Shown: one piece after another, positions 1-64,000 of the stretch
Position numbering within the stretch: position 1 is the first letter of the stretch
Layout of the letters: each line of letters starts with the position of its first letter
NCBI GenBank assembly: GCA_018434685.1
Contig: JAHDOV010000013.1
Location: 124,001 to 188,000, forward strand
Direction of reading: 5' to 3'
Source of the DNA: Deltaproteobacteria bacterium
GTDB taxonomy: Bacteria; Desulfobacterota; Desulfomonilia; UBA1062
Length of the DNA stretch: 64,000 bases
Position numbers and translations under genes: made by a program
The notes under the pieces: model-generated
What the model was told of the DNA's origin: nothing
Databases searched by the model: none
Seen by the model: only the letters and a program-made list of their open reading frames with translations

Positions 1-1103
1 ACAATCGGAGCTTTGAGCTCATCAACCCGCGAACCAAGCGCTGTGTCAGGTCAGTACAGGCACGGCACCTCTTTGATCTCATCGTGGAGTGCGCCTGGGA
101 AAACGGAGAACCGGGCGTCCTCTTTCTCGACCGCATCAACCGGGACAACCCCACACCTCTCCTGGGTGCGATCGAGAGCACCAACCCCTGCGGCGAACAG
201 CCCCTCCTGCCGTACGAGGCCTGCAATCTCGGATCGATCAACCTGGCAAACATGGTGAAACAGACGTCTGAAGGCAGGGCGATAGACTGGGACAAGCTTT
301 CCTTAACGGTGTGCCTTGCCGTACGGTTTCTCGACGATGTCATCGAGATGAACCACTATCCCCTGCCTAAGATCGAACACATCACGCGCAGCAACAGGAA
401 GATCGGGCTCGGGGTCATGGGCTTTGCACATCTCCTCGTCCATCTCGGCATCCCCTACGGCTCCCCGGAGAGTATCGACGTGGCCGGCAGCATCATGAGC
501 TTTATCCGGCGCAACGCATGCGAAGCCTCCCGGGAGCTGGCAGTTACCCGGGGACCCTTTCCGAATTTCACCTCGAGCATCTTCAACCTTCGAGGACACC
601 CCCCCTTGAGAAACGCCACCACCACGACTATAGCCCCCACCGGCACCCTCAGCCTCATCGCTGGCTGTTCTTCAGGCATAGAGCCGCTCTATGCGCTGTC
701 GTACACCCGCGAGATAACCGGGAACCTGGAGATCTCGGAGATGGATCCCGTCTTCTGCAGCATCGCACGGGAAAACCATTTCCTGAGCCCTGCACTGGAA
801 GAATCTGTCCGTAGAAACGGGTTTCTCACCGATGACCTCCCGGTCCCTCAGAGTTTCCGGAGACTCTTCGTCACGGCCTTTGACATACCGCCGGTAGAGC
901 ACGTGAAGATACAGGCAGCGTTCCAGCGTTACACGGACAATGCCGTTTCCAAGACCATCAACTTTCCCTCCCGGGTGACTCAGGCTGAGATCGGAGACAC
1001 CCTGCTTGTTGCCCACGAGCTGGGCTGTAAGGGGGTTACCGTCTACCGCGACCGGAGCAGGGCAAGCCAGGTAATGCGCTGCGGACTGGGCAGGGTGTGC
1101 TGA
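1..1103 (+). CDS. nrdJ: Class II (adenosylcobalamin-dependent) ribonucleotide reductase, C-terminal part
   Basis: The gene enters the window already open: the frame reads through from base 3 with no start. The enzyme reduces ribonucleotides to deoxyribonucleotides with a B12-generated thiyl radical and works without oxygen. Family signatures seen are NPCGEQ followed by YEACNLGSINLA (the active-site cysteine loop of the NrdJ barrel), GVMGFAHLL, the TTTIAPTGTLSLIAG phosphate-binding segment and the ELGCKGVTVYRD ending of the barrel. After that block only about 15 residues remain, ending RCGLGRVC, so the C-terminal tail is very short but still carries a cysteine pair (C-x5-C). Many family members have a longer tail with a C-x2-C-like pair. 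Identity is near certain; the role of the short tail is inference. Confidence 0.95.
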   Translation, partial: NRSFELINPRTKRCVRSVQARHLFDLIVECAWENGEPGVLFLDRINRDNPTPLLGAIESTNPCGEQPLLPYEACNLGSINLANMVKQTSEGRAIDWDKLSLTVCLAVRFLDDVIEMNHYPLPKIEHITRSNRKIGLGVMGFAHLLVHLGIPYGSPESIDVAGSIMSFIRRNACEASRELAVTRGPFPNFTSSIFNLRGHPPLRNATTTTIAPTGTLSLIAGCSSGIEPLYALSYTREITGNLEISEMDPVFCSIARENHFLSPALEESVRRNGFLTDDLPVPQSFRRLFVTAFDIPPVEHVKIQAAFQRYTDNAVSKTINFPSRVTQAEIGDTLLVAHELGCKGVTVYRDRSRASQVMRCGLGRVC

Positions 1104-1177
1104 GACCCATTTTTTACAAACAGCAAGAACCCTCGGTCTCTAAACTTTATGGTACCGGGAGGGAAACGAGATAAAGA

Positions 1178-1208
1178 AACAGCGTTTTCACCGGGTGAAA
1201 ACGCTGTT
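1178..1208 (-). terminator. Strong hairpin, probable terminator of the helix-hairpin-helix transcript
   Basis: Perfect 15-bp inverted repeat (1178-1192 with 1194-1208) around a single central base. On the minus strand it is followed by TCTTTATCTC, a T-rich stretch, while the plus-strand side lacks a T run. It lies downstream of the minus-strand gene at 1326-1622 and also separates it from the convergent nrdJ, so it could serve both. Confidence 0.7.
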
Positions 1209-1236
1209 GAGTTACAGTATATGACTGGCTTAAGCC

Positions 1237-1317
1237 TTAGGTCAGTTCATCTGCATCTTTTTGCACCTTTTCCAGTTGTGGCGCAACCATTTTCATCTGA
1301 TGCCGCCTTGCTGCCAT
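1237..1317 (-). CDS. Possible 26-residue mini-protein downstream of the helix-hairpin-helix gene
   Basis: A short frame starts 8 bases after the stop of the preceding minus-strand gene. It is preceded by AAGGCGGGAC, a passable ribosome binding site, and ends before the hairpin at 1178-1208. The peptide starts MAARRHQMKMV and ends KDADELT: basic at the front, acidic at the end, potentially one amphipathic helix. I know no family for it. It is either a genuine small translationally coupled product or chance, and nothing but position and spacing supports it. Confidence 0.3.
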   Translation of the reverse strand: MAARRHQMKMVAPQLEKVQKDADELT

Positions 1318-1325
1318 GTCCCGCC

Positions 1326-1622
1326 TTACGGGGCGCCGACAGTCAGATGCATCCTGCAAAGCTCCATTTTCGTCTCATCCATGCCCTTGACTTTCATGAG
1401 GTCATCAATGGATGCAAACGGTCCATTGATGTTCCTGTAGGCAACGATGTTCTGGGCAAGCTCCATATCCATATCCGGTATAGCCTGCAGTTCCTCTACC
1501 GTCGCCGTATTGACGTCCAGCTTTGCCATGCCCGCCTCTTCTGCAAATACGACCGAAGAAACACCCAGCATGGCTATCGCGAACAATCCGATACTCAACA
1601 ATCCTAAAGCGATCCTTTTCAT
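1326..1622 (-). CDS. Secreted small helix-hairpin-helix protein (ComEA-like)
   Basis: A 98-residue protein with a signal peptide (MKRIALGLLSIGLFAIAML..., cleavage near VVFAEE) followed by one ComEA-type helix-hairpin-helix repeat. It reads LDVNTATVEELQAIPDMD at about residues 34-51 and the second hairpin is FASIDDLMKVKGMDE at about 69-83. Such domains bind DNA non-specifically; full ComEA proteins are DNA-uptake receptors. Here there is no long linker or membrane anchor, so it looks like a free periplasmic protein. AAGGAGGAGTTC precedes the ATG, which fixes the start. A sigma70-type promoter lies about 260 bases upstream. A role in DNA uptake is inference. Confidence 0.8.
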   Translation of the reverse strand: MKRIALGLLSIGLFAIAMLGVSSVVFAEEAGMAKLDVNTATVEELQAIPDMDMELAQNIVAYRNINGPFASIDDLMKVKGMDETKMELCRMHLTVGAP

Positions 1623-1880
1623 GAACTCCTCCTTTTCTACTTTGTATTCTGCCTAATAAAAAACCTTACCTCCATTTTCCCGGCACTCAGATTCGAGATT
1701 ACAGCATACCTGTGTCCGGGTTCACCTCGTCTGCATTTCTGATGTGCGCACCACCTCCTTTCGCTACATGTCTTATGAGAATCCCTTGGTGAGCAGTATC
1801 CCGATCCAGGTAATCCATGAGAAAAGAAAGAATCAGAGCAAAACAAATAGACGCCAAACTGGAAAAAAAGATTGTATCGA

Positions 1881-1908
1881 ATAATACTGTCGCTTCAGCT
1901 AAAGTCAA
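1881..1908 (-). promoter_or_regulatory. Sigma70-type promoter for the helix-hairpin-helix gene
   Basis: Minus strand: TTGACT (1908-1903), 16-base spacer, TATTAT (1886-1881). It would start transcription near 1874 and leave a leader of about 250 bases before the ATG at 1622. The rest of the 410-base gap (1623-2032) shows no convincing gene. Confidence 0.6.
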
Positions 1909-2032
1909 TAGCCCGCCTGGCCATTCTCACTGTTGGGCCCCGTCACGGTGTTCGTCTCCTTGAACAGGGAGTGCGTTATTATGTATTGATTCCCGGCCGA
2001 AAAGGACATATTGGACACTACGAGGAACAACG

Positions 2033-4351
2033 ATGACAACAAACAGGACAAAAGATAATCACCTCAATCTGCTGTGCGACATCGGAGAGCTCACCAATCT
2101 GCTGACCGGCAGTTATACGATCGACAGCTTCCTCCAGCAGGCCGTTGAAATGGTCGCACGCTATCTCGATGCCAATGTGTGCTCCATATATCTCTATGAT
2201 GAATCCACCGAGGAACTGGTTCTCGCCGCAACCGCCGGGTTGAATCCCCGGGCCGTGGGTAAAGTTCGCCTGAAGAAGGGTGAGGGGATCGTGGGGTTCT
2301 GTCTCGAGGAGTCTGCCCCGGTATGCGATGGCAAGGCCTTTGACAATCCACATTTCAAATACTTTGAAGAGGCACGCGAAGAGATGTTCCAGTCCTTTCT
2401 CGTTGTCCCGATCCATCGGGGCCCGGCAAAGATCGGGGCCCTCGTGGTACAGCACGAACTGCCCGGCTATTTTGATGAGAACGACATGATCGCCCTGCGT
2501 GCAGCAACATCCCAGCTGGCGTCATCCATTGAGAATGCGCGTCTGCTCATGGAGATGCACAACGAACAGGTACAGGTACACAGCATCCGGGATGAGCGGT
2601 CTCCCAGGTTTGTAAAGGTTCAGATAGCATCCGAAGGCTATGCCTATGCACCAGCAACCATCTTCAGAAAAGACCGCGGTTCGGCTCTCCACGAGGGCTC
2701 CCGAACCGGCACTGACTACACCCTGGAAGACTTCCAGCGGGCACTCGAACTCACGGCACAGCAGCTTGAGGATCTGCAGTCCAGATTTGCAAAACGCCTG
2801 CCTGAAAGCGCATCGTTGATCTTCACCACGCACTTCATGATGCTCAAAGACCCGAGCTTCACCGGCAGGATGACTACCCTCGTCGAGCAGGGCATGGCTC
2901 CTGAGGCTGCAGTCGCCAGGATCTCCAGCCATTACATCGATCTGTTCTCAGCCAGTTCGCATGAATATATCCGGGAAAAGATAAATGATGTGGAAGACCT
3001 GGCACAGCGCATCCTGAGAAATCTCAAGACGCCGGGGGCAATCGACGATGTATTCGGCAACAGGCGCATCATTATTTCAAACCAGCTTCATCCTTCCGAT
3101 ATCCTCAAGCTTATGGTCGACGAGGTCCAGGGTATCATCCTGGTGGGCGGCGGCATCACCGCTCATATTTCCATCCTGTCACGATCTCTGCAGATCCCCC
3201 TGGTCATAGCGGATCAGCAGGAACTGCTGCACCTGCCGGAGGAGACCCCGGTGCTCATCGATGCCCAGATCGGCAACATCTATATCCGCCCCACCGACGA
3301 GATCGTAGAGCAGTTCGAGGCGCGCAACAGGGCACTCAAGACAGCCGGCCGGGCAGAAATCGATATGCAGCCCGAAACCACCACCCGCGACGGGGTCCGG
3401 GTTCACCTCATGGCCAACATCAACCTGCTGAGCGAGGCCCCCCTGGCACGAAGACTCAACGCAGAAGGGATCGGCCTGTACCGCACCGAATTCCCTTTTC
3501 TCATCCGCCCCACCTTTCCCTCTGAAACCGAACAGTACCTGGTGTACAAACGGCTGTTTGACGAGATGCCGGACCGTCCTGTCACCATCAGAACCCTCGA
3601 TGTCGGCGGTGACAAGATCTTGTCGTATATGGATACCGTGCCGGGCCGGAATCCTGAACTCGGACTCCGTTCCATCAGGTTCACGCTACGCCACCGCGAT
3701 ATCTTTGAGACCCAGATGCGCGCCATTCTTCGCGCCGGTCAGGGTGCCGCAGGCCTCCGCATCATGTTCCCCATGATATCCTCCCTGGACCAGTTCCTCC
3801 AGGCCAGACAGCTGGTGCTCGACTGCAAGGACGACCTGTCCCGGGAAAACCTCATGTTCCATGACAACCCCGAGATCGGAATGATGGTGGAACTCCCGTC
3901 CGTGCTGGAGATCATCGATGACCTGGCGGATGCTGCAGACTTCTTCTCCATAGGCACCAACGACTTCATCCAGTATATGCTGGCCGTGGACCGCACGAAC
4001 CAGCAGGTGTCCGAGTATTACGCCGCGCACCACCCCGCGGTGCTGCGCGGGCTGAAAAAGGTTCTCGATGCTGGCCGGCGATGGGGCAAAGATGTCTCCG
4101 TATGCGGGGAAATGGCCCACGAGGAGGCGTACATTCCCTTTCTCGTTGGTATCGGCGTCCGCCAGATCAGTGTAGATCCCCAGTTCCTGCCGACTGTCCA
4201 GAAGATCGTCACCGGCATGAGCATGTCCGATGCCGGGGCCTATGCAGAGGCACTCCTGAGCCAATCCACCCTGAAGGGAACGGAGTCGATCATGGCACAA
4301 GACAAATGGCCGGGACTCGGTGTACGGGATAAGAAAACCAGAGCCATTTGA
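2033..4351 (+). CDS. ptsP: GAF-domain PEP-protein phosphotransferase (EI-Ntr)
   Basis: 772 residues, close to the usual size of PtsP. An N-terminal GAF domain spans about residues 20-170. The PEP-utiliser N-terminal domain follows, then the swivelling phosphohistidine domain with GGGITAHISILSRSLQIP (phospho-accepting His378). The C-terminal PEP-binding TIM barrel contains GLYRTEFPF, FSIGTNDF and VCGEMAHEE. It takes phosphate from PEP and passes it to an HPr-like protein (NPr) in the nitrogen-related PTS, a regulatory rather than sugar-importing chain. No HPr or EIIA gene is visible nearby. GAGGAACAACG precedes the ATG. All catalytic motifs look intact. Confidence 0.93.
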   Translation: MTTNRTKDNHLNLLCDIGELTNLLTGSYTIDSFLQQAVEMVARYLDANVCSIYLYDESTEELVLAATAGLNPRAVGKVRLKKGEGIVGFCLEESAPVCDGKAFDNPHFKYFEEAREEMFQSFLVVPIHRGPAKIGALVVQHELPGYFDENDMIALRAATSQLASSIENARLLMEMHNEQVQVHSIRDERSPRFVKVQIASEGYAYAPATIFRKDRGSALHEGSRTGTDYTLEDFQRALELTAQQLEDLQSRFAKRLPESASLIFTTHFMMLKDPSFTGRMTTLVEQGMAPEAAVARISSHYIDLFSASSHEYIREKINDVEDLAQRILRNLKTPGAIDDVFGNRRIIISNQLHPSDILKLMVDEVQGIILVGGGITAHISILSRSLQIPLVIADQQELLHLPEETPVLIDAQIGNIYIRPTDEIVEQFEARNRALKTAGRAEIDMQPETTTRDGVRVHLMANINLLSEAPLARRLNAEGIGLYRTEFPFLIRPTFPSETEQYLVYKRLFDEMPDRPVTIRTLDVGGDKILSYMDTVPGRNPELGLRSIRFTLRHRDIFETQMRAILRAGQGAAGLRIMFPMISSLDQFLQARQLVLDCKDDLSRENLMFHDNPEIGMMVELPSVLEIIDDLADAADFFSIGTNDFIQYMLAVDRTNQQVSEYYAAHHPAVLRGLKKVLDAGRRWGKDVSVCGEMAHEEAYIPFLVGIGVRQISVDPQFLPTVQKIVTGMSMSDAGAYAEALLSQSTLKGTESIMAQDKWPGLGVRDKKTRAI

Positions 4352-4447
4352 AACAGAACGTGAACCCCTGACCTGTCCGACACCCCACATTCAAGGCAGG
4401 GTACGGCACGCATGAACCAAATTACTATGCAGTATCTAACATATATA

Positions 4448-4544
4448 TTGACAAGGTAGTTCCTGTTGTTTTATCTACTGTTCCCAGCAAACGCCACCGG
4501 ATGGCCAGAATCGCCCTTTAATCCGATATCATGGCGGTTATAAT
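4448..4544 (+). promoter_or_regulatory. Promoter region upstream of wtpA
   Basis: Two candidates lie in the 357-base gap before wtpA. One is TTGACA at 4448-4453, with TATCTA 18 bases further on (4472-4477). The other is a perfect TATAAT at 4539-4544 with only a weak -35 (TTTAAT, 4517-4522, spacer 16). I looked for a molybdenum-cofactor/tungsten-cofactor riboswitch and for a ModE-type palindrome and recognised neither. Confidence 0.45.
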
Positions 4545-4708
4545 AGACAAAGGGTCAGGATTTGTAAAACTGTGGAAGTGAGGTGATTAGCGCGCCGAGG
4601 TCTTTGTTCATGTTGTATTCTGGTTCCCTGCCAGAAACATCAACAGAAGATAAGCACTTCTTTCGGACCAGGCGATCTAATACAAACTATATTATCTCGG
4701 GGGTAGTT

Positions 4709-5698
4709 ATGAAAAAAACAGTATCGAACATACTATTCATCACTCTAGCGCTGGTAGCATTCCTGGTGATTTCCATTCCGGGGACATGCAGTGCTGAGCC
4801 CAAAGGCAATCTTATCATCTTCCATGCGGGGAGCCTCTCGGTTCCGTTCGAGGCCATGGAGAAGGCATTCGAGGCAAAGTATCCCGGTGTTGACGTGCTC
4901 CGCGAGGCAGCGGGATCCCAGCAATGCGCCCGCAAGATCACCGATGTGAAAAAACCCTGTGACATCATGGCTTCGGCAGACTACAAGGTCATCGACAAGC
5001 TCCTGATTCCCGACTATGCATCCATGAATATCCGTTTTGCCACAAATCAGCTCGTGCTCTGCTACACCGACACGAGCACGTTTGCCTCAGAGGTCAGTGC
5101 CGACAACTGGTATGAGATCCTGCAGAAGAAAGGCGTGGTCTGGGGTCATTCGGATCCCAATCTCGACCCGTGCGGCTATCGTTCGCTCATGGTCCTTAAG
5201 CTTGCAGAAACCTACTACAAGATCCCGGGGCTCTACGACAAGCTGATCGCGAACCGACCCCAGGAGAATGTCAGGCCGAAATCCGTGGAACTCATCTCGC
5301 TCCTCCAGACAGGGAACATGGATTATGCATGGGAATACCTCTCGGTGGCGGTACAGCACGGATTGAAATACCTCATCCTGCCCGACCAGATCAACCTCGG
5401 CAACTATCAATATGACGATCTCTACGAGAAGGCCGTGGTCAAGGTGACCGGAAAAGAGCCCGGGACCTTCATGGATATCAAGGGACAGTCGGTTACCTAT
5501 GGGGTGACATTGATAAAGGATGCCCCGAACCGGGAGGCAGCAATTGCCTTTCTGCTGTATCTGCTCGATCCTCAGGGCGGCCTCAAGGTCCTGAAAGATA
5601 TGGGTCAGCCACCGTTTATCCCGGCCAGGGTTCCCTCCGAGGGCATGATGACTTCGCTGCCTGGAGAACTCAAGGGCCTGGTTGAGGTGAAGAATTAA
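4709..5698 (+). CDS. wtpA: Tungstate/molybdate ABC transporter, substrate-binding protein
   Basis: About 329 residues starting at the ATG before MKKTVSN. That start gives a clean signal peptide (hydrophobic core to about residue 26, TCSAEP at the cleavage site), whereas the open frame extends 42 unlikely residues further upstream. The mature part matches the WtpA/ModA-like oxyanion-binding family: [13 protein letters not shown] at the front, [13 protein letters not shown], and [15 protein letters not shown]. These proteins bind WO4 or MoO4 in the periplasm with high affinity. The gene is followed by its permease and ATPase in the order wtpA-wtpB-wtpC. Tungstate over molybdate is family inference. 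Confidence 0.88.
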
Positions 5699-5727
5699 AG
5701 AAGGCCTCCTGCCCTCTCCGACTCACG

Positions 5728-5768
5728 AACCACAGGGGCTTCCTGTCGCACCTGCAGCCCCTGTGGTT
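5728..5768 (+). terminator. Hairpin inside the wtp operon, attenuator or mRNA-end candidate
   Basis: Perfect 13-bp stem, 5728-5740 pairing with 5756-5768, around a 15-base loop, ending in TTTAA. It sits between wtpA and wtpB, where partial termination or 3'-end protection would yield more binding protein than permease, as seen in many binding-protein operons. The U tract is short, so complete termination is unlikely. Confidence 0.6.
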
Positions 5769-5804
5769 TAACCACGGGCGTCGAAGAAACAACAACTGAA
5801 TCCC

Positions 5805-6590
5805 ATGACGAGAAAAGAACCGTTCTTCTGGATAACCGTATCGTGTGGCGTCGTGATCATGGCGTTTATCCTGCTGCCCCTGCTCCAGATGATCACCGCT
5901 CCATCGCTGTCCATGATGAACAGCACCATACAGGACAAAGATGTCATCAGTTCCATCTGGCTGAGCATCTACACGGCGCTTTCGGCAGCGGGCATATCTT
6001 TCTTGTTCGGAACGCCGCTGGCTTATTTTCTTGCCAGAACAGATTTCAGGGGCAAACGACTGGTCGAGAGCATCATCGATCTGCCCATCGTCATACCCCA
6101 TCCTGTCGTGGGAATCGCCATCCTTTCCGTGGCCGGGAAAAACCACTGGTTCGGGCAGATCATATATGAGCTCGGCATTCGTGTCATGGGCAGTGTCACC
6201 GGCATCATCACCGTACTCACTTTCGTGGGCATGCCCTTTTATATCGATGCCGTCAAGGACGGGTTCGAAAGTATTTCTCCCAGGCTGGAGAATGTATCCC
6301 GCAGCCTTGGCGCCTCCATGTCGGCCACCTTCTTCCGGATCACCTTTCCCCTTGCATGGCGCAGCATGCTCGTAGGCATCATCATGTGCTGCGCACGTGC
6401 CGTCAGCGAATTCGGTGCCGTTGTCATCGTTGCCTACCATCCCATGATAGCGCCGGTAATGATCTACGAGCGTTTCGAGGCCTACGGCCTGAAATACTCC
6501 CAGCCCGTTGCAGTATGGCTCGTCTGCCTGTGCCTCCTGCTCTTCGTTGTTCTCAGACTCATTGCGCTGCCGCGAAAAGGTGAGAAATGA
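5805..6590 (+). CDS. wtpB: Tungstate ABC transporter, permease
   Basis: 261 residues with about six hydrophobic segments, the first at residues 7-30. The permease-ATPase coupling (EAA) loop reads SRSLGASMSATFFRITFPLAW near residues 166-186, typical of ModB/WtpB permeases. It forms the membrane channel that receives tungstate from WtpA. There is no strong Shine-Dalgarno before the ATG. The stop overlaps the start of wtpC as ATGA, implying coupled translation with the ATPase. Confidence 0.9.
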   Translation: MTRKEPFFWITVSCGVVIMAFILLPLLQMITAPSLSMMNSTIQDKDVISSIWLSIYTALSAAGISFLFGTPLAYFLARTDFRGKRLVESIIDLPIVIPHPVVGIAILSVAGKNHWFGQIIYELGIRVMGSVTGIITVLTFVGMPFYIDAVKDGFESISPRLENVSRSLGASMSATFFRITFPLAWRSMLVGIIMCCARAVSEFGAVVIVAYHPMIAPVMIYERFEAYGLKYSQPVAVWLVCLCLLLFVVLRLIALPRKGEK

Positions 6591-7624
6591 TCAGGACAGA
6601 AGGCCTCAACATACACCTGGGCGATTTTCATCTTCGGGATATCACCTTATCCATAGCAGAAAACCAGTTTTTCGTGCTCATGGGACCAACCGGTGCAGGC
6701 AAGACCGTTCTTCTCGAGGCTCTCGCCGGCCTTGTCCCCACGAGATCGGGCAGGATTCTCATAAATGGCCGTGACGTCACAAGGTTTCCTCCGGAAAAAC
6801 GAGGCGTCAGCATCGTCTACCAGGACTATGCGCTGTTTCCCCATCTAAGCGTGGGAAAGAACATCTTCTATGGTGTCCACTATCACCGGATAGATAAAGA
6901 CATCGCGAGGAGAAGGTTCTCGGAGCTTGTCGAACAGCTGAACATCGGCCACATTGTCAAGCGAAGACCCGGAACCCTCAGCGGCGGGGAACTCCAACGT
7001 GTCGCCCTGGCCCGGGCACTGATGGTAAACCCCGATGTGATCCTCCTTGACGAGCCTCTCTCAGCACTCGATCCCGTGTTCAGGGAAGAGATCAGGATCA
7101 TGCTCAAAACCCTTCATTCGACGTCACGGACCACCTTCTTCATGGTGACGCACGACTTTGCCGAGGCACTGTCCCTTGCGGACCGCGCTGCAATCATGAA
7201 CCAGGGTGAGATAGAGCAGGCCGGAAGCATGCAGGACATCTTCAGCAGACCGGAATCAACCTTTGTCGCCGACTTTGTCGGCATGAAGAATATTTTCTCT
7301 GCCAGGTTCAGAGATAGAGAAGCCCAGGTCGGAAAACATCAGTTTGAAACAACGCTGAGACCCTCCGATGAGAACGGGTATATCGCCATCAGGCCCGAAG
7401 ATATAGTCCTGAGCACCACAAGGCTGGATTCGAGTATAAGAAATGTGTTCCACGGGACCGTCCGGAGAATTATCGACCAGGGTTTCTCCTATGAGGTTCA
7501 CGTCAGAGCAGACGATATGACCTTTAAATCCATGATCACCAAATCATCTCTCTTTCAACTGGGCATACGCGAAGGCGCCGATATCTTCCTGTCCATCAAG
7601 GCATCGGCGATACATGTCTTCTAG
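6587..7624 (+). CDS. wtpC: Tungstate ABC transporter, ATP-binding protein
   Basis: 345 residues. Walker A is GPTGAGKT near residue 33, the signature is LSGGELQRVALARAL, Walker B is VILLDEPLSALD, and the switch histidine lies in MVTHDFAEAL. After about residue 235 comes a C-terminal TOBE-like region (IRPEDIVLS...), which in this family senses the oxyanion. It powers import through WtpB. The stop lies only 6 bases from the stop of the convergent gene at 7631. Confidence 0.9.
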   Translation: MIRTEGLNIHLGDFHLRDITLSIAENQFFVLMGPTGAGKTVLLEALAGLVPTRSGRILINGRDVTRFPPEKRGVSIVYQDYALFPHLSVGKNIFYGVHYHRIDKDIARRRFSELVEQLNIGHIVKRRPGTLSGGELQRVALARALMVNPDVILLDEPLSALDPVFREEIRIMLKTLHSTSRTTFFMVTHDFAEALSLADRAAIMNQGEIEQAGSMQDIFSRPESTFVADFVGMKNIFSARFRDREAQVGKHQFETTLRPSDENGYIAIRPEDIVLSTTRLDSSIRNVFHGTVRRIIDQGFSYEVHVRADDMTFKSMITKSSLFQLGIREGADIFLSIKASAIHVF

Positions 7625-7630
7625 CCGGCC

Positions 7631-8503
7631 TCAGACATCGACGCCCAGAACCGTGCGCATGAGATAGCCGACGAGAAAACTGACAGCTGCCACCGAAAGA
7701 CTCAGGGCTGACATCTCGAGAAAACGGTCCTTGAAGGACACATCCTTTGCCACCGAGATGTAGTAGTTGAAAAAGGCGATGATCAGCACACCGCAGAAAA
7801 GCGTCAGACCCAGGCAGACGTAGTAGTTCGCCAGGATCAGATACGGCGTGATCAGCACAAGCACGGTTACGATATATGCCGCCCCGGTATAGGCCGAAGC
7901 CTTCAGCGGATTCTTGTCACCAGCCTCCGCCTTGGTGGACAGGTACTCCGATGCAGCCATGGAGAGCGCAGCGGCAATGCCGGTGATCGAGCCGGTCAGG
8001 GCTATCAGCCGGGTATCCTGCAGCGCCAGGGTGAAGCCTGCCAGTGCGCCGGTCAGTTCCACGAGGGCATCGTTGAGACCCAGCACCATGGAGCCGGTAT
8101 AGCGCAGTCGTTCCTCGTCGAGAAGCCCGATCAATGCAGTCTCATGTTCGCTCTCTTCGCGGGCGATCTCAGGGGCCTCGGCAATGATGCCGGCGAGTTG
8201 GCCATAGCTGTCCTGGGCATCATCCTCACCCCGTTCCATGAGCTTGACGCCGAAGGTAAACCCGAAGACCATGCTGACCAGCAGATAGAACCAGACCTTC
8301 AGTCTCACAGGGGCGACATCCTGATGCGTGTAATCGCGCCAGACACGGTAGTGCTGAAGCTCTTCATGGGCGATCTTCTTGAGTATCCGGGAGTCTTCCG
8401 GTGATTTCACCCGCCTGGCAAGCCCGGTATAAATATGGTGCTCGGTAATCTCGTTTTTCTGGTAACCGATCAGTTTCTCTAATATATCATCGGATATGTT
8501 CAT
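7631..8503 (-). CDS. Ferritin-like domain fused to VIT1/CCC1-type metal transporter
   Basis: 290 residues from the ATG at 8503, which has AGGAGG about 10 bases upstream; an open frame extends to 8578 without support. The N-terminal 130 residues form a rubrerythrin-like four-helix domain with metal-ligand motifs NEITEHHIY, HEELQHYR and REESEHE. The C-terminal half is a VIT1/CCC1 membrane domain of about five helices (GLNDALVELTGALAGF, SMAASEYLSTKAEAG). Such fusions (Mbfa/erythrin-VIT1) export or detoxify Fe or Mn. Substrate and direction are inferred from the family. Confidence 0.88.
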   Translation of the reverse strand: MNISDDILEKLIGYQKNEITEHHIYTGLARRVKSPEDSRILKKIAHEELQHYRVWRDYTHQDVAPVRLKVWFYLLVSMVFGFTFGVKLMERGEDDAQDSYGQLAGIIAEAPEIAREESEHETALIGLLDEERLRYTGSMVLGLNDALVELTGALAGFTLALQDTRLIALTGSITGIAAALSMAASEYLSTKAEAGDKNPLKASAYTGAAYIVTVLVLITPYLILANYYVCLGLTLFCGVLIIAFFNYYISVAKDVSFKDRFLEMSALSLSVAAVSFLVGYLMRTVLGVDV

Positions 8504-8663
8504 GTCTGTCCAACCTCCTGTGGTGCATAATTCCCGATATCTCGAGCCGTACGCCTCCGGATACCGGATGAGCACCAAGACCTCGGCCCCTATTGTGTCC
8601 TACTGATGCTGAGGTGTCAATTGTACGGAGAGCCAATGTCCAGGATTAAAGAAAAACACGCAA

Positions 8664-10481
8664 TCACTCCTGTTCGGAGATCCTGAAGTCGTATCCGCAG
8701 GCATGGAGTGTTGTCCAGCCTCTCTCTTCCGTGGCGGAATAGGTGTTCCCCCGGTTCCGCCCGAGTCCCATGACCACGGCCTGAGAGTCGCTTAAGGGTT
8801 CGAGCGCCAGGGTCATCGTGTACTCCTGCGGACCGGCCATGGTAGCATCGGCAAGAAGAAAACCATCCTCCATGCGGAGCTCGATGCCTCTTATGTAGAT
8901 GCCATCGTCCCCATGGGTCGCATTTATATACCGGCCCATTCTCTTGAGCCATGCAGGCGGGATTGCAACAGGGCTGATACGCGTTCCCATGAGTACCAGG
9001 GTATCGTTCCTGTTGCCGGCCATGACCCGGCGCCCTGCGACATCCTGGAAGGAAATGACCATCTCATCAAAGGGCGGAGTCTTCCGGGGAAGAAACCCGA
9101 AGAGGCAGCTAGAGACACTGAAGGTACCATCCTGTCTCGGCTCCAGGATCAATGACCTGTCCTTGATAACAGCGGTGAGCTTATTCCCGTCTGCGCCGAT
9201 GGAGGTCACCCCGAAGACGGTATCGTAGTATCCCTCGTATGTTGCCAGCTCTGCCTCGTTCAGCGTGATTCCCGGTGAAGGTTCCTTCTTTCCGGGAAAA
9301 GGCCTGCCGATCTTTGCCTCGAACAGGGATTCCAGGGCCTCCATACAGACCTGGCCTGCCATGTCTGCCCCTTCAACACAGTTGGTCAGGACGATAGCGG
9401 CCAGTTTCCGGTCTGTGATGGCGTACATCTCGCTGAAAAAGGCTACTGCTGAGCCGTCGTGGCCAATAATGGCTCCCACCCCCGGTTTTTCCGAAATCAT
9501 CCAGTTCAGACCGATCTTCAGATCCAGGTCCAGGGGGATACCGCTGTTCTGTACGCTCAACATCCTGGCCAGAGTCTCGGGGCTGACGATCTGCGTATCC
9601 CCTGCCCTGCCCCCTGCAAAGATCATCTTCATGAAACGGCTCATATCGACTACATTCGAATACAGTGATCCAGCCGGCATATCCCGCAGACAAAAGAGCT
9701 CCTGTTCTTTCCTGTTATGGTAGCCTTTTGCATAAAGCCCTTCGAGATCGTCTCTTCGTACGAATGATGACCGGTCCATGCCCATGGGAACAAGCACTTC
9801 GTGCTCCATGTAGTCGGCAAAACTCCTGGCGCTCAACTCCTCGATCAACCGGCCCAGGATACTCATGCCGAGGTTGGAATAGGAAAAGACAAAATCCGGC
9901 GGAAATGCGGTATACTCGTCTTTCAGTCCCGCTATGAGCTGTTCCAGGCTCTCCGGCTTCCTCGTATACATGCCCCTGAGATAGTCCGAAGGGAGCCCTG
10001 AATGATGGGTCATGATGTTCCTCGCGGTAATGGCCACGGTATCTGGAAATCTTGATTTTATAGTGAATTCAGGAAGATAGACATTAACGGGTGCATCGAT
10101 GTCCACATGCCCCGCCTGCGCAAGCTGCATCACGGCAGTTGCCGTGATGAGCTTCGAGATGGAACCGACCCGGTAGAGTGTATTCTTGGTGGCCGGGATC
10201 CCTTCAGCAAGGTCGGCATATCCGAAACCCCGCGCCCAGACAACTTCCTGGTCGTCCACCAGTGCAATGCTCAGACCCACCACCTTGTTCTTTTTCATGG
10301 ACCTCTCTATGTAGTTGTTCAAATATGCCACCATGACTTCGTAGCCTGTCCCTGCGGTGAAATCCGGACGCTTGGGCATGAGGGTACACCCTTGAATCAT
10401 CAGGACAAAGACCAGAAGACCACACACTACACCTTTAGCAGAGCTCTCTTGCCGGGGACCTTCCAATCGGACACCTCCCAT
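8664..10481 (-). CDS. Serine beta-lactamase-fold lipoprotein (class C / esterase-like)
   Basis: 605 residues with a lipoprotein signal: the hydrophobic stretch ends MIQGC, placing the lipidated cysteine near residue 32. The beta-lactamase/DD-peptidase fold shows the SxxK motif as SISK (Ser107-Lys110), YSN in FSYSNLGMS, and HDG in IIGHDGSAV in place of the KTG triad. Below about residue 400 is a C-terminal extension typical of Pab87/EstB-like peptidases and esterases. Substrate is unknown: peptidase, esterase or cell-wall activity is possible. The ATG at 10481 lacks a binding site, while GGAGGT inside the first codons is well placed for a TTG start at 10466. Confidence 0.85.
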   Translation of the reverse strand: MGGVRLEGPRQESSAKGVVCGLLVFVLMIQGCTLMPKRPDFTAGTGYEVMVAYLNNYIERSMKKNKVVGLSIALVDDQEVVWARGFGYADLAEGIPATKNTLYRVGSISKLITATAVMQLAQAGHVDIDAPVNVYLPEFTIKSRFPDTVAITARNIMTHHSGLPSDYLRGMYTRKPESLEQLIAGLKDEYTAFPPDFVFSYSNLGMSILGRLIEELSARSFADYMEHEVLVPMGMDRSSFVRRDDLEGLYAKGYHNRKEQELFCLRDMPAGSLYSNVVDMSRFMKMIFAGGRAGDTQIVSPETLARMLSVQNSGIPLDLDLKIGLNWMISEKPGVGAIIGHDGSAVAFFSEMYAITDRKLAAIVLTNCVEGADMAGQVCMEALESLFEAKIGRPFPGKKEPSPGITLNEAELATYEGYYDTVFGVTSIGADGNKLTAVIKDRSLILEPRQDGTFSVSSCLFGFLPRKTPPFDEMVISFQDVAGRRVMAGNRNDTLVLMGTRISPVAIPPAWLKRMGRYINATHGDDGIYIRGIELRMEDGFLLADATMAGPQEYTMTLALEPLSDSQAVVMGLGRNRGNTYSATEERGWTTLHACGYDFRISEQE

Positions 10482-10712
10482 GTGTGCCGGTTACACATCA
10501 TTGCAGAACATGGCCTGCGGAACTCTCACTATTTCCTTAGGCTTATGGTATACTATAATGAGTTGGTGAAAGAGAAAATCAAGAGCTCTCCTCCACAGGG
10601 CCTGATATGGCCCGCTGCAGGAGAAGCTGCTTCTTCCCTGATGCGGATTGAGAGATCAGTGCCGAGGCCTCTTGGCTCCAGGCTTTCTCACCACACTATT
10701 GCTTTTAGAAGA

Positions 10713-10742
10713 TTAAGACATTACCTAACTACTTAAGATAAT
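10713..10742 (+). promoter_or_regulatory. Promoter for the multi-PAS histidine kinase
   Basis: TTAAGA (10713-10718), 18-base spacer, GATAAT (10737-10742). Transcription would start about 85 bases before the kinase ATG. A second TATAAT at 10554-10559 lacks a good -35. The rest of the 10482-10835 gap holds no convincing gene. Confidence 0.45.
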
Positions 10743-10835
10743 ATTTTTTAAACTCATCAAAACAGGCCTGGTTGCCTACAGGGACAATCACGGCAAAAGG
10801 CATTGAATTCCAGCCGGGAGAGCAGACAGTTGGCT

Positions 10836-13800
10836 ATGGACAACAAAGATAAATCAACATGGATAAAGGTGATTTCGGTATTTGTCCTGCTCGTTGTTCT
10901 TGTGTGGATCGATGAATTGTTCGATTTCCCGGAAATATTTTTTGGTATCGAGCAGACACGAGCGAACTGGCCTGAGTCCGTAATGGAGACGATCCTGATA
11001 GTTGCTGTAGGCTTTTTCACGGTCTCCCGGCTCTTCCCTCGAAAGAGAAGGCTCCTTCCGGCAGCAGCAGTGAAAGAAAAACACCCTGTCTGGGGTCCGA
11101 TCGTCCTCGCCTTTGTGGTACTGTGTCTCGTCATATGGCTCAATGAGATCATCGATTTACCCTATCTGCTCCTGAAAGGGGAGAAGACCCCCATCAACTG
11201 GCCCGAGGCTCTGGTGGAAACCATTGTTGTCCTCATCGTAGGTATATTCGCTGTTTCAATCCTCATCCGCAGCACCGCCGAGCGCTCCCAGGTGCAGGAC
11301 CTCTTTTTCACCACCTTCTATTTCAATCCCATTCCCGCCACGATCACCTCCCTCTCGGAAGGGAGGATCATGCATGCAAACAAGGCTTTCTTTACATCCA
11401 CCGGGTACACCCCGGAGGACATCAACGGGAAGTCCATCAGGGACCTGAACCTGTGGGCACAACCCTCAAAGCGCGAAGAAATCGTGCGTGAACTCATTGA
11501 GGCAGGCACTGTGAGGGATATGGAGGTGCAGGTGAGAGATGCACGCGGCGATATCCGTACCTCCCTGTATTCAGCCCAGATAATCAACTATCTGGATGAA
11601 CCGCATATCCTTGCAATGGCAATAGATATTACAGACCGCAAGAAGGCCGAGGAGGCACTCGTGCACGAGGATTCACGCCTCGAGGCCCTGCTTAAGCTGA
11701 ACCAGATGATCGACTCGCCCGAGCATGAACTGACGCACTTTGCCATGGAGGAGGGTGTCCGGCTGACCGGGAGCACGCTTGGATACATCGCCTTCTCCAA
11801 CGAGGACGAAAGCGTCTTCTCCATGTATGCCTGGTCTGCAGGCGCCATGAAGGAATGCACGGTCAAGGACAAGTCATTCGACTATCCACTCACCGGTATG
11901 GGGCTGTGGGGCGAGGCCGTCCGACAGCGAAGACCCGTGATCACGAACGACTATCAGTCACCGAACATCCACAAGAAGGGGGTGCCGGCGGGGCATGTGA
12001 CGCTGGTCCGGCATATGAATGTGCCCATATTCGACGGCAGCAGGATCGTTGTCGTTGCAGGGGTCGCCAACAAGGAAACCGACTATGACGAAGCAGACGT
12101 GCGCCAGCTCACCCTCTTGATGAGCGGCATGTGGCGCATCATCCAGCGCAAGCAGGCAGAAGAATCGTTCCTCAAGGCCGAGGCCAAATACCGCAACATG
12201 TTCATGCACATGATGAACGGGGTTGCTGCATATAAGGCCATAAACGACGGCAAGGATTTCATATTCATCGACTTGAACAAAGCCGCTGAAGAGATCGACA
12301 ACGTGAAGAAGGAGGACGTGCTGGGCAAGCGCGTGCTGGAGATCTTTCCCGGGATTCACGATTATGGTCTGCTCGATGTCCTGCAACGGGTATGGACCAC
12401 GGGCAGGTCGGAACATTTTCCCCTGACCTATTATAAGGACGATCGGATCGAAGGGTGGCGGGAAAACTATGTGTATAAACTCCCTTCAGGAGAGCTCATC
12501 GCGGTGTACAGCGACGAGACCCTCCGCAAGAAAACAGAGGAAGAACTTTATCAACGGCAGCGGGAGCTCGTAACCCTCCTGGGAAATCTCCCCGGTATGG
12601 CCTACCGGTGCAGAAACGACAAGGACTGGACCATGGAATTCATCAGCGAGGGCTGTACAGCGCTCACCGGGTATGCCCCGTCCGATCTTGTCGGCAATAA
12701 AAAGATTTCCTATGGCCAGCTGGTGCACCCGGACGACCGAGACATGGTAAGGCAGAGTGTTCAGTCTGCAGTGAGAGAAAGGAAGCACTTTCAGATGACC
12801 TATCGAATCATCACTGCAGGCGGCAGGGAACGATGGGTCTGGGAGCAGGGTATCGGGATATTCTCGGCCGAGGGGACTCTGGTCTCGCTGGAGGGATTCA
12901 TCTTGGATACAACAGCTCAGAGACTGGCCCAGAGTGAACTTCGCAGAAGCGAAGAAAAGTTCTCCAAGGCCTTTCATGCAAGTCCGGACTGGATAACCAT
13001 CTCGACGTTGAAGGACGGCATCTATATCGATGTGAACGAGGCCTTTCTGAACATCTCAGGATATTCCCTCGGGGAGGTCATCGGACGTTCGGCTATCGAA
13101 CTGGGCATCTGGGAACAACCGGAAGATCGCGAGGCCATGGTCAGCAAGGTCAGGGAACAGGGAGGTGTCCGGAATCAAGAGGCGAGGTTGCGCACCAAAC
13201 AGGGCGTGATCCTGACCATGCTGTGGTCGGCAGAGCAGTTTGAATTCGGCGGGGAGGCATGCATCCTGTCCATAATCCGCGATATCACCGACAGGAAGAA
13301 CATGGAAGAACGTCTGAGACACTCCGGCAAGCAGCTGCGTGAACTCTACAAATACCTCCAGGAATCCATAGAGGAAGAGAGAACCCGTATTTCACGGGAA
13401 ATTCACGATGTGCTGGGGCAGGAATTAACGGTTCTGGGGCTTGACCTGGCTTATCTGACCAGGAAGATACCGCAAGACCGCACAGAACTGCTCCAGAGAT
13501 CAGCACAGATGTCGCAGCATATTGAGATGTCCATTGAGTCCGTCAGAAGGATCTCCATGAATTTGCGCCCCCCGATGCTCGACCAGCTGGGGCTTGTTTC
13601 TGCAATTCAATGGCAGGCCGAAGATTTCCGGAAACGAACCGGGACCGCCTGCACGCTGAAGATCGATCCGACCATAGTTGTCAAGAACAGGAATCTCTCT
13701 ACTGCCGTCTTCCGGGTGTTCCAGGAAACCTTGACGAATATTACGCGTCATGCACATGCCACAGAGGTTCTTGTCGAGTTGAGCAGGGATGATGACAGCC

Positions 13801-13991
13801 TGGCATTAACCGTCAGCGACAACGGCGTAGGCATCCAGAAAGAAAAGATCCTCAACCCGAAATCCTTCGGCCTCATAGGGATGCGCGAGCGCGTCAAGGA
13901 CTGGGGGGGAGACATTCAGATATCCGGCAGAAAAGGCAGAGGAACCACAGTGAAGGTAACCATGCCCGTCAAGGCGAAAAAAAAGCCCTGA
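10836..13991 (+). CDS. Membrane histidine kinase: duplicated 2-TM sensor, PAS/GAF/PAS domains, NarX-type kinase core
   Basis: About 1051 residues from the ATG at 10836; a TTG 33 bases upstream is an alternative start. Order: two 59-residue membrane repeats (residues 9-67 and 86-144, see separate entry), PAS (about 155-275), GAF (about 280-440), three more PAS domains, a HisKA_3 dimerisation domain with ISREIHDVLGQE (phospho-His857), and a HATPase domain (FQETLTNITRHAHA, SDNGVGI, GLIGMRERV). This is the NarX/DegS class that normally pairs with a LuxR-type regulator, but no response regulator is adjacent. Input signals are unknown. It converges with an acyltransferase gene. Confidence 0.9.
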   Translation: MDNKDKSTWIKVISVFVLLVVLVWIDELFDFPEIFFGIEQTRANWPESVMETILIVAVGFFTVSRLFPRKRRLLPAAAVKEKHPVWGPIVLAFVVLCLVIWLNEIIDLPYLLLKGEKTPINWPEALVETIVVLIVGIFAVSILIRSTAERSQVQDLFFTTFYFNPIPATITSLSEGRIMHANKAFFTSTGYTPEDINGKSIRDLNLWAQPSKREEIVRELIEAGTVRDMEVQVRDARGDIRTSLYSAQIINYLDEPHILAMAIDITDRKKAEEALVHEDSRLEALLKLNQMIDSPEHELTHFAMEEGVRLTGSTLGYIAFSNEDESVFSMYAWSAGAMKECTVKDKSFDYPLTGMGLWGEAVRQRRPVITNDYQSPNIHKKGVPAGHVTLVRHMNVPIFDGSRIVVVAGVANKETDYDEADVRQLTLLMSGMWRIIQRKQAEESFLKAEAKYRNMFMHMMNGVAAYKAINDGKDFIFIDLNKAAEEIDNVKKEDVLGKRVLEIFPGIHDYGLLDVLQRVWTTGRSEHFPLTYYKDDRIEGWRENYVYKLPSGELIAVYSDETLRKKTEEELYQRQRELVTLLGNLPGMAYRCRNDKDWTMEFISEGCTALTGYAPSDLVGNKKISYGQLVHPDDRDMVRQSVQSAVRERKHFQMTYRIITAGGRERWVWEQGIGIFSAEGTLVSLEGFILDTTAQRLAQSELRRSEEKFSKAFHASPDWITISTLKDGIYIDVNEAFLNISGYSLGEVIGRSAIELGIWEQPEDREAMVSKVREQGGVRNQEARLRTKQGVILTMLWSAEQFEFGGEACILSIIRDITDRKNMEERLRHSGKQLRELYKYLQESIEEERTRISREIHDVLGQELTVLGLDLAYLTRKIPQDRTELLQRSAQMSQHIEMSIESVRRISMNLRPPMLDQLGLVSAIQWQAEDFRKRTGTACTLKIDPTIVVKNRNLSTAVFRVFQETLTNITRHAHATEVLVELSRDDDSLALTVSDNGVGIQKEKILNPKSFGLIGMRERVKDWGGDIQISGRKGRGTTVKVTMPVKAKKKP
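10860..11267 (+). repeat. Two tandem copies of a 59-residue membrane sensor repeat (kinase 1)
   Basis: Copy 1 is encoded at 10860-11036 and copy 2 at 11091-11267, separated by an 18-residue basic linker. Each copy has a hydrophobic helix, a short polar loop with W-x2-E-x2-D-x-P and T-x2-NW-x-E, and a second helix with G-x-F-x2-S. Both copies align without gaps to the two copies in the kinase at 52849-54429. Confidence 0.85.
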
Positions 13992-14053
13992 AGAATGAAG
14001 GTATTCCGGACGGAGAAGTCAGCCCCCGATGTCTCTACCTGCAATGAATCTCA

Positions 14054-14680
14054 TCAGTCATCCGTGCCGGTCTTCTTATACTGCCTGGGTGGGATGGCTG
14101 CCATGCTGGATTTCTCGGGATACTTCCCGGAGATGTCCGCATAGAAATTGTGGATGGCATACATATCGCGCTCGATGTCCCCGGTGGGGATCACGACCGG
14201 GCCGATACCACCGGCCTTGCGACGGAAATCGATGAATCCCAGCACGATAGGAACCCCGGCACCGTACGCGATATGATAGAAACCGGTCTTCCAGTAGCTC
14301 ACCTTGTTGCGGGTTCCCTCCGGGGGCACGACGATGACCAGGTTCTCGTGTCTATTGAAGACCTCTATGGTGTGGTCCACCACATTGTGCGAGGTGCTGC
14401 GGTCAATGGGGATGCCTCCCAGCCAGCGCATGACAGACCCGAACGGTCTCTTGAACAGAGAGGCCTTGCCCATCCAGTACACCTTGAGGTTCAGGGCAAA
14501 GGCCAGGAACATGGTGATGGGGAAGTCCCAGTTGGATGTATGGGGAGCGGCGATCATTACACACTTGGGAGAATCGGGCAGCCTCCCCTCGTAGCGCCAG
14601 CCGAAGATCCTGAGGTATGCGAGGGAGAACCAGCGGAGAATCGTTCTGATGAGGGGGGTGTCAAACACGGTGTAGTGCAT
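14054..14680 (-). CDS. Lysophospholipid acyltransferase-like protein (PlsC superfamily)
   Basis: 208 residues from the ATG at 14680, which has AGGAG 8 bases upstream. The glycerolipid acyltransferase motifs are HTSNWD (HX4D catalytic pair, about residue 48) and PPEGTRN for acceptor phosphate binding. An N-terminal hydrophobic stretch could dip into the membrane. It transfers an acyl chain to a lysolipid or related acceptor. The motif spelling differs from the second, more classical PlsC at 57310-58077, so a specialised acceptor is likely. It converges with the kinase at 10836. Confidence 0.82.
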   Translation of the reverse strand: MHYTVFDTPLIRTILRWFSLAYLRIFGWRYEGRLPDSPKCVMIAAPHTSNWDFPITMFLAFALNLKVYWMGKASLFKRPFGSVMRWLGGIPIDRSTSHNVVDHTIEVFNRHENLVIVVPPEGTRNKVSYWKTGFYHIAYGAGVPIVLGFIDFRRKAGGIGPVVIPTGDIERDMYAIHNFYADISGKYPEKSSMAAIPPRQYKKTGTDD

Positions 14681-14972
14681 TAGACTGCTCCTTTCTCGTG
14701 AAGCACAAGGTGCATATGAATACCACAAAACCCTTCAGAATCATTGTAAAACTACTGCAAACACCTCGCTGGTTCCGCATGCATCTCTCGTACAGGGTGT
14801 TCTCACGGCACCGGCTGCTGCACCGGCCCGGAGTCCGGCAGCGTGACTGATCGAAAATCAGGACAGTTGAGGGCCCTCACCAGCAAGAAATGTATTGCAA
14901 CGCGGCTGCACGTAGTATATTGCACTGTTCACTGTCTGGGGGTCACGCTCATGCAGGGGGGAGACGATTATC

Positions 14973-16811
14973 ATGAAACAGCTTCAAAGGAATGAACACA
15001 TCAGGAATGTTGCCATCATAGCCCATGTCGACCATGGAAAGACCACCCTGGTGGATGCCATGTTCCGTCAGAGCGGCGTATTCCGGGAGGGACAGGAGAT
15101 TGAAACCAGGGTCATGGACAGCATGGAACTGGAACGCGAACGCGGCATAACCATCGCAGCCAAGAACTGCTCCGTGCTCTGGAACGGCGTCAAGATCAAT
15201 ATCATCGACACACCGGGCCATGCCGACTTCGGCGGTGAGGTGGAACGCGCACTCTCCATGGCCGACGGTGCCATTCTGCTCGTGGACGCATCCGAGGGCC
15301 CACTTCCCCAGACGCGCTTTGTCCTGAAAAAAACCCTGGAAGCCGGCCTCAAGGTGATCGTGGTCATCAACAAGATCGACCGCAAGGACGCACGGCCAGA
15401 CCAGGTACTCAACGAGATATACGACCTCTTTATCGACCTCAATGCAGACGATTCCCTGATCGATTTCCGCTACCTGTATGCCATCGGGCGCGAAGGGATA
15501 GTCAAGAAAACGCTCACGGAAGACTGCAACAACCTGCATGTCCTCTTCGATACCATCCTCTCCGAGATCCCTGCCCCGGCGTACGACCCTGAGGAGCCCT
15601 TCCAGATGCTCGTAGCGGACCTCGACTACTCCGATTATCTCGGCAGGCTCGCCATCGGCCGGATCTTTCACGGACACGTTTCGGGTAATGACTCGCTGCA
15701 GTGTATCAACGCCGAGGGCGAACATAAGCCGCTTAGGGTCACCAAGCTGCAGAGCTATCAGGGAGTTACCTTCCATGAGGCCGAAAGCGCCCAGCCCGGA
15801 GATATCGTGGTGCTCTCGGGTATAGAAAACGTGATGATCGGCGATACCATCTGCACACAGGAGTCTCCAAAGGCATTGAAACGCATCATCGTGGATGAGC
15901 CGACCGTATCCATGCGCATCACTGCCAACAATTCCCCCCTGGCAGGCAGGGAGGGCACCTATGTGCAGTCAAACCGGATTTTTGAGCGCCTCAGGAAAGA
16001 GACCCTGCGCAACGTGGCCATCAGGCTGGAGGTTCCACCGGAGAAAGATTGCTTCATTATCAAGGGCAGGGGCGAATTCCAGCTCGCGATCCTCATCGAG
16101 ACCATGCGGCGCGAGGGATTTGAGATGTGTATCAGCCGGCCGGAGGTGATCTGCACCTACCAGGACGGCAAGGTGCTCGAACCCATCGAACATCTGTATG
16201 TGGACTGCCCCGAGGATCATCTCGGCATCGTCACCCAGAAACTCTCCGTGCGCAAGGGCAGGATGCTCAACCTGGTCAACCACGGCAGCGGCCGGGTACG
16301 GGCCGAGTTCAGCATTCCCTCGCGGGCGCTCATCGGCTTTCGCGACGAATTCCTCACCGACACCAAGGGCAGCGGCATCATGAACTCGTACCTCCTGGGC
16401 TACGAAGACTTCAGGGGCGTATTCCCGAGCCGTTTCACCGGCTCCATCGTTGCCGACCGGAGAGGCACCGCCGTCTCCTATGCCCTGTCCAACCTGGAAC
16501 CCAGGGGCAGGCTCTTCGTCATCCCCGGAGACGAGGTATACGAGGGCATGATCGTCGGCGAACACAGCAGAGAAAACGATATCGACGTCAATGCCTGCAA
16601 GATGAAGAAGCTCACCAACATGCGTGCTGCCGGCAAGGACGACAGCATCATGCTTTCCCCCATCATACCCATGAACCTGGAAAAGGCACTCCAGTTCATC
16701 CGCGATGACGAGATGGTGGAGGTGACCCCGAAATCCATCAGGCTGCGCAAGACCGAACTGTCCACACAGAAGCGGCATACCTTAAGCGTTGCAAAGAAGA
16801 AGGCGGGGTAG
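14973..16811 (+). CDS. typA: Ribosome-associated GTPase TypA/BipA
   Basis: 612 residues, the normal BipA length. G1 is AHVDHGKTTL, switch I includes RERGITI, G3 is DTPGHADFGGEV and G4 is NKIDR. Domain II, the EF-G-like domains III and V, and the BipA-specific C-terminal domain (GTAVSYALSNLEPRG, CKMKKLTNMRA) follow. It is an EF-G-like GTPase that helps 50S assembly and translation under stress, notably cold. GGGGGGAGACGATTATC precedes the ATG. Confidence 0.96.
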   Translation: MKQLQRNEHIRNVAIIAHVDHGKTTLVDAMFRQSGVFREGQEIETRVMDSMELERERGITIAAKNCSVLWNGVKINIIDTPGHADFGGEVERALSMADGAILLVDASEGPLPQTRFVLKKTLEAGLKVIVVINKIDRKDARPDQVLNEIYDLFIDLNADDSLIDFRYLYAIGREGIVKKTLTEDCNNLHVLFDTILSEIPAPAYDPEEPFQMLVADLDYSDYLGRLAIGRIFHGHVSGNDSLQCINAEGEHKPLRVTKLQSYQGVTFHEAESAQPGDIVVLSGIENVMIGDTICTQESPKALKRIIVDEPTVSMRITANNSPLAGREGTYVQSNRIFERLRKETLRNVAIRLEVPPEKDCFIIKGRGEFQLAILIETMRREGFEMCISRPEVICTYQDGKVLEPIEHLYVDCPEDHLGIVTQKLSVRKGRMLNLVNHGSGRVRAEFSIPSRALIGFRDEFLTDTKGSGIMNSYLLGYEDFRGVFPSRFTGSIVADRRGTAVSYALSNLEPRGRLFVIPGDEVYEGMIVGEHSRENDIDVNACKMKKLTNMRAAGKDDSIMLSPIIPMNLEKALQFIRDDEMVEVTPKSIRLRKTELSTQKRHTLSVAKKKAG

Positions 16812-16940
16812 AACTCAAGGGGGCAGGAGTCAGAATAACAACGTTGCATCGCAACAGAGCTGTGCAGCGAGTTATTTCTTCGGGATTCCGGGGAACCCTG
16901 CCACGTCCATCTCTGAGGCCGGAAGGACACTATTCCGCAG

Positions 16941-16957
16941 CCGGGCCTGAGGCCCGG
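16941..16957. terminator. GC-rich hairpin between convergent genes
   Basis: A 7-bp perfect stem (16941-16947 with 16951-16957) with loop TGA lies between the typA stop and the stop of the convergent NYN gene. No clear T run follows on either strand, so it may act mainly as a transcript-end stabiliser. Confidence 0.45.
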
Positions 16958-16988
16958 TGCCGGGTGCCTTTGTCAATCCTTCCTGCCG

Positions 16989-17819
16989 CTACTCCTCATG
17001 AATCACATTCTTGATGATATAACTGCCGGATTTTTCGTCGAGCTCGAGTTCCAGGAGCTTGCGGTCCCTGGCCTCTTCGAGTAGCCGGCTGAAAGAGCGG
17101 AAACCATAGTAGCTTTCATTGAAGCCGGGCTTCCGGCGTTTCAATGCCTGCTTCACCATCGAACCCCAGAGCTTGTCCTCCTCGCCCCGTTCTGCAAACA
17201 GTGCCTCCACGGTCTCCACCGCAAGGTCCAGGGCCATCTGCTTCTTGGCCTCCTCGGCAGCTTCCTTCTGCTGAGCCTTGCTCGGTGCACCAGCTGTGGC
17301 CTTTGCCGCCACCCTCCTTGCCTTGGGCCTCTTGGCCTCACTCTCCCGCACGAGATCGTCGTAAAAGATGAACTCGTCGCAGTTGGCGATGAGGAGATCC
17401 GACGACGAGTTCTTCACCCCCACCCCGATGACGATCTTGTTGTTCTCCCTGAGCTTGCTCACGAGCGGAGAAAAATCCGAGTCGCCGCTGATGATGACGA
17501 AGGTATCGACGTGCAGCTTGGTATAACAGAGGTCGAGGGCATCCACGACCATGCGGATATCTGCGGAATTCTTGCCGGACTGACGGACATGGGGAATCTC
17601 TATGAGTTCGAAGGATGCCTCGTGCATCACCGGTTTATAATCCTTGTAGCGCTCCCAGTCGCTGTAGGCCTTCTTGACGATGATGCTCCCCTTGAGCAGC
17701 AGCCGCTCGAGCACCTTTTTCACATCGAACTGCGGGTACTGGGCATCCCTTACCCCCAGGGCGACATTTTCAAAATCGCAGAACACTGCCATATTCTGTA
17801 TCTTTTCCTGTAAGACCAT
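16989..17819 (-). CDS. NYN (PIN-like) nuclease domain with C-terminal LOTUS/OST-HTH domain
   Basis: 276 residues from the ATG at 17819, which has GAGAGGAG upstream; 30 extra upstream codons are unsupported. The NYN domain covers about residues 9-155 and has the acidic active-site residues of the PIN-like fold: FCDFENVA at the front, DIRMVVDAL in the middle and ISGDSDFSPLV. An Ala/Lys-rich linker (about 165-205) leads to a LOTUS domain (about 208-270) reading LWGSMVKQALKRRKPGF. NYN-LOTUS proteins are thought to be RNA-processing enzymes; the target RNA is unknown. Confidence 0.85.
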   Translation of the reverse strand: MVLQEKIQNMAVFCDFENVALGVRDAQYPQFDVKKVLERLLLKGSIIVKKAYSDWERYKDYKPVMHEASFELIEIPHVRQSGKNSADIRMVVDALDLCYTKLHVDTFVIISGDSDFSPLVSKLRENNKIVIGVGVKNSSSDLLIANCDEFIFYDDLVRESEAKRPKARRVAAKATAGAPSKAQQKEAAEEAKKQMALDLAVETVEALFAERGEEDKLWGSMVKQALKRRKPGFNESYYGFRSFSRLLEEARDRKLLELELDEKSGSYIIKNVIHEE

Positions 17820-18134
17820 GTTCCTCTCCTCTCTCGATCTCCCGGCAGTTCCGGGAAACGCTGCCTTTTCTCCTGGTTCAGCCAACATCATGCAGCACTG
17901 GTGCGGCAACAGTCACTATGACTCTTTTCCTCTTTAAGCTTCTTTTCCTTCACACTGTCAAGGTGTTAAATCGCATCAAGGCCGTGATCGGGCAGGCCCG
18001 GCATCCCGAAGCAGGACCACCGTGGGCCGACTCCATGAAGGTCCCTTCCCTTCTATCCCTCCATGGCTCCATAACATGCCAGATTAACTTTCCTTTAATG
18101 AAATAATCTCCGTAAGCCGATAGGGGGGATAGCT
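17820..18134. other. Divergent intergenic region, no gene seen
   Basis: The 315 bases separate the NYN gene (minus) from the PilZ gene (plus). Apart from the ribosome binding sites next to each start (a G-rich AGGGGGGA before the PilZ ATG) I see no convincing promoter, hairpin or small frame. Confidence 0.5.
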
Positions 18135-18812
18135 ATGAAGGGCAATGAACTCGACTTTTTTGAATTCGGCAAACGCATCTGTCTGGAGATCGGGCTTCCG
18201 ATCCAGCTCAAGCTGGAGGGGGTTGCATTCCCTTTGCAGAGCGTCCTGGTAGGGATGGAGATCGACGAGTACCTCATCATAAAGATCCCCGTACAGTTTG
18301 CCAATATCAAGCACAAGCTCTTCCCGGGGATCGATATCGTCGTGAGGTACCTCTACCAGGGAATCGTCTTCGGTTTTCAGACGAAGCTCATCGAGATAAT
18401 CTCAAAACCGGTAAAGCTGCTTTTCCTGGAATATCCCAGGATCATCGAACACCATGAGCTCCGTTCGCACAAAAGAGCCCAGAGTATTTTCCCGGCAACC
18501 ATCAGAATCAAGGACAAGACCAACAACGGGGCAATTATCGATGTGAGCAAAAATGGCTGCCGCTGCCACATGCTGTCCTCAAGATCAGAGCACCTGCCCC
18601 CGGTGCAGATAGACGATGAGATCAGCATCATGTGTAAATTCCCCGGTGTCGAGGGTGACCATGAGGTGCTCGGAAAGATACGGAACATAAAAAAGAGCAG
18701 AAACGAACTTATCGTCGGCATCGAGTTTCTGAAACTGGAACTCGAGATTCATGATCTCATCAGCCAGTACATATATGCTGTCGAAGAGTTCGCGCCCTCC
18801 GCGTTGAAATAG
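18135..18812 (+). CDS. PilZ-domain c-di-GMP receptor with YcgR-like N-terminal domain
   Basis: 225 residues. The N-terminal half (about 1-105) resembles the flagellar-brake YcgR_2 domain. The C-terminal PilZ domain has the c-di-GMP-binding elements RSHKR (RxxxR, about 117-121) and DVSKNG (D/NxSxxG, about 148-153). It probably links c-di-GMP to motility or surface behaviour, though no flagellar genes are in the window. A strong AGGGGGGATAGCT binding site sets the start. Confidence 0.88.
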   Translation: MKGNELDFFEFGKRICLEIGLPIQLKLEGVAFPLQSVLVGMEIDEYLIIKIPVQFANIKHKLFPGIDIVVRYLYQGIVFGFQTKLIEIISKPVKLLFLEYPRIIEHHELRSHKRAQSIFPATIRIKDKTNNGAIIDVSKNGCRCHMLSSRSEHLPPVQIDDEISIMCKFPGVEGDHEVLGKIRNIKKSRNELIVGIEFLKLELEIHDLISQYIYAVEEFAPSALK

Positions 18813-18932
18813 AAGGCTGTCATCGCCAGAGGCTCTGTCGTATGAACCCCTGATGATTCTTCTCCTGAGCCCTGCTACGCTTCCTGGTGGTCTCCTGGGT
18901 GCCACAAGATCCGAACTGCCGCACACGAGCCG

Positions 18933-19502
18933 TCAGAGCACCTCGAGCAGGTAGTTCCTCAGTTCCCGGCGCAGTTCCCTGGAGTTGCCGGTATACCTGT
19001 CCAGTTCTTCCCAGAAATCTCTACCATGCCCCTTTATCCTCGTATGCACCAGTTCGTGCAGGATCACGTAGTCCATGAGTTTCAGAGGCAGTCGAGCGAG
19101 CTTGATGTTCAGGCTGATGGCGCCCCGGAGGCTGCAGCTGCCCCAGCGGGTCTTCTGATTTCTGATGGTTATCCGCGTGTACGACAGGCCGGTCTCACGG
19201 GCAAGCTCTTTACACCGCGAGACAATTCTCTGTGCCGCCTCGTCTTTGGCGGCAACCGGGAGCAGGCCTCGCAGGAGCCCCTCGCTCATCTTGTGCCGGT
19301 GTTCGATCTTTGCGGTCTGTTCCCGTATCCAGGCTGCCATGGAAAGGGCGAAGACCCTGCCCCTTTCGAGCGGCATCCCCCTCGGCACACCTACCCGCAC
19401 CGAGCCGTGCCTGACCGTGATGCGCATGCGCCGGGCACGCATGCTCCGTTCCACCGTGACCTTTCCGGCACCTTCGATTTCCACATCCATAGCACTGTTC
19501 AT
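18933..19502 (-). CDS. YgjP/DUF45-type zinc metallopeptidase
   Basis: About 189 residues from the ATG at 19502; the open frame upstream has less support. The zinc-peptidase motif is HELVHTRIKGHGRDFW near residues 138-153, an HExxH with a third His five residues further on, typical of the YgjP/SprT-like family. The N-terminal half has the usual beta-rich extension (MRITVRHGSVRVGVP). No signal peptide is evident, so it is probably cytoplasmic. The substrate is unknown. Confidence 0.85.
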   Translation of the reverse strand: MNSAMDVEIEGAGKVTVERSMRARRMRITVRHGSVRVGVPRGMPLERGRVFALSMAAWIREQTAKIEHRHKMSEGLLRGLLPVAAKDEAAQRIVSRCKELARETGLSYTRITIRNQKTRWGSCSLRGAISLNIKLARLPLKLMDYVILHELVHTRIKGHGRDFWEELDRYTGNSRELRRELRNYLLEVL

Positions 19503-19731
19503 ACACCACCCTGGAACAAGAGCATACCCCGGAACGCACGGCCTGATCAACGCAGCGAATCCCACCGCAAACCTTCGACCTGTTTCTCTCCACTCCTGTA
19601 GTAATCCACACGCATTTCTCTTTTCCGGCGAAGTTTACAAGCAGAATGAGGGCAGGTTGAGAATCAGGTACAGTGCTTTTCCCCGAAGAACGCGCGCATG
19701 GTTTATCTGAGATGATTCGATAAGGCGGAAT

Positions 19732-19756
19732 CAGGGGCGGAACTGGTCCGCCCCTG
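19732..19756 (-). terminator. Hairpin downstream of the cold-shock gene
   Basis: A perfect 10-bp GC-rich stem (19732-19741 with 19747-19756) with a 5-base loop starts 8 bases after the csp stop on the minus strand. The following sequence (ATTCCGCCTTATCG) is only weakly T-rich. Confidence 0.55.
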
Positions 19757-19763
19757 TCGGTTT

Positions 19764-19964
19764 TCAGACTTTAGTGACGTTTGATGCCTGAGGCCCCTTG
19801 GGGCCCTGAACGGTGTCAAAAGAAACACGCTGGCCCTCTTCGAGTTTTCTGAAACCCTTGTCGTTGATAGATGAGTGGTGAACGAAAAGGTCTTCCCCAC
19901 TATCTGAAGTAATGAACCCAAACCCCTTTTTCTCGTCAAACCATTTGACTGTTCCAACTGCCAT
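19764..19964 (-). CDS. Cold-shock protein, CspA family
   Basis: 66 residues, the whole length of a single cold-shock domain. RNP1 is KGFGFITS and RNP2 is LFVHHSSI, after the canonical [11 protein letters not shown] start. Such proteins melt RNA secondary structure. It is one of two csp genes here; the other at 41523 is very similar. GAGGTATTAC precedes the ATG. A 286-base non-coding stretch upstream leaves room for a long cold-responsive leader. The neighbouring DEAD-box helicase gene on the same strand fits a cold/RNA-remodelling theme. Confidence 0.95.
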
Positions 19965-20115
19965 GTAATACCTCGTGTTTCAGATCTCCCGTTCGGCAAA
20001 ACGAAAGGCTCTGCATGTGAATTTCTGGCAATAAGTCCTATCCTCGCCTGAACGTTGATTGAGCAGAATGCATCCAAAAGATGAACTTCCTTGATCAAGA
20101 TTCTTGTAAGATATG

Positions 20116-20134
20116 TACTTATCACAGATAAGTA
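20116..20134. promoter_or_regulatory. Palindrome in the csp leader/promoter region
   Basis: TACTTATC-ACA-GATAAGTA is a perfect 8-bp inverted repeat in the csp upstream gap (19965-20250). A TTGACA lies upstream on the same strand (20166-20161) without a matching -10 at normal spacing. It may be an operator or a small leader hairpin. Confidence 0.45.
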
Positions 20135-20250
20135 GTGACCTTGAGGCAAATTAAAATTCTTGTCAAGGATTTTATTGCTGCCTGAAATCAGAATCCGTCT
20201 CTATTATGAATCAGTTCTGCAAGAAAAGGCCGCGAGCCCAGACACTGGTT

Positions 20251-21909
20251 TTAGCGTGCGGCTCGGCGTGCCTTCTCCGGCCTGGACTTGCTCATGTCCG
20301 AACGCCCTTTGCCCTGTCCTGATTTCGCAATGACCGGTCGGCCCTTTTCCTGCTTGGCCTTGCTGATCATGGGACGGCCCTGTTTCTGCCGTGTCTTGTT
20401 ATTGAAATGAGCAGCCTCGGCAAAGGGGATACTGATATAGCTGAAGTCGTCAAAGATCTTTATGTCGCGCATGAGGTGCTCTTTTACCCCGGTCTCCTGG
20501 TGGATAAGCTTCGCCAGCTTCGGCGGGGTGATCCCCTGGTTGCGTCCCCGTGCCACAAAAAGCCGCGTATGCCCCTTGGTATCGACCGGGTTGACCTGGT
20601 GGATCTCTGCGTACGAGGAGGTGTCCAGCTCTTTGCCGAAGGTGCGTCGCAGACAGGCAGCCAGCACAGTCGCCGCGTCACCGGCTTCTAAGAGTTCGGA
20701 TGCGAGCGTTGAATAATCACCGAAGTTTTCCTCCTGCATGACCTGCTCTATCTCCGATCTGATCCTTGCCCTCTTGGCGGCAATGACCTCGCGCACTCCG
20801 GGGATATGTCCCCTGCGCAACGCAGGGCCTGAGGCGTGGCGGATCGTATCGAGGGTGCGGCGGTCCCGTGAAGTGACAAAGGTGATGGCAATCCCTTTCT
20901 TGCCGGCCCTGCCGGTGCGGCCGATACGGTGAACGTACGCATCGCTGTCCTGCGGTATGGCATAGTTGATCACATGGGAGAGATTGTTGATATCGATGCC
21001 CCGGGCAGCAACATCGGTGGCCACGAGGATGGTGTGCCTTCTGTTGCGGAAACCGCGCATGATCTTCTCGCGCTCGACCTGATTGATGTCACCGTGAATG
21101 CCTTCGGCATGGTATCCCCTCTCCACGAGCCTTGCAGCGATATCCGCTGTCTCCACCCGGGTCCGGCAGAAGACCAGGCCGTAGAATTCCGGTTCCATAT
21201 CGATAGTGCGGCACAGCGCCTCGAACTTGTCCTGCTCGCGCACCTCGAAATAGATCTGTTCGGTAAGCTGTGGGTCTTTAGCCTTACGGATGGTGGTAAT
21301 GGTCTCGTACTCGCGCATGTAGCGCCGGGCAATGGCGATTACCTGACGCGGCATGGTAGCCGAGAAGAGCAGGGTCCTGCGCTCCTGCGGTGCATGGGAG
21401 AGGATGGTCTCGATATCTTCGATAAAACCCATGTCCAGCATCTGATCCGCCTCGTCGAGCACCAGGAAGGCAAGGCTTTCCAGGCGGAGCGATCCACGCC
21501 GGATATGATCGAGGATGCGCCCGGGTGTTCCCACCACGATGTTCGCTCCCTGCTTCAATCCCTTGAGCTGCGGTCCGATGGCCTGTCCCCCATAGACCGG
21601 CAGCACTTCGATATTCCTGCTTCCCTTGAGCGAGCTGATCTCGCCTGCGACCTGGAGAGCCAGTTCTCTGGTAGGCACCAGCACGAGGGCCTTCACCTCT
21701 TTGTCCTGTGCATTCAGGCCTTCCAGTATCGGGATACCGAATGCGGCTGTCTTGCCGGTGCCGGTCTCGGCCTGGGCCACCACATCACGCTCATCATTCA
21801 GGAGGAATGGAATGACGCTGCTCTGAATTGGCGTGGGATCTTCAAATCCCTTCTTGGCCAGTGTCTTGAGCATGGTTTTAGAAAGGCCCAGGTTCATGAA
21901 TTGTTCCAT
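20251..21909 (-). CDS. DEAD-box RNA helicase with DbpA-type RNA-binding domain (DeaD/CsdA-like)
   Basis: 552 residues from the ATG at 21909, with AGGGGA 8 bases upstream; 50 more open upstream codons are not supported. Helicase motifs in order: Q-motif GFEDPTPIQ, AETGTGKT, PTRELALQ, TPGRILDH, VLDEADQ, SATMP, ATDVAARGID, HRIGRTGR. After about residue 400 a DbpA-like RNA-recognition fold binds structured RNA (ARGRNQGITPPKLAKLIHQ). The extreme C-terminus is a basic 12-residue repeat tail. It unwinds RNA in ribosome assembly or mRNA decay, often at low temperature. Confidence 0.93.
   Translation of the reverse strand: MEQFMNLGLSKTMLKTLAKKGFEDPTPIQSSVIPFLLNDERDVVAQAETGTGKTAAFGIPILEGLNAQDKEVKALVLVPTRELALQVAGEISSLKGSRNIEVLPVYGGQAIGPQLKGLKQGANIVVGTPGRILDHIRRGSLRLESLAFLVLDEADQMLDMGFIEDIETILSHAPQERRTLLFSATMPRQVIAIARRYMREYETITTIRKAKDPQLTEQIYFEVREQDKFEALCRTIDMEPEFYGLVFCRTRVETADIAARLVERGYHAEGIHGDINQVEREKIMRGFRNRRHTILVATDVAARGIDINNLSHVINYAIPQDSDAYVHRIGRTGRAGKKGIAITFVTSRDRRTLDTIRHASGPALRRGHIPGVREVIAAKRARIRSEIEQVMQEENFGDYSTLASELLEAGDAATVLAACLRRTFGKELDTSSYAEIHQVNPVDTKGHTRLFVARGRNQGITPPKLAKLIHQETGVKEHLMRDIKIFDDFSYISIPFAEAAHFNNKTRQKQGRPMISKAKQEKGRPVIAKSGQGKGRSDMSKSRPEKARRAAR
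20254..20388 (-). repeat. 12-residue basic tandem repeat in helicase tail
   Basis: The last 45 residues are three 12-residue units plus a 9-residue partial unit. Each unit is K/G/R-rich: QKQGRPMISKAK, QEKGRPVIAKSG, QGKGRSDMSKSR, then PEKARRAAR. It is likely an RNA-binding tail, and a place where replication slippage could change copy number. Confidence 0.75.
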
Positions 21910-22328
21910 ACTGATTCCCCTTTGTTTTTTATAAAGTAACATCTCGCAGACACACAAAGGTTCAGCAGTGGATACCTTTGAAGGTGGTGCCAAGAGTCTC
22001 TGTAACCGGCTTATAGCGTATTCCGTACAGAATACCAGCAAAAAATTCAGGAAATGCAAAAAAATAGAACGTATTTCCCCTGGGATCCGGGCTCGTTCTC
22101 TGTGGCATCACCCGGGTTCCCCCTGGTGCACAGCAATCTTATCCCTTGAATGCAGGGCCTTGCTCAACACAGGGGAACCCTGCTCTCTCTGAACAAGAAA
22201 AAGCTGCTGCAGGGTTCTCGGAAATGGTTCTTGATAAAAGGGGGGCCCAAAGAGGGGGGCATTTAGTTAATAAGTAAAACCCATAATAAGTTTCACCGGC
22301 AAAAAGTCAAGATGACACCCTGGATAAC
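21910..22328. other. Intergenic region between CoA-transferase and helicase genes
   Basis: The 419 bases lie upstream of the helicase and downstream of the CoA transferase on the minus strand. They hold the helicase promoter/operator candidate (22010-22035). I see no supported gene; a direct terminator for the CoA transferase was not recognised. Confidence 0.5.
22010..22035 (-). promoter_or_regulatory. Palindrome overlapping the helicase promoter
   Basis: GTATTC-CGTACA-GAATAC (22018-22035) is palindromic except for one central base pair. On the minus strand it sits directly upstream of TATAAG (22015-22010), a good -10, so it would occupy the -35/spacer region. No strong -35 hexamer is visible at the normal distance, which fits an activator-dependent or tightly regulated promoter. 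Helicase start is about 100 bases downstream. Confidence 0.4.
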
Positions 22329-23711
22329 CTAATTCCTTGCTCTCTGTCTCTCCCGAAGGAAGACCGGGGCTTCCAAAGGATATGCATCGCCCACGGGATC
22401 TCCCTCATCAGCGGCCGACCACCCGTAGAGTTCTCTGCACTCCCTGTGGAGCTGATCCCTGAATTGCGGTGCCGCAATGTTCACGAGGGCCTCACTTCGC
22501 TGTCTGAGGGTCAGTCCTTTGAGCCTGACGAGACCATACTCTGTTGCGACATAATCCACATCGTGCCGGTTCGTTGTAACGGCCTGCCCTCTCTCGAGCG
22601 AGCATACGATGCGCGAGATCTTGCCCGCTGAGGCAGTCGCGGGCAAGGCGATGATGTTTCTCCCTCCCCTGGAGAACGCCGCACCCCTGACGAAATCCAC
22701 CTGTCCACCCACGCCACTGAACTGTCTGGGACCAATCGTGTCGGCAGCCACCTGTCCGAGCAGATCGACTGAAATGGCGGCATTGACGGTAACCATGTTG
22801 TCGTTGCGGGCAATAACCATGGGATCGTTCGTGAAGTCTACAGGATACATCTCCACCATGGGATGCCTGTCGAGCCACCGGTAGAATTTATTCGTGCCGA
22901 GCGCCAGGTTGGCCACGATCTTGCCGGGCATGAAGTTCTTCCTCGTACCGTTGATCACCCCGCAGTCCACCAGGGGCATGATCGAGTCCGAGAGCATCTC
23001 GGTGTGGATGCCCAGGTCTCTCCGGTTCGTGAGATACCGCAATACTGCATCCGGTATGGACCCGAACCCTATCTGAAGACAGTCCCCGTCATGAATCAGC
23101 GTCGAGATGTAACGGCCGATACTCATCTCGATCTCGCCGGTATTGGGAGGGGCAATTTCCATGAGCGGGGCACTGGTGGGTACGAACAGATCGATATCGT
23201 CAACGCTCAGGTATGATTTTCCACCTGTGTTCGGCATATTGGGATTCACTTCTGCAATCACGATCTTCGCGTTCAGAGCTGCCTCCCTGGTGTAATCCAC
23301 GGAGATCCCGAGACTCACCAACCCGTCTGCATCAGGAGGCGAAACCGAGATGAGGGCGACATCGACAGGCAGGGTCCCATCCTTGAAGAGCTGGGGAACC
23401 TGGTAAAAATAGCACGGTGTATAGTCGGCCGCGCCCTCATTCACTGCCCTTCGGGTACTGTGTCCCGCAAACAGAGAGTTATGTCGGAACGAATCACGGT
23501 ACTGGTGCTCACAGTACAGGGAAGAGTTCGCCGGCAGCATGTGCACGATTTCCACATCCCTGAGCACTGGGGCACGATCGAGCATGGCATGCACCAGCGA
23601 TTGCGGCTCCGCACAGGCATGGCCGAGAACGATCCGGTCTCCGGACTTTATGAGTTTCACTGCATTTTCTGCAGATACGAGTCTTCCGTAGTATCTCTGT
23701 CTCCAACTCAT
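22329..23711 (-). CDS. Acetyl-CoA hydrolase/transferase family (4-hydroxybutyrate- or butyrate-CoA transferase-like)
   Basis: 460 residues, typical of family I cat2/abfT-type CoA transferases. The probable catalytic glutamate lies in GIHTEMLSDS near residue 237. The CoA-binding loop is GVGGQVDFVRGA, and the GIDYVATEYG-like segment appears as DVDYVATEYGLVRLKG. It moves CoA between acyl groups, for example acetyl-CoA to another carboxylate, without ATP. It is followed upstream by an acyl-CoA dehydrogenase gene on the same strand, pointing to carboxylic-acid catabolism. Substrate cannot be set from sequence. Confidence 0.88.
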   Translation of the reverse strand: MSWRQRYYGRLVSAENAVKLIKSGDRIVLGHACAEPQSLVHAMLDRAPVLRDVEIVHMLPANSSLYCEHQYRDSFRHNSLFAGHSTRRAVNEGAADYTPCYFYQVPQLFKDGTLPVDVALISVSPPDADGLVSLGISVDYTREAALNAKIVIAEVNPNMPNTGGKSYLSVDDIDLFVPTSAPLMEIAPPNTGEIEMSIGRYISTLIHDGDCLQIGFGSIPDAVLRYLTNRRDLGIHTEMLSDSIMPLVDCGVINGTRKNFMPGKIVANLALGTNKFYRWLDRHPMVEMYPVDFTNDPMVIARNDNMVTVNAAISVDLLGQVAADTIGPRQFSGVGGQVDFVRGAAFSRGGRNIIALPATASAGKISRIVCSLERGQAVTTNRHDVDYVATEYGLVRLKGLTLRQRSEALVNIAAPQFRDQLHRECRELYGWSAADEGDPVGDAYPLEAPVFLRERQRARN

Positions 23712-23762
23712 ATGGTAAACATCTCCCGGGTGCTGATTTCATTCATGTTGTAAATTACGATT

Positions 23763-23790
23763 TTTAAATGAGTTATGAGATACTTGTCAA
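23763..23790 (-). promoter_or_regulatory. Promoter for the CoA-transferase gene
   Basis: Minus strand: perfect TTGACA (23790-23785), 16-base spacer, TTTAAA (23768-23763), about 50 bases before the ATG. The rest of the 319-base gap 23712-24030 shows no gene. The site suggests the CoA transferase can be transcribed separately from the dehydrogenase. Confidence 0.5.
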
Positions 23791-24030
23791 TAAGACGGAC
23801 ACCCCGGCCACCTGTAGGCCATACGCTGACGAACAGTGTCCCTGCTTCAATAACTCGATGATATGATGTGCTTAATAAAGGAGATAGAGCACAATGGGCA
23901 TGAGCTTTTTTGAAGAAAACCGTGTTCTTCACGGTAATGTTCAGCCCGGACAACGCACCTCCATTGCCTGCTGAGAGAGTGCCTGCAGGCCGGCGGCAGG
24001 TCGTACCGGTGAACGGAGATGCAGCCCGGC

Positions 24031-25176
24031 CTATCTCAGGTAATTCGCGATGATCAGTTTCTGGACCTCGCTCGTGCCTGCGCCGATGGCATAGACCTTT
24101 GCGTCCCGCATGTATTTCTCGACAGGGAACTCTTTCATGTATCCGTATCCCCCGTGTATGTGCACTGCCTCGGCAGTCACCCTGTTCACCATCTCGCAGG
24201 CATAGAGTTTGACCATGGCTGCCAGCATTCTCGTTTCCCTGAAGTTCCGCTCGTCCCAGCAGGCAAGTCCCTTGTACGCGAGCAGTCTCGCAGCCTCGAT
24301 CTCCACGAGCATGGTGGCGAGTTTGTCCTGTATCATCTGGAAATTGAAGATGGGCTGAGAAAACTGCTCCCGTTCCTTTGCATACCGAAGGGCTGCGTCA
24401 AAGGCCGCCTGGGCAATCCCGATGGCCTGACAACTCCAGAGGAACCGCTCGATGTCGAGCCCGGAAAACATGATCTGCAGGCCCTTTCCCTCCACGCCAC
24501 CCAGGAGGTTCTCCTGAGGGACCCGGCAGTCTTCCAGGGCGATCTCGCCGGTCGGCGACGAGCGCAGCCCCATCTTCGAGAATTTTCTGCCCACCTGGTA
24601 GCCGGGAAAATCCCTCTCGACAATGAAGGCGCTCAGCCCGTTTATCCCGAGAGACGGGTCAACGGTTGCATAGACCAGGGCGATATCCGCAAAGGGGGCA
24701 TTCGAGATGAAGGTCTTGCTGCCATTGAGGACATATTCCCTGCCGTCTTTGCGTGCCCGCGTCTTCAGAGAGATGGCATCTGAGCCCGCACCCGGCTCGG
24801 TGAGCCCCATGCAGCCTCGCCTTTCCCCGCTCGCCAGCAGGGGGAGATATTTCTCCTTCTGCCCCGGAGTCCCGTTCCGCTCGATATTGTCACCGCACAG
24901 GAGGCTGTGGGCCCCGATGACAACGGCAACACCGGCATCCACCCTGCTCACCTCCTCGGCTATGAGACCCAGCGAAAGGTAGTCGGTCCTGGTGCCGCCG
25001 TACTCGGGCGCTATGCCCATGCCGACAAACCCCATGTCCCTGACCTTCTCCCACAATACCTCCACAAAGATTTCATCCTGGTCCATCTTCTCGACCAGTG
25101 GCAAGATCTCCCTGTGGGCAAACCTCCGCACGGTTTCGCGCAGCAGGAGCTGCTCCTCATTCAGCTTGAAATCCAT
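24031..25176 (-). CDS. Acyl-CoA dehydrogenase
   Basis: 381 residues, standard length for a flavin acyl-CoA dehydrogenase. Signature 1 is GCMGLTEPGAGSDA at about 125-138, signature 2 is the MVNRVTAEAVHIHGGYGYMKEFPVEKYMRDAK segment, and the catalytic base lies in the family position before the C-terminal TSEVQKLIIANYL. It removes two hydrogens from an acyl-CoA to give the 2-enoyl-CoA, passing electrons to ETF. AGGGGAGGGAACC precedes the ATG. Acyl-chain preference is not evident. Together with the CoA transferase and the enoyl-CoA hydratase it fits beta-oxidation. Confidence 0.93.
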   Translation of the reverse strand: MDFKLNEEQLLLRETVRRFAHREILPLVEKMDQDEIFVEVLWEKVRDMGFVGMGIAPEYGGTRTDYLSLGLIAEEVSRVDAGVAVVIGAHSLLCGDNIERNGTPGQKEKYLPLLASGERRGCMGLTEPGAGSDAISLKTRARKDGREYVLNGSKTFISNAPFADIALVYATVDPSLGINGLSAFIVERDFPGYQVGRKFSKMGLRSSPTGEIALEDCRVPQENLLGGVEGKGLQIMFSGLDIERFLWSCQAIGIAQAAFDAALRYAKEREQFSQPIFNFQMIQDKLATMLVEIEAARLLAYKGLACWDERNFRETRMLAAMVKLYACEMVNRVTAEAVHIHGGYGYMKEFPVEKYMRDAKVYAIGAGTSEVQKLIIANYLR

Positions 25177-25467
25177 GGTTCCCTCCCCTGTTCACATCAA
25201 TACGATACATGCCGGAGCACGCCCCGGAAACCCTGTCACCCGGCAAGACCTCTCGCTGGTATTGAAAAATCCAGCTCTGCCTTGTGTACGGCGCGACATG
25301 AAAACCCATTCGTCATCATTCTACAGGGAAATCCATGCCGGTACAAGCCTCCTGATTTCCGGCAGTTCTTCGAAAGGCCACAAGGGCTGGCAGGGTTCCT
25401 GAGCCAGGTCTCCGCTTGAGACCCGGCAAGCAGGCAAGCTTTCAAATACAGGCATGCAGGGGGACGA

Positions 25468-28400
25468 TCAGCGCTGATCCAGCACCCTGCGGATCGTTCC
25501 TGCGAGGTCTCTCTTCACGAGGGGTTTCAGGATAAAGGCCCTGATGCCAATGGCCCGGGCCTGCTCCTCGGAGATGATCTCGCTGTACCCGGTACACAGG
25601 ATGATCGGTATATCGGGCCGGACCTCCAGGATATTCCGGGCAAGCCTGTCACCGGTGAGGTTCGGCATGGTCATGTCGGTAATCACCAGATCGTACCGGT
25701 CCGGATCGGTCTTAAACAGCTCGAGGGCCTCGATGCTGCTCGTCCTGGTGGTCACCGAGTAGCCGAGCCGCTCCAGCACCTGTTTGCCGATATAGGTCAG
25801 TGCAGCCTCGTCGTCGACAAGCAGGATGCTCTCGGTCCCGGTGGGGATGCTCATCTCCTCCGCTGCCTCTTCCTCCGGCATTCTCACGATCCGGGGGAGA
25901 TATACCATAAACGTCGATCCCCTGCCGGGCTGGCTCTTGACGGATATGGCACCCCCGATACCGGCAACGATGCCGTGAACGATAGCCAGCCCGAGCCCGG
26001 TGCCCTTCCCCTTCTCCTTGGTGGTGTAATACGGCTCGAAGATCCTCTCCATGATCTTCGCAGGGATGCCGGTTCCGGTGTCGTTTACCGTGAGAACCAC
26101 GTAGGGACCGGGTTCCTTGAGATTCAGCCACAGCGTCGCCTCTGCATCGAGCTCCTCCTGATCGAGCTCAACGGTAAGCACGCCGCCCTCGGACTCCATG
26201 GCCTGGCCTGCATTGGTGCAGAGATTCATGATGACCTGGTTGATCTGGGTCGGGTCTGCCAGTACCATGCCGTCGCTGCGGATGATCCTGCGGATCTCGA
26301 TGGTTGACGGCAGCGATGCCCTCAGGAGCTTGAGAGCCTCGTTCACGAGGTTCTTCACCATGATCGGCTTGGCTTCCCCCTCCTTCTGGCGGCTGAAGGT
26401 CAGGATCTGTCTGACGAGATCCCGGGCCCTGTTTCCTGCCTTGAGGACCTCGGAGAGGTGATCATTGATCTCGGGCGTTATCCCGTCCTCGGTGAGCGCC
26501 AGCTCGGTATAGCCGATGATCGCGGAGAGGATGTTGTTGAAGTCATGGGCAATACCGCCTGCCAGGGTACCGATGGCCTCCATCTTCTGGGACTGCAGGA
26601 AACTCGCCTCGAGGATTCTGCGCTGCTCTTCCATCTGCCTGCGCTCGGTGATGTCGCGGGTGATCCCCATGATCCGGTACGGCTTGCCTTCCCTGTCATA
26701 GAGCAGGGTGACCGTCACCTCTGTCCACACCGTTGATCCGTCGCTTCTCACCATTTCCAGCTCAAGGGTCCTGGACCAGTCCGGGCCGTGGGAATGACCG
26801 CTCTGTTCGAGCCTGAATTCCTCTCCCAGGATCTCGACCGCCTGCCTGTAGGATTCAGGGGTGAGGATCTCTTCGATGCCCTGTTTCATGGCCTCTTCCA
26901 CCGAATACCCCCGCAGGTGTTTAACCGACGGGCTCACATACATGAACCTCAGGTCCATATCGAGCACCCAGATCACATCCCGGGCGTTCTCTGCCAGGAG
27001 CCGGTAGCGCTCTTCGCTCTCCTGCAGTGCCTGCTCGGCCTCTCTGCGCTGCGAGGTGTCCCGCAGCATCCCCAGGAGGAGCTGTTGTCCTTCGAGTACG
27101 ATCATGGATGAATTTATGTCCGCATAGAAGATGCTGCCGTCTTTGCGCTGAACCGGGATATCCAGGGAGATGAACGATTCCCCCTTTACCTGGCGCTCGA
27201 ACTGTTTCAGCACCCAGTCGAGTGCCTCCGGGGGATGGATGCCCTGCACCCTGAGCGTCTTCACCTCTTCAAGGGTATAGCCCAGCATGTCGCAGAATGC
27301 ATGATTTGCAGCCACGAGCAGTCTTGTCTCGAGGTCGATCACAATAATGCCATCGGTGGTGCTCTCGAAGATGGTGCGGAAGCGTTCCTCGCTCTCGCGT
27401 ATCTTGTCTTCGGCGTTTTTACGCTCGGTGATGTCCTCCAGAAAACCGTCGATCCTGATTATCTGCCCCTCGTCATCCAGTGAGGGAGTGGCAGCATCCC
27501 TGAGCCATTTGACGGCGCCGTCCTTTGCGATGATGCGATATTCGATGTTGAGGGGCCCTTTTTCCCTGCGGTGCTCCCGGAGTTTTTCCAGGACATGGTC
27601 CCTGTCCTGAGGAAAAATAACATCCATCCACAGTGCAGGGTCTTCCAGGAACTCCTTTTTGGAATAGCCTGTCAGCTCATCGATCCTCCCGGTGATGAAC
27701 AGCGTCGTTGAATGGTCGTCGGGCAGCGCCGAATACACAACGACCGGGATGTTCTCACTGACCATCCGGTATTTCTCCTCGCTCTTCTGGAAGTCCACCC
27801 GTGCATGCCGGAAATCATCAACGAGCTTGTTTGCATACTCGCCGATGGTCCTGAACTCGTTGAAGGTAAGCACATCCGTGTCGATCTTCTCGTAGGACGT
27901 GGCGGCCCTGCGGAAAAAGGTCATGAAGGAGTCGATCCCTGTCTGCGTTTTCTTTGAAATGAACCTGGCAATGAGCAGACTGATAATGATGAAAGAGATA
28001 AACAGGACGATGATGAAGAGCATCTGCCTCAGCACGGTCTGGCGGTACCCTTTCTGCTCGGCTGCAATGGCCAGCTCCAGGTCGTCGAGATACACCCCGG
28101 TGCCGATAACCCACCCCCATTCCTGGAAGGAGACCGCGTAGCTCAGCTTCTGGGTCTGGACCCCCGTGGAGAGCTTGGGCCAGGTATATTTCACATACCC
28201 GCCGCCCGAGCGCCTGCTTGCGCTGATGAGCTCCCGGCCGAGCGGTACCCCCTGGGGGTCGGTAAGGTCGATGATATTGGTCCCGACCAGCTTTTTATCC
28301 GGGTGGCACAGGATCAACCCGTCGTTGCGCATCACGAAGATGTAGCCTTCGTTGCCGAAACTGATACGACTGATGCGCTCCAGGGCCTCCTTCTTGAGAT

Positions 28401-29064
28401 CGCTTTCGATGTCGTCGAGGTACTCGCCGGTGCCGATGAACCAGTCGAACGGCTCAAAATACTTTACAAAGGAGATCTTGGGAAAATCACCCCCCTCCTT
28501 GCCGGGTTTTGTCCAGGTATATTCGTAGAAGCCCTCTCCCTGTTCCCGTACAAGGTTGACCAGGTCCCTGACCACATAGCGGCCGTGGCTGTCCTGCAGG
28601 TCGATAAGGTCCTTCTGCTCCATCTCTGGCCGGTCCGGGAAGAGCTGTTCCACCCCGTCAAGACCGGTTGCAAAATAGTAGATACGGCCCTGTTCGAACC
28701 GGATGGGGCGGAGTGTTTCGACCAGAAGCCTCTCGAGTTCCTGCTCGGTCATGGAGCCCCTGTTGAGTTCATAGAGCCTGCCCGCCATGGCATGAGCCCC
28801 GTAGACATATTCCCTGATCTCTCTCCTGATGCGCTGCTGGGCCTGGGACTTCATGAAGGCAACGTAGTTGATCGTGCGCTGCACCTCGTCCTTCATGAGC
28901 TGCTTCTGGGTCTCGATGTGCTCGGTCTCGATATTCTGGGCCTCCCGGTTCAGCCTGAGGTACTCCTCGTATATCCAGAAATATCCGAGGAAACACACCA
29001 GGAGAAAGAGTATGATGCCCGAACTGAGAACAAAAGCCTGTGTTATGCTTCGATTGGTAAACAT
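25468..29064 (-). CDS. Hybrid histidine kinase: double Cache sensor, three PAS domains, kinase core, receiver
   Basis: 1198 residues. A transmembrane helix (residues 10-30) is followed by two tandem Cache sensor domains (about 45-340, both with the DWFIGTGEYLDD / GWVIGTGVYLDD ending) and a second membrane helix (about 345-368). Then come PAS domains near 430, 555 and 680. HisKA has AGGIAHDFNNILSAIIGY, HATPase has NDTGTGIP and TKEKGKGTGLGLA, and the C-terminal receiver has LLVDDEAA and VITDMTMPN with the phospho-Asp. The periplasmic Cache pair suggests detection of a small metabolite. It is a lone gene with no dedicated regulator adjacent. Confidence 0.93.
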   Translation of the reverse strand: MFTNRSITQAFVLSSGIILFLLVCFLGYFWIYEEYLRLNREAQNIETEHIETQKQLMKDEVQRTINYVAFMKSQAQQRIRREIREYVYGAHAMAGRLYELNRGSMTEQELERLLVETLRPIRFEQGRIYYFATGLDGVEQLFPDRPEMEQKDLIDLQDSHGRYVVRDLVNLVREQGEGFYEYTWTKPGKEGGDFPKISFVKYFEPFDWFIGTGEYLDDIESDLKKEALERISRISFGNEGYIFVMRNDGLILCHPDKKLVGTNIIDLTDPQGVPLGRELISASRRSGGGYVKYTWPKLSTGVQTQKLSYAVSFQEWGWVIGTGVYLDDLELAIAAEQKGYRQTVLRQMLFIIVLFISFIIISLLIARFISKKTQTGIDSFMTFFRRAATSYEKIDTDVLTFNEFRTIGEYANKLVDDFRHARVDFQKSEEKYRMVSENIPVVVYSALPDDHSTTLFITGRIDELTGYSKKEFLEDPALWMDVIFPQDRDHVLEKLREHRREKGPLNIEYRIIAKDGAVKWLRDAATPSLDDEGQIIRIDGFLEDITERKNAEDKIRESEERFRTIFESTTDGIIVIDLETRLLVAANHAFCDMLGYTLEEVKTLRVQGIHPPEALDWVLKQFERQVKGESFISLDIPVQRKDGSIFYADINSSMIVLEGQQLLLGMLRDTSQRREAEQALQESEERYRLLAENARDVIWVLDMDLRFMYVSPSVKHLRGYSVEEAMKQGIEEILTPESYRQAVEILGEEFRLEQSGHSHGPDWSRTLELEMVRSDGSTVWTEVTVTLLYDREGKPYRIMGITRDITERRQMEEQRRILEASFLQSQKMEAIGTLAGGIAHDFNNILSAIIGYTELALTEDGITPEINDHLSEVLKAGNRARDLVRQILTFSRQKEGEAKPIMVKNLVNEALKLLRASLPSTIEIRRIIRSDGMVLADPTQINQVIMNLCTNAGQAMESEGGVLTVELDQEELDAEATLWLNLKEPGPYVVLTVNDTGTGIPAKIMERIFEPYYTTKEKGKGTGLGLAIVHGIVAGIGGAISVKSQPGRGSTFMVYLPRIVRMPEEEAAEEMSIPTGTESILLVDDEAALTYIGKQVLERLGYSVTTRTSSIEALELFKTDPDRYDLVITDMTMPNLTGDRLARNILEVRPDIPIILCTGYSEIISEEQARAIGIRAFILKPLVKRDLAGTIRRVLDQR

Positions 29065-29254
29065 CTCAGTTTACGCTCCATTTCTTAATGATAACCGCGC
29101 AGGTCGAATCATCAAGACCATGAACGGACCAGAAAATCCAATTGGACGGAAGGACTTATGCCACAGCCTTTTGTCGATGACAGGCAGTGAACAGATCTCC
29201 CGGCCTGTATTCTCTCATACCACCTGCCCCTGGCTTCCGGTCCACAGCGTCCCT

Positions 29255-31159
29255 TCAGCCACTGAACTTTTCCGCCAGGTTTTCCAGTTCCTGCCAGCGG
29301 CGATAGGCCTCCTCCAGCTCCTTCTCCAGGGCCTCCAGCTTTACGTTGGCCGCAATTATTGTAGCGGGATCATTGTTTACCTGGAAGCCGGGATCGCCCA
29401 GGGTTGCAACGAGCGTCTCCCTGTCAGCCTCAAGTGCCTCGATCCTCCCCGGCAGCTCTTCCAGCTCGCGGGCCTCTCTATAGGAGAGCCTGCTCTTTTC
29501 CTTGAGCGGCCTTTCCTTTTTTGGCCTGTCGTTCCGGATCGCTGCAGATTGCGTCTCCGGGGCAACCCGGCACTGCCTGAGCCAGTCGTCGTAGCCCCCT
29601 ACATACTCTTGCAGCCTGCCCCCACCCTCAAAGACGATGGTCGAGGTGACCACGTTATTGAGAAAGGCCCGGTCATGGCTCACCATCAGGACCGTACCGC
29701 TGTATTCCACCAGCCTGTCCTCGAGCAGCTCCAGGGTCTCGGCATCGAGGTCATTGGTGGGTTCGTCCAGTACGAGCACATTGGACGGGGTGGAAAAGAG
29801 CCTGGCCAGGAGCAGACGATTGCGTTCCCCGCCCGAAAGGGTCCTGACCGGCGCCATGATCTGATCACGGCTAAAGAGAAAGTCCTGGAGGTAGCCGACG
29901 ATATGCCGGGGCTCGCCTCCCACGAAGACCTTGTCGTTACTGCCGGCGATATTCTCCTTGAGCGTCAGATTCTCGTCGAGCTGTGCCCTGAGCTGGTCGA
30001 AGTACGCGATCTGCACCCTCGTGCCGAGGCGGATTCTGCCCTGCCGGGGCTCGAGCTCGCCCAGCAGGAGCTTCAGGAGCGTTGTCTTGCCCGAGCCGTT
30101 GGGACCGATGATGCCCACCTTGTCGCCTCGGATGATGGTGGTGGAGAAGTCCTCGATGATCTTTGCCTCACCGTAGGCGAAGCTGATCCTGTCGGCATCC
30201 ACCACCAACCGTCCGCTCTGCTGCGCCTCCTGGATCTTCAGCCTGGCGGTGCCTGTCTGCTCCCGCCTCTGGGCGCGCTCCTGCCTCATCTCCATCAGGG
30301 CGCGAACCCTTCCCTCGTTCCTCGTACGGCGAGCCTTGATGCCTCGTCTGACCCAGACCTCCTCTTTGGCCAGCTTCTTGTCAAAATCGAGTCCGTTTTT
30401 CTCTTCCGCCTCCAGCATGGCCTGCCTGCGTTCGAGGTAGGTGCCGTAATCGCAGGAAAAGGATACAAGCCTTCCCCGGTCGATCTCGACGATGCGTGTC
30501 GCGAGCTTCCGGAGAAAAGCCCGGTCATGCGTGACGAACATGATCGTCTTGTCATATTTGAGCAGGAAATCCTCGAGCCAGAGGATCGCGTCGATGTCCA
30601 GATGGTTGGTGGGCTCGTCCAGCAACAGGAGATCCGGTTCGTTCACCAGCGCCTTGGCCAGGAAAACCCGGCGCTTCATCCCCGCGGACAGGGTTCTGAA
30701 CTCGGCGTTCTCATCCAGGTCGGTCCTGGCAATCACCGTCTTGACCCTCTGGTGGTAGTGCCAGGCCCCACAGACCTCCATCCGGTGTTGGACTTGATCG
30801 AGTTTTCCGAGCAGCCGTTCATCCTCTGCCTGAGACAGGCGCACCGTGAGTTCATGGTATGACCTGAGCAGCTCCAGATTTTCCCTGCTGCCTGAGGCCA
30901 CCACGTCGTACACTGCCCCCGGAAGGTCGTCGGGGACATCCTGGGGCAGCATGGCGATCCTCACCTCGCCGCCTGAGATTATCTCGCCCTGATCCGGGGT
31001 GATCTCACCGCCAAGCATCTTCATGAGCGTGGACTTGCCCGAGCCGTTGCGGCCCAGCAGGCCGATCCGTTCGCCGGAGACGATCTGGAGCGTTGCCCCG
31101 TCGAGCACCATCGGCCCGCCGAAGCTTATGGAAACATCATTGATCGATATCAGCACCAT
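29255..31159 (-). CDS. uup: ABC-F family ATPase (Uup-like)
   Basis: 634 residues with two ABC domains and no membrane part. Domain 1: GRNGSGKST, signature LSAGMKRRVFLAKAL, Walker B LLLLDEPTNHLD. Domain 2: GPNGSGKTT, LSGGERNRLLLARLF, VLVLDEPTNDLD. A linker of about 80 residues between them and a C-terminal coiled coil (EELPGRIEALEADRETL..., about 560-630) match Uup. ABC-F proteins act at the ribosome or on branched nucleic acids. The assignment to Uup rather than another ABC-F rests on the C-terminal coil. Confidence 0.88.
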   Translation of the reverse strand: MVLISINDVSISFGGPMVLDGATLQIVSGERIGLLGRNGSGKSTLMKMLGGEITPDQGEIISGGEVRIAMLPQDVPDDLPGAVYDVVASGSRENLELLRSYHELTVRLSQAEDERLLGKLDQVQHRMEVCGAWHYHQRVKTVIARTDLDENAEFRTLSAGMKRRVFLAKALVNEPDLLLLDEPTNHLDIDAILWLEDFLLKYDKTIMFVTHDRAFLRKLATRIVEIDRGRLVSFSCDYGTYLERRQAMLEAEEKNGLDFDKKLAKEEVWVRRGIKARRTRNEGRVRALMEMRQERAQRREQTGTARLKIQEAQQSGRLVVDADRISFAYGEAKIIEDFSTTIIRGDKVGIIGPNGSGKTTLLKLLLGELEPRQGRIRLGTRVQIAYFDQLRAQLDENLTLKENIAGSNDKVFVGGEPRHIVGYLQDFLFSRDQIMAPVRTLSGGERNRLLLARLFSTPSNVLVLDEPTNDLDAETLELLEDRLVEYSGTVLMVSHDRAFLNNVVTSTIVFEGGGRLQEYVGGYDDWLRQCRVAPETQSAAIRNDRPKKERPLKEKSRLSYREARELEELPGRIEALEADRETLVATLGDPGFQVNNDPATIIAANVKLEALEKELEEAYRRWQELENLAEKFSG

Positions 31160-31587
31160 GGCAACTCACTTTGATACCCGAGCCTGTCCGCTCAGGTGTT
31201 TTCCTCTGCGCCACTACGATTTACCTGTAAATCCCAGGCGACTCTACGAAGGCCGCCTAAGCAAGTCAAGATGAATTGGAAATTCCTTGCCTGCAGGGAG
31301 GATCTTGAGCTTTTATGCTTGACAGACCCGGATGTATTTCGTACGGATATGCATAATCTGAAATATAAGTTGGTCTTTTCGGCATCATCATTCACCGTAG
31401 ACATCTAAGAATCAGTCAGGGGCCTGCCGTTGAAACTCTTCCCTTTTTCAGATAGTTTCAAATAAGAAACAAGCTCATACCGGTGAGCTTACGGCAACGG
31501 AACTATATGTGATGGTATTGGTAAGCGGCCCGCAGGATTCCGGAAAGGTACAAGTACAACCGGACCGAACCTGTTACGAGAAGGAAC
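31160..31587. other. Divergent intergenic region with two inverted repeats
   Basis: The 428 bases between uup (minus) and the small Lys-rich gene (plus) contain an 8-bp inverted repeat (31430-31437 with 31454-31461) and a 20-bp palindrome, AAGCTCA-TACCGG-TGAGCTT (31471-31490). Two overlapping 70-codon frames here have no binding site or family and look like chance. Confidence 0.45.
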
Positions 31588-31785
31588 ATGGCAAAAAAGA
31601 CAAATTATTCTTTCCAGAAAAACGAGCGTGAAAAGCTCCGCCAGAAAAAGAAGCAGGAGAAACAGGGCCGGAAGCAGGACGCCAAAGATCGCAAGGCAGC
31701 CATAAAGGAATCTGGCGAGGATATCGATCCTGATATTGCCCATCTCGATCCCGGTCCCCAAACCCGCAATGAGTCCGAAGAATAG
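31588..31785 (+). CDS. Small Lys/Arg-rich protein of unknown function
   Basis: 65 residues: a highly basic, probably helical front (SFQKNEREKLRQKKKQEK) and an acidic end (GEDIDPDIAHLDPG). GAGAAGGAAC precedes the ATG. I recall short proteins with this MAKK...F-K-x-RE layout as common in Proteobacteria next to RNA-helicase or cold-shock genes, but no function is known to me. It lies 97 bases before the RhlE-type helicase gene and may share its transcript. Charge pattern suggests RNA or ribosome binding (inference). Confidence 0.65.
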   Translation: MAKKTNYSFQKNEREKLRQKKKQEKQGRKQDAKDRKAAIKESGEDIDPDIAHLDPGPQTRNESEE

Positions 31786-31882
31786 CCACCGCAGTTGACC
31801 CGGCGGCCCCATATGAACCGGCATACCCCGGCAGGAGGGGAAACTCCCCTCATTCATCCACAACAGCACACAAGGAGCATCG

Positions 31883-33145
31883 ATGTCATTTACTACATTC
31901 AATCTTCATCCGGACATTACCTCGGCAATTGCCGAGCAGGGATATACAAGCCCCACCCCGATCCAGGCAAAAGCCATCCCCCCGGTCCTTGCCGGGCGTG
32001 ATCTTCTGGGCCTTGCCCAGACAGGCACCGGCAAGACAGCAGCCTTCGTGCTGCCGCTTCTCCAGCACCTCATCCAGGGACCGCAACGGCGTATCCGGGC
32101 ACTGATCCTCGCCCCCACCCGCGAGCTGGCCGCACAGATCAATGAGAATATCAGGGCTCTGAGCAGACACACGGGATTGCGCAGCGTGGTCATCTTCGGC
32201 GGGGTAAGCATGAATCCACAGATCGAAGCCATCAGGCGCGGAACAGAGATCGTGGTGGCATGCCCGGGCAGGCTGCTGGACCATATCTCCCAGAAAAACA
32301 TCGATCTGTCCTCCGTGGAGATCCTGGTCGTGGACGAGGCTGACCGCATGTTTGACATGGGCTTCCTGCCCGACATCCGCCGGATAGTCAGGAACCTCCC
32401 GCACAAGCGGCAGAACCTGCTCTTCTCGGCCACCATGCCCGATGACATCCGCAAGCTGGCCGCCGACATGCTGCACGATGCCGTCACGGTCCAGATCGAC
32501 TACACGAAACCGGTTACCACCATTTCGCATGCGCTCTATCCCGTGGAGCAGCACCTGAAGACCGCGCTCCTCAAGGAACTGCTCGCCAGTACAGAGACAG
32601 ACTCGGTTCTCGTCTTCACCCGCACCAAGCACCGCGCCAAGCGCGTGGCACAGCAGCTGGAACACTCGGGCTACCCTGCCACATGCCTGCAGGGCAACCT
32701 CTCACAGAACAAGCGCGAACACGCCATTAACGGCTTCCGCAACGGATCATACAAGATCCTGGTCGCCACAGACATCGCTGCCAGGGGCATAGACATATCG
32801 GCCATCACCCATGTCATCAATTACGACATGCCTGATACCGCCGATGCCTACACCCACCGCATCGGCCGCACGGGGCGCGTCTCGAGAACCGGAGAGGCCT
32901 TCACCTTTGTCACGCGGGAGGATTCAGACATGGTCCGCACCATTGAACGCGTACTCGGCGAAGAACTGACCCGCAAGACGCTGCCCGGATTCGACTATGC
33001 AAAACCCAACGACAGCCCTGCAGCCGAGGCTCGCCCCTCTCAGACAAGGCCCCACCGTTCGCGGCCGGCACCGCAGCAGCCCACGCGGGGAAATCGCGGC
33101 ACCTTCGAGCGGAGAACGGGTGCTCAGCGCCAGCAGCGTTCATAA
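31883..33145 (+). CDS. rhlE: DEAD-box RNA helicase, RhlE type
   Basis: 420 residues. Q-motif GYTSPTPIQ, AQTGTGKTAAF, PTRELAAQ, CPGRLLDH, VVDEADRMFDMGF, SATMP, ATDIAARGID, HRIGRTGR. After the helicase core (about residue 370) there is only a short basic, proline-rich tail (RPHRSRPAPQQPTRGNRG), which is the RhlE layout and lacks the RNA-binding fold of the helicase at 20251. AAGGAGCATCG precedes the ATG. Role: RNA unwinding in ribosome maturation or RNA decay. Confidence 0.9.
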   Translation: MSFTTFNLHPDITSAIAEQGYTSPTPIQAKAIPPVLAGRDLLGLAQTGTGKTAAFVLPLLQHLIQGPQRRIRALILAPTRELAAQINENIRALSRHTGLRSVVIFGGVSMNPQIEAIRRGTEIVVACPGRLLDHISQKNIDLSSVEILVVDEADRMFDMGFLPDIRRIVRNLPHKRQNLLFSATMPDDIRKLAADMLHDAVTVQIDYTKPVTTISHALYPVEQHLKTALLKELLASTETDSVLVFTRTKHRAKRVAQQLEHSGYPATCLQGNLSQNKREHAINGFRNGSYKILVATDIAARGIDISAITHVINYDMPDTADAYTHRIGRTGRVSRTGEAFTFVTREDSDMVRTIERVLGEELTRKTLPGFDYAKPNDSPAAEARPSQTRPHRSRPAPQQPTRGNRGTFERRTGAQRQQRS

Positions 33146-33156
33146 CACCTGTGCAG

Positions 33157-33212
33157 CAGACAACCTCCGGGGGCCCACTGCCTGGTAGAGAGGTTGTCTG
33201 ATTTCTCTGTTC
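33157..33212 (+). terminator. Terminator of the rhlE transcript
   Basis: Perfect 11-bp stem (33157-33167 with 33190-33200) with a 22-base loop, starting 11 bases after the stop and followed by ATTTCTCTGTT. Confidence 0.65.
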
Positions 33213-33243
33213 AAGAATCTGATCGGATCATACCTCATCCCCT

Positions 33244-33292
33244 GGAATGTCATTCCGGGGGATTGACTCTGCCTGTGGCAGCTCCATATTAT
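33244..33292 (+). promoter_or_regulatory. Bacterioferritin promoter with upstream palindrome
   Basis: TTGACT (33263-33268), 18-base spacer, TATTAT (33287-33292). Six bases upstream of the -35 lies GGAATG-T-CATTCC (33244-33256), a perfect 6-bp inverted repeat positioned like an activator or repressor site. The start of the ferritin gene is 84 bases past the -10. Confidence 0.6.
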
Positions 33293-33375
33293 TACACCAG
33301 GGGATCGTCCCTCCAGGGCTGGTGCCTTATTGGCTGCTGCCGGAGGGGTCAACCATACTGAAAGCGAGGTGCGTA

Positions 33376-33918
33376 ATGGCTCAGACTGATCGAGAAACAC
33401 GACGGAAAAATGTAATAGACGTGCTGAACAAGTCTCGTTCCATGGAGCTGCAGGCGATTCACCAGTACATGAATCAGCACTACAACCTGGACGCCATGGA
33501 TTATGGAGACCTGGCTGCAAAGGTCAAGCTCATCGCCATCGACGAAATGCGCCATGCAGAGATGTTCGCGGAGAGGATCAAAGAACTGGGAGGAGAACCC
33601 ACCACCGAGTCTGCAGGCCCGGTGACCAAGGGACAGAAGATCGAAGGGATCTTCCCGTACGACTCGAAGCTCGAAGACGATACCATCGACACCTACAACC
33701 AGTTTCTCCTCGTATGCCGGGACAACGGCGACAGTACCAGCATGAAACTCTTTGAAGCCATCATCGACGAGGAGCAGTCACATTTCAACTACTTCGACAA
33801 TGTCGGTGACCACATCCAGAGCCTCGGAGCGGCATACCTCTCCCAGATAGCAGGAACCCCGGCAGATACGGGTGCACCGGCACGCGGCTTTGTGGCAGCC
33901 CAGGGAGGCGGCCAGTAG
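33376..33918 (+). CDS. Bacterioferritin-like iron-storage protein
   Basis: 180 residues from the ATG before MAQTDRE; the preceding open codons lack a binding site. It has the four-helix ferritin fold with diiron ligands in MELQAIHQYMNQH, DEMRHAEMFAERI and DEEQSHFNYFD. The Met of DEMRHA sits where bacterioferritins hold the heme iron, so heme binding is plausible. A Gly/Ala-rich tail follows residue 155. It stores or detoxifies iron; together with the ferritin-VIT1 gene it indicates iron and oxidant management in an anaerobe. Confidence 0.88.
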   Translation: MAQTDRETRRKNVIDVLNKSRSMELQAIHQYMNQHYNLDAMDYGDLAAKVKLIAIDEMRHAEMFAERIKELGGEPTTESAGPVTKGQKIEGIFPYDSKLEDDTIDTYNQFLLVCRDNGDSTSMKLFEAIIDEEQSHFNYFDNVGDHIQSLGAAYLSQIAGTPADTGAPARGFVAAQGGGQ

Positions 33919-33948
33919 AACCCGCGACCCGGGATGGCATCGCCCCAT

Positions 33949-34764
33949 TCATGAGCCGGCCGCACATGAATGAAACCGCACCTCGTAGCCGAGGACCGGC
34001 TGAGCGCACAACAGGGCAAGACCTGCCCAGTCCAGTCCACGGGCCACCTCCCTGCCGCAGAAAACACTGTAGCCGCAGAGGTCTCCTTCTTCTCCCGGAC
34101 CAAGAGAGATCCCCAGACCGATAGACGGACTCTCCAGCACGGCGTCGGACGTGACAGGATGCCAGCCGGGGATTTGTTCTTCCTGCAGAACAACCTCCCC
34201 GACCCTGAGACGGTTGAATGAACGGCCGTCGAGTTCGTTGAGCACGATCAGGGAGCCTTGTCCCTGAAGGGAACTCCCGTCGATGCTCACGTGCACTCCC
34301 TGCCGGCTCTTCTCATAGGTAACCCGGCAATGCCCCTTGTCAGTACAGGGCACCATGGTGCTCTGTACCTTGAACAGGGAAAAAACCATGCTACGGAGTG
34401 CCAGCAGGCATTGCTGAAGAAAAGTTTTCTTCATATACGCATTCACCAGGTGGCTGGCAGCCCTGCCGAACCAGGCAGGTGCTCTTTCCCCTGCAATGTG
34501 CCACACAAGTGTCCTGTCCAGCTCAAACACCATCTCGATGGCCCCCTGGCCTCTGGATTTCACGGATATGAGCGAGGGAAAGACCGTTTCATGGCGGGTC
34601 TTCCAGACCGGCAGGCCCAGCCCTGCGGACTCCCCGGCACAGAGCCTCCCCCGGCAGCAGACAAAGAGACCTTTGGCCATGCCTGCAGTCTTGCCCTCCT
34701 GTACCCGGGGATCATGCACCAGGGAAAGGCCTTCCTCGATCACGAGCTCAAGCACATCTGTCAT
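33949..34764 (-). CDS. Unknown protein paired with a radical SAM gene
   Basis: 271 residues with no family I recognise. It begins MTDVLELVIEEGL and has no signal peptide. It contains eight or more cysteines (for example LFVCCRGRLCAGE near residue 34) and one moderately hydrophobic stretch around 115-130. Its ATG lies 10 bases after the stop of the radical SAM gene at 34775, with TGAAGG bridging, so the two are surely co-transcribed. It may be a partner or substrate-handling protein for that enzyme. It converges with the bacterioferritin gene. Confidence 0.65.
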   Translation of the reverse strand: MTDVLELVIEEGLSLVHDPRVQEGKTAGMAKGLFVCCRGRLCAGESAGLGLPVWKTRHETVFPSLISVKSRGQGAIEMVFELDRTLVWHIAGERAPAWFGRAASHLVNAYMKKTFLQQCLLALRSMVFSLFKVQSTMVPCTDKGHCRVTYEKSRQGVHVSIDGSSLQGQGSLIVLNELDGRSFNRLRVGEVVLQEEQIPGWHPVTSDAVLESPSIGLGISLGPGEEGDLCGYSVFCGREVARGLDWAGLALLCAQPVLGYEVRFHSCAAGS

Positions 34765-34774
34765 CCTTCAGGAA

Positions 34775-36094
34775 TCACAGGGTGTCCTGTCTGTGTCTTT
34801 CGGCGAACTTTGTATACGTCTCTTCAATGCGCCCCTGCAGATAGTCGTTGCCAAAATCCGACTCGTAGATCATGCGGTTTTCATTTTCATACTGCCAGTC
34901 GGCATCTGCCTGCACGCCATGCACCCGCTGAAACAGTCTTGTCCCGGGAAGGGGAAACGGGATGGTAAAGGAAAGTTCGTTCAAGGGGAGCCTGAGCGCC
35001 CACGCAAGGGTAGTCTCGATGGATTCACAGGTCTCTCCGGGATACCCGATCATGAAGAATCCAGCTGTCTCGATGCCGCAGTGGGCAAAGAGGTGGAGTG
35101 TCCGTTCCGCTTCCTCCACGGTCGTGTGCTTGTTCATGAGTTTCAGCACTTCGTTGCTGCCCGATTCCAGTCCGAAAAAGACCTTCCTGCACCCTGACCG
35201 CTTCATGAGTTCGATATCCTTTAGCGGGATCTCCTGCGTGCGCGACAGGCAGGTCCAGCTCATGGACAGCTCTTCCCGGATCAGTCTGTGGCAGAAGGCC
35301 CTGACATGACCGAGATCAAGGGTAAAACAGTCATCGGCGATCCAGAGACCGTCATATCCGAGAGACCTGATATCCCGGATCTCCTCCATGATGGAATCCA
35401 TATTCCTGCGGCGGAAGAGCGTTCCATAGATGGGCCTGGAGCAAAATTCACAGTCGTACGGGCAGCCGTAGGTGGTCATGATACCGGCAGGAGAACAGCC
35501 TTCGCGCTCCTGCCAGAACTCCTGGTAGCGGGCATGATCATAATCACTCCGGTCCGGGATGGGCAGGCGGTTGAGCTGCACCTCGGTACTGGGCTGAGAA
35601 GGCGTATGAAGGATGAGGCCGTCTTCAGGGTTGCGCACGGCAATCCCGGGATAGCGGTCGCAGTGTTCAAGCACATCGAGCGGTTTCGCGGCGTTGACAT
35701 AATCCCTGCAGAACCGGGGAAAGGACTGTGCGGCCTCTCCGCGGAAGACAAGGTCGAATTCAGAGAGAAACTGTTGCGGCCTCAGGGTGGGCATGGGTCC
35801 TCCGCACACCAGGAGAACACCCGGGACAAGCCGGCGTATCTCTGAGGCAAGGGTACGGGCGTACTCGATCATGGTCAGCATGACATAGATGCCTACCACC
35901 CGGGGGCGTTCGCTTGCCAGTTCAGCAAGCACCTCATCACTATCGCGGAAGGTAAGGTCTTTCACGGAGGTGTCGAGGCCATCTTTGCGCAGCAACGCAG
36001 TCAATTGCGCAAGACCCAGCGGGTGAAAAAGCATTGTCTCGCGGGCATGCTTATACCTGTATGGATAGACCAGGGCTATACCCGACATGTCCAT
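34775..36094 (-). CDS. B12-binding-domain radical SAM protein
   Basis: 439 residues. The N-terminal 150 residues form a cobalamin-binding-like Rossmann domain (GLAQLTALLRKDG, VVGIYVMLT, VCGGPMPTLRP). The radical SAM barrel follows with CPYDCEFC (CX3CX2C cluster, about residue 197), then GLESGSNEVLKLMNKHT and GFFMIGYPGETCES. Related B12-radical SAM enzymes methylate or rearrange lipids, peptides and natural products; this one cannot be assigned a substrate. The start may be the ATG two codons downstream (36088). The gene directly precedes the unknown 271-residue gene. Confidence 0.85.
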   Translation of the reverse strand: MDMSGIALVYPYRYKHARETMLFHPLGLAQLTALLRKDGLDTSVKDLTFRDSDEVLAELASERPRVVGIYVMLTMIEYARTLASEIRRLVPGVLLVCGGPMPTLRPQQFLSEFDLVFRGEAAQSFPRFCRDYVNAAKPLDVLEHCDRYPGIAVRNPEDGLILHTPSQPSTEVQLNRLPIPDRSDYDHARYQEFWQEREGCSPAGIMTTYGCPYDCEFCSRPIYGTLFRRRNMDSIMEEIRDIRSLGYDGLWIADDCFTLDLGHVRAFCHRLIREELSMSWTCLSRTQEIPLKDIELMKRSGCRKVFFGLESGSNEVLKLMNKHTTVEEAERTLHLFAHCGIETAGFFMIGYPGETCESIETTLAWALRLPLNELSFTIPFPLPGTRLFQRVHGVQADADWQYENENRMIYESDFGNDYLQGRIEETYTKFAERHRQDTL

Positions 36095-36329
36095 CTTCCC
36101 AGGCCCGGGCCCCCGGCATCTTGCCGCGAGAATCCCGCATCGCTTTTCCCTGCAGCAATCACGCTCATCTTTTCAATACCCCCTGCAGCACAAACAAAAA
36201 AAGATTCCCCGGATCAGTACGTTCTCAGACAGGCAAGAGAAACAACAATTTCCTGAAAGACCGTGTCAAACAAACCGGGGACGCTCATACAGGAATGGGC
36301 TCTCCTGGTCCTGTCCCCATTATCCGGCA

Positions 36330-36485
36330 TCAGTACACGATCACATAGTAGATCACATACAGCCACGAGAGCAGTCCGTGGAATATGGCCCAGAGCACGG
36401 ATTTATTCATGGTGAACGAAATGACCATGGCCAGGGCGGTACCGAAGGTGATTCCGGTCTTTATGGTTTCGAACGCGTATGACAT
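36330..36485 (-). CDS. Small membrane protein, 51 residues
   Basis: A short gene that is easily missed. It has an excellent binding site, AAAAGGAGGGAAG, right before the ATG. The protein starts MSYAFETIKTGITFG, has a hydrophobic segment at about 10-24 and a second one at about 29-50 (LLSWLYVIYYVIVY at the end). The pattern of an N-terminal amphipathic helix, a Asn-Lys turn and a Trp/Tyr-rich second helix recalls small YIYY-type membrane proteins common in Desulfobacterota. Function unknown. It is divergent from the TetR gene at 36791. Confidence 0.75.
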   Translation of the reverse strand: MSYAFETIKTGITFGTALAMVISFTMNKSVLWAIFHGLLSWLYVIYYVIVY

Positions 36486-36790
36486 CTTCCCTCCTTTTCA
36501 TGGCAAAGAACTGCCGTGGTGCCCGGTTATCCTTTTATACTACTCGATTCGGGCCGTACAGGAAAGACCCACTCAAAAAAAACCATTCTTTTTTCCGCCT
36601 CTTTTCCCATGATTCTCACACCTGTCCTCATAGAGAACCTGCTATTCCGGATTCTGACTTCTGGCTCCTGGTTTTGTATGGTCTCGAGCCTGCCTTTATG
36701 CCGACCCCTTCCCGTACATCACTTTCATGTTGTACTTATAGTAATATATTTGACTTTTTGATTCAATCGTTCTACTATTCAGCTCACGTC
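36486..36790. other. Divergent regulatory region between small membrane gene and tetR
   Basis: 305 bases containing the promoter at 36750-36778 for the TetR gene. A TATAAA on the minus strand about 50 bases before the small membrane gene could be its -10, without a clear -35. Confidence 0.45.
36750..36778 (+). promoter_or_regulatory. Strong sigma70-type promoter for a near-leaderless tetR mRNA
   Basis: TTGACT (36750-36755), 17-base spacer, TACTAT (36773-36778). Transcription would start near 36785, only about six bases before the ATG at 36791, and no Shine-Dalgarno precedes that ATG. Confidence 0.65.
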
Positions 36791-37390
36791 ATGACCAGGG
36801 ATAAGAAACAGACCGAGATCTTTGCTGCCGCCCTGAAACTGTTCGCCCTCTACGGGTTCAAGAAGACCACGGTGGAGGACGTTGCGGCTCAAGTCGGCAT
36901 GACCAAGAGCAATATCTATTTCTACGTGAAAAACAAACGCGATCTCTATGAGAAGACCGTGAGCACGGCCCTGGAACAATGGCGCAACTCGGTTGCCGAG
37001 GCAGTTGCCACCTCAGACGATGTGGTGGAGAAATTCACGATCATGGCACAGCGGTCTTTCGATTATCTCGCAGACCACGAAGACCTCCGCTGTATCCTGA
37101 TAAAAGACCCGGGCATCTTCACCCTGACACCGAGGGAAGACCGTTTTTACGATATCAACCTCGGCGCCATGAACCTGATCAGGGACATCCTGAATCAGGG
37201 GATCGAACAAGGCCGTTTCTACCCCGTAGAGGTGGCCTCTACCGCTGAACTGCTTTTTTCCATCTACATCATGTTTCTCATCAAGACCTATGTGAAGTCG
37301 GAAGGGGTTTCCTCTGTCCGCATGTACGATGAGGGGCTGAAGATCATTTTGAGGGGATTATGCAGGGACTATTCAAAGTCCCCCGCATAA
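36791..37390 (+). CDS. TetR/AcrR-family transcriptional regulator
   Basis: 199 residues. The N-terminal HTH (about 10-52) reads IFAAALKLFALYGFKKTTVEDVAAQVGMTKSNIYFYVKNK in two halves, a typical TetR DNA-binding region. The C-terminal ligand/dimer domain is all-helical. The gene lies 43 bases before the membrane protein at 37434 on the same strand, and probably controls it. The ATG has no Shine-Dalgarno and is close to the inferred transcription start, so initiation may be leaderless. Ligand unknown. Confidence 0.9.
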   Translation: MTRDKKQTEIFAAALKLFALYGFKKTTVEDVAAQVGMTKSNIYFYVKNKRDLYEKTVSTALEQWRNSVAEAVATSDDVVEKFTIMAQRSFDYLADHEDLRCILIKDPGIFTLTPREDRFYDINLGAMNLIRDILNQGIEQGRFYPVEVASTAELLFSIYIMFLIKTYVKSEGVSSVRMYDEGLKIILRGLCRDYSKSPA

Positions 37391-37433
37391 CTGTTGGCAT
37401 TATTTGATATAAACGCACAAAGAGGAGGAATGT

Positions 37434-38087
37434 ATGACGCAGGCTACACTGCAGGCACTCAACGGGCTCAGGGACCTGAGCATGATCAAGTGGTATGTCA
37501 TCCCGCTGCTGGCGATCGTGTTCTACATCTACGCCAAGGAAATCAAACTGGCACGGCAGACGAACAACTGGGACGCGGTCTTCGCCGGGCTCGCCATCTT
37601 CGGCATCGACTTCTTCAATGAGTCCTGGAACGGATGGGTGCTGCACTTCACCCAGCGGTCCGCCTTCTGGACCACCCCGGGCGACACGGCCCTGCGCACC
37701 ATGGTGGGCTGGAACATCGAGATCATGTTCATGTTCGCCTTAGTGGGGATCATCTACTACCATACGCTCACCGAGGGCACGAAGGCCAGGATTCTGGGTA
37801 TCCCGGAAAAATGGTTCTGGGCAATCGGCTACTCGGTCTTCTGCGTCTTCGTGGAATGCCTGCTGAACATCGGGGGTCACCTGGTCTGGGAGTATCCCTT
37901 CTGGTACCTCTCCTTCGGCGGAGTCTGGCTCATCTTCCTCATCGGCTACTTCCACTTTTTCTGCGGTGCCATCTGGGTCATCACGCGAAAGACGATGAAA
38001 GGCAAGATATCGGTCCTGGCCTTCATCTACTCGGTGCCCATCATCATGAATATCCTCGCCTTCGGCTTCTTCGGGTGGACATACTGA
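37434..38087 (+). CDS. Six-helix membrane protein of unknown function, downstream of TetR
   Basis: 217 residues with about six hydrophobic helices (approximately 19-35, 47-62, 88-107, 126-146, 150-175, 190-212). Polar or aromatic residues sit within them: FFNESWNGWVLHFTQ after helix 2, VECLLNIGGHLVWEYPFWYL in helix 4-5, and FHFFCGAIWV. No transporter or enzyme motif that I know. GAGGAGGAATGT gives a strong start. It is very probably co-transcribed with the TetR regulator and ends at a strong terminator. It may be a conserved anaerobe protein related to lipid or steroid-like molecules, but that is a guess. Confidence 0.75.
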   Translation: MTQATLQALNGLRDLSMIKWYVIPLLAIVFYIYAKEIKLARQTNNWDAVFAGLAIFGIDFFNESWNGWVLHFTQRSAFWTTPGDTALRTMVGWNIEIMFMFALVGIIYYHTLTEGTKARILGIPEKWFWAIGYSVFCVFVECLLNIGGHLVWEYPFWYLSFGGVWLIFLIGYFHFFCGAIWVITRKTMKGKISVLAFIYSVPIIMNILAFGFFGWTY

Positions 38088-38123
38088 CAGAGTGAGCTGG
38101 CCCGAGAAGGCCTGATCCAACAG

Positions 38124-38167
38124 AACAGACAGCCTGTTCTCCGCACAGGCTGTCTGTTATCTTTTCA
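38124..38167 (+). terminator. Rho-independent terminator after the TetR/membrane-protein operon
   Basis: Perfect 14-bp stem (38124-38137 with 38145-38158), 7-base loop, then ATCTTTTCATCC. Confidence 0.8.
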
Positions 38168-38307
38168 TCCGTGCACAACAGCCCAGACAGGCTGGGAACA
38201 GGCACTAGCCTGCAGTGCAGATGTGGGTTATGTATTCTGAATCCCGGCTCCTGACTTCCTGCTTTCGTTCCCAGATAAACTTCTGCCTGAACTCCCGGTC
38301 CCCCTGC

Positions 38308-39321
38308 TCACTCTTCTCCCCCTCCAAAGAACCTTCCCTCTTCCCAGGCAACCTTGTGCTCCATGATGACCTGGAACTGGTGCTTGAGGTCCGAGATCTC
38401 CCGCTGCCAGAAGATCTCGCCGCCCCAGTCCGGATGGTTGGCCTGGAAGGCATAATCATCCTTCTGCCGGGCAAGCCAGGCGAGGAAATAGATGATGCGC
38501 ATGAACCGCAGGGGCTCGATGAGCCGCAGCGAAGGATAGTCGAATTCCCGGAACTGCTCGTAGCCGTCGAGCAGCAGGTCGATCTCCCGGCGGGAGCGGC
38601 CTGCATGATCGGGCAGGAGCATCCAGAGATCGTGGACCGGCGGTCCCATCATCATGTCGTCGAAATCGATGGCCATGAGCCCTTCGCCGGGACGGTCGAG
38701 CATGTTGTTCCGATGGCAGTCCCCATGGATGCGGATGAACCCGATTTCGTCAAACAGCGGGGTGATGTTTTGCACAATGCTTGAGGTGAGGTCTTCGAAC
38801 TCGCGGAGGTACCTGTGCGTAATGAACCCGCCCTTGATGAGCAGCGTGAGGTCGCCCCGGGTGGATTTTTCAGGATGCAGGGTGATCCGGTCACGGGAGG
38901 TGCGCCGTTCTCCGGCGAGGTGAATACGGGCAACGAGCCTGCCCACCCGACGCCAGTCCTCGTCGGTGTTCTGCTCGAATTCGCGGCCTGCCCTCTTGGG
39001 AAAGAGCGCGAAAAAAATCCCGTCTGCGCATCCCAGGGTGCTGTCGTCAGCCAGGGGCAAGGGGCACACCACAGGGATCTCCGCCTCTGCGCAGTCGGCA
39101 AGGAAACGGTGCTCGTCTTCGATGGCCTCCCTGCTCCAGCGGCGGGGGCGGTAGAACTTGACGATGAGCCGTTCACCACGCCTGGCCTGTATCTCGTATA
39201 CCCGGTTGATATAGCTGGGCAGCGGTATGGTGAGTCCGGTCATGGGGATGCCTGTGGCACCCTCGACGATATCGAGCAGCACCTCGGGGGTGAGGTGTTC
39301 GAAGTCAGCAACCATGTTCAT
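38308..39321 (-). CDS. srkA: Stress-response kinase A (SrkA/YihE-like)
   Basis: 337 residues. It belongs to the SrkA/APH-like kinase fold: the lysine in ERLIVKFYRPRRW, the catalytic loop IRIHGDCHRNNML (HGDxHxxN) and the metal-binding IDFDDMMMGPPVHDLW. E. coli SrkA counteracts toxin-linked cell death during stress by phosphorylating protein targets. GGAGGGAAACC precedes the ATG. It stands alone on the minus strand. Confidence 0.9.
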   Translation of the reverse strand: MNMVADFEHLTPEVLLDIVEGATGIPMTGLTIPLPSYINRVYEIQARRGERLIVKFYRPRRWSREAIEDEHRFLADCAEAEIPVVCPLPLADDSTLGCADGIFFALFPKRAGREFEQNTDEDWRRVGRLVARIHLAGERRTSRDRITLHPEKSTRGDLTLLIKGGFITHRYLREFEDLTSSIVQNITPLFDEIGFIRIHGDCHRNNMLDRPGEGLMAIDFDDMMMGPPVHDLWMLLPDHAGRSRREIDLLLDGYEQFREFDYPSLRLIEPLRFMRIIYFLAWLARQKDDYAFQANHPDWGGEIFWQREISDLKHQFQVIMEHKVAWEEGRFFGGGEE

Positions 39322-39538
39322 GGTTTCCCTCCACTTTCAGGTCTTAATAGCGTATTAATCAATCCGGATATACAAAGATTTTCCAGGCGAACAAACACAA
39401 GACACCTTGTGACAGGAGAAAACCGGGCAGCGGGCACATTCTTGGGGAGAACCTGCATGTCCTCTTGACATGATCGAAACAGGGTACCCGGACTGACGCC
39501 CGTGCAGTGATCCGGGGTATCCGCTCTGCAGGAACCGC

Positions 39539-41134
<1,596 letters not shown>

Positions 41135-41522
41135 TTCCGTCATTCCTGTTGCATCAAGGATTTTTAAGGCCCATCACACCCGCCGCATCGGTCGGGAAGC
41201 AGGGCTGGTCAACCCGTTCCATCAGAACGGAACTTTGTTTGAAGCCATCCCGGGCTCCGCTTCTCTTCTTTGCTTGTACCACGATTCAGACAAGGATACC
41301 CTGCTTCCACCAGTGGCGGAATACCTTGCACCCCAGGATTTCAGAGAACGATAAGGTGGACGGAAAGCCAAGGTTGCAACCCGGTGGTCTGAAGAACTGC
41401 GGGTCATCACCCACGATCCTGAGTGGCATCTCAAGATTGGCTCCGTGACCGAGATCACACAGCCAATTTCTTGAGAATAATAAATAAATCAGTGGCAGGC
41501 AGGGCCTGCCACTGTGCGCTGT
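41135..41522. other. Intergenic region between prfC and the second csp gene
   Basis: 388 bases carrying the csp terminator at 41491-41513. No supported gene; no clear prfC promoter was recognised. Confidence 0.5.
41491..41513 (-). terminator. Terminator of the second csp gene
   Basis: Perfect 10-bp stem (41491-41500 with 41504-41513), 3-base loop. On the minus strand it begins 10 bases after the stop and is followed by GATTTATTTATTATT. Confidence 0.8.
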
Positions 41523-41723
41523 CTAGGCTTTATATACGTTCGAAGCCTGAGGCCCCTTCGGTCCCTTGACAATGTCGAATGTCACGCGCTGACCCTCATC
41601 AAGTGTTCTGAATCCTTCCTGCTTGATGGAGGTGTGGTGCACGAAGACATCTTCACCGTTGTCTGCGGTAATAAAACCAAATCCCTTCTGCTCGTTAAAC
41701 CATTTTACTGTTCCCTGTGCCAT
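41523..41723 (-). CDS. Cold-shock protein, CspA family (second copy)
   Basis: 66 residues, one cold-shock domain: [15 protein letters not shown], then VFVHHTSI. It differs from the csp at 19764 in about one third of positions (for example FDEK/FNEQ near the front and [16 protein letters not shown]) but shares its length, ending ([11 protein letters not shown] or similar) and a GAGGT binding site. A promoter 175 bases upstream and a long leader are typical of cold-induced csp mRNAs. Confidence 0.95.
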
Positions 41724-41897
41724 GAATTACCTCTTATTCCAGCCCCCCTGCCTGGCAGGGATCAGGGGTACTGATGTTGTATTTCTGAAAATTGGAGTTA
41801 TCATCCATGAACTACTGGCTTGCTGAAGTGAAACCGAAGGGTTCATTCGTAAAGCGCGATTCAAGTCAGACTTATCCTTATTTCAGATCTTCGTTAT

Positions 41898-41926
41898 GTT
41901 TTAATCCGCAATTCTTCCCGTGTCAA
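41898..41926 (-). promoter_or_regulatory. Promoter and long leader of the second csp gene
   Basis: Minus strand: TTGACA (41926-41921), 17-base spacer, TAAAAC (41903-41898). The leader to the ATG at 41723 is about 168 bases, the size of the E. coli cspA thermosensor leader. The gap 41724-42107 otherwise holds no gene. Confidence 0.6.
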
Positions 41927-42107
41927 TTGGAAAATAGCGATACGATTGATATGGTGGTTCGGTTGCTGCACCTCGAACAGGCCAAAACTCAACCCTCCAC
42001 AAACATCGGAGATACAGCCTGTCTGCAGGGGCTGTCTGCCGGTTCCTGCAAGGATCCCGGGGTGATCAGGCCGGATTCGAGATCTCTCCTGCCTGAGGGC
42101 AGCCTTC

Positions 42108-42323
42108 TTAGGATTTCTCACCGAGGATCTCCGATCTGGCAGGATTTACCGGCACGACACGGTAGCCGTGCCCCTTCAGGTAGCGCGCCACCATGTTGCT
42201 GTCCCTCTCCGGCTTGTCCGACAGGCCCACCACGGCGATGGTCTTGCTGTTCTTGAGTATCTCCCTGATCTCTCCGGACGCAGGGTTGTTATCAGGAAAT
42301 TCGCACAGGGTTTGATCCGACAT
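42108..42323 (-). pseudogene. Truncated CoA-binding (YccU-like) protein
   Basis: 71 residues: [23 protein letters not shown] and [19 protein letters not shown] form the first half of the CoA-binding Rossmann domain of YccU-type proteins, which are normally about 135-145 residues. A stop then cuts it off before the second half, and no continuation of the domain is recognisable in the other frames downstream. GAGGAGGAGGTGCACC precedes the ATG, so it is still well set for translation. It is either a broken gene or a deliberately short nucleotide-binding protein. Confidence 0.65.
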
Positions 42324-42507
42324 GGTGCACCTCCTCCTCAGAACTATACCATTTCATGAAGCATCTGACCACAAGGCAATGCACGGATGCGACAAGGGAA
42401 TCGGGAGCAAACCGGTTTGCCGTTCCATCTCCTTTTTCCCCTTGCTAAAAGAAAAATCCTGCCATAAACGCTCATTACAGGTGAGCTATGCTGTACAGGA
42501 GGGTTGT

Positions 42508-43275
42508 ATGAAGAGGTATCCGGTTCTCGTTGGTGCAGTGCTGGTCTGTCTCATATGCTGCCCGCACTGTGTGTATGCCGATCAGTACCTGAAGTACAGG
42601 ACGCATACGGACAGTGTCCGGATAATGGGGCAGATCGAGCCTGCCAGGGACACTGTACAGGAGATCTGGATCGCCAGCGACAGGATGCGCAGCGACAGTC
42701 AGGAACATTCCATGATCGTGCGCCTCGATAAAAAGGTCATGTATATTCTGAACCACACAGAGAAGATCTACACTTCGGTGCCCCTGGACGGTGGCGAGGA
42801 AGCCGGCGACATATTCGGAGATGAAGAGGACATGACCCCTGAAGAACGGCAAACCATGAGGGAGATGGCCCAGGCCATGATCAAGGTGAATATCATTGTT
42901 GTGGAAACCGGAGAAAAGAAAAGGATAAACAACTGGAACTGCCGGGAATATATCATGAAGACTGAAACCATGATGGGCCCTTTCACGTCCGAGATCTGGG
43001 CCAGCCAGGATATAGAGATGAATTACGACCTCTTTGCCAGATTCAATGCAGCCCATAATTTCGCGCTGAACCCGGCATTGCAGGGCTCCCTGTCCCAGGC
43101 CATGGAAGAGATGACAAAGATCAAGGGCGTCACGGTCTTCAGTGCCTCCACCGCGAACATGATAGGTGCCCGGATCACATCAACCCAGGAACTCCTGGAA
43201 TTTTCAGACGGCACGGCCCCTGAGGGGAGTTTTGCAATCCCCAGGGGGTATGCAAAAGAGACCTTCGGGGAATAA
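42508..43275 (+). CDS. Secreted DUF4412-type protein
   Basis: 255 residues with a signal peptide (MKRYPVLVGAVLVCLICC..., cleavage near VYADQ). CAGGAGGGTTGT sets this start; the frame is open upstream without support. The mature part is beta-rich, with RMRSDSQEHSMIVRLDKKVMYILNHTEKIYTSVP resembling lipoprotein-carrier-like folds (DUF4412), then KRINNWNCREYIMKTE and ASQDIEMNYDLF. It may bind a lipid or other hydrophobic ligand in the periplasm. It converges with the 572-residue unknown gene, across a long hairpin. Confidence 0.75.
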   Translation: MKRYPVLVGAVLVCLICCPHCVYADQYLKYRTHTDSVRIMGQIEPARDTVQEIWIASDRMRSDSQEHSMIVRLDKKVMYILNHTEKIYTSVPLDGGEEAGDIFGDEEDMTPEERQTMREMAQAMIKVNIIVVETGEKKRINNWNCREYIMKTETMMGPFTSEIWASQDIEMNYDLFARFNAAHNFALNPALQGSLSQAMEEMTKIKGVTVFSASTANMIGARITSTQELLEFSDGTAPEGSFAIPRGYAKETFGE

Positions 43276-43341
43276 GGCCCCTGGCCTCCCTCATCTCGCG
43301 ACAGGCGCTCTATCTTACCAGCACAGCTGTGCAAATAACAT

Positions 43342-43379
43342 GAGGGCGCCGTGCCGGGATTGCCCGGCATGGCGCCCTC
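43342..43379. terminator. Long hairpin between convergent genes
   Basis: A stem of 9 bp plus 7 bp with one mismatch between them (43342-43358 with 43363-43379), 4-base loop. It lies between the stops of the DUF4412 gene (plus) and the 572-residue gene (minus). No clear T run on either side. Confidence 0.55.
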
Positions 43380-43412
43380 TGAGCAGAACATATACTGTGC
43401 TGAATCCTTGAG

Positions 43413-45131
43413 TTATTTCTGTGAAACCATCCTGACGGTAATGGGGTGTTCTTCGGGCAGGTAGTCCGGCAGCTTTCTCTCCTGTATGACCACGTCATTG
43501 TCCTTTATGGGCAGGACATTGAGCACGTCCGCAAAAGAGATCCAGTGCGGCAGGTCGAGTCTCTTGCCCTCGGGATGATTCCAGGTGCGGTACCAGAAGA
43601 GATCGTTGACCGATTTGCGGTGATCCATGGCCTGCTTTTCCGCGATCATGGCGTCCTGCTCGCGCTTGGCACAGATGGCGATGATCGCCTCCATCTTGTC
43701 GCCGGGCTGTATTGAGGGAGCCAGGATGTCGCCGAAGCCCTTGCCCCATCCCCGGGCAAGCTCCTCATCCGTATCGAGTAGCTCTGCCGAATGCATGGGC
43801 CCGGTCAGGCAGAAGGCACCGTAGCGGAGGTCATCCCCCTCGGGGATATCGGTTGTGCCGTCGAGGTGAATGGAGTTGAGCCCTGCCTGGATCGCCTCTC
43901 CCACCGCCTGTTCTGCCACATCGATGGCTATCTCGCGCAGCTTCATCTCCTGCATGTCGATGGCTGCAAACACCATCTTGTGTCCGTCCTCCCGGGGCTT
44001 GAGCACCTTGTTGCCGAGTTCGGCAATCATGTCTGCGGTCTGCTTGTAGGTCTCAAAGTCGGTGAAGTCGTACCTGGAATCATGGAGATTCTTTTCATAG
44101 GCACTCAGAACATCGGCATGGGCCTTTTCCATACCCATCTTCACCCGGTTCCTGATGCGTGCCAGGAGCAGGTGTCCCTCCCAGCGGTTCCCGTCGATGA
44201 CCACGAGCTTGACGATCTCCCGCAGGCCGAATTTCTTGAGTGTGCCGTTGAAGGTGCTGACAAAACGGAACATCACCTCATCGGGCACTTCGAGGCTGAA
44301 CTCGGCGTTGCGGCGTTCGCTCTTGCGCTCGATCAGCTTTGCCCCGGCCATTTCCATCATTGCCGGGTCGAAGAGTTCCTGATCCTCGGGCCTCTTGAAG
44401 CCAAGCTGGACGATGGTGACTATCTTCCCTTCCTCTTCCATACCCGGCAGGGTCACGAGCTTTTTCAGCATATCATAGGCCTCCTTGTTGGGCCCCTCGA
44501 CAAGCTGTTTCGCCAGCGAACGCCTGATGACATTCACGCCGATGTGCCCGCCGAGCACTGCGCCCACTGCACTCTTGAGGTTATGTTCGAAGGTCCCCAT
44601 GTCGATGTGCTCCAGGCTGTAGATGCTTGGCGGAATGGGCCGGCGTCTGAGGGACATGAGGTCCATGAAGACCCCTCGGTAGCCGGTGTTGATGAGAACC
44701 ACGGTAGCAAAGGCGTTTTCCGAGAAGGACTCTCCCTCACTGAGCACCTTGAGCTTGGATATGGCCTTCTTGCACTCGCTGTTGTAGCTCCAGTCGAAAT
44801 ACATGCCCTGCCAGTGCTGCGAGTATGTGGCGCAGGCAGCCTTGATTCCACAGGCCAGGATCTGGCCCAGTTTGTACTTGTTCGGCACCTCGGTGATCTC
44901 GAACGGTGCGAAGTTCTTCCCGGAATATTCGCTGGAACGCCAGATATACCGGATATAGCTGTTCTCCTCCTTGGTAACGGACACAGGGTTGAGCAGGTAG
45001 GGTATCTCGTTCTTGCCCGGATGAGCTGCGGCAATCCACTGTGACCGGTGCACCTCTGAGGAGCCCTCGGGTGCCACCTTTCGTCCATTTGACTTTCCCA
45101 AAACTGCCGGGGTGTTGTTGTTCTCATTCAT
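43413..45131 (-). CDS. 572-residue protein of unknown function, in operon with a TetR regulator
   Basis: I do not recognise the family. It has no signal peptide and at most one short hydrophobic run (SAVGAVLGGHIGV, about 199-211). Acidic/basic-rich helical stretches follow, then NFAPFEITEVPNKYKLGQ near 75-92, KFGLREIVKLVVIDGNRWEG near 305-324, and a C-terminal region ending in KLPDYLPEEHPITVRM. The last third contains tryptophan clusters (LFWYRTWNHPEG). GGAGGT stands 10 bases before the ATG. The gene follows the TetR regulator by 89 bases on the same strand and is probably its main target. Confidence 0.65.
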   Translation of the reverse strand: MNENNNTPAVLGKSNGRKVAPEGSSEVHRSQWIAAAHPGKNEIPYLLNPVSVTKEENSYIRYIWRSSEYSGKNFAPFEITEVPNKYKLGQILACGIKAACATYSQHWQGMYFDWSYNSECKKAISKLKVLSEGESFSENAFATVVLINTGYRGVFMDLMSLRRRPIPPSIYSLEHIDMGTFEHNLKSAVGAVLGGHIGVNVIRRSLAKQLVEGPNKEAYDMLKKLVTLPGMEEEGKIVTIVQLGFKRPEDQELFDPAMMEMAGAKLIERKSERRNAEFSLEVPDEVMFRFVSTFNGTLKKFGLREIVKLVVIDGNRWEGHLLLARIRNRVKMGMEKAHADVLSAYEKNLHDSRYDFTDFETYKQTADMIAELGNKVLKPREDGHKMVFAAIDMQEMKLREIAIDVAEQAVGEAIQAGLNSIHLDGTTDIPEGDDLRYGAFCLTGPMHSAELLDTDEELARGWGKGFGDILAPSIQPGDKMEAIIAICAKREQDAMIAEKQAMDHRKSVNDLFWYRTWNHPEGKRLDLPHWISFADVLNVLPIKDNDVVIQERKLPDYLPEEHPITVRMVSQK

Positions 45132-45220
45132 GATGTCGTAACCTCCAATCTTTTTCTTTATTGATAGCGTACTACACAGTGATACCTGTCAGATCGTGTC
45201 GATCGCCGTCGATGGCAGGA

Positions 45221-46234
45221 TCAAGATTTGTTCTCTTCCGGGGGTACAAAGAAGCGTTTGCCGCTCGTCTTTTCGCCCACAAAGCCATTGAAGAGCACCT
45301 CAAGGATAACGGGCAGTTCATCACGCAGCGGATACTCCCTGCCGGAGCGGAGCCACTTGTGAAAAACCCCGTCGACAAAGCCAAGGATCCCGTAAAATGT
45401 CGTGTAAAAACTGGTGGTCTTGAGTCTGCCCTTTTCATTGAGGGCGACCACCCGCTCCTTGAGCATGGGGAGTTGGGATATGATGGTGTTGTAGAACATA
45501 TTACGCTTGCCCGAATGAGGCACGATGTCTTCCTTCTGGATCAGGCGGTAGAGCAGGTAGTTGTCTTCGATGTAGCCAAGCCACGTGGAGATGGTCTTTT
45601 CCACAAGAACGAGGATGTCCTTGTCGCTGGACAGGACCGTATTGAAAATGGAGACAATCTCGGCGGTCTTTTCTTTCAGCAGCTGGTCGAGAAGATCTTC
45701 CTTGGTCTTGAAATTGCGGTAGACCGTTCCCTTGCCGACCTTGCTCAGGGCTGCAATCTCGTCGACCGTGGTGGCGTGGAAGCCCTTTTCCACGAACAGC
45801 TGCAGGGCTGCATCGAATATCTTCGAACGGTTGTCCCTCGGGTCGACCTTCTGTTTCGGGGCTGCGGGTTTTGGAACCGTATAGGACAGTAACAGCCGCA
45901 GCTGGTCTGCCGGCATGGTGACCGAGGTGACACCCAGGAGCGAGGCCTCATCGATCGCAGAGCGGAAGAGCAGCAGGGCCTCGTCATCCAGTCCCTTTTC
46001 CCTGAGATATCCGATTACCCTCTCCAGGTACGAAGAAAGCCATAGACCGCTTTGTCTGCCGAATTCCCCGACATCCCGGTATTTGAAGCCCATCTGCCGG
46101 ATGGTATCCTGAATATGCTGCCGGAAGGCCTCTTCGTCCAGACGGCCGTCGGCCGAGAAGAACTTGCCCACTTCTGCGTAGAGCTGAATCCGGCGACCTC
46201 CGGATCGGATCTGCAACAGGGTATCATCTGTCAT
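45221..46234 (-). CDS. TetR-family regulator with a 130-residue N-terminal extra domain
   Basis: 337 residues, against about 200 for a usual TetR. The HTH lies in the middle, residues about 138-182: IFDAALQLFVEKGFHATTVDEIAALSKVGKGTVYRNF split over two motifs. The N-terminal 130 residues form a helical domain of their own (QHIQDTIRQMGFKYRDVGEFG), and the normal ligand-binding domain follows the HTH. A perfect 14-bp palindrome in its promoter (46282-46295) suggests autoregulation. The next gene is the 572-residue unknown protein. Confidence 0.85.
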   Translation of the reverse strand: MTDDTLLQIRSGGRRIQLYAEVGKFFSADGRLDEEAFRQHIQDTIRQMGFKYRDVGEFGRQSGLWLSSYLERVIGYLREKGLDDEALLLFRSAIDEASLLGVTSVTMPADQLRLLLSYTVPKPAAPKQKVDPRDNRSKIFDAALQLFVEKGFHATTVDEIAALSKVGKGTVYRNFKTKEDLLDQLLKEKTAEIVSIFNTVLSSDKDILVLVEKTISTWLGYIEDNYLLYRLIQKEDIVPHSGKRNMFYNTIISQLPMLKERVVALNEKGRLKTTSFYTTFYGILGFVDGVFHKWLRSGREYPLRDELPVILEVLFNGFVGEKTSGKRFFVPPEENKS

Positions 46235-46281
46235 ATCATAACCTCTCTCTCACATGCCCAGCGTAACCGAACTCTAATGGT

Positions 46282-46324
46282 ACGGACTAGTCCGTCCTCT
46301 AAAATATATTACCCTCCCTGTCAA
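46282..46324 (-). promoter_or_regulatory. TetR promoter with palindromic operator
   Basis: Minus strand: TTGACA (46324-46319), 17-base spacer, weak -10 TAGAGG (46301-46296). The perfect palindrome ACGGACTAGTCCGT (46295-46282) begins directly after the -10, covering the likely transcription start, which is where a TetR repressor would block initiation. Confidence 0.65.
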
Positions 46325-46471
46325 CACGATTTCTTCAGACACCATAAATTTTTTCGGTGGGATCCTCCTGTCTTGGAGGGGTTCAGTGCATCGGCGCTGG
46401 CGGAACAATGACGTGGCGGAGGGATGGAGATCCATGAGGTGTGGCACACTGAATCAGCTTCCCAGGTCTTT

Positions 46472-47311
46472 CTACGGCAGGTAGCTGCGGGTGTCATTAA
46501 GGCATTCATCCCCGAACATGACCAGGGAGTCGGTGACGAGCATCTGCTGAACGAACAGCCTCAGGTCTGCAGCCCCCTCGTTCAGCCAGTACATGACACA
46601 ATCTTCATTGGTGCAATGACGCGGGTGGTCTGCATCCAGGTGATCCGATACCATGGGGATCCCGTTGTCCACAAGCCCCATGACATGCCCGAACTCATGG
46701 ACGAGGGTCGCCTGCTCCACAAAGGCGAGCACGGTCGATGAAGAACCGGAGGCACGGATGACATCCTTGAAGACGGCAATAACCGGTGTACCCACGATGG
46801 AGACCCCGATCACCTGGCTATTTCCTTCACCCTCCTCATCGAGGTACCCCTCGAGGAACAGAACGAAGAACTCTACAGTCGTGGTCAGTTGCAGCGGCTC
46901 CCAGACGCCTGAGGCCAGGTCCATGATCTCCGAAGCGGTCCAGGTCTCCTCTGACTGAACCGGGATCTGCTCCATCTCGGCAAGGCTCATGGGTACCGAT
47001 ACATCCGGCTCTACCAGGCGTCCCTGGAAAAGACCCCGGATATTGTCCTCGAGAACGGTCCAGCTCGGCGTCCCGTTCAGGATCGTACCGGTAAAGGGCT
47101 CAGCACCGGGCTCGTAGGCCACCTGGACCAGGATCAGGCCTGCCGTGGAGTACAATGCAGGGATATCAAGAGCAAAGCCACCCTGCCCTGTCCCGGAATC
47201 CTCCCCGCTCTCCCCGGAACAGGTGACCAGGGCCAGGAACACGGCCGGCAGCAGGAATACGAGCATCCCCCTCAGGCAGGTGGTTCCCTTCCGGCTCCAG
47301 GCATCCATCAT
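46472..47311 (-). CDS. Metzincin-like zinc metalloprotease lipoprotein
   Basis: 279 residues. The signal sequence ends LALVTC, so lipidation at Cys31 is likely. The zinc site is HEFGHVMGLVDNG (HExxHxxGLxxxG-like, about residue 206), with a nearby HxxxxHPRHC-NEDCVMYW segment that supplies a Met-turn (CVMYW). This resembles small predicted metzincins of bacteria, with the third ligand possibly among the downstream His or Asp residues. It would act outside the inner membrane; the substrate is unknown. GGAG lies 8 bases before the ATG pair. Confidence 0.75.
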   Translation of the reverse strand: MMDAWSRKGTTCLRGMLVFLLPAVFLALVTCSGESGEDSGTGQGGFALDIPALYSTAGLILVQVAYEPGAEPFTGTILNGTPSWTVLEDNIRGLFQGRLVEPDVSVPMSLAEMEQIPVQSEETWTASEIMDLASGVWEPLQLTTTVEFFVLFLEGYLDEEGEGNSQVIGVSIVGTPVIAVFKDVIRASGSSSTVLAFVEQATLVHEFGHVMGLVDNGIPMVSDHLDADHPRHCTNEDCVMYWLNEGAADLRLFVQQMLVTDSLVMFGDECLNDTRSYLP

Positions 47312-47383
47312 ATCACGATCTCCACCAGTACAATATAATGCCCGGTGCCGATGAATCTACCTATCCCTGGCCAGGCAGGTCTA

Positions 47384-47665
47384 TCACTTCCTGAACACCT
47401 TGAGGAACAGCGGCAGCCACCATGTGAATCCAAGCAGCATTGTCTTGGCGAAAATCCTCCTGAATGAAAGTCCTGCGGCCTTCCCGATGGGCACGGCGAG
47501 CACGAGCTCGAGGGGGTGACCGAGCGCCCAGCCCAGCAACACGTTTTTCCAGGCCTTTTTCACGACCTGGCCCTCGAACGGCTGCACCAGACCCTTAATG
47601 GCAAACGCCCAGCCAGCTACTGCCCCTGCCATCATGACATACCAGAAACTCTTGCTTTTCAGCAT
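47384..47665 (-). CDS. Small membrane protein of unknown function
   Basis: 93 residues from the ATG at 47665, with GGTGAGGG upstream; an ATG 11 codons earlier is possible. Hydrophobic segments lie at about 6-22 and 40-58 and near the C-terminus (TMLLGFTWWLPLFLKVF), with a basic loop (VVKKAWKN) between. No motif recognised. It sits alone between the metalloprotease and the NUDIX gene. Confidence 0.6.
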   Translation of the reverse strand: MLKSKSFWYVMMAGAVAGWAFAIKGLVQPFEGQVVKKAWKNVLLGWALGHPLELVLAVPIGKAAGLSFRRIFAKTMLLGFTWWLPLFLKVFRK

Positions 47666-47871
47666 GGAGACCCTCACCTTCTCTCGACCAGATACCACTA
47701 AAATGCACTATCGAGGCTACCTATACCAAAAACCCTTCAGTATATCCAGCTTCTTGAGCGGGCTACCCGGCAGGTTCGATTGTCCCCTCATCCTGTCTTC
47801 ATGCAAACAGCTCTTGATCATGGACCTGACATTGTATATGCACAGGGGTGAGCAGTAGGGAGGTACGCTTC

Positions 47872-48450
47872 ATGGCAGACAATACCCGGGAGATTGTTTT
47901 CCCTGAGGCCGGGGTAAACCCGGACCTGAGCCCGCACGAACTGGTGGCGATCGTGGATGAGCACAACAGCGTTGTCGGCAGTGCCACCAGGGCAGACATG
48001 AGGAGAAAAGGCCTCATTCACCGTGCCACATACATCATGGTCTTCAACTCAGGCGGTCTGCTCTTTGTCCAGAACCGCACCATGACCAAGGACATCTTTC
48101 CCGGTTACCGCGATCTCTGTGCCGGCGGGGTGGTGCTCGCGGGCGAGAGCTATGAGGAATCCGCGAGGCGTGAGCTCGAAGAGGAACTCGGCATCAGGGG
48201 CGTGCAGTTCACCCTCCACTTCGATTTCTATGGCGAGTATGCCGGCCAGAAGGTCTGGGGCAGGGTATTCTCCTGCATATCCGATGGGCCCTTCATCCTG
48301 CAGCCCGAAGAGGTCTCCGGTGGTTCATTCTACGACCTGGAACGGGTGAAGACCTTGGTGAGCACTGGGGCGTGCACCCCGGACAGCGTCTATGTCTTCC
48401 AGCGCCACCGCACTGGAGCCGGTGCGTCCCCGGAAGAGATCATCGAATAG
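47872..48450 (+). CDS. NUDIX hydrolase (YfcD-like)
   Basis: 192 residues from the ATG at 47872, with GGGAGGT upstream. The Nudix box is GGVVLAGESYEESARRELEEELG (GX5EX7REUXEEXGU pattern, about 80-102), with the front half AIVDEHNSVVGSATRADMRRKGLIHRATYI like YfcD and isopentenyl-diphosphate isomerase. It cleaves or isomerises a nucleotide/pyrophosphate compound; the substrate is not set. It converges with the MATE gene, with 41 bases between. Confidence 0.88.
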   Translation: MADNTREIVFPEAGVNPDLSPHELVAIVDEHNSVVGSATRADMRRKGLIHRATYIMVFNSGGLLFVQNRTMTKDIFPGYRDLCAGGVVLAGESYEESARRELEEELGIRGVQFTLHFDFYGEYAGQKVWGRVFSCISDGPFILQPEEVSGGSFYDLERVKTLVSTGACTPDSVYVFQRHRTGAGASPEEIIE

Positions 48451-48491
48451 AGATCGCAGCGGACAGCAACCCCGCCCTTTGGCTGCCGGGA

Positions 48492-49910
48492 TTATTCACC
48501 CTCCGGCGCCGGCACCGGCGCATTGCCGGGAGCGACCTCGTCTCCGGAGGCTCCCTTCAGATACTGAACCTCCCAGAACAGGCACAAGCCGGTCAGCAAT
48601 GACGCCCCCAGGTCGGAGACCGGTCCGGCTATCCAGACCCCGTAGAGACCGAAGAAGCGCGGCAGTATCAGCAGGGCGGGTATCAGGATGAAGACCTGTC
48701 GTAAAAGATTCAGAAGGATTGCCTGCCGGGGTTTTCCAGCGGCCTGAAAATAATGGGCCCCGACTATCTGGAAACCGATAATGGGCAGCATGATAAAGAA
48801 GACGCGCAGGGCATGGCTGCCAAGATCCATGAGCTCGGCGTCGTTCCGGTTGAACAGGGCGATGATGCCGGAGGGAAAAAGCATGGTCACGAGGAAACCG
48901 GTCAGGGTCACCCCGGTTGCCACCAGCGCTGCGAGCCACACGGTCTGTATCACCCGGGGAAATTTCCGGGCCCCGTAGTTATAGCCGATGATGGGCTGGG
49001 CCCCCTGTGCGATCCCGACCACGGGCATCAGTATGAGCATCATGATGCTGAAGACGATACCCATGACGGAAACCGCTGTGGTCCCGCCGTAGATCCTCAG
49101 CTGGTGGTTGAACAGCGAGATGATGACACTGCCCGCAAGCTGCATGGCAAAGGGCGCCGAGCCCACCGCCATGATATTGAGAACAATGCCTCGCTCAAGG
49201 CGGAACGAGACCCAGTGAATCTTCAGCAGGCTTTTCCCGCCCAGGAAATACCAGAGCACCCAGGCGGCCGAGACTGCCTGGGAGATGACCGTGGCTATGG
49301 CCGCACCCCGTATGCCCATGCCGAATCCGAAGATGAAGAGCGGGTCTAAGACCACGTTGAGCAGCGCGCCGATCAGCATGGTGGCCATGGCAATGTTCGG
49401 GTTTCCCTCCCCGCGGATGAAGTTGTTCATACCGAAGCCGATGGACTGGAAGACGGTCCCCACAAGGATGATCTCGAGATACTCTCGCGAGTAGGGCAGT
49501 ATGTCCGCACCGGCACCGAACATCGTGAGGATGGGCGTCATGAAGACCTGACCGAGCATGGTCAGCACCACCGAGATGAGGACAAACAGGACAACGGCAT
49601 TGCCCAGGACTTTTTCCGCTTCCCCCCTTTTCTGCTGGCCGAGCCGGATGGAGATCAGCGATGTGGCCCCGATGCCTATGAGCATGGCGAAGGCCATGAG
49701 GATCATCATCATGGGAAATGCCACACTGATCCCTGCTATCCCGATGGATCCCACGGCACGGCCGATAAAGATCCGGTCGACCACATTGTACAGGGCATGC
49801 ATGAGCATGCCGACAACCGCCGGGACCGAGAACCTCCACAACAGGCCTGCAATGGGATTCTGCCCCAGTTGCCCGGCGCGGTCCATCCTATGCTGTAGCT
49901 TCCCGGCCAT
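48492..49910 (-). CDS. MATE-family efflux transporter
   Basis: 472 residues and about 12 hydrophobic helices in two six-helix halves with the MATE fold (NPIAGLLWRFSVPAVVGMLMHALYNVVDRIFIGRAVG at the front in pieces, GMGIRGAAIATVISQ, and GIAQGAQPIIGYNYGA). It exports drugs or other organic cations with sodium or proton coupling. GAGGGTAT precedes the ATG. The C-terminal tail is short and Pro/Gly-rich. Confidence 0.92.
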   Translation of the reverse strand: MAGKLQHRMDRAGQLGQNPIAGLLWRFSVPAVVGMLMHALYNVVDRIFIGRAVGSIGIAGISVAFPMMMILMAFAMLIGIGATSLISIRLGQQKRGEAEKVLGNAVVLFVLISVVLTMLGQVFMTPILTMFGAGADILPYSREYLEIILVGTVFQSIGFGMNNFIRGEGNPNIAMATMLIGALLNVVLDPLFIFGFGMGIRGAAIATVISQAVSAAWVLWYFLGGKSLLKIHWVSFRLERGIVLNIMAVGSAPFAMQLAGSVIISLFNHQLRIYGGTTAVSVMGIVFSIMMLILMPVVGIAQGAQPIIGYNYGARKFPRVIQTVWLAALVATGVTLTGFLVTMLFPSGIIALFNRNDAELMDLGSHALRVFFIMLPIIGFQIVGAHYFQAAGKPRQAILLNLLRQVFILIPALLILPRFFGLYGVWIAGPVSDLGASLLTGLCLFWEVQYLKGASGDEVAPGNAPVPAPEGE

Positions 49911-50067
49911 ATACCCTCATCGATAGCCTCTCCATCTCCAGCCTGTCATCAGCAGGGCAAGGAACATGCCTGCTCATGGCCACACCTGTTGGCGCACCCG
50001 GCGCGGCCGTTCCCAAGTCGACTGATGTGCAGCGGACATGCCCCGGTGATCCGTGGGGGCCCTGCTG

Positions 50068-50946
50068 TTACAAACCCCGCGAGTGGTCGCCCCGCAGCAT
50101 GCCCCGGTCCCTTGTCTCCAGCACCGTGTTTATCTTGGCGAGCATCTCGTCTTTGTCCTTCTGGAGGGTCCCGTTGATGGGCAGGTAGTTCGATGCGTGG
50201 ATCCCCACGAACTTCAGGTTGTCGATCGTGATGTGCTCGAAGAGGACCTTCATCTCCTCGAGGGTTTCGAAGGCGTCCATGACCTCGAACTTCCCGTGCC
50301 TGACCTGATCGTACAGGACGGTATTGGGCACGGGGGTAACCGTGAGGGCAGCCAGATACTGAGGCCTCATCTCGTTGGTGATCTCTGCTGTCGCTATGGC
50401 GTGTTCAGTCGAACGGGGCCCTTTCCCGGCCAGGCCAAGCAGGACCATTGAGGAAAGGTTGATGCCGGCCTCCACCAGGTTTTTCCCGGCCTGCAGCATC
50501 TCCTGCGCGGTTACGCCCTTCCGGATCTCTTTCAGGAGCGCGTCGTCGCCGGTTTCCACCCCGAGGTATGCCTTGGTGAGCCCGGCCTCCCGCAGGGATC
50601 CGAGCTCCGACATGCTCTTTGCAAGGGTGCTCTGCGGCCCGACATAGGTACCCACATGCCGCAGTGACGGGAACGTGCTGTATAACTCGTGCAATATCTC
50701 CAGGATCATCCCGGTCTCCATGGCTATGGCGTCCCCGTCGCAGAGAAATGCCTTTTCGATATCGTGGTGATAGTCCTTTGCCATGCGGATGTCGGTCTTG
50801 ATCTCGTCGAGGCTGCGCACCCGGTACTTCTTGTCCTTGTACATGCCGCAGAAGGTGCACCTGTTGTGCGAGCAGCCGATGGTGCACTGGAGAAGATAGC
50901 TGTTTGCTTCGCTGAACGGTCTGTAGATGTTTCCCTTGTATCTCAT
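50068..50946 (-). CDS. Radical SAM protein
   Basis: 292 residues from the ATG at 50946 (GAGGAG upstream). The cluster motif is CSHNRCTFC, with four residues between the first two cysteines rather than three. Downstream are YLGVETGDDALLKEIRKG and SSMVLLGLAGKG, typical of this small CTFCxMY-type radical SAM subfamily, whose reaction is not known to me. It lies last in a same-strand run with DUF4037 and DUF4125 genes. Confidence 0.8.
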   Translation of the reverse strand: MRYKGNIYRPFSEANSYLLQCTIGCSHNRCTFCGMYKDKKYRVRSLDEIKTDIRMAKDYHHDIEKAFLCDGDAIAMETGMILEILHELYSTFPSLRHVGTYVGPQSTLAKSMSELGSLREAGLTKAYLGVETGDDALLKEIRKGVTAQEMLQAGKNLVEAGINLSSMVLLGLAGKGPRSTEHAIATAEITNEMRPQYLAALTVTPVPNTVLYDQVRHGKFEVMDAFETLEEMKVLFEHITIDNLKFVGIHASNYLPINGTLQKDKDEMLAKINTVLETRDRGMLRGDHSRGL

Positions 50947-51134
50947 GGTGCTGTGCTCCTCGTTCTGGGTTGCCTTCCCCGGTTGCAGGCAGGCATGGTG
51001 AGGGCCTGTCTTTCGAGCGGGATACGAAAAAAGCTTCATTGGCATATCAGAATACCTGCGGCAATTCAATGGCTTTGCAACAGGATGCCTGCAGCAGGAG
51101 CGCCCCTTGGCTGCCAGCTGCCCGACCAGATACA

Positions 51135-52082
51135 CTATTCCGACCAGACGTTCATCTCCCGCAAGTCCCGGTCCTGTATGCGCCTGACGATCTCCGGGCC
51201 GTGATCCAGGAGAAATATGCTCTCGGAATCGCTCAGTGCCTGGCTTCTTAATTCAGAGATAATCTGCCCGGAGATCTCTTCGATCAGATCGATCTTCCGC
51301 CAGTACACCCCCTCGCCCTGGGCACGCTCATGCATGGTGACCAGGTCGTGGAGCATATCGTGAATCCGGCCGCCCAGGATGGGCAGGTCTGCCAGGGATC
51401 GGTGCATCCACTTATAGAAGGGCTTGTACCGTTTGTTGAGCAGGAAGACGATTGCGATCACATCACCGATAAACTTGGTCTCCGCGTATTGGGCAGCCAC
51501 ATATTCACCTCGCCGTGCGCAGCGCAGATAGTTGTACTGACCTGACTGGGCAGCGGACATGCACCGCGAGGCGATCTTCTTGAGCCTGACATCCTCGGGG
51601 TAGAAGGCAAGCAGCCCATTCCTGATGTCCGTGAATTCGCCCAGCGGATCGGTGAATACCCTGCCGTTGGTACAGGCAGCCAGGTTTGACTCGGGAAGAC
51701 CCCTCCAGGCATTGTTGGTATCCGGTACCTGCTCTCTTCCCATGAACTGCCGGTAGAATGAACCGATCTCGAACACCCCCACCCTGCCCGCTCCCCACGC
51801 ACTTACGCTGCGAGCGGGTACACCGGCGGACTCTTTCGGCAGGGCCTCGTATTCCTCCTGGAGCGGCCTGCCGATTTTTTCAAAATCCTCTCTTGTCAGC
51901 CACAGGCAAAACGACGGCCCCCAGTCGTGGTCCTGAGACAGGGAATCGTCGAATCCGAAACATTCAGAGCCGTCTCCCACGAGGCCTGCAGCAATCCGGT
52001 CCTTATAATCGCCGAACCTCTGCTCGATCATGGGTTCACCGCACCGGCGGAAATACTGCTCGGCTATCTCCAGTCCTTTCAT
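51135..52082 (-). CDS. DUF4037-type nucleotidyltransferase-like protein
   Basis: 315 residues. The front matches DUF4037: GSECFGFDDSLSQDHDWGP (about 37-55), where the DxD-like acidic cluster resembles a minimal nucleotidyltransferase active site. TDPLGEFTDIRNGLLAFYPEDVRLKKI is also typical. Reaction unknown. GAGGA lies 8 bases before the ATG. The upstream neighbour is the DUF4125 gene; I recall these two domains being found together or fused in other genomes, so they probably act together. Confidence 0.82.
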   Translation of the reverse strand: MKGLEIAEQYFRRCGEPMIEQRFGDYKDRIAAGLVGDGSECFGFDDSLSQDHDWGPSFCLWLTREDFEKIGRPLQEEYEALPKESAGVPARSVSAWGAGRVGVFEIGSFYRQFMGREQVPDTNNAWRGLPESNLAACTNGRVFTDPLGEFTDIRNGLLAFYPEDVRLKKIASRCMSAAQSGQYNYLRCARRGEYVAAQYAETKFIGDVIAIVFLLNKRYKPFYKWMHRSLADLPILGGRIHDMLHDLVTMHERAQGEGVYWRKIDLIEEISGQIISELRSQALSDSESIFLLDHGPEIVRRIQDRDLREMNVWSE

Positions 52083-52185
52083 ACGTGTATCCTCAAAGCA
52101 TCCATGGTTTTCTTGTAAAGAGAGAATCGCGCAGGGCTATGGCAGTGCTGCCGGTATGCAATGCCCCCACGCACCGGTGAGCGGA

Positions 52186-52755
52186 CTATGCCTGTTCCCG
52201 GTCCTGGCGGCCTACCTCGTCGAGGGATTCATAGCCGAGCTTCCTGAAGAGGTTCTCATAGCTCTTCTCGGCATGGTTGATCCCCTCCTGCCTGGCCTCT
52301 ATCACATCACGGAGATACAGGTGCAGGGTCCTGTCGGAATAGGTTTCCAGCTCGCATCTCAGGTAGTTGCCGAAGCCCGTGCCCCCGCCCTTGACGATCT
52401 CGGGATACCGCCTGGAAAATTCCTCCAGCCAGGATTCTTCGATCCGGGTGATCTTCTCGAGGATGCCGAGAACTTCGGGATCTTGCTTCAGCGAGGGAAT
52501 GAGACCTTCCATGCGGGCATACTTTTCGGTCATCAGGTTCCTGCCGGCCTCTCTCGCCTTCTCCAGATCATCCAGGTATGAGGCGAGCGTGTCCTCGCCC
52601 AGCACGGAGTGGGCCATCCACCGCATCATCCTAAAGGTCTTGGGAAGCTCCTGGCAGGCGGCATGCCCGCGCGACTTTACATTCTGAAACATCTCGAGTT
52701 CGATGGCGATGATCTTTCCGATCAGGTCCTCTTTTTTATCCTGCTGTTCCATCAT
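52186..52755 (-). CDS. DUF4125-type protein
   Basis: 189 residues, all-helical by composition. It matches DUF4125 proteins in IIAIELEMFQNVKSRGHAACQ, MMRWMAHSVLGEDTL and ESWLEEFSRRYPEI. AAGGAAGG precedes the paired ATG codons. It starts 93 bases after the kinase stop and ends 103 bases before the DUF4037 gene, all on the minus strand, so co-transcription is likely. Function unknown. Confidence 0.8.
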   Translation of the reverse strand: MMEQQDKKEDLIGKIIAIELEMFQNVKSRGHAACQELPKTFRMMRWMAHSVLGEDTLASYLDDLEKAREAGRNLMTEKYARMEGLIPSLKQDPEVLGILEKITRIEESWLEEFSRRYPEIVKGGGTGFGNYLRCELETYSDRTLHLYLRDVIEARQEGINHAEKSYENLFRKLGYESLDEVGRQDREQA

Positions 52756-52848
52756 AGAAGCCTTCCTTCTCTCGTTGTTTTATGCTCGTTGTATCGATGC
52801 TCCACCAGTGCCAAGGCGCTGTCCTGTTCGCCGCCCTGCTGCCCGTCC

Positions 52849-54429
52849 TCAGCAGTCGCTCTTTATCTGAGATCCCAGGGGGATGGCCACCGAGACGGTG
52901 GTGCCCTTCCCCGGACTGCCGCTTATCTGCACCTTTCCGCCGCAGTAGGTTACCCGTTCCCTGATACCCATGAGCCCGTAGGATCTTGGATAAGAGATCT
53001 TCTCGGGTATTATGCCGATGCCGTCGTCCTGAACGACAAGCCTGAGCTCATCGCCTGTCTTTTCCAGCTTCACCGTCACAGCCTCGGCGTGGGCATGACG
53101 GGCAATGTTTGTGAGGGTTTCCTGGAAGATGCGGAACACGGTCGTTGAGGTGTCCGGGTCAGGAGACATATCCTCCGGCTCCACCGTGACCCCGCAGGGT
53201 ATGCCGGTATGTTTCTGGAAATCCTCTGCCTGCCACTCGATGGCGGCAACGAGCCCCAGGTTGTCCAACAGCGAGGGCCTCAGGTCGGTCATGATCCGCC
53301 TGAGGGCACTGAGCGTCTGGTCGACCCGGTCATCCATATCCTGGATCTTGCCGGTCAACGCCCCTTTCTCCCCGGGAAGATGCCGGTTGACATAGGCCAG
53401 GTCCATCTTCAACACGGTAAGCATCTGTCCGAGCTCATCGTGCAGTTCGCAGGCTATACGGGTGCGCTCCCGTTCACGCACCTGCTCCGAGTGGACATTG
53501 AGGCTCCGGAGCTGATCCTGGTAGTTCTTCAACTCGTTTTCCACATGCTTGCGCTGGGTGATATCGGAACCCAGGAAGAAAAAGAAGTCCACCGTTGAAT
53601 CTTCTGCCAGTATCGATCTGCCATACCATTCGACCAGCATCTCCCTGCCGTCCTTGGTCAGAATATGGCTCTCGGCATGCCGCACCTCGCTGGATTTTAC
53701 GAGCTCGCGATATTCGGCCCGGTAGAGATCGTGCTCCCTGGCCGGGACGAAGGTGGAGATAAAATCCCTGTTCTGTGCCTCATCCAGCTCGTACCCCAGG
53801 ACACTGAGCATCTCGTTGTTCATCATCATGGTCCGCCCTTCGGGGCTGATGGCCACGAAGAAAATGGGTGAGGTCTGGATCAGGGTATTGCTGAACATCT
53901 TTTCCTTGCGTATCCTGCTTTCGGCACGTTCCCTCTCGGCAACGTTTCTGATCAGCACGGAGACCGAGAAGGCCCCGATACCGAGGATAATGATGCTCTC
54001 GCTCAGGGCCTCAGCCCAGTTGACAGGGGTGCTCTGTCCGTTAAAGAGGATATGCGGAAGGTCTATGAGCTCGTTGAGCCAGATGAGAGAACTGAGCAGG
54101 ATGAATACAAAGGCCAAGGGAAGCCAGATGTTCCCAAGCTCAAAGGCCTGCCTGGTTGTCTTTCTCAATGACGGGGTATAGTACGTCCTCGAAAGGGCAA
54201 AGACGCCCACAATACAGATGAGAAACGTTTCGCTCAGTGCCTCATACCAGTTGACAGGTGTTTTCTCCGCCCCGAACATCAGGTGAGGCATATCCAGGAG
54301 CTCATTAGTCCATACATAAAGAACCAGAAACAGGAATGAATAGATGATGGTCATCCAGATTCTGTTGGAGGCAACTGCATCTTCCGGCTCATGGGGGAAG
54401 GGTTTGAACATATGCTGATCGGCTACCAT
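52849..54429 (-). CDS. Membrane histidine kinase: duplicated 2-TM sensor, one PAS, NarX-type core
   Basis: 526 residues. Two 59-residue membrane repeats (25-83 and 102-160) are followed by LIRNVAER, a PAS domain (about 180-300), HisKA_3 with IACELHDELGQM (phospho-His330), and HATPase (FQETLTNIARHAHA, VQDDGIGI, GLMGIRERV). It is a compact relative of the kinase at 10836. No response regulator gene is next to it; the downstream neighbours are DUF4125 and DUF4037. GGGAGAAGCCATCG precedes the ATG. Confidence 0.9.
   Translation of the reverse strand: MVADQHMFKPFPHEPEDAVASNRIWMTIIYSFLFLVLYVWTNELLDMPHLMFGAEKTPVNWYEALSETFLICIVGVFALSRTYYTPSLRKTTRQAFELGNIWLPLAFVFILLSSLIWLNELIDLPHILFNGQSTPVNWAEALSESIIILGIGAFSVSVLIRNVAERERAESRIRKEKMFSNTLIQTSPIFFVAISPEGRTMMMNNEMLSVLGYELDEAQNRDFISTFVPAREHDLYRAEYRELVKSSEVRHAESHILTKDGREMLVEWYGRSILAEDSTVDFFFFLGSDITQRKHVENELKNYQDQLRSLNVHSEQVRERERTRIACELHDELGQMLTVLKMDLAYVNRHLPGEKGALTGKIQDMDDRVDQTLSALRRIMTDLRPSLLDNLGLVAAIEWQAEDFQKHTGIPCGVTVEPEDMSPDPDTSTTVFRIFQETLTNIARHAHAEAVTVKLEKTGDELRLVVQDDGIGIIPEKISYPRSYGLMGIRERVTYCGGKVQISGSPGKGTTVSVAIPLGSQIKSDC
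53950..54357 (-). repeat. Two tandem copies of the 59-residue membrane sensor repeat (kinase 2)
   Basis: Copy 1 is encoded at 54357-54181 and copy 2 at 54126-53950. They have the same length and the same invariant residues (W1, F8, W16, E19, D22, P24, T33, N36, W37, E39, E43, G51, F53, S56) as the two copies in the kinase at 10836. Confidence 0.85.
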
Positions 54430-54673
54430 CGATGGCTTCTCCCTGTCTGTGCTTATGCCGCGTCACAACGGTTTTTCCCTTAAGGCCTCTTTTCCACTGA
54501 GTCAGATACCCTGTGAAGCCGCCAGGAAGGGATTCTCTGTGTCCTTAACATTAAGATAGTATCCTAGGTGCTAAAAGAAAAGGGTTCAAAAATCAAGCAG
54601 AGAAAACAAACCCCGGTGCGCGGATACCGGGAATAGATGCACTACCCGGAGATAACCTTCTTATTTCTAGAGC

Positions 54674-54702
54674 TTTTCAAACCATCTCAACAGAGGTAAA
54701 AT
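54674..54702 (+). promoter_or_regulatory. Promoter for the cyclase-remnant/PAP2 transcript
   Basis: TTTTCA (54674-54679), 17-base spacer, TAAAAT (54697-54702). It would start transcription about 16 bases before the ATG at 54725, leaving the GAGGAGGG binding site in the leader. Confidence 0.5.
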
Positions 54703-54724
54703 AAAATGTCTTGAGGAGGGTCTT

Positions 54725-54817
54725 ATGCAGCGCATAATCGATCTGAGCAAACCCATTGCATACAACAGAGGCGACCCCTTTTTCATGCGGGTAAAGGTTA
54801 GAAAGCAGGAGTCATGA
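54725..54817 (+). pseudogene. Remnant of a cyclase-family gene (N-terminal 30 residues)
   Basis: A 30-codon frame with a near-ideal GAGGAGGG binding site. Its product starts MQRIIDLSKPIAYNRGDPFF, which matches how putative cyclase/kynurenine-formamidase-like proteins begin (IDLS-x-P-I). The rest of that enzyme (about 200 residues, including the HxGTHxD site) is missing. The frame stops one base before the ATG of the PAP2 gene. It is either decay product or a leader coupling translation of the PAP2 protein. Confidence 0.55.
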
Positions 54818-54818
54818 C

Positions 54819-55724
54819 ATGGAACACCTTCTCGATCCAGGCATCACGATGATCCTCTGGCTTCAGCAGGCGAGCCCGTCAATGGATGCCCCCTTCAAGG
54901 CCCTGACCTTTATGGGCGGGGGTTCGTTCTTCCTCCTGGTCCTGCCTTTAGTCTACTGGTGCATCGACCGGTCCGTGGGGGCGAGACTCGCGCTGCTCTT
55001 TCTCGTATCGAACTGGGTGAATGCATCGCTGAAGGACCTTTTCTCCCAGCCCCGGCCTTTCCAGTACGATTCCCGGGTCATGAAACTCGCCAGGGCCGGC
55101 GGCCCCGGTCTGCCCAGCAGCCACACCCAGGCCACTGTCGTATTCTGGGGGTACCTTGCAGCCTCGTTCTCCCGCAGATGGCTGTGGGGCATTGCCATAT
55201 GCTTCATGGTCCTGGTCCCGCTCTCCCGGCTTTACCTGGGGGTTCACTTCCCCACCGACCTCATCGGCGGCTATGTCCTCGGCGCAGCCTTGATCATGGT
55301 CTTTATCCGCCTGGAAAAACGTGCAGCACAGTGGTTCCAGGCACAGACTTTTGCCTGGCAGCTCGGTATCGCTCTCATGATCCCGTCCGTTCTCATCATC
55401 CTCTCCCGGGCATTGAGCACCTATACCATCACCTCGGTGGTAACCCTCATGGGCCTGTCTGTCGGACTGGTCCTGGAACGGAGATTCGTGGGTTTTGATG
55501 CCGGGGGAACATGGGTGCTCCGCACGGTGCGCTATGTCCTGGGAATTATGGTCATGATGGCGCTGTGGTGGGGCATGAAGGCCGCTTTTTCCGGGTGGGA
55601 GCCGGTAATGGTCCTGCGCTGTGTCCGCACCCTCACGGTCGTGTTGTGGGGGACTTTCGGCGCCCCATGGCTCTTCGTGCGTCTGGGACTGGCTGCGAGT
55701 TCCTTCCCGGACAGGTCGGTGTGA
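54819..55724 (+). CDS. PAP2-family membrane phosphatase
   Basis: 301 residues. The three acid-phosphatase motifs are KDLFSQPRP (KX6RP, about 69-77), PSSHTQ (PSGH-like, about 95-100) and SRLYLGVHFPTD (SRX5HX3D, about 135-146). Around them are about eight membrane helices, more than the six of the minimal PAP2 fold. It dephosphorylates lipid phosphates such as phosphatidate or undecaprenyl pyrophosphate. It has no binding site of its own; translation is likely coupled to the 30-codon frame ending one base earlier. Confidence 0.85.
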   Translation: MEHLLDPGITMILWLQQASPSMDAPFKALTFMGGGSFFLLVLPLVYWCIDRSVGARLALLFLVSNWVNASLKDLFSQPRPFQYDSRVMKLARAGGPGLPSSHTQATVVFWGYLAASFSRRWLWGIAICFMVLVPLSRLYLGVHFPTDLIGGYVLGAALIMVFIRLEKRAAQWFQAQTFAWQLGIALMIPSVLIILSRALSTYTITSVVTLMGLSVGLVLERRFVGFDAGGTWVLRTVRYVLGIMVMMALWWGMKAAFSGWEPVMVLRCVRTLTVVLWGTFGAPWLFVRLGLAASSFPDRSV

Positions 55725-55861
55725 CCATCCTGATGGGGGCGATCCCCGGATTTTATTGAAAATTCCCTGAAGAAGGGGTACATTGCGCCAAAGGTGTGCA
55801 TTGTAATCCCGAATGCATCAATGAAGAATAACCGGTTATTGCCCATGAAAAGGAGGATACC

Positions 55862-56155
55862 ATGATCGTTGTAGTGGCTGTCATGAAGGTACAGGAAGGC
55901 AAAGAGCAGGAGATGGAAAAGGCCGTGACAGAGATCGTCCCCAAGGTTGCAACAGAAGAAGGAACCCTTGCCTACGTGATCAATCAGGCAAAGAAAGATC
56001 CCCGTACCTTCCTCATCTACGAAAAGTATCAGGACAAGGAGGCGCTGAAGCTTCACAGCTCGACGCAGTATTTTGCCGAGTTCTTCGAAAAGATCTCTCC
56101 CCTGCTCGACGGCGCTCCCAGCATAGAGATCTACCGGGAATTGGCCTCCATCTAA
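55862..56155 (+). CDS. Antibiotic biosynthesis monooxygenase-domain protein (YgiN-like)
   Basis: 97 residues, one ABM dimeric alpha-beta barrel: VVVAVMKVQEGKEQEMEKA, then DPRTFLIYEKYQDKEALKLHSST with the family histidine. Members include quinol monooxygenases and heme-degrading enzymes, but many have no known activity. AAAAGGAGGATACC sets the start. It is followed after 15 bases by a membrane protein gene. Confidence 0.85.
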   Translation: MIVVVAVMKVQEGKEQEMEKAVTEIVPKVATEEGTLAYVINQAKKDPRTFLIYEKYQDKEALKLHSSTQYFAEFFEKISPLLDGAPSIEIYRELASI

Positions 56156-56170
56156 CCCTTTGAGGAAGCC

Positions 56171-56719
56171 ATGAGTGGAGACCTGAATATGACCGTGGCC
56201 ACCGCCTTCGGTGGCATCTGCCTGCTCGTGTTCGGGCGGAGGCTCTTCTGGCTGTTTGTCGGCATTCTCGGTTTTATCTACGGGCTCAATATGGCGGCGC
56301 TGTTCCTGCCGGAACAGCCGGCATGGGTCTTTATCGCAGCAGCCCTGGGTGCAGGGATACTGGGCTCCCTGCTGGCGATCTTTCTCCAGCAGGTCATTAT
56401 GGGCATAGCAGGGTTTCTCTCCGGTGGGTATCTGTGCTTCACCGCGCTGACCATGGCAACAGTGGCATCCGAACAGCTCGTATGGATCATCTCTGCCGTG
56501 TGCGGCATCGTCTGTGCGGCGCTCTTCCTTTATCTCTTCGACTGGGCGCTGATCCTCGTTTCTTCCCTTATCGGGGCGCTGCTCATTGTCAAGAGCGTGG
56601 CCCCGGGTGCAAATTTCCAGGTCACGGCCTCGCTCTTTGCCGCATGCGCCATTGTAGGTGTGGCTGTCCAGACAAGCCTCTTGAAAAGGGCCCGGCCTGT
56701 TGAACCTCCGCAGGGCTGA
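56171..56719 (+). CDS. Multi-helix membrane protein of unknown function
   Basis: 182 residues with five or six hydrophobic helices from residue 10 to 170, rich in Gly/Ala (AALGAGILGSLLAIFLQQ, LIGALLIVKSVAPG). It resembles TMEM198/DUF4203-like proteins in layout. No catalytic motif. TGAGGAAGCC precedes the ATG and the spacing to the ABM gene suggests one transcript. Confidence 0.7.
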   Translation: MSGDLNMTVATAFGGICLLVFGRRLFWLFVGILGFIYGLNMAALFLPEQPAWVFIAAALGAGILGSLLAIFLQQVIMGIAGFLSGGYLCFTALTMATVASEQLVWIISAVCGIVCAALFLYLFDWALILVSSLIGALLIVKSVAPGANFQVTASLFAACAIVGVAVQTSLLKRARPVEPPQG

Positions 56720-56738
56720 TGATTGAAGGGAGAACACC

Positions 56739-57230
56739 ATGAAATACAGCATGCTACCTTTGACAAGAGCTTACCGGAAACCGGTAATCGACATCTTCAA
56801 CCACTTCATCGAGCACAGTTTTGCCGCCTATCCGGAACGAACCCTGGACTATGAGGCCTTTGAGCATTTCATCATCATATCGAGTGGCTTTCCCCGGGTA
56901 ATCGTGAAGGCCCCGGACGGCAGGATCATCGGTTTTGCCTTTCTCCAGCAGTACCATCCGGCAAGCTCGCTGAAGAAAACAGCGATGTTCACCTGCTTCA
57001 TTCTCCCGGAGCACACGCGTAAAGGGCTCGGGACGATGATCCTCGAGAGGTTCCTCCAGGAGGCCGGATCTCTCGGCATCGAGCGTATCCTGGCAAGCAT
57101 CTCGTCGCTGAATGCTCAGAGCCTTGCATTTCATCTCAGGCATGACTTCACCGAATGCGGGAGATTCCCCGGGATCGGCGAGAAATTCGGCACGACCTTC
57201 GACATGGTCTGGATGATCAGGCGGGTGTAA
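56739..57230 (+). CDS. GNAT-family N-acetyltransferase
   Basis: 163 residues with the GNAT fold. The acetyl-CoA-binding motif A is FILPEHTRKGLGTMILERFL (RKGLGT at about 93-98), followed by ASISSLNAQSLAFHLRHDFTECGRF, as in phosphinothricin acetyltransferase-like enzymes. The substrate is probably a small amine or amino acid. It begins 19 bases after the membrane protein gene. Confidence 0.85.
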   Translation: MKYSMLPLTRAYRKPVIDIFNHFIEHSFAAYPERTLDYEAFEHFIIISSGFPRVIVKAPDGRIIGFAFLQQYHPASSLKKTAMFTCFILPEHTRKGLGTMILERFLQEAGSLGIERILASISSLNAQSLAFHLRHDFTECGRFPGIGEKFGTTFDMVWMIRRV

Positions 57231-57309
57231 CGAAGGGTCATACTGCCCGAGCGGTTGTCCCGCGGGACTTCCCGAAGGCTCGCTGCCCGCACTACCCTCT
57301 CTCTTCGGC

Positions 57310-58077
57310 TCATTCGGAGTATCCCTGCGGCTTTTGTTCCGGGTAGGCGGAATTATAGTTTTCCATGATCACCCGCCGGGTCCTGTCCATGAGCTCCGGC
57401 ATCTGGTCTTTCGTATAGCCTCTGGTCTCAATGGGATCGCCCACAACCACCTCGATGGTGCCCGGGGTAAAGGTGAGGCTCTTCTTGGGCAGCACCCTCC
57501 TCGACCCGTTCACCGTGACCGGCAGGATGGGAAAACCCTGCTCAAGGGCCATGACAAAGCCCCCTTTCTTGAAGGGATGTATCTTGCCGTCAACAGACCT
57601 GGTGCCTTCGGCAAAGAACATGACGCTGGTCCCGGGCAGCAGTCGGTCCATGCCGGAGTGTATGCTCCTGACGGCACTCTCGGGGTTTGCGCGGTCGATA
57701 AAGATGTTGCGCGATGCGTACAGGGCATAGCCGAAGAGCGGTACCTTGCGCAGTTCCTGCTTGATGATCCAGCGGAACTGGATCCCCAGGCTCGTGACAA
57801 GCGCAAGGATATCGTATTCTGACTGGTGGTTGGATATGATGATGTATGACCGGCCTCTTTGTATCTTGTGGAAACCGCGCACCTCGATGCTCACCCGCGT
57901 CATGAGCAGCATGAAGCGTGCCCAGTATTGCGAGATGGTGAAGGGAAGGTTTCCCGTCGAACTCAGCAGCGCGCTTATCGTAATGGGCAGGAACAGGATA
58001 ACGGTGGCGAGGAAGGCACAACAGCTGATCCAGAAAACCTTGGCCGCATGTATAAATTTTGCCGTTAGAGTCTTCAT
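57310..58077 (-). CDS. plsC: 1-acyl-sn-glycerol-3-phosphate acyltransferase
   Basis: 255 residues from the ATG at 58077, with only a weak GGA upstream; two other starts (58089, 58104) are possible. An N-terminal membrane helix (about 14-38) precedes NHQSEYD (HX4D) and FAEGTRS, the two acyltransferase motifs, then FKKGGFVMALEQGFPILPV. It adds the second acyl chain to make phosphatidic acid. A promoter stands about 40 bases upstream. Confidence 0.88.
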   Translation of the reverse strand: MKTLTAKFIHAAKVFWISCCAFLATVILFLPITISALLSSTGNLPFTISQYWARFMLLMTRVSIEVRGFHKIQRGRSYIIISNHQSEYDILALVTSLGIQFRWIIKQELRKVPLFGYALYASRNIFIDRANPESAVRSIHSGMDRLLPGTSVMFFAEGTRSVDGKIHPFKKGGFVMALEQGFPILPVTVNGSRRVLPKKSLTFTPGTIEVVVGDPIETRGYTKDQMPELMDRTRRVIMENYNSAYPEQKPQGYSE

Positions 58078-58117
58078 AAATCCAAGCATATCAATTAAAT
58101 ACAATTATATTATAGGT

Positions 58118-58147
58118 ATTATACCCTGTCATGAGGAAAGATGTCCA
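58118..58147 (-). promoter_or_regulatory. Promoter of plsC
   Basis: Minus strand: TGGACA (58147-58142), 18-base spacer, perfect TATAAT (58123-58118). Confidence 0.6.
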
Positions 58148-58179
58148 GCATGATTTCCCTTGACATGCCCCAGGATTGA

Positions 58180-59637
58180 ATGCTGACTATGCAGACAAAA
58201 ACCTCCAAAAATCTGGTGCCTATGGAATCATATTCTCAACAGCGGATGAAACAATTCTTCAGCCCCCGTCATATAGCGGTCATCGGGGCATCTGCGAAAA
58301 ACCTCTGGTTCATGAACCTGCTCGAGAATGCCCGGTGTGCCGGGTTCAATGGCGCCATCTACCCGGTGAACCCGAATGCCGCCGAGGTCTGGGGCGTCAG
58401 GACCTGCAGGACCATCGAAGACCTCCCTGAAAACACCGTGGACCTTGCCGTGATCATACTCAAGAGCACCCTGGTGCTGAATACCGTCCGGTCGCTCGCA
58501 GCAAAGGGGATCCGGAACATCGTGCTCATATCGTCAGGATTCGCCGAGACCGGGGAGGAAGGTGCCCGGATGCAGTTCCTGCTCCGCCAGTACTGCAGGG
58601 ACCATGACATCCTGCTCATGGGTCCCAACTGCCTGGGATTCATGAACCCTGCAGCCGGCGTGAACGTGTTCACCGGCGGTGCGGTCGAGGGCGATCTCGT
58701 CTCCGGTACCATCGGGGTAGTGGCACAGAGCGGTGCGACCTCCGAGATGATGGTGACCAAACTCCTGAAGGAGTCCCTGGGGATCTCCCTGTTTGTGACC
58801 ACCGGCAACGAGGCGATCTTATCGCTGGAGGATTACCTCGAGCACCTCGTCTCCGATGGAACAACGAGGATAATAACCTGTTTCGTGGAGGGGTTCAGGA
58901 ACATACCCGGGCTGAAAAGAGTGGCGATCAAGGCTGCACGGCAGAAGATCCCCATTATCCTCATCAAGGTGGGCAGGTCAGCTCTAGCCGTGAAAGCTGC
59001 CAGTTCCCACACCGGCGCCTTGGCCGGCAATGACGGCGTAATGGACGGCTTTTTCTCCCAGTACGGCATCATACGCGTGGATTCCATAGAAGAGCTGGTG
59101 GAGACAGCGTGCATCTTTTCCCGTCTACGCATGCCAGGGGGCAGCGGCCTCGGCATATGCACCCTGTCCGGGGGGCTGTGCGGCCTGTATGCCGATCTGT
59201 GCGCCCGGTGCGGAATTTCCCTCCCCCCCCTGGGTGAAAGAACCATTCACCGGCTCGAGGAGATACTCCCGGGTTTTGCCCGGCCCGACAACCCGCTCGA
59301 CGTAACCGGTTCGGGGTTCCAGGGTGGCATGGAAGCCATCACCGAGATCCTCCTGGACGACGAACATATCGACATCCTGGCGCCGCTGTGCCTGTCACCG
59401 AAGAACGAGGAAGATGTCTTCATTCACGCGCTCAACGACTCGTTCATGTCCCGCTACCACAGCTCATCCAAGCCACTGGTCCCCATCACCTTCAAAGAGA
59501 TGAACGACTACGCACGCGGATATTTCCGCGAAAAAGGCATCTACTTTATCGAACAGCCGCACCTCGGGTTCAGGGCGCTTTCTCATTTCATGAGGTATGC
59601 CGAATTCTCAAGGAGCTTCGGGCAGCAGCACCGGTGA
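58180..59637 (+). CDS. ADP-forming acyl-CoA synthetase, alpha subunit (CoA-ligase domains only)
   Basis: 485 residues. The CoA-binding Rossmann domain (HIAVIGASAKNLWFMNLL, about 31-48) and the two succinyl-CoA-ligase-like domains are present, including the phosphohistidine segment ASSHTGALAGND. The ATP-grasp beta part is absent and not encoded next door. Complete enzymes make ATP from acyl-CoA plus ADP and phosphate, typical of anaerobes. The beta subunit must be elsewhere, or this copy has another role. AGGA precedes the ATG by 5 bases. Confidence 0.85.
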   Translation: MLTMQTKTSKNLVPMESYSQQRMKQFFSPRHIAVIGASAKNLWFMNLLENARCAGFNGAIYPVNPNAAEVWGVRTCRTIEDLPENTVDLAVIILKSTLVLNTVRSLAAKGIRNIVLISSGFAETGEEGARMQFLLRQYCRDHDILLMGPNCLGFMNPAAGVNVFTGGAVEGDLVSGTIGVVAQSGATSEMMVTKLLKESLGISLFVTTGNEAILSLEDYLEHLVSDGTTRIITCFVEGFRNIPGLKRVAIKAARQKIPIILIKVGRSALAVKAASSHTGALAGNDGVMDGFFSQYGIIRVDSIEELVETACIFSRLRMPGGSGLGICTLSGGLCGLYADLCARCGISLPPLGERTIHRLEEILPGFARPDNPLDVTGSGFQGGMEAITEILLDDEHIDILAPLCLSPKNEEDVFIHALNDSFMSRYHSSSKPLVPITFKEMNDYARGYFREKGIYFIEQPHLGFRALSHFMRYAEFSRSFGQQHR

Positions 59638-59874
59638 TGATCCCCCTGTGAGGTCAGGGGCGACAAGGCCGGAAGCTCGTCTTAAGGCCGCTCGCAGCTG
59701 AACCGCTCCTGCAGGGTATTGCCCGGCTCAACGCACAATCCCGGTTTTATCGCAGTCCTGTCTCCTCAATCCTCTTTTCGGCATTGACCGCAGGGGAAGT
59801 GTTGGATTACAACATACACACATACATGATATGTCAGCGGCGAGTAAGCGCATGGAATGTAAGGAGGGCCTGTG

Positions 59875-60594
59875 ATGATCAGACAATTGGTATCGTGCGG
59901 TATCGTCATCGTCTTCGTGCTCGGCCTATTCGCCAGTTCCTCTGCACAGGATCAGCCAAAAGTCGCCACACTGGATGTCACGGGCAGGGGCGTGATCATG
60001 GCCGATCCGAATATGGCCACCATCACCTTCTCCGTGGAGACCAGCGAAAAGAAAGCAGCCGATGCCCTGGAAAACAATGCACGGATCACGAAAAGGCTCA
60101 TGGAGGTCTTGAAAGGGGCGGCCAAGGCACAGGCAACCATCACGACCTCGAACTTCAGCGTGTATCCCCTCTATGACGAGAACACCGCCCCCCGCGAAAC
60201 AAAGGCCGGCATCAGCCCGCGGGGCTTCCGGGTAACCAACTCGGTGATCGTTCGGACGTCCGGTATCGATGAAGTGGGGCTCCTCATTGATTCGGCCGCC
60301 GCTGCTGGTGCGAACCGTATCGGTTCGCTCTCCTTCGGAAGAAGCGACCAGGACCAGATGCAGAAGCAGGCCGCAGCCAAGGCCATCGAGAATGCCCTGG
60401 AACTCGGGGAAGAGCTTGCCAGGGCCGCCGGCCTGAGAGTCAGCAGGATCGTGCATATCCAGCATGTCTCTGCCGGGCCCGTGCCTGAATACCGCGAGAT
60501 GGCTTTTGCCGAGGCGAGAACACCCACTCCCATCGCTCCGGGCCAGATCCCTGTTGAATCATACGTACAGGTATCCTTCGAACTGAAGCAGTAG
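59875..60594 (+). CDS. Periplasmic SIMPL (DUF541) protein
   Basis: 239 residues from the ATG at 59875 (AAGGAGGG upstream; a GTG is directly before it). A signal peptide ends near SSAQDQ. The SIMPL domain follows: LDVTGRGVIMADPNMATITFSVET, then FRVTNSVIVRTSGIDEVG and IGSLSFGRSDQDQMQ. SIMPL proteins of this group (YggE-like) are linked to oxidative-stress tolerance. A strong hairpin follows the stop. Confidence 0.88.
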   Translation: MIRQLVSCGIVIVFVLGLFASSSAQDQPKVATLDVTGRGVIMADPNMATITFSVETSEKKAADALENNARITKRLMEVLKGAAKAQATITTSNFSVYPLYDENTAPRETKAGISPRGFRVTNSVIVRTSGIDEVGLLIDSAAAAGANRIGSLSFGRSDQDQMQKQAAAKAIENALELGEELARAAGLRVSRIVHIQHVSAGPVPEYREMAFAEARTPTPIAPGQIPVESYVQVSFELKQ

Positions 60595-60619
60595 TTTTTT
60601 CCCGTCCCAGGAAGAGAGC

Positions 60620-60649
60620 CTGCCTTCTTCGCCCAGGCGGAGAAGGCAG
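60620..60649 (+). terminator. Hairpin after the SIMPL gene
   Basis: A 14-bp stem with one G-U pair (60620-60633 with 60636-60649) and a very small loop, 25 bases after the stop. There is no T run, so it may be an mRNA stabiliser or an intrinsic terminator aided by Rho. Confidence 0.5.
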
Positions 60650-60703
60650 CGACGATATCCGCACCACGCACAGGCCTCTCATATCAGGTACCGGGGCATT
60701 GCT

Positions 60704-61537
60704 ATGGGCAGTTCGCTTTACAAGGGCAGGATCATCTATATCACCGGGGGATCGAGCGGAATCGGGCTTGCTGCAGCCAGAGGGTTTTCTGCCCTCGGTG
60801 CCCATGTCATCATCTTTGCCCGGGGAGAAGAACGACTCGGCAAGGCAGTGAAAGAGATCGAACGATCTCGGATGAGCAAGACCCAGCGGGTTTCCTCCAT
60901 GAGCCTTGATGTAGCCGACCACCACGCCGTCCAGGAGCAGATGACCAGGGCCGTAACCGGGTTCGGCGCACCGGGTGTACTCATAAACAGTGCCGGGATT
61001 GCCTACCCCGACTACTTCGAAAATATCCCGCAGGAAAAATTCCGCGAGACCGTAAGCACAAACCTCTGCGGCACCTGGAACACGTGCAGCTGCCTGGTCC
61101 CGTACATGAAGCCCGGCGGCGGGCACATCGTGAACATCTCCTCCATAGCGGGTTTCCTCGGGGTTTTCGGCTATACGGCATACAGTGCCTCCAAGTTCGC
61201 GGTCATGGGCTTCTCCGAGAGCCTGAGAAGCGAGTTGAGGCCCTACCGCATCAAGGTATCGGTCCTGTGCCCGCCGGATACGGATACCCCGCAGCTGCGC
61301 GAAGAAGACAGGACCGGGCCTGCCGAGACACGGGCCATTGCCGGCAATGCCACTGTCATGAGCGCGGAGCATGTGGCGGATGCGATGATCAGGGGCATGG
61401 GAAGAGGACAGTTCGTCATTATCCCCGGCGTCGAGGGAAGGTTCATACATCTCGCCCAGCGTCTCTTTCCCGGCCTTGTTCGACGAATCATGGACGCCCA
61501 GGTCAGGAAGGCCAGAAAAGCGGCATCCCATGAATAG
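60704..61537 (+). CDS. Short-chain dehydrogenase/reductase
   Basis: 277 residues. The NAD(P)-binding motif is TGGSSGIG (about 14-21), the mid motif is NSAG, and the catalytic set is the Ser of ISSIAG and YSASK (Tyr/Lys). The layout, with a C-terminal hydrophobic extension (HLAQRLFPGLVRRIMDAQ), resembles 3-ketodihydrosphingosine reductase-like SDRs. Lipid ketone or alcohol substrates are plausible. Confidence 0.88.
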   Translation: MGSSLYKGRIIYITGGSSGIGLAAARGFSALGAHVIIFARGEERLGKAVKEIERSRMSKTQRVSSMSLDVADHHAVQEQMTRAVTGFGAPGVLINSAGIAYPDYFENIPQEKFRETVSTNLCGTWNTCSCLVPYMKPGGGHIVNISSIAGFLGVFGYTAYSASKFAVMGFSESLRSELRPYRIKVSVLCPPDTDTPQLREEDRTGPAETRAIAGNATVMSAEHVADAMIRGMGRGQFVIIPGVEGRFIHLAQRLFPGLVRRIMDAQVRKARKAASHE

Positions 61538-61705
61538 GCCGGATGGAATCGTTCGATGCCAGGTGCACCATCTTCGGGCTTACCGTCGCATTTGCCATGA
61601 TACTTTATGACAGACAACCTCTTTGCAGGCACGCAGGGTTCTGTTTCTTCATTGCCTGCTAAGAGATTGCATATAATCAACCGATAGGGGCGGTGGGGGA
61701 TTGAA

Positions 61706-62767
61706 ATGCACGTACCAGTCATAGACGGCCACAACGACACGCTGCTCAACCTCTACCTGCCTGAACGCGGCGGAGGACGCTCCTTTTTCTCCGAGTCGGA
61801 TATCGGCCATATCGATCTCCCCAGGGCCCTCTCCGGCGGTCTCGCCGCGGGATTCTTCTCTCTCTTCGCACCCCAGCAGGCCCTCAACATCCACGGAGGC
61901 CGCGATATCGCCTTTTCAGGCAGGAATTTCCGCACGGCCGCGCCCATCGATTTCCGCTACGCCCAGGACATGACCAATGCCCTCATGGCGAGCCTGTTCA
62001 GGATTGTCAGCACATCCAGCGGACAGGTGAAGATCGTCCACGACACGGCCGAGCTCACCGGCTGTATCACCAGCGGCGTCCTCGGCGTTATCATGCACCT
62101 CGAAGGCGCCGAAGCCATAGATCCCCGCCTCGATGCGCTCGAGGTGCTCTATCGGGCAGGGCTCCGTTCGCTGGGCATTACCTGGAGCAGGCCCAACATA
62201 TTCGGTTCGGGCGTACCGTTTCTGTTCCCCCATTCACCCGATACCGGTGAAGGCCTTACCGCATACGGCAGGGACCTGGTCCGGGCATGCAATGCCCTGC
62301 ACATCTTGATCGATTGTGCCCACCTGAACGAGCGGGGGTTCTGGGACGTGGCGTCGCTTACCCGAGCCCCGCTTGTGGCAACCCATTCGGCAGCGCATGC
62401 CCTGTGCCCTTCCAGCAGGAACCTGACAGACAAACAGCTGGACGCCATCAAGGAGACCGGGGGGGTCGTGGGGGTAACCTTCTTTGTGCGCGACCTGCAT
62501 CCCGAGGGAAAGACCGAGGAGAACACCTCGCTTGTGGAGATCGTGCATCACATCGACTACATTGCCTCACGCATCGGGATTGATCATGTGGCCTTTGGCT
62601 CCGACTTCGACGGCGCTGTCGTACCGAAGGACCTTGGTGATGCGAGCGGCCTTCCCCGGCTTATCGAGGCCTTAGAGGATCACGGATTCGATCACGAGTC
62701 ACTCGGAAAGATCACGCATGGAAACTGGATGAGGGTATTGGAGAAGACATGGCAGGAAAATCAGTGA
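61706..62767 (+). CDS. Membrane-dipeptidase-type zinc peptidase (M19)
   Basis: 353 residues. Zinc ligands of the renal-dipeptidase family are visible: DGHND (HxD) at residues 6-10, MHLEGAEAI (bridging Glu), LIDCAHLNERGFWDV and VATHSAAHAL (two His), and FGSDFDG. It hydrolyses dipeptides, possibly D-amino-acid containing ones. There is no signal peptide, so it is cytoplasmic as in other bacteria. Its 3' end overlaps the DUF123 gene by 19 bases. Confidence 0.9.
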   Translation: MHVPVIDGHNDTLLNLYLPERGGGRSFFSESDIGHIDLPRALSGGLAAGFFSLFAPQQALNIHGGRDIAFSGRNFRTAAPIDFRYAQDMTNALMASLFRIVSTSSGQVKIVHDTAELTGCITSGVLGVIMHLEGAEAIDPRLDALEVLYRAGLRSLGITWSRPNIFGSGVPFLFPHSPDTGEGLTAYGRDLVRACNALHILIDCAHLNERGFWDVASLTRAPLVATHSAAHALCPSSRNLTDKQLDAIKETGGVVGVTFFVRDLHPEGKTEENTSLVEIVHHIDYIASRIGIDHVAFGSDFDGAVVPKDLGDASGLPRLIEALEDHGFDHESLGKITHGNWMRVLEKTWQENQ

Positions 62768-63246
62768 AATCACCAGGAGCTATTCCCGGACTCGACGGTC
62801 TGAAGACCGGCACCTATGTGCTGATACTGTTTCTGGAGCAGGCCCGGATGATACAGATCGGCAAGCTCGGCAGTTACACGTTTCCCCGGGGCTACTATGC
62901 CTACATCGGCAGCGCCTTCGGCACGGGCGGCCTCCCGGCCAGGATCCTCCGCCACATGAAGACCGGCAAGAGTTGTCACTGGCATATAGACTATCTGCGC
63001 CCCCATGCCGATGTTCAGGAGGCCTGGGTCTTCGGAGAACGAACCAAGCTGGAGCACAAGTGGGCGTATCTGATCAGAAACCTCCCCGGCGCGGATGTCG
63101 TGACTCCCGGTTTCGGTTGCTCGGACTGTACCTGCCTGACCCACCTGTTTCACTTTGATTCCCGGCCGTCATTCCGTCGGTTTGCCAGGGCCCACCGGAC
63201 GATATCGCCCTCCTCCCCTGCCCCGCTGATGATTCCCCTGTCATGA
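62749..63246 (+). CDS. DUF123 / GIY-YIG-like protein
   Basis: 165 residues. It matches DUF123: GTYVLILFLEQ, FPRGYYAYIGSAFGTGGLPARILRHM (a GIY-YIG-like region with YAYIGS), and HWHIDYLRPHADV. C-terminal cysteines occur in FGCSDCTCLTHLFHF. Members of this group are small nuclease-fold proteins of unclear target. Its ATG lies inside the end of the dipeptidase gene, so the two are translationally coupled. Confidence 0.85.
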   Translation: MAGKSVKSPGAIPGLDGLKTGTYVLILFLEQARMIQIGKLGSYTFPRGYYAYIGSAFGTGGLPARILRHMKTGKSCHWHIDYLRPHADVQEAWVFGERTKLEHKWAYLIRNLPGADVVTPGFGCSDCTCLTHLFHFDSRPSFRRFARAHRTISPSSPAPLMIPLS

Positions 63247-63425
63247 GCGGACATCCTGAACTGATGAGGCACTCTCAAGACCGAGGTCTGACATCGACCT
63301 GGCCGTGAACGAATACCCCTCGCCCACCGGTGCCGCAATCCCGAGCCTGTTTCCGGCAGCTGTCTGAGCCGCTCCTGCACTGTACAACCCCTTTTCACTG
63401 CAGAATCCGGGTTATACCCGCACGC

Positions 63426-63472
63426 TTGACTCACAACTCTATCTATTTATAGTAGTATAAGTAGATACTATA
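63426..63472 (+). promoter_or_regulatory. Promoter and inverted repeat upstream of the enoyl-CoA hydratase gene
   Basis: TTGACT (63426-63431), 16-base spacer, TATAGT (63448-63453). The -10 is the left arm of TATAGTA-11 bases-TACTATA (63448-63454 with 63466-63472), a perfect 7-bp inverted repeat over the transcription start, placed like a repressor site. The gap 63247-63567 holds nothing else but the leader frame at 63513. Confidence 0.55.
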
Positions 63473-63512
63473 ATTTTTCTTTCCTGATCCATTGCCATCC
63501 GGGGAGGTTTCT

Positions 63513-63575
63513 ATGGCCTTTGAGAGATTCTGGCACAGATGGAGCTGCTTACAAGGGAGGGAAACCCATGCATAG
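63513..63575 (+). CDS. 20-codon leader frame overlapping the enoyl-CoA hydratase start
   Basis: A short frame with a strong GGGGAGG site 5 bases before its ATG. The peptide starts MAFERFWHRWSC and its stop (63573-63575) lies just past the ATG of the hydratase gene (63568-63570), so ribosomes ending here are placed to restart on the hydratase. It contains two tryptophans and two or more arginines. It may be a real coupling leader or chance. Confidence 0.4.
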   Translation: MAFERFWHRWSCLQGRETHA

Positions 63576-64000
63576 GCCCAAACCGGCTTTCAACACCCTC
63601 ATCTTTGAAGAGAAGGAACCCTCCATAGGGCTTGTCACCATAAACCGCCCCGAGACCCTGGGCGCCATCAATCTCGAGATGATCGACGACTTTCAGGAGC
63701 TCTTCGGTCTGCTCACCCGCGATGATTCCATCCGCGTCCTCATCATCACGGGAAAGGGACGTGGTTTCTCCTCCGGTGCGGATCTCAACGATGCGGCAAG
63801 ACACAGCCATACAGAGGTGTTTTCCGACCCCGAAACCTTTCTCCGGCTCATCCAGCAGCGGTACAGCTCGCTGGTCACGGGTTTGAGGAACATCCCGCAG
63901 CCGGTGATCGCAGCCATCAACGGAGCCGCTGCAGGAGGCGGTTTCTGCATGGCACTGGCGAGCGATATCCGCATAGCATCCGAGAGTGCCTATTTTGTGG
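63568..64000 (+). CDS. Enoyl-CoA hydratase/isomerase family protein, 5' part
   Basis: The gene runs off the window after about 144 codons. AAGGGAGGG precedes the ATG. The crotonase fold is clear: IGLVTINRPETLGAIN, GKGRGFSSGADLND (oxyanion hole, about 57-70) and INGAAAGGGFCMALASDIRIASE. It hydrates 2-enoyl-CoA in beta-oxidation or a related pathway. Whether it is a hydratase, isomerase or decarboxylase depends on the missing part. Confidence 0.9.
   Translation, partial: MHRPKPAFNTLIFEEKEPSIGLVTINRPETLGAINLEMIDDFQELFGLLTRDDSIRVLIITGKGRGFSSGADLNDAARHSHTEVFSDPETFLRLIQQRYSSLVTGLRNIPQPVIAAINGAAAGGGFCMALASDIRIASESAYFV

Follow-up and report, generated by a model that had tools for sequence, protein, structure and literature searches.

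Introduction

In ordinary nitroreductase dimers, FMN is held between the two subunits by residues drawn from both. Acg (Rv2032) and MsAcg are tandem pseudo-dimers with a single site and a lid. Among regulators of the TetR fold, FadR is an acyl-CoA-responsive repressor. Mycobacterial Acg is a monomeric protein with bound FMN and a lid, and a function in FMN storage has been proposed for it (PMC11841060). Within the nitroreductase superfamily, the FDO subgroup counts lipid-modifying enzymes such as TyzC among its members, and enzymes of this subgroup desaturate lipid-like substrates (PMC10404671).

This study concerns a two-gene operon in a 64-kb stretch of DNA, hereafter called the window, in which a TetR-family regulator is paired with a 572-aa protein. 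Acg and MsAcg, which belong to the FDO subgroup, share with the 572-aa protein a nitroreductase fold, which for the latter is predicted, and Acg is by analogy the nearest precedent for its architecture. However, the 572-aa protein shows no sequence similarity to Acg/MsAcg in any general search, is distinguished by its length, a long C-terminal extension and a putative TetR repressor of its own, and is found in Deltaproteobacteria-labelled genomes and in genomes of the spirochaete phylum. SagB-type tandem nitroreductases of a sister family (L121-L127; 480-532 aa) likewise have two nitroreductase domains per chain, as predicted for the 572-aa protein; each half of these proteins is recognised by the nitroreductase sequence profile (prob 98.8), whereas the 572-aa protein is not.

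Results

The regulator gene (337 aa; 45221-46234, minus strand), identified by Pfam PF00440 and by aligned orthologues, lies upstream of the gene for the 572-aa protein (43413-45131, minus strand), from which it is separated by an 89-bp gap. Both open reading frames are present where a sequence-only reading of the window had placed a TetR regulator followed by a 572-residue protein. Downstream, a strong G+C-rich hairpin (43342-43379) with an MFE of -40.2 kcal/mol and a z of -4.15 in an 88-nt fold stands between the 572-aa gene and a convergent gene for a DUF4412 protein (42322-43275, plus strand), and is likely a terminator. The window also encodes a 279-aa putative lipoprotein (46472-47311, minus strand) that contains the zincin motif HEFGHVMG and gave only sub-threshold matches in Pfam.

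Of 60 near genomes, 10 (the source genome included) encode a relative of the 572-aa protein, all in the same family and at 56-67% identity; in a sample of 297 genomes from the phylum there were 4, again confined to the source's family. The GTDB collection yielded 13 loci, mostly in the same genomes, one of them in a record labelled Spirochaetes; the phylum of that record was sampled with 296 genomes, three of which had a relative. Sixteen distinct loci with the 572-aa protein were studied. The TetR gene lies directly upstream and in the same direction in 11 of the 16 (the window, L018-L025, L128 and L129), including two pairs from a second phylum (L128 and L129), while the 572-aa gene stands without it in the remaining five (L014-L017 and L033). 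Three genomes (G012, G015 and G019) have two copies of the 572-aa gene each, one paired and about 56% identical to that of the window, the other unpaired and about 66% identical. Over the 11 pairs, the distance matrices of the TetR and 572-aa proteins correlate with r = 0.97, a value reached in 0 of 5000 permutations. This congruence indicates that the two genes were inherited or moved together. Literature searches found no paper on the TetR/572-aa pair.

The promoter of the operon has a -35 element TTGACA (46319-46324, minus strand), read directly and kept in the promoters of the pairs, and a -10 position TAGAGG (46296-46301, minus strand) that follows after a spacer of 17 nt. TAGAGG is weak by consensus and was assigned from the conserved layout TTGACA-N17-TAnnnn-operator; a generic promoter scan reported no promoter here. 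Directly abutting it is the 14-bp palindrome ACGGACTAGTCCGT (46282-46295), a putative operator over the expected start site. The perfect palindrome that the earlier reading had seen over the likely start is thus exact. Palindromes of this length are not rare in 64 kb (8 were observed in the window against about 4 in shuffled sequences), and so the argument must be carried by conservation.

The other pairs have the same promoter layout: TTGACA, 17 nt, a hexamer that mostly starts with TA, and then the operator. The identical 14-mer precedes the TetR gene in L018, L019 and L020, at 51-57% identity of the TetR proteins, and in L019 it forms the centre of a 28-bp perfect palindrome. At the equivalent position, the promoters of L129 and L128 contain the palindromes ACGCACTAGTACGT and ACGGACCAGTACGT, respectively, and the more distant clade of L021-L025 has GACTGACCGGTCAGTC or close forms. 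A palindrome therefore occurs at this position in all 11 pairs. The recognition helix of the regulator changes together with the operator between clades: GKGTVYRNF or close forms accompany the first operator type, and AKGTVYTYF accompanies the GACTGACCGGTCAGTC-like type. The core ACGNACTAGTNCGT has a single occurrence in each of five genomes, always at the promoter of the TetR/572-aa operon. When up to 3 mismatches were allowed, a longer, 18-mer form of the operator had one occurrence in the source genome, compared with 17 for a control pattern. Because the core is found once per genome, the regulator seems to serve this operon alone. The unpaired 572-aa genes of L015-L017 are preceded, at a distance of about 48 nt, by a palindrome of another sequence, TGTCTTG-N5-CAAGACA, and L020 has a similar element before the gene.

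The sequence-only reading had described a self-contained regulated system with the 572-residue protein as its main output, to be checked by conservation of the gene pair and of the palindrome upstream of orthologues. The pair, its gene order and its operator have been kept together in two phyla, in agreement with that description. Genes further away show no general conservation, and the 572-aa protein is the only apparent output. The comparison of loci supports a dedicated two-gene system of this kind.

The regulator belongs to the TetR family by its HTH DNA-binding domain (residues 139-184; 45683-45820, minus strand), which matched Pfam TetR_N (PF00440) with an E-value of 3.6e-17 and 62.3 bits against a cut-off of 24. 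A palindromic operator near its own promoter, the other family trait considered, is present as judged by sequence. The HTH is preceded by about 138 residues, counted from the start of the Pfam match, close to the 130 or so noted before. Most of these form an N-terminal extension (approximately residues 1-128; 45851-46234, minus strand) that gave no Pfam match and no meaningful match to PDB sequences, and that is conserved in the orthologues of the pair and in L072/L073. The extra domain had been considered unusual; it is real and conserved, but it belongs to a wider clade of regulators, other members of which adjoin lipid-synthase or acyl-CoA genes. It is possibly a second sensor or a dimerisation domain. 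Another TetR open reading frame of the window (36479-37390, plus strand) also has about 105 residues before its HTH; this probably reflects a misassigned start codon, as translation from an internal ATG near residue 105 would give an ordinary TetR protein.

The C-terminal ligand and dimer domain of the regulator (residues 190-337; 45224-45667, minus strand) appears weakly closest to acyl-CoA-binding FadR of Bacillus (NF053878; PDB 5gp9 and 3whb). The best match of its profile in the PDB was the FadR entry 5gp9 (E-value 4.1e-4), and the NCBIfam FadR model was the best match for the C-terminal domains of three homologues (E-values 0.005-0.05). The C-terminal segment of the window regulator alone had no FadR match in NCBIfam, and the regulator scored 64.6 bits with NF053878, below the curated cut-off of 200 bits for FadR. 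FadR, in contrast to the window regulator, lacks an N-terminal extension, and the genes that it controls are those of fatty-acid degradation.

Searches of Pfam, NCBIfam, PHROGs, PADLOC, PDB sequences and plasmids returned no match for the 572-aa protein. None of 13 members of its family matched Pfam, and thus none is placed in PF00881 by sequence; HMM and profile-profile tests of relatedness to nitroreductases gave background scores, and a comparison of the two halves of the protein found no significant internal repeat. Homology to the SagB-like tandem nitroreductases of the sister family was also considered, and profile comparison (prob 0.1) led to its rejection. The view that the protein belongs to no known family holds at the level of sequence but not at the level of fold, where a tandem nitroreductase architecture is predicted.

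Models were built from 13-16 similar sequences. The AlphaFold model of the whole protein had a pLDDT of 46 and a weak Foldseek list. With VIA, for which the best Z of models without a clear match is typically 7-8, all 50 rows for this model were of nitroreductase fold, covering approximately residues 50-276 at Z 6.5-8.3; domain 1 was assigned on this low-confidence model to about residues 52-255 (44367-44978, minus strand). On this basis the sequence was read as containing a second domain that starts at residue 256, and a tandem architecture was put down as a hypothesis before domain 2 (about residues 256-500; 43632-44366, minus strand) was folded. When folded alone, domain 2 had a pLDDT of 61 and a pTM of 0.63, and its order of helices and strands was that of a nitroreductase. 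Its top Foldseek rows were all nitroreductases (best E-value 4.7e-3, prob 1.00), with no match at E <= 0.001, and all 50 top VIA rows were of nitroreductase fold at Z 10.0-12.2 over 134-184 residues. The computation shows that the predicted model of domain 2 has the nitroreductase fold of the PF00881 superfamily; the same assignment for the model of domain 1 is supported but weaker. Because sequence profiles stay at background, relatedness to nitroreductases rests on predicted folds of modest confidence. The conserved C-terminal extension (residues 501-572; 43416-43631, minus strand), which contains RKSVNDxFWYRTWNHPEGKR and has 25 invariant positions, was modelled with low confidence and is a possible lid.

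Nitroreductases of the PF00881 superfamily bind FMN at a dimer-like interface with an RRSxR-type motif. In the 572-aa protein, two motifs, both invariant in 16 of 16 sequences, are candidates for the halves of a flavin site. In domain 1, ATYSQHW (residues 101-107; 44811-44831, minus strand) may correspond to PSxxNxQPW of nitroreductases, and of the matching stretch in domain 2 only N295 is retained. In domain 2, RKSER (residues 269-273; 44313-44327, minus strand) is part of the invariant RKSERRN (269-275), whose counterpart in domain 1 lacks conservation, and sits just before the structurally aligned start of the domain. With RKSxR supplied by domain 2 and SQHW by domain 1, a fused pseudo-dimer with one site fits. 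The distribution of motifs thus points to a fusion of two nitroreductase-fold domains that share one composite flavin site, the single composite site being supported but weaker than the fold of domain 2, and the 572-aa protein may bind FMN.

Gene context that points to lipids was found in relatives, whereas the window itself is without it. In the sister family f2, homologous regulators with an extension before the HTH stand directly before a giant nitronate monooxygenase-ketosynthase-acyltransferase gene, as read in L075 and L079. Like the window regulator, these TetR relatives have homologous HTH and C-terminal domains, the pre-HTH extension and a palindrome-like operator after a TTGACA promoter; however, their extension is barely alignable to that of the window regulator (10-18% identity), and their downstream gene encodes a megasynthase rather than a 572-aa protein. 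Regulator and megasynthase occupy positions 6779-14685 of L079 and are found also in L075 and other f2 loci. The TetR stop overlaps the start of the megasynthase (>2300 aa) in L079 and L075, and several f2 loci have an ABC exporter set and a histidine kinase-like gene ahead of the TetR relative. In two further genomes, a homologous regulator lies beside a GMC oxidoreductase gene, near an acyl-CoA dehydrogenase gene in one (G018) and a 2-hydroxyacyl-CoA dehydratase gene in the other (G009). Thiolase and OB-fold or KAS III-like genes are found near the pairs of L022 and L023-L025.

Discussion

It is reasonably probable, in our judgement, that the locus is an autoregulated TetR operon whose 572-aa product is a divergent tandem nitroreductase-fold redox protein acting in a lipid- or acyl-linked process. 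A TetR dimer would bind the palindrome just after the -10 position, over the start site, and would block transcription of its own gene and of the downstream 572-aa gene until released by a ligand. This ligand would most likely be a fatty acyl-CoA or a related lipid thioester, because the C-terminal domain resembles that of Bacillus FadR, a likeness that is itself supported but weaker than the conservation of the operon. The extra N-terminal domain might affect dimerisation or respond to another signal. The 572-aa protein would form an intramolecular pseudo-dimer with one composite FMN site, to which domain 2 would contribute RKSxR and domain 1 ATYSQHW, and would carry out a redox reaction whose substrate is lipid- or acyl-linked. 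FMN binding, ligand, substrate, the role of the N-terminal domain and repression rather than activation are the parts of this scheme that we infer. Against this reading stand the background scores of the sequence profiles, the modest confidence of the models, the loci and genomes with an unpaired 572-aa gene, the weakness of the FadR likeness and a lipid context that lies in relatives. Considering the FadR likeness, the gene context of the relatives and the lipid chemistry of the FDO subgroup, a lipid- or acyl-linked redox step is the likeliest role, and the 572-aa protein is probably a redox flavoprotein of this kind.

The fold prediction could itself mislead: the 572-aa protein would then have a fold that is new or unrelated to nitroreductases, and its match to them would be an artefact of low-confidence models. 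The pLDDT values of 46 and 61 and the background scores of the HMM and profile-profile tests would agree with an artefact, but two separate models match the same superfamily only, both halves have a fitting order of helices and strands, and the Z-scores of domain 2 (10.0-12.2 over 134-184 residues) lie above the 7-8 that the tool typically gives at best to models without a clear match; we hold an artefact to be quite improbable. If the fold is accepted, redox catalysis may nevertheless have been lost, leaving a flavin store or ligand-binding protein. The tandem architecture, the apparently single site and the possible lid formed by the long C-terminal extension recall Acg, for which a restrictive lid and a role in storing FMN have been proposed (PMC11841060). 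However, the presumed flavin-site motifs are invariant in 16 of 16 sequences from two phyla, which fits catalysis at least as well, and loss of catalysis seems unlikely.

The regulatory side allows other readings as well. As in many TetR-controlled reductases, the regulator might sense a foreign or reactive compound that the 572-aa protein reduces, and a TetR protein with a single dedicated target operon and a scattered distribution would suit such a detoxification module. Yet no transporter or stress gene recurs beside the pair, and the context of the relatives points to acyl-CoA and lipid genes, so that detoxification is a doubtful explanation. It is very improbable that TetR activates or acts elsewhere and that the palindrome belongs to another factor. 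The operator was assigned from sequence, which leaves room for another factor, but its place after the -10 position and over the start site is that of a repressor site, its sequence changes with the TetR clade, and no second site was found in five genomes.

Returning to the favoured reading of a lipid- or acyl-linked redox operon, a bolder and more tentative proposal is that the 572-aa protein founds a sequence-isolated branch of nitroreductases. Its members would be asymmetric fused pseudo-dimers with one composite flavin site, would carry out acyl-CoA or lipid redox reactions, presumably in anaerobic lineages, and would be controlled by a TetR repressor whose second sensor domain is of a new kind.

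In sum, this study gives a predicted fold and a testable candidate active site to a protein family that is not recognised by sequence libraries, and marks an undescribed N-terminal domain in a TetR clade found beside lipid-synthesis and acyl-CoA genes. Because the operator occurs once per genome, the ligand of the regulator would report the substrate class of the enzyme.
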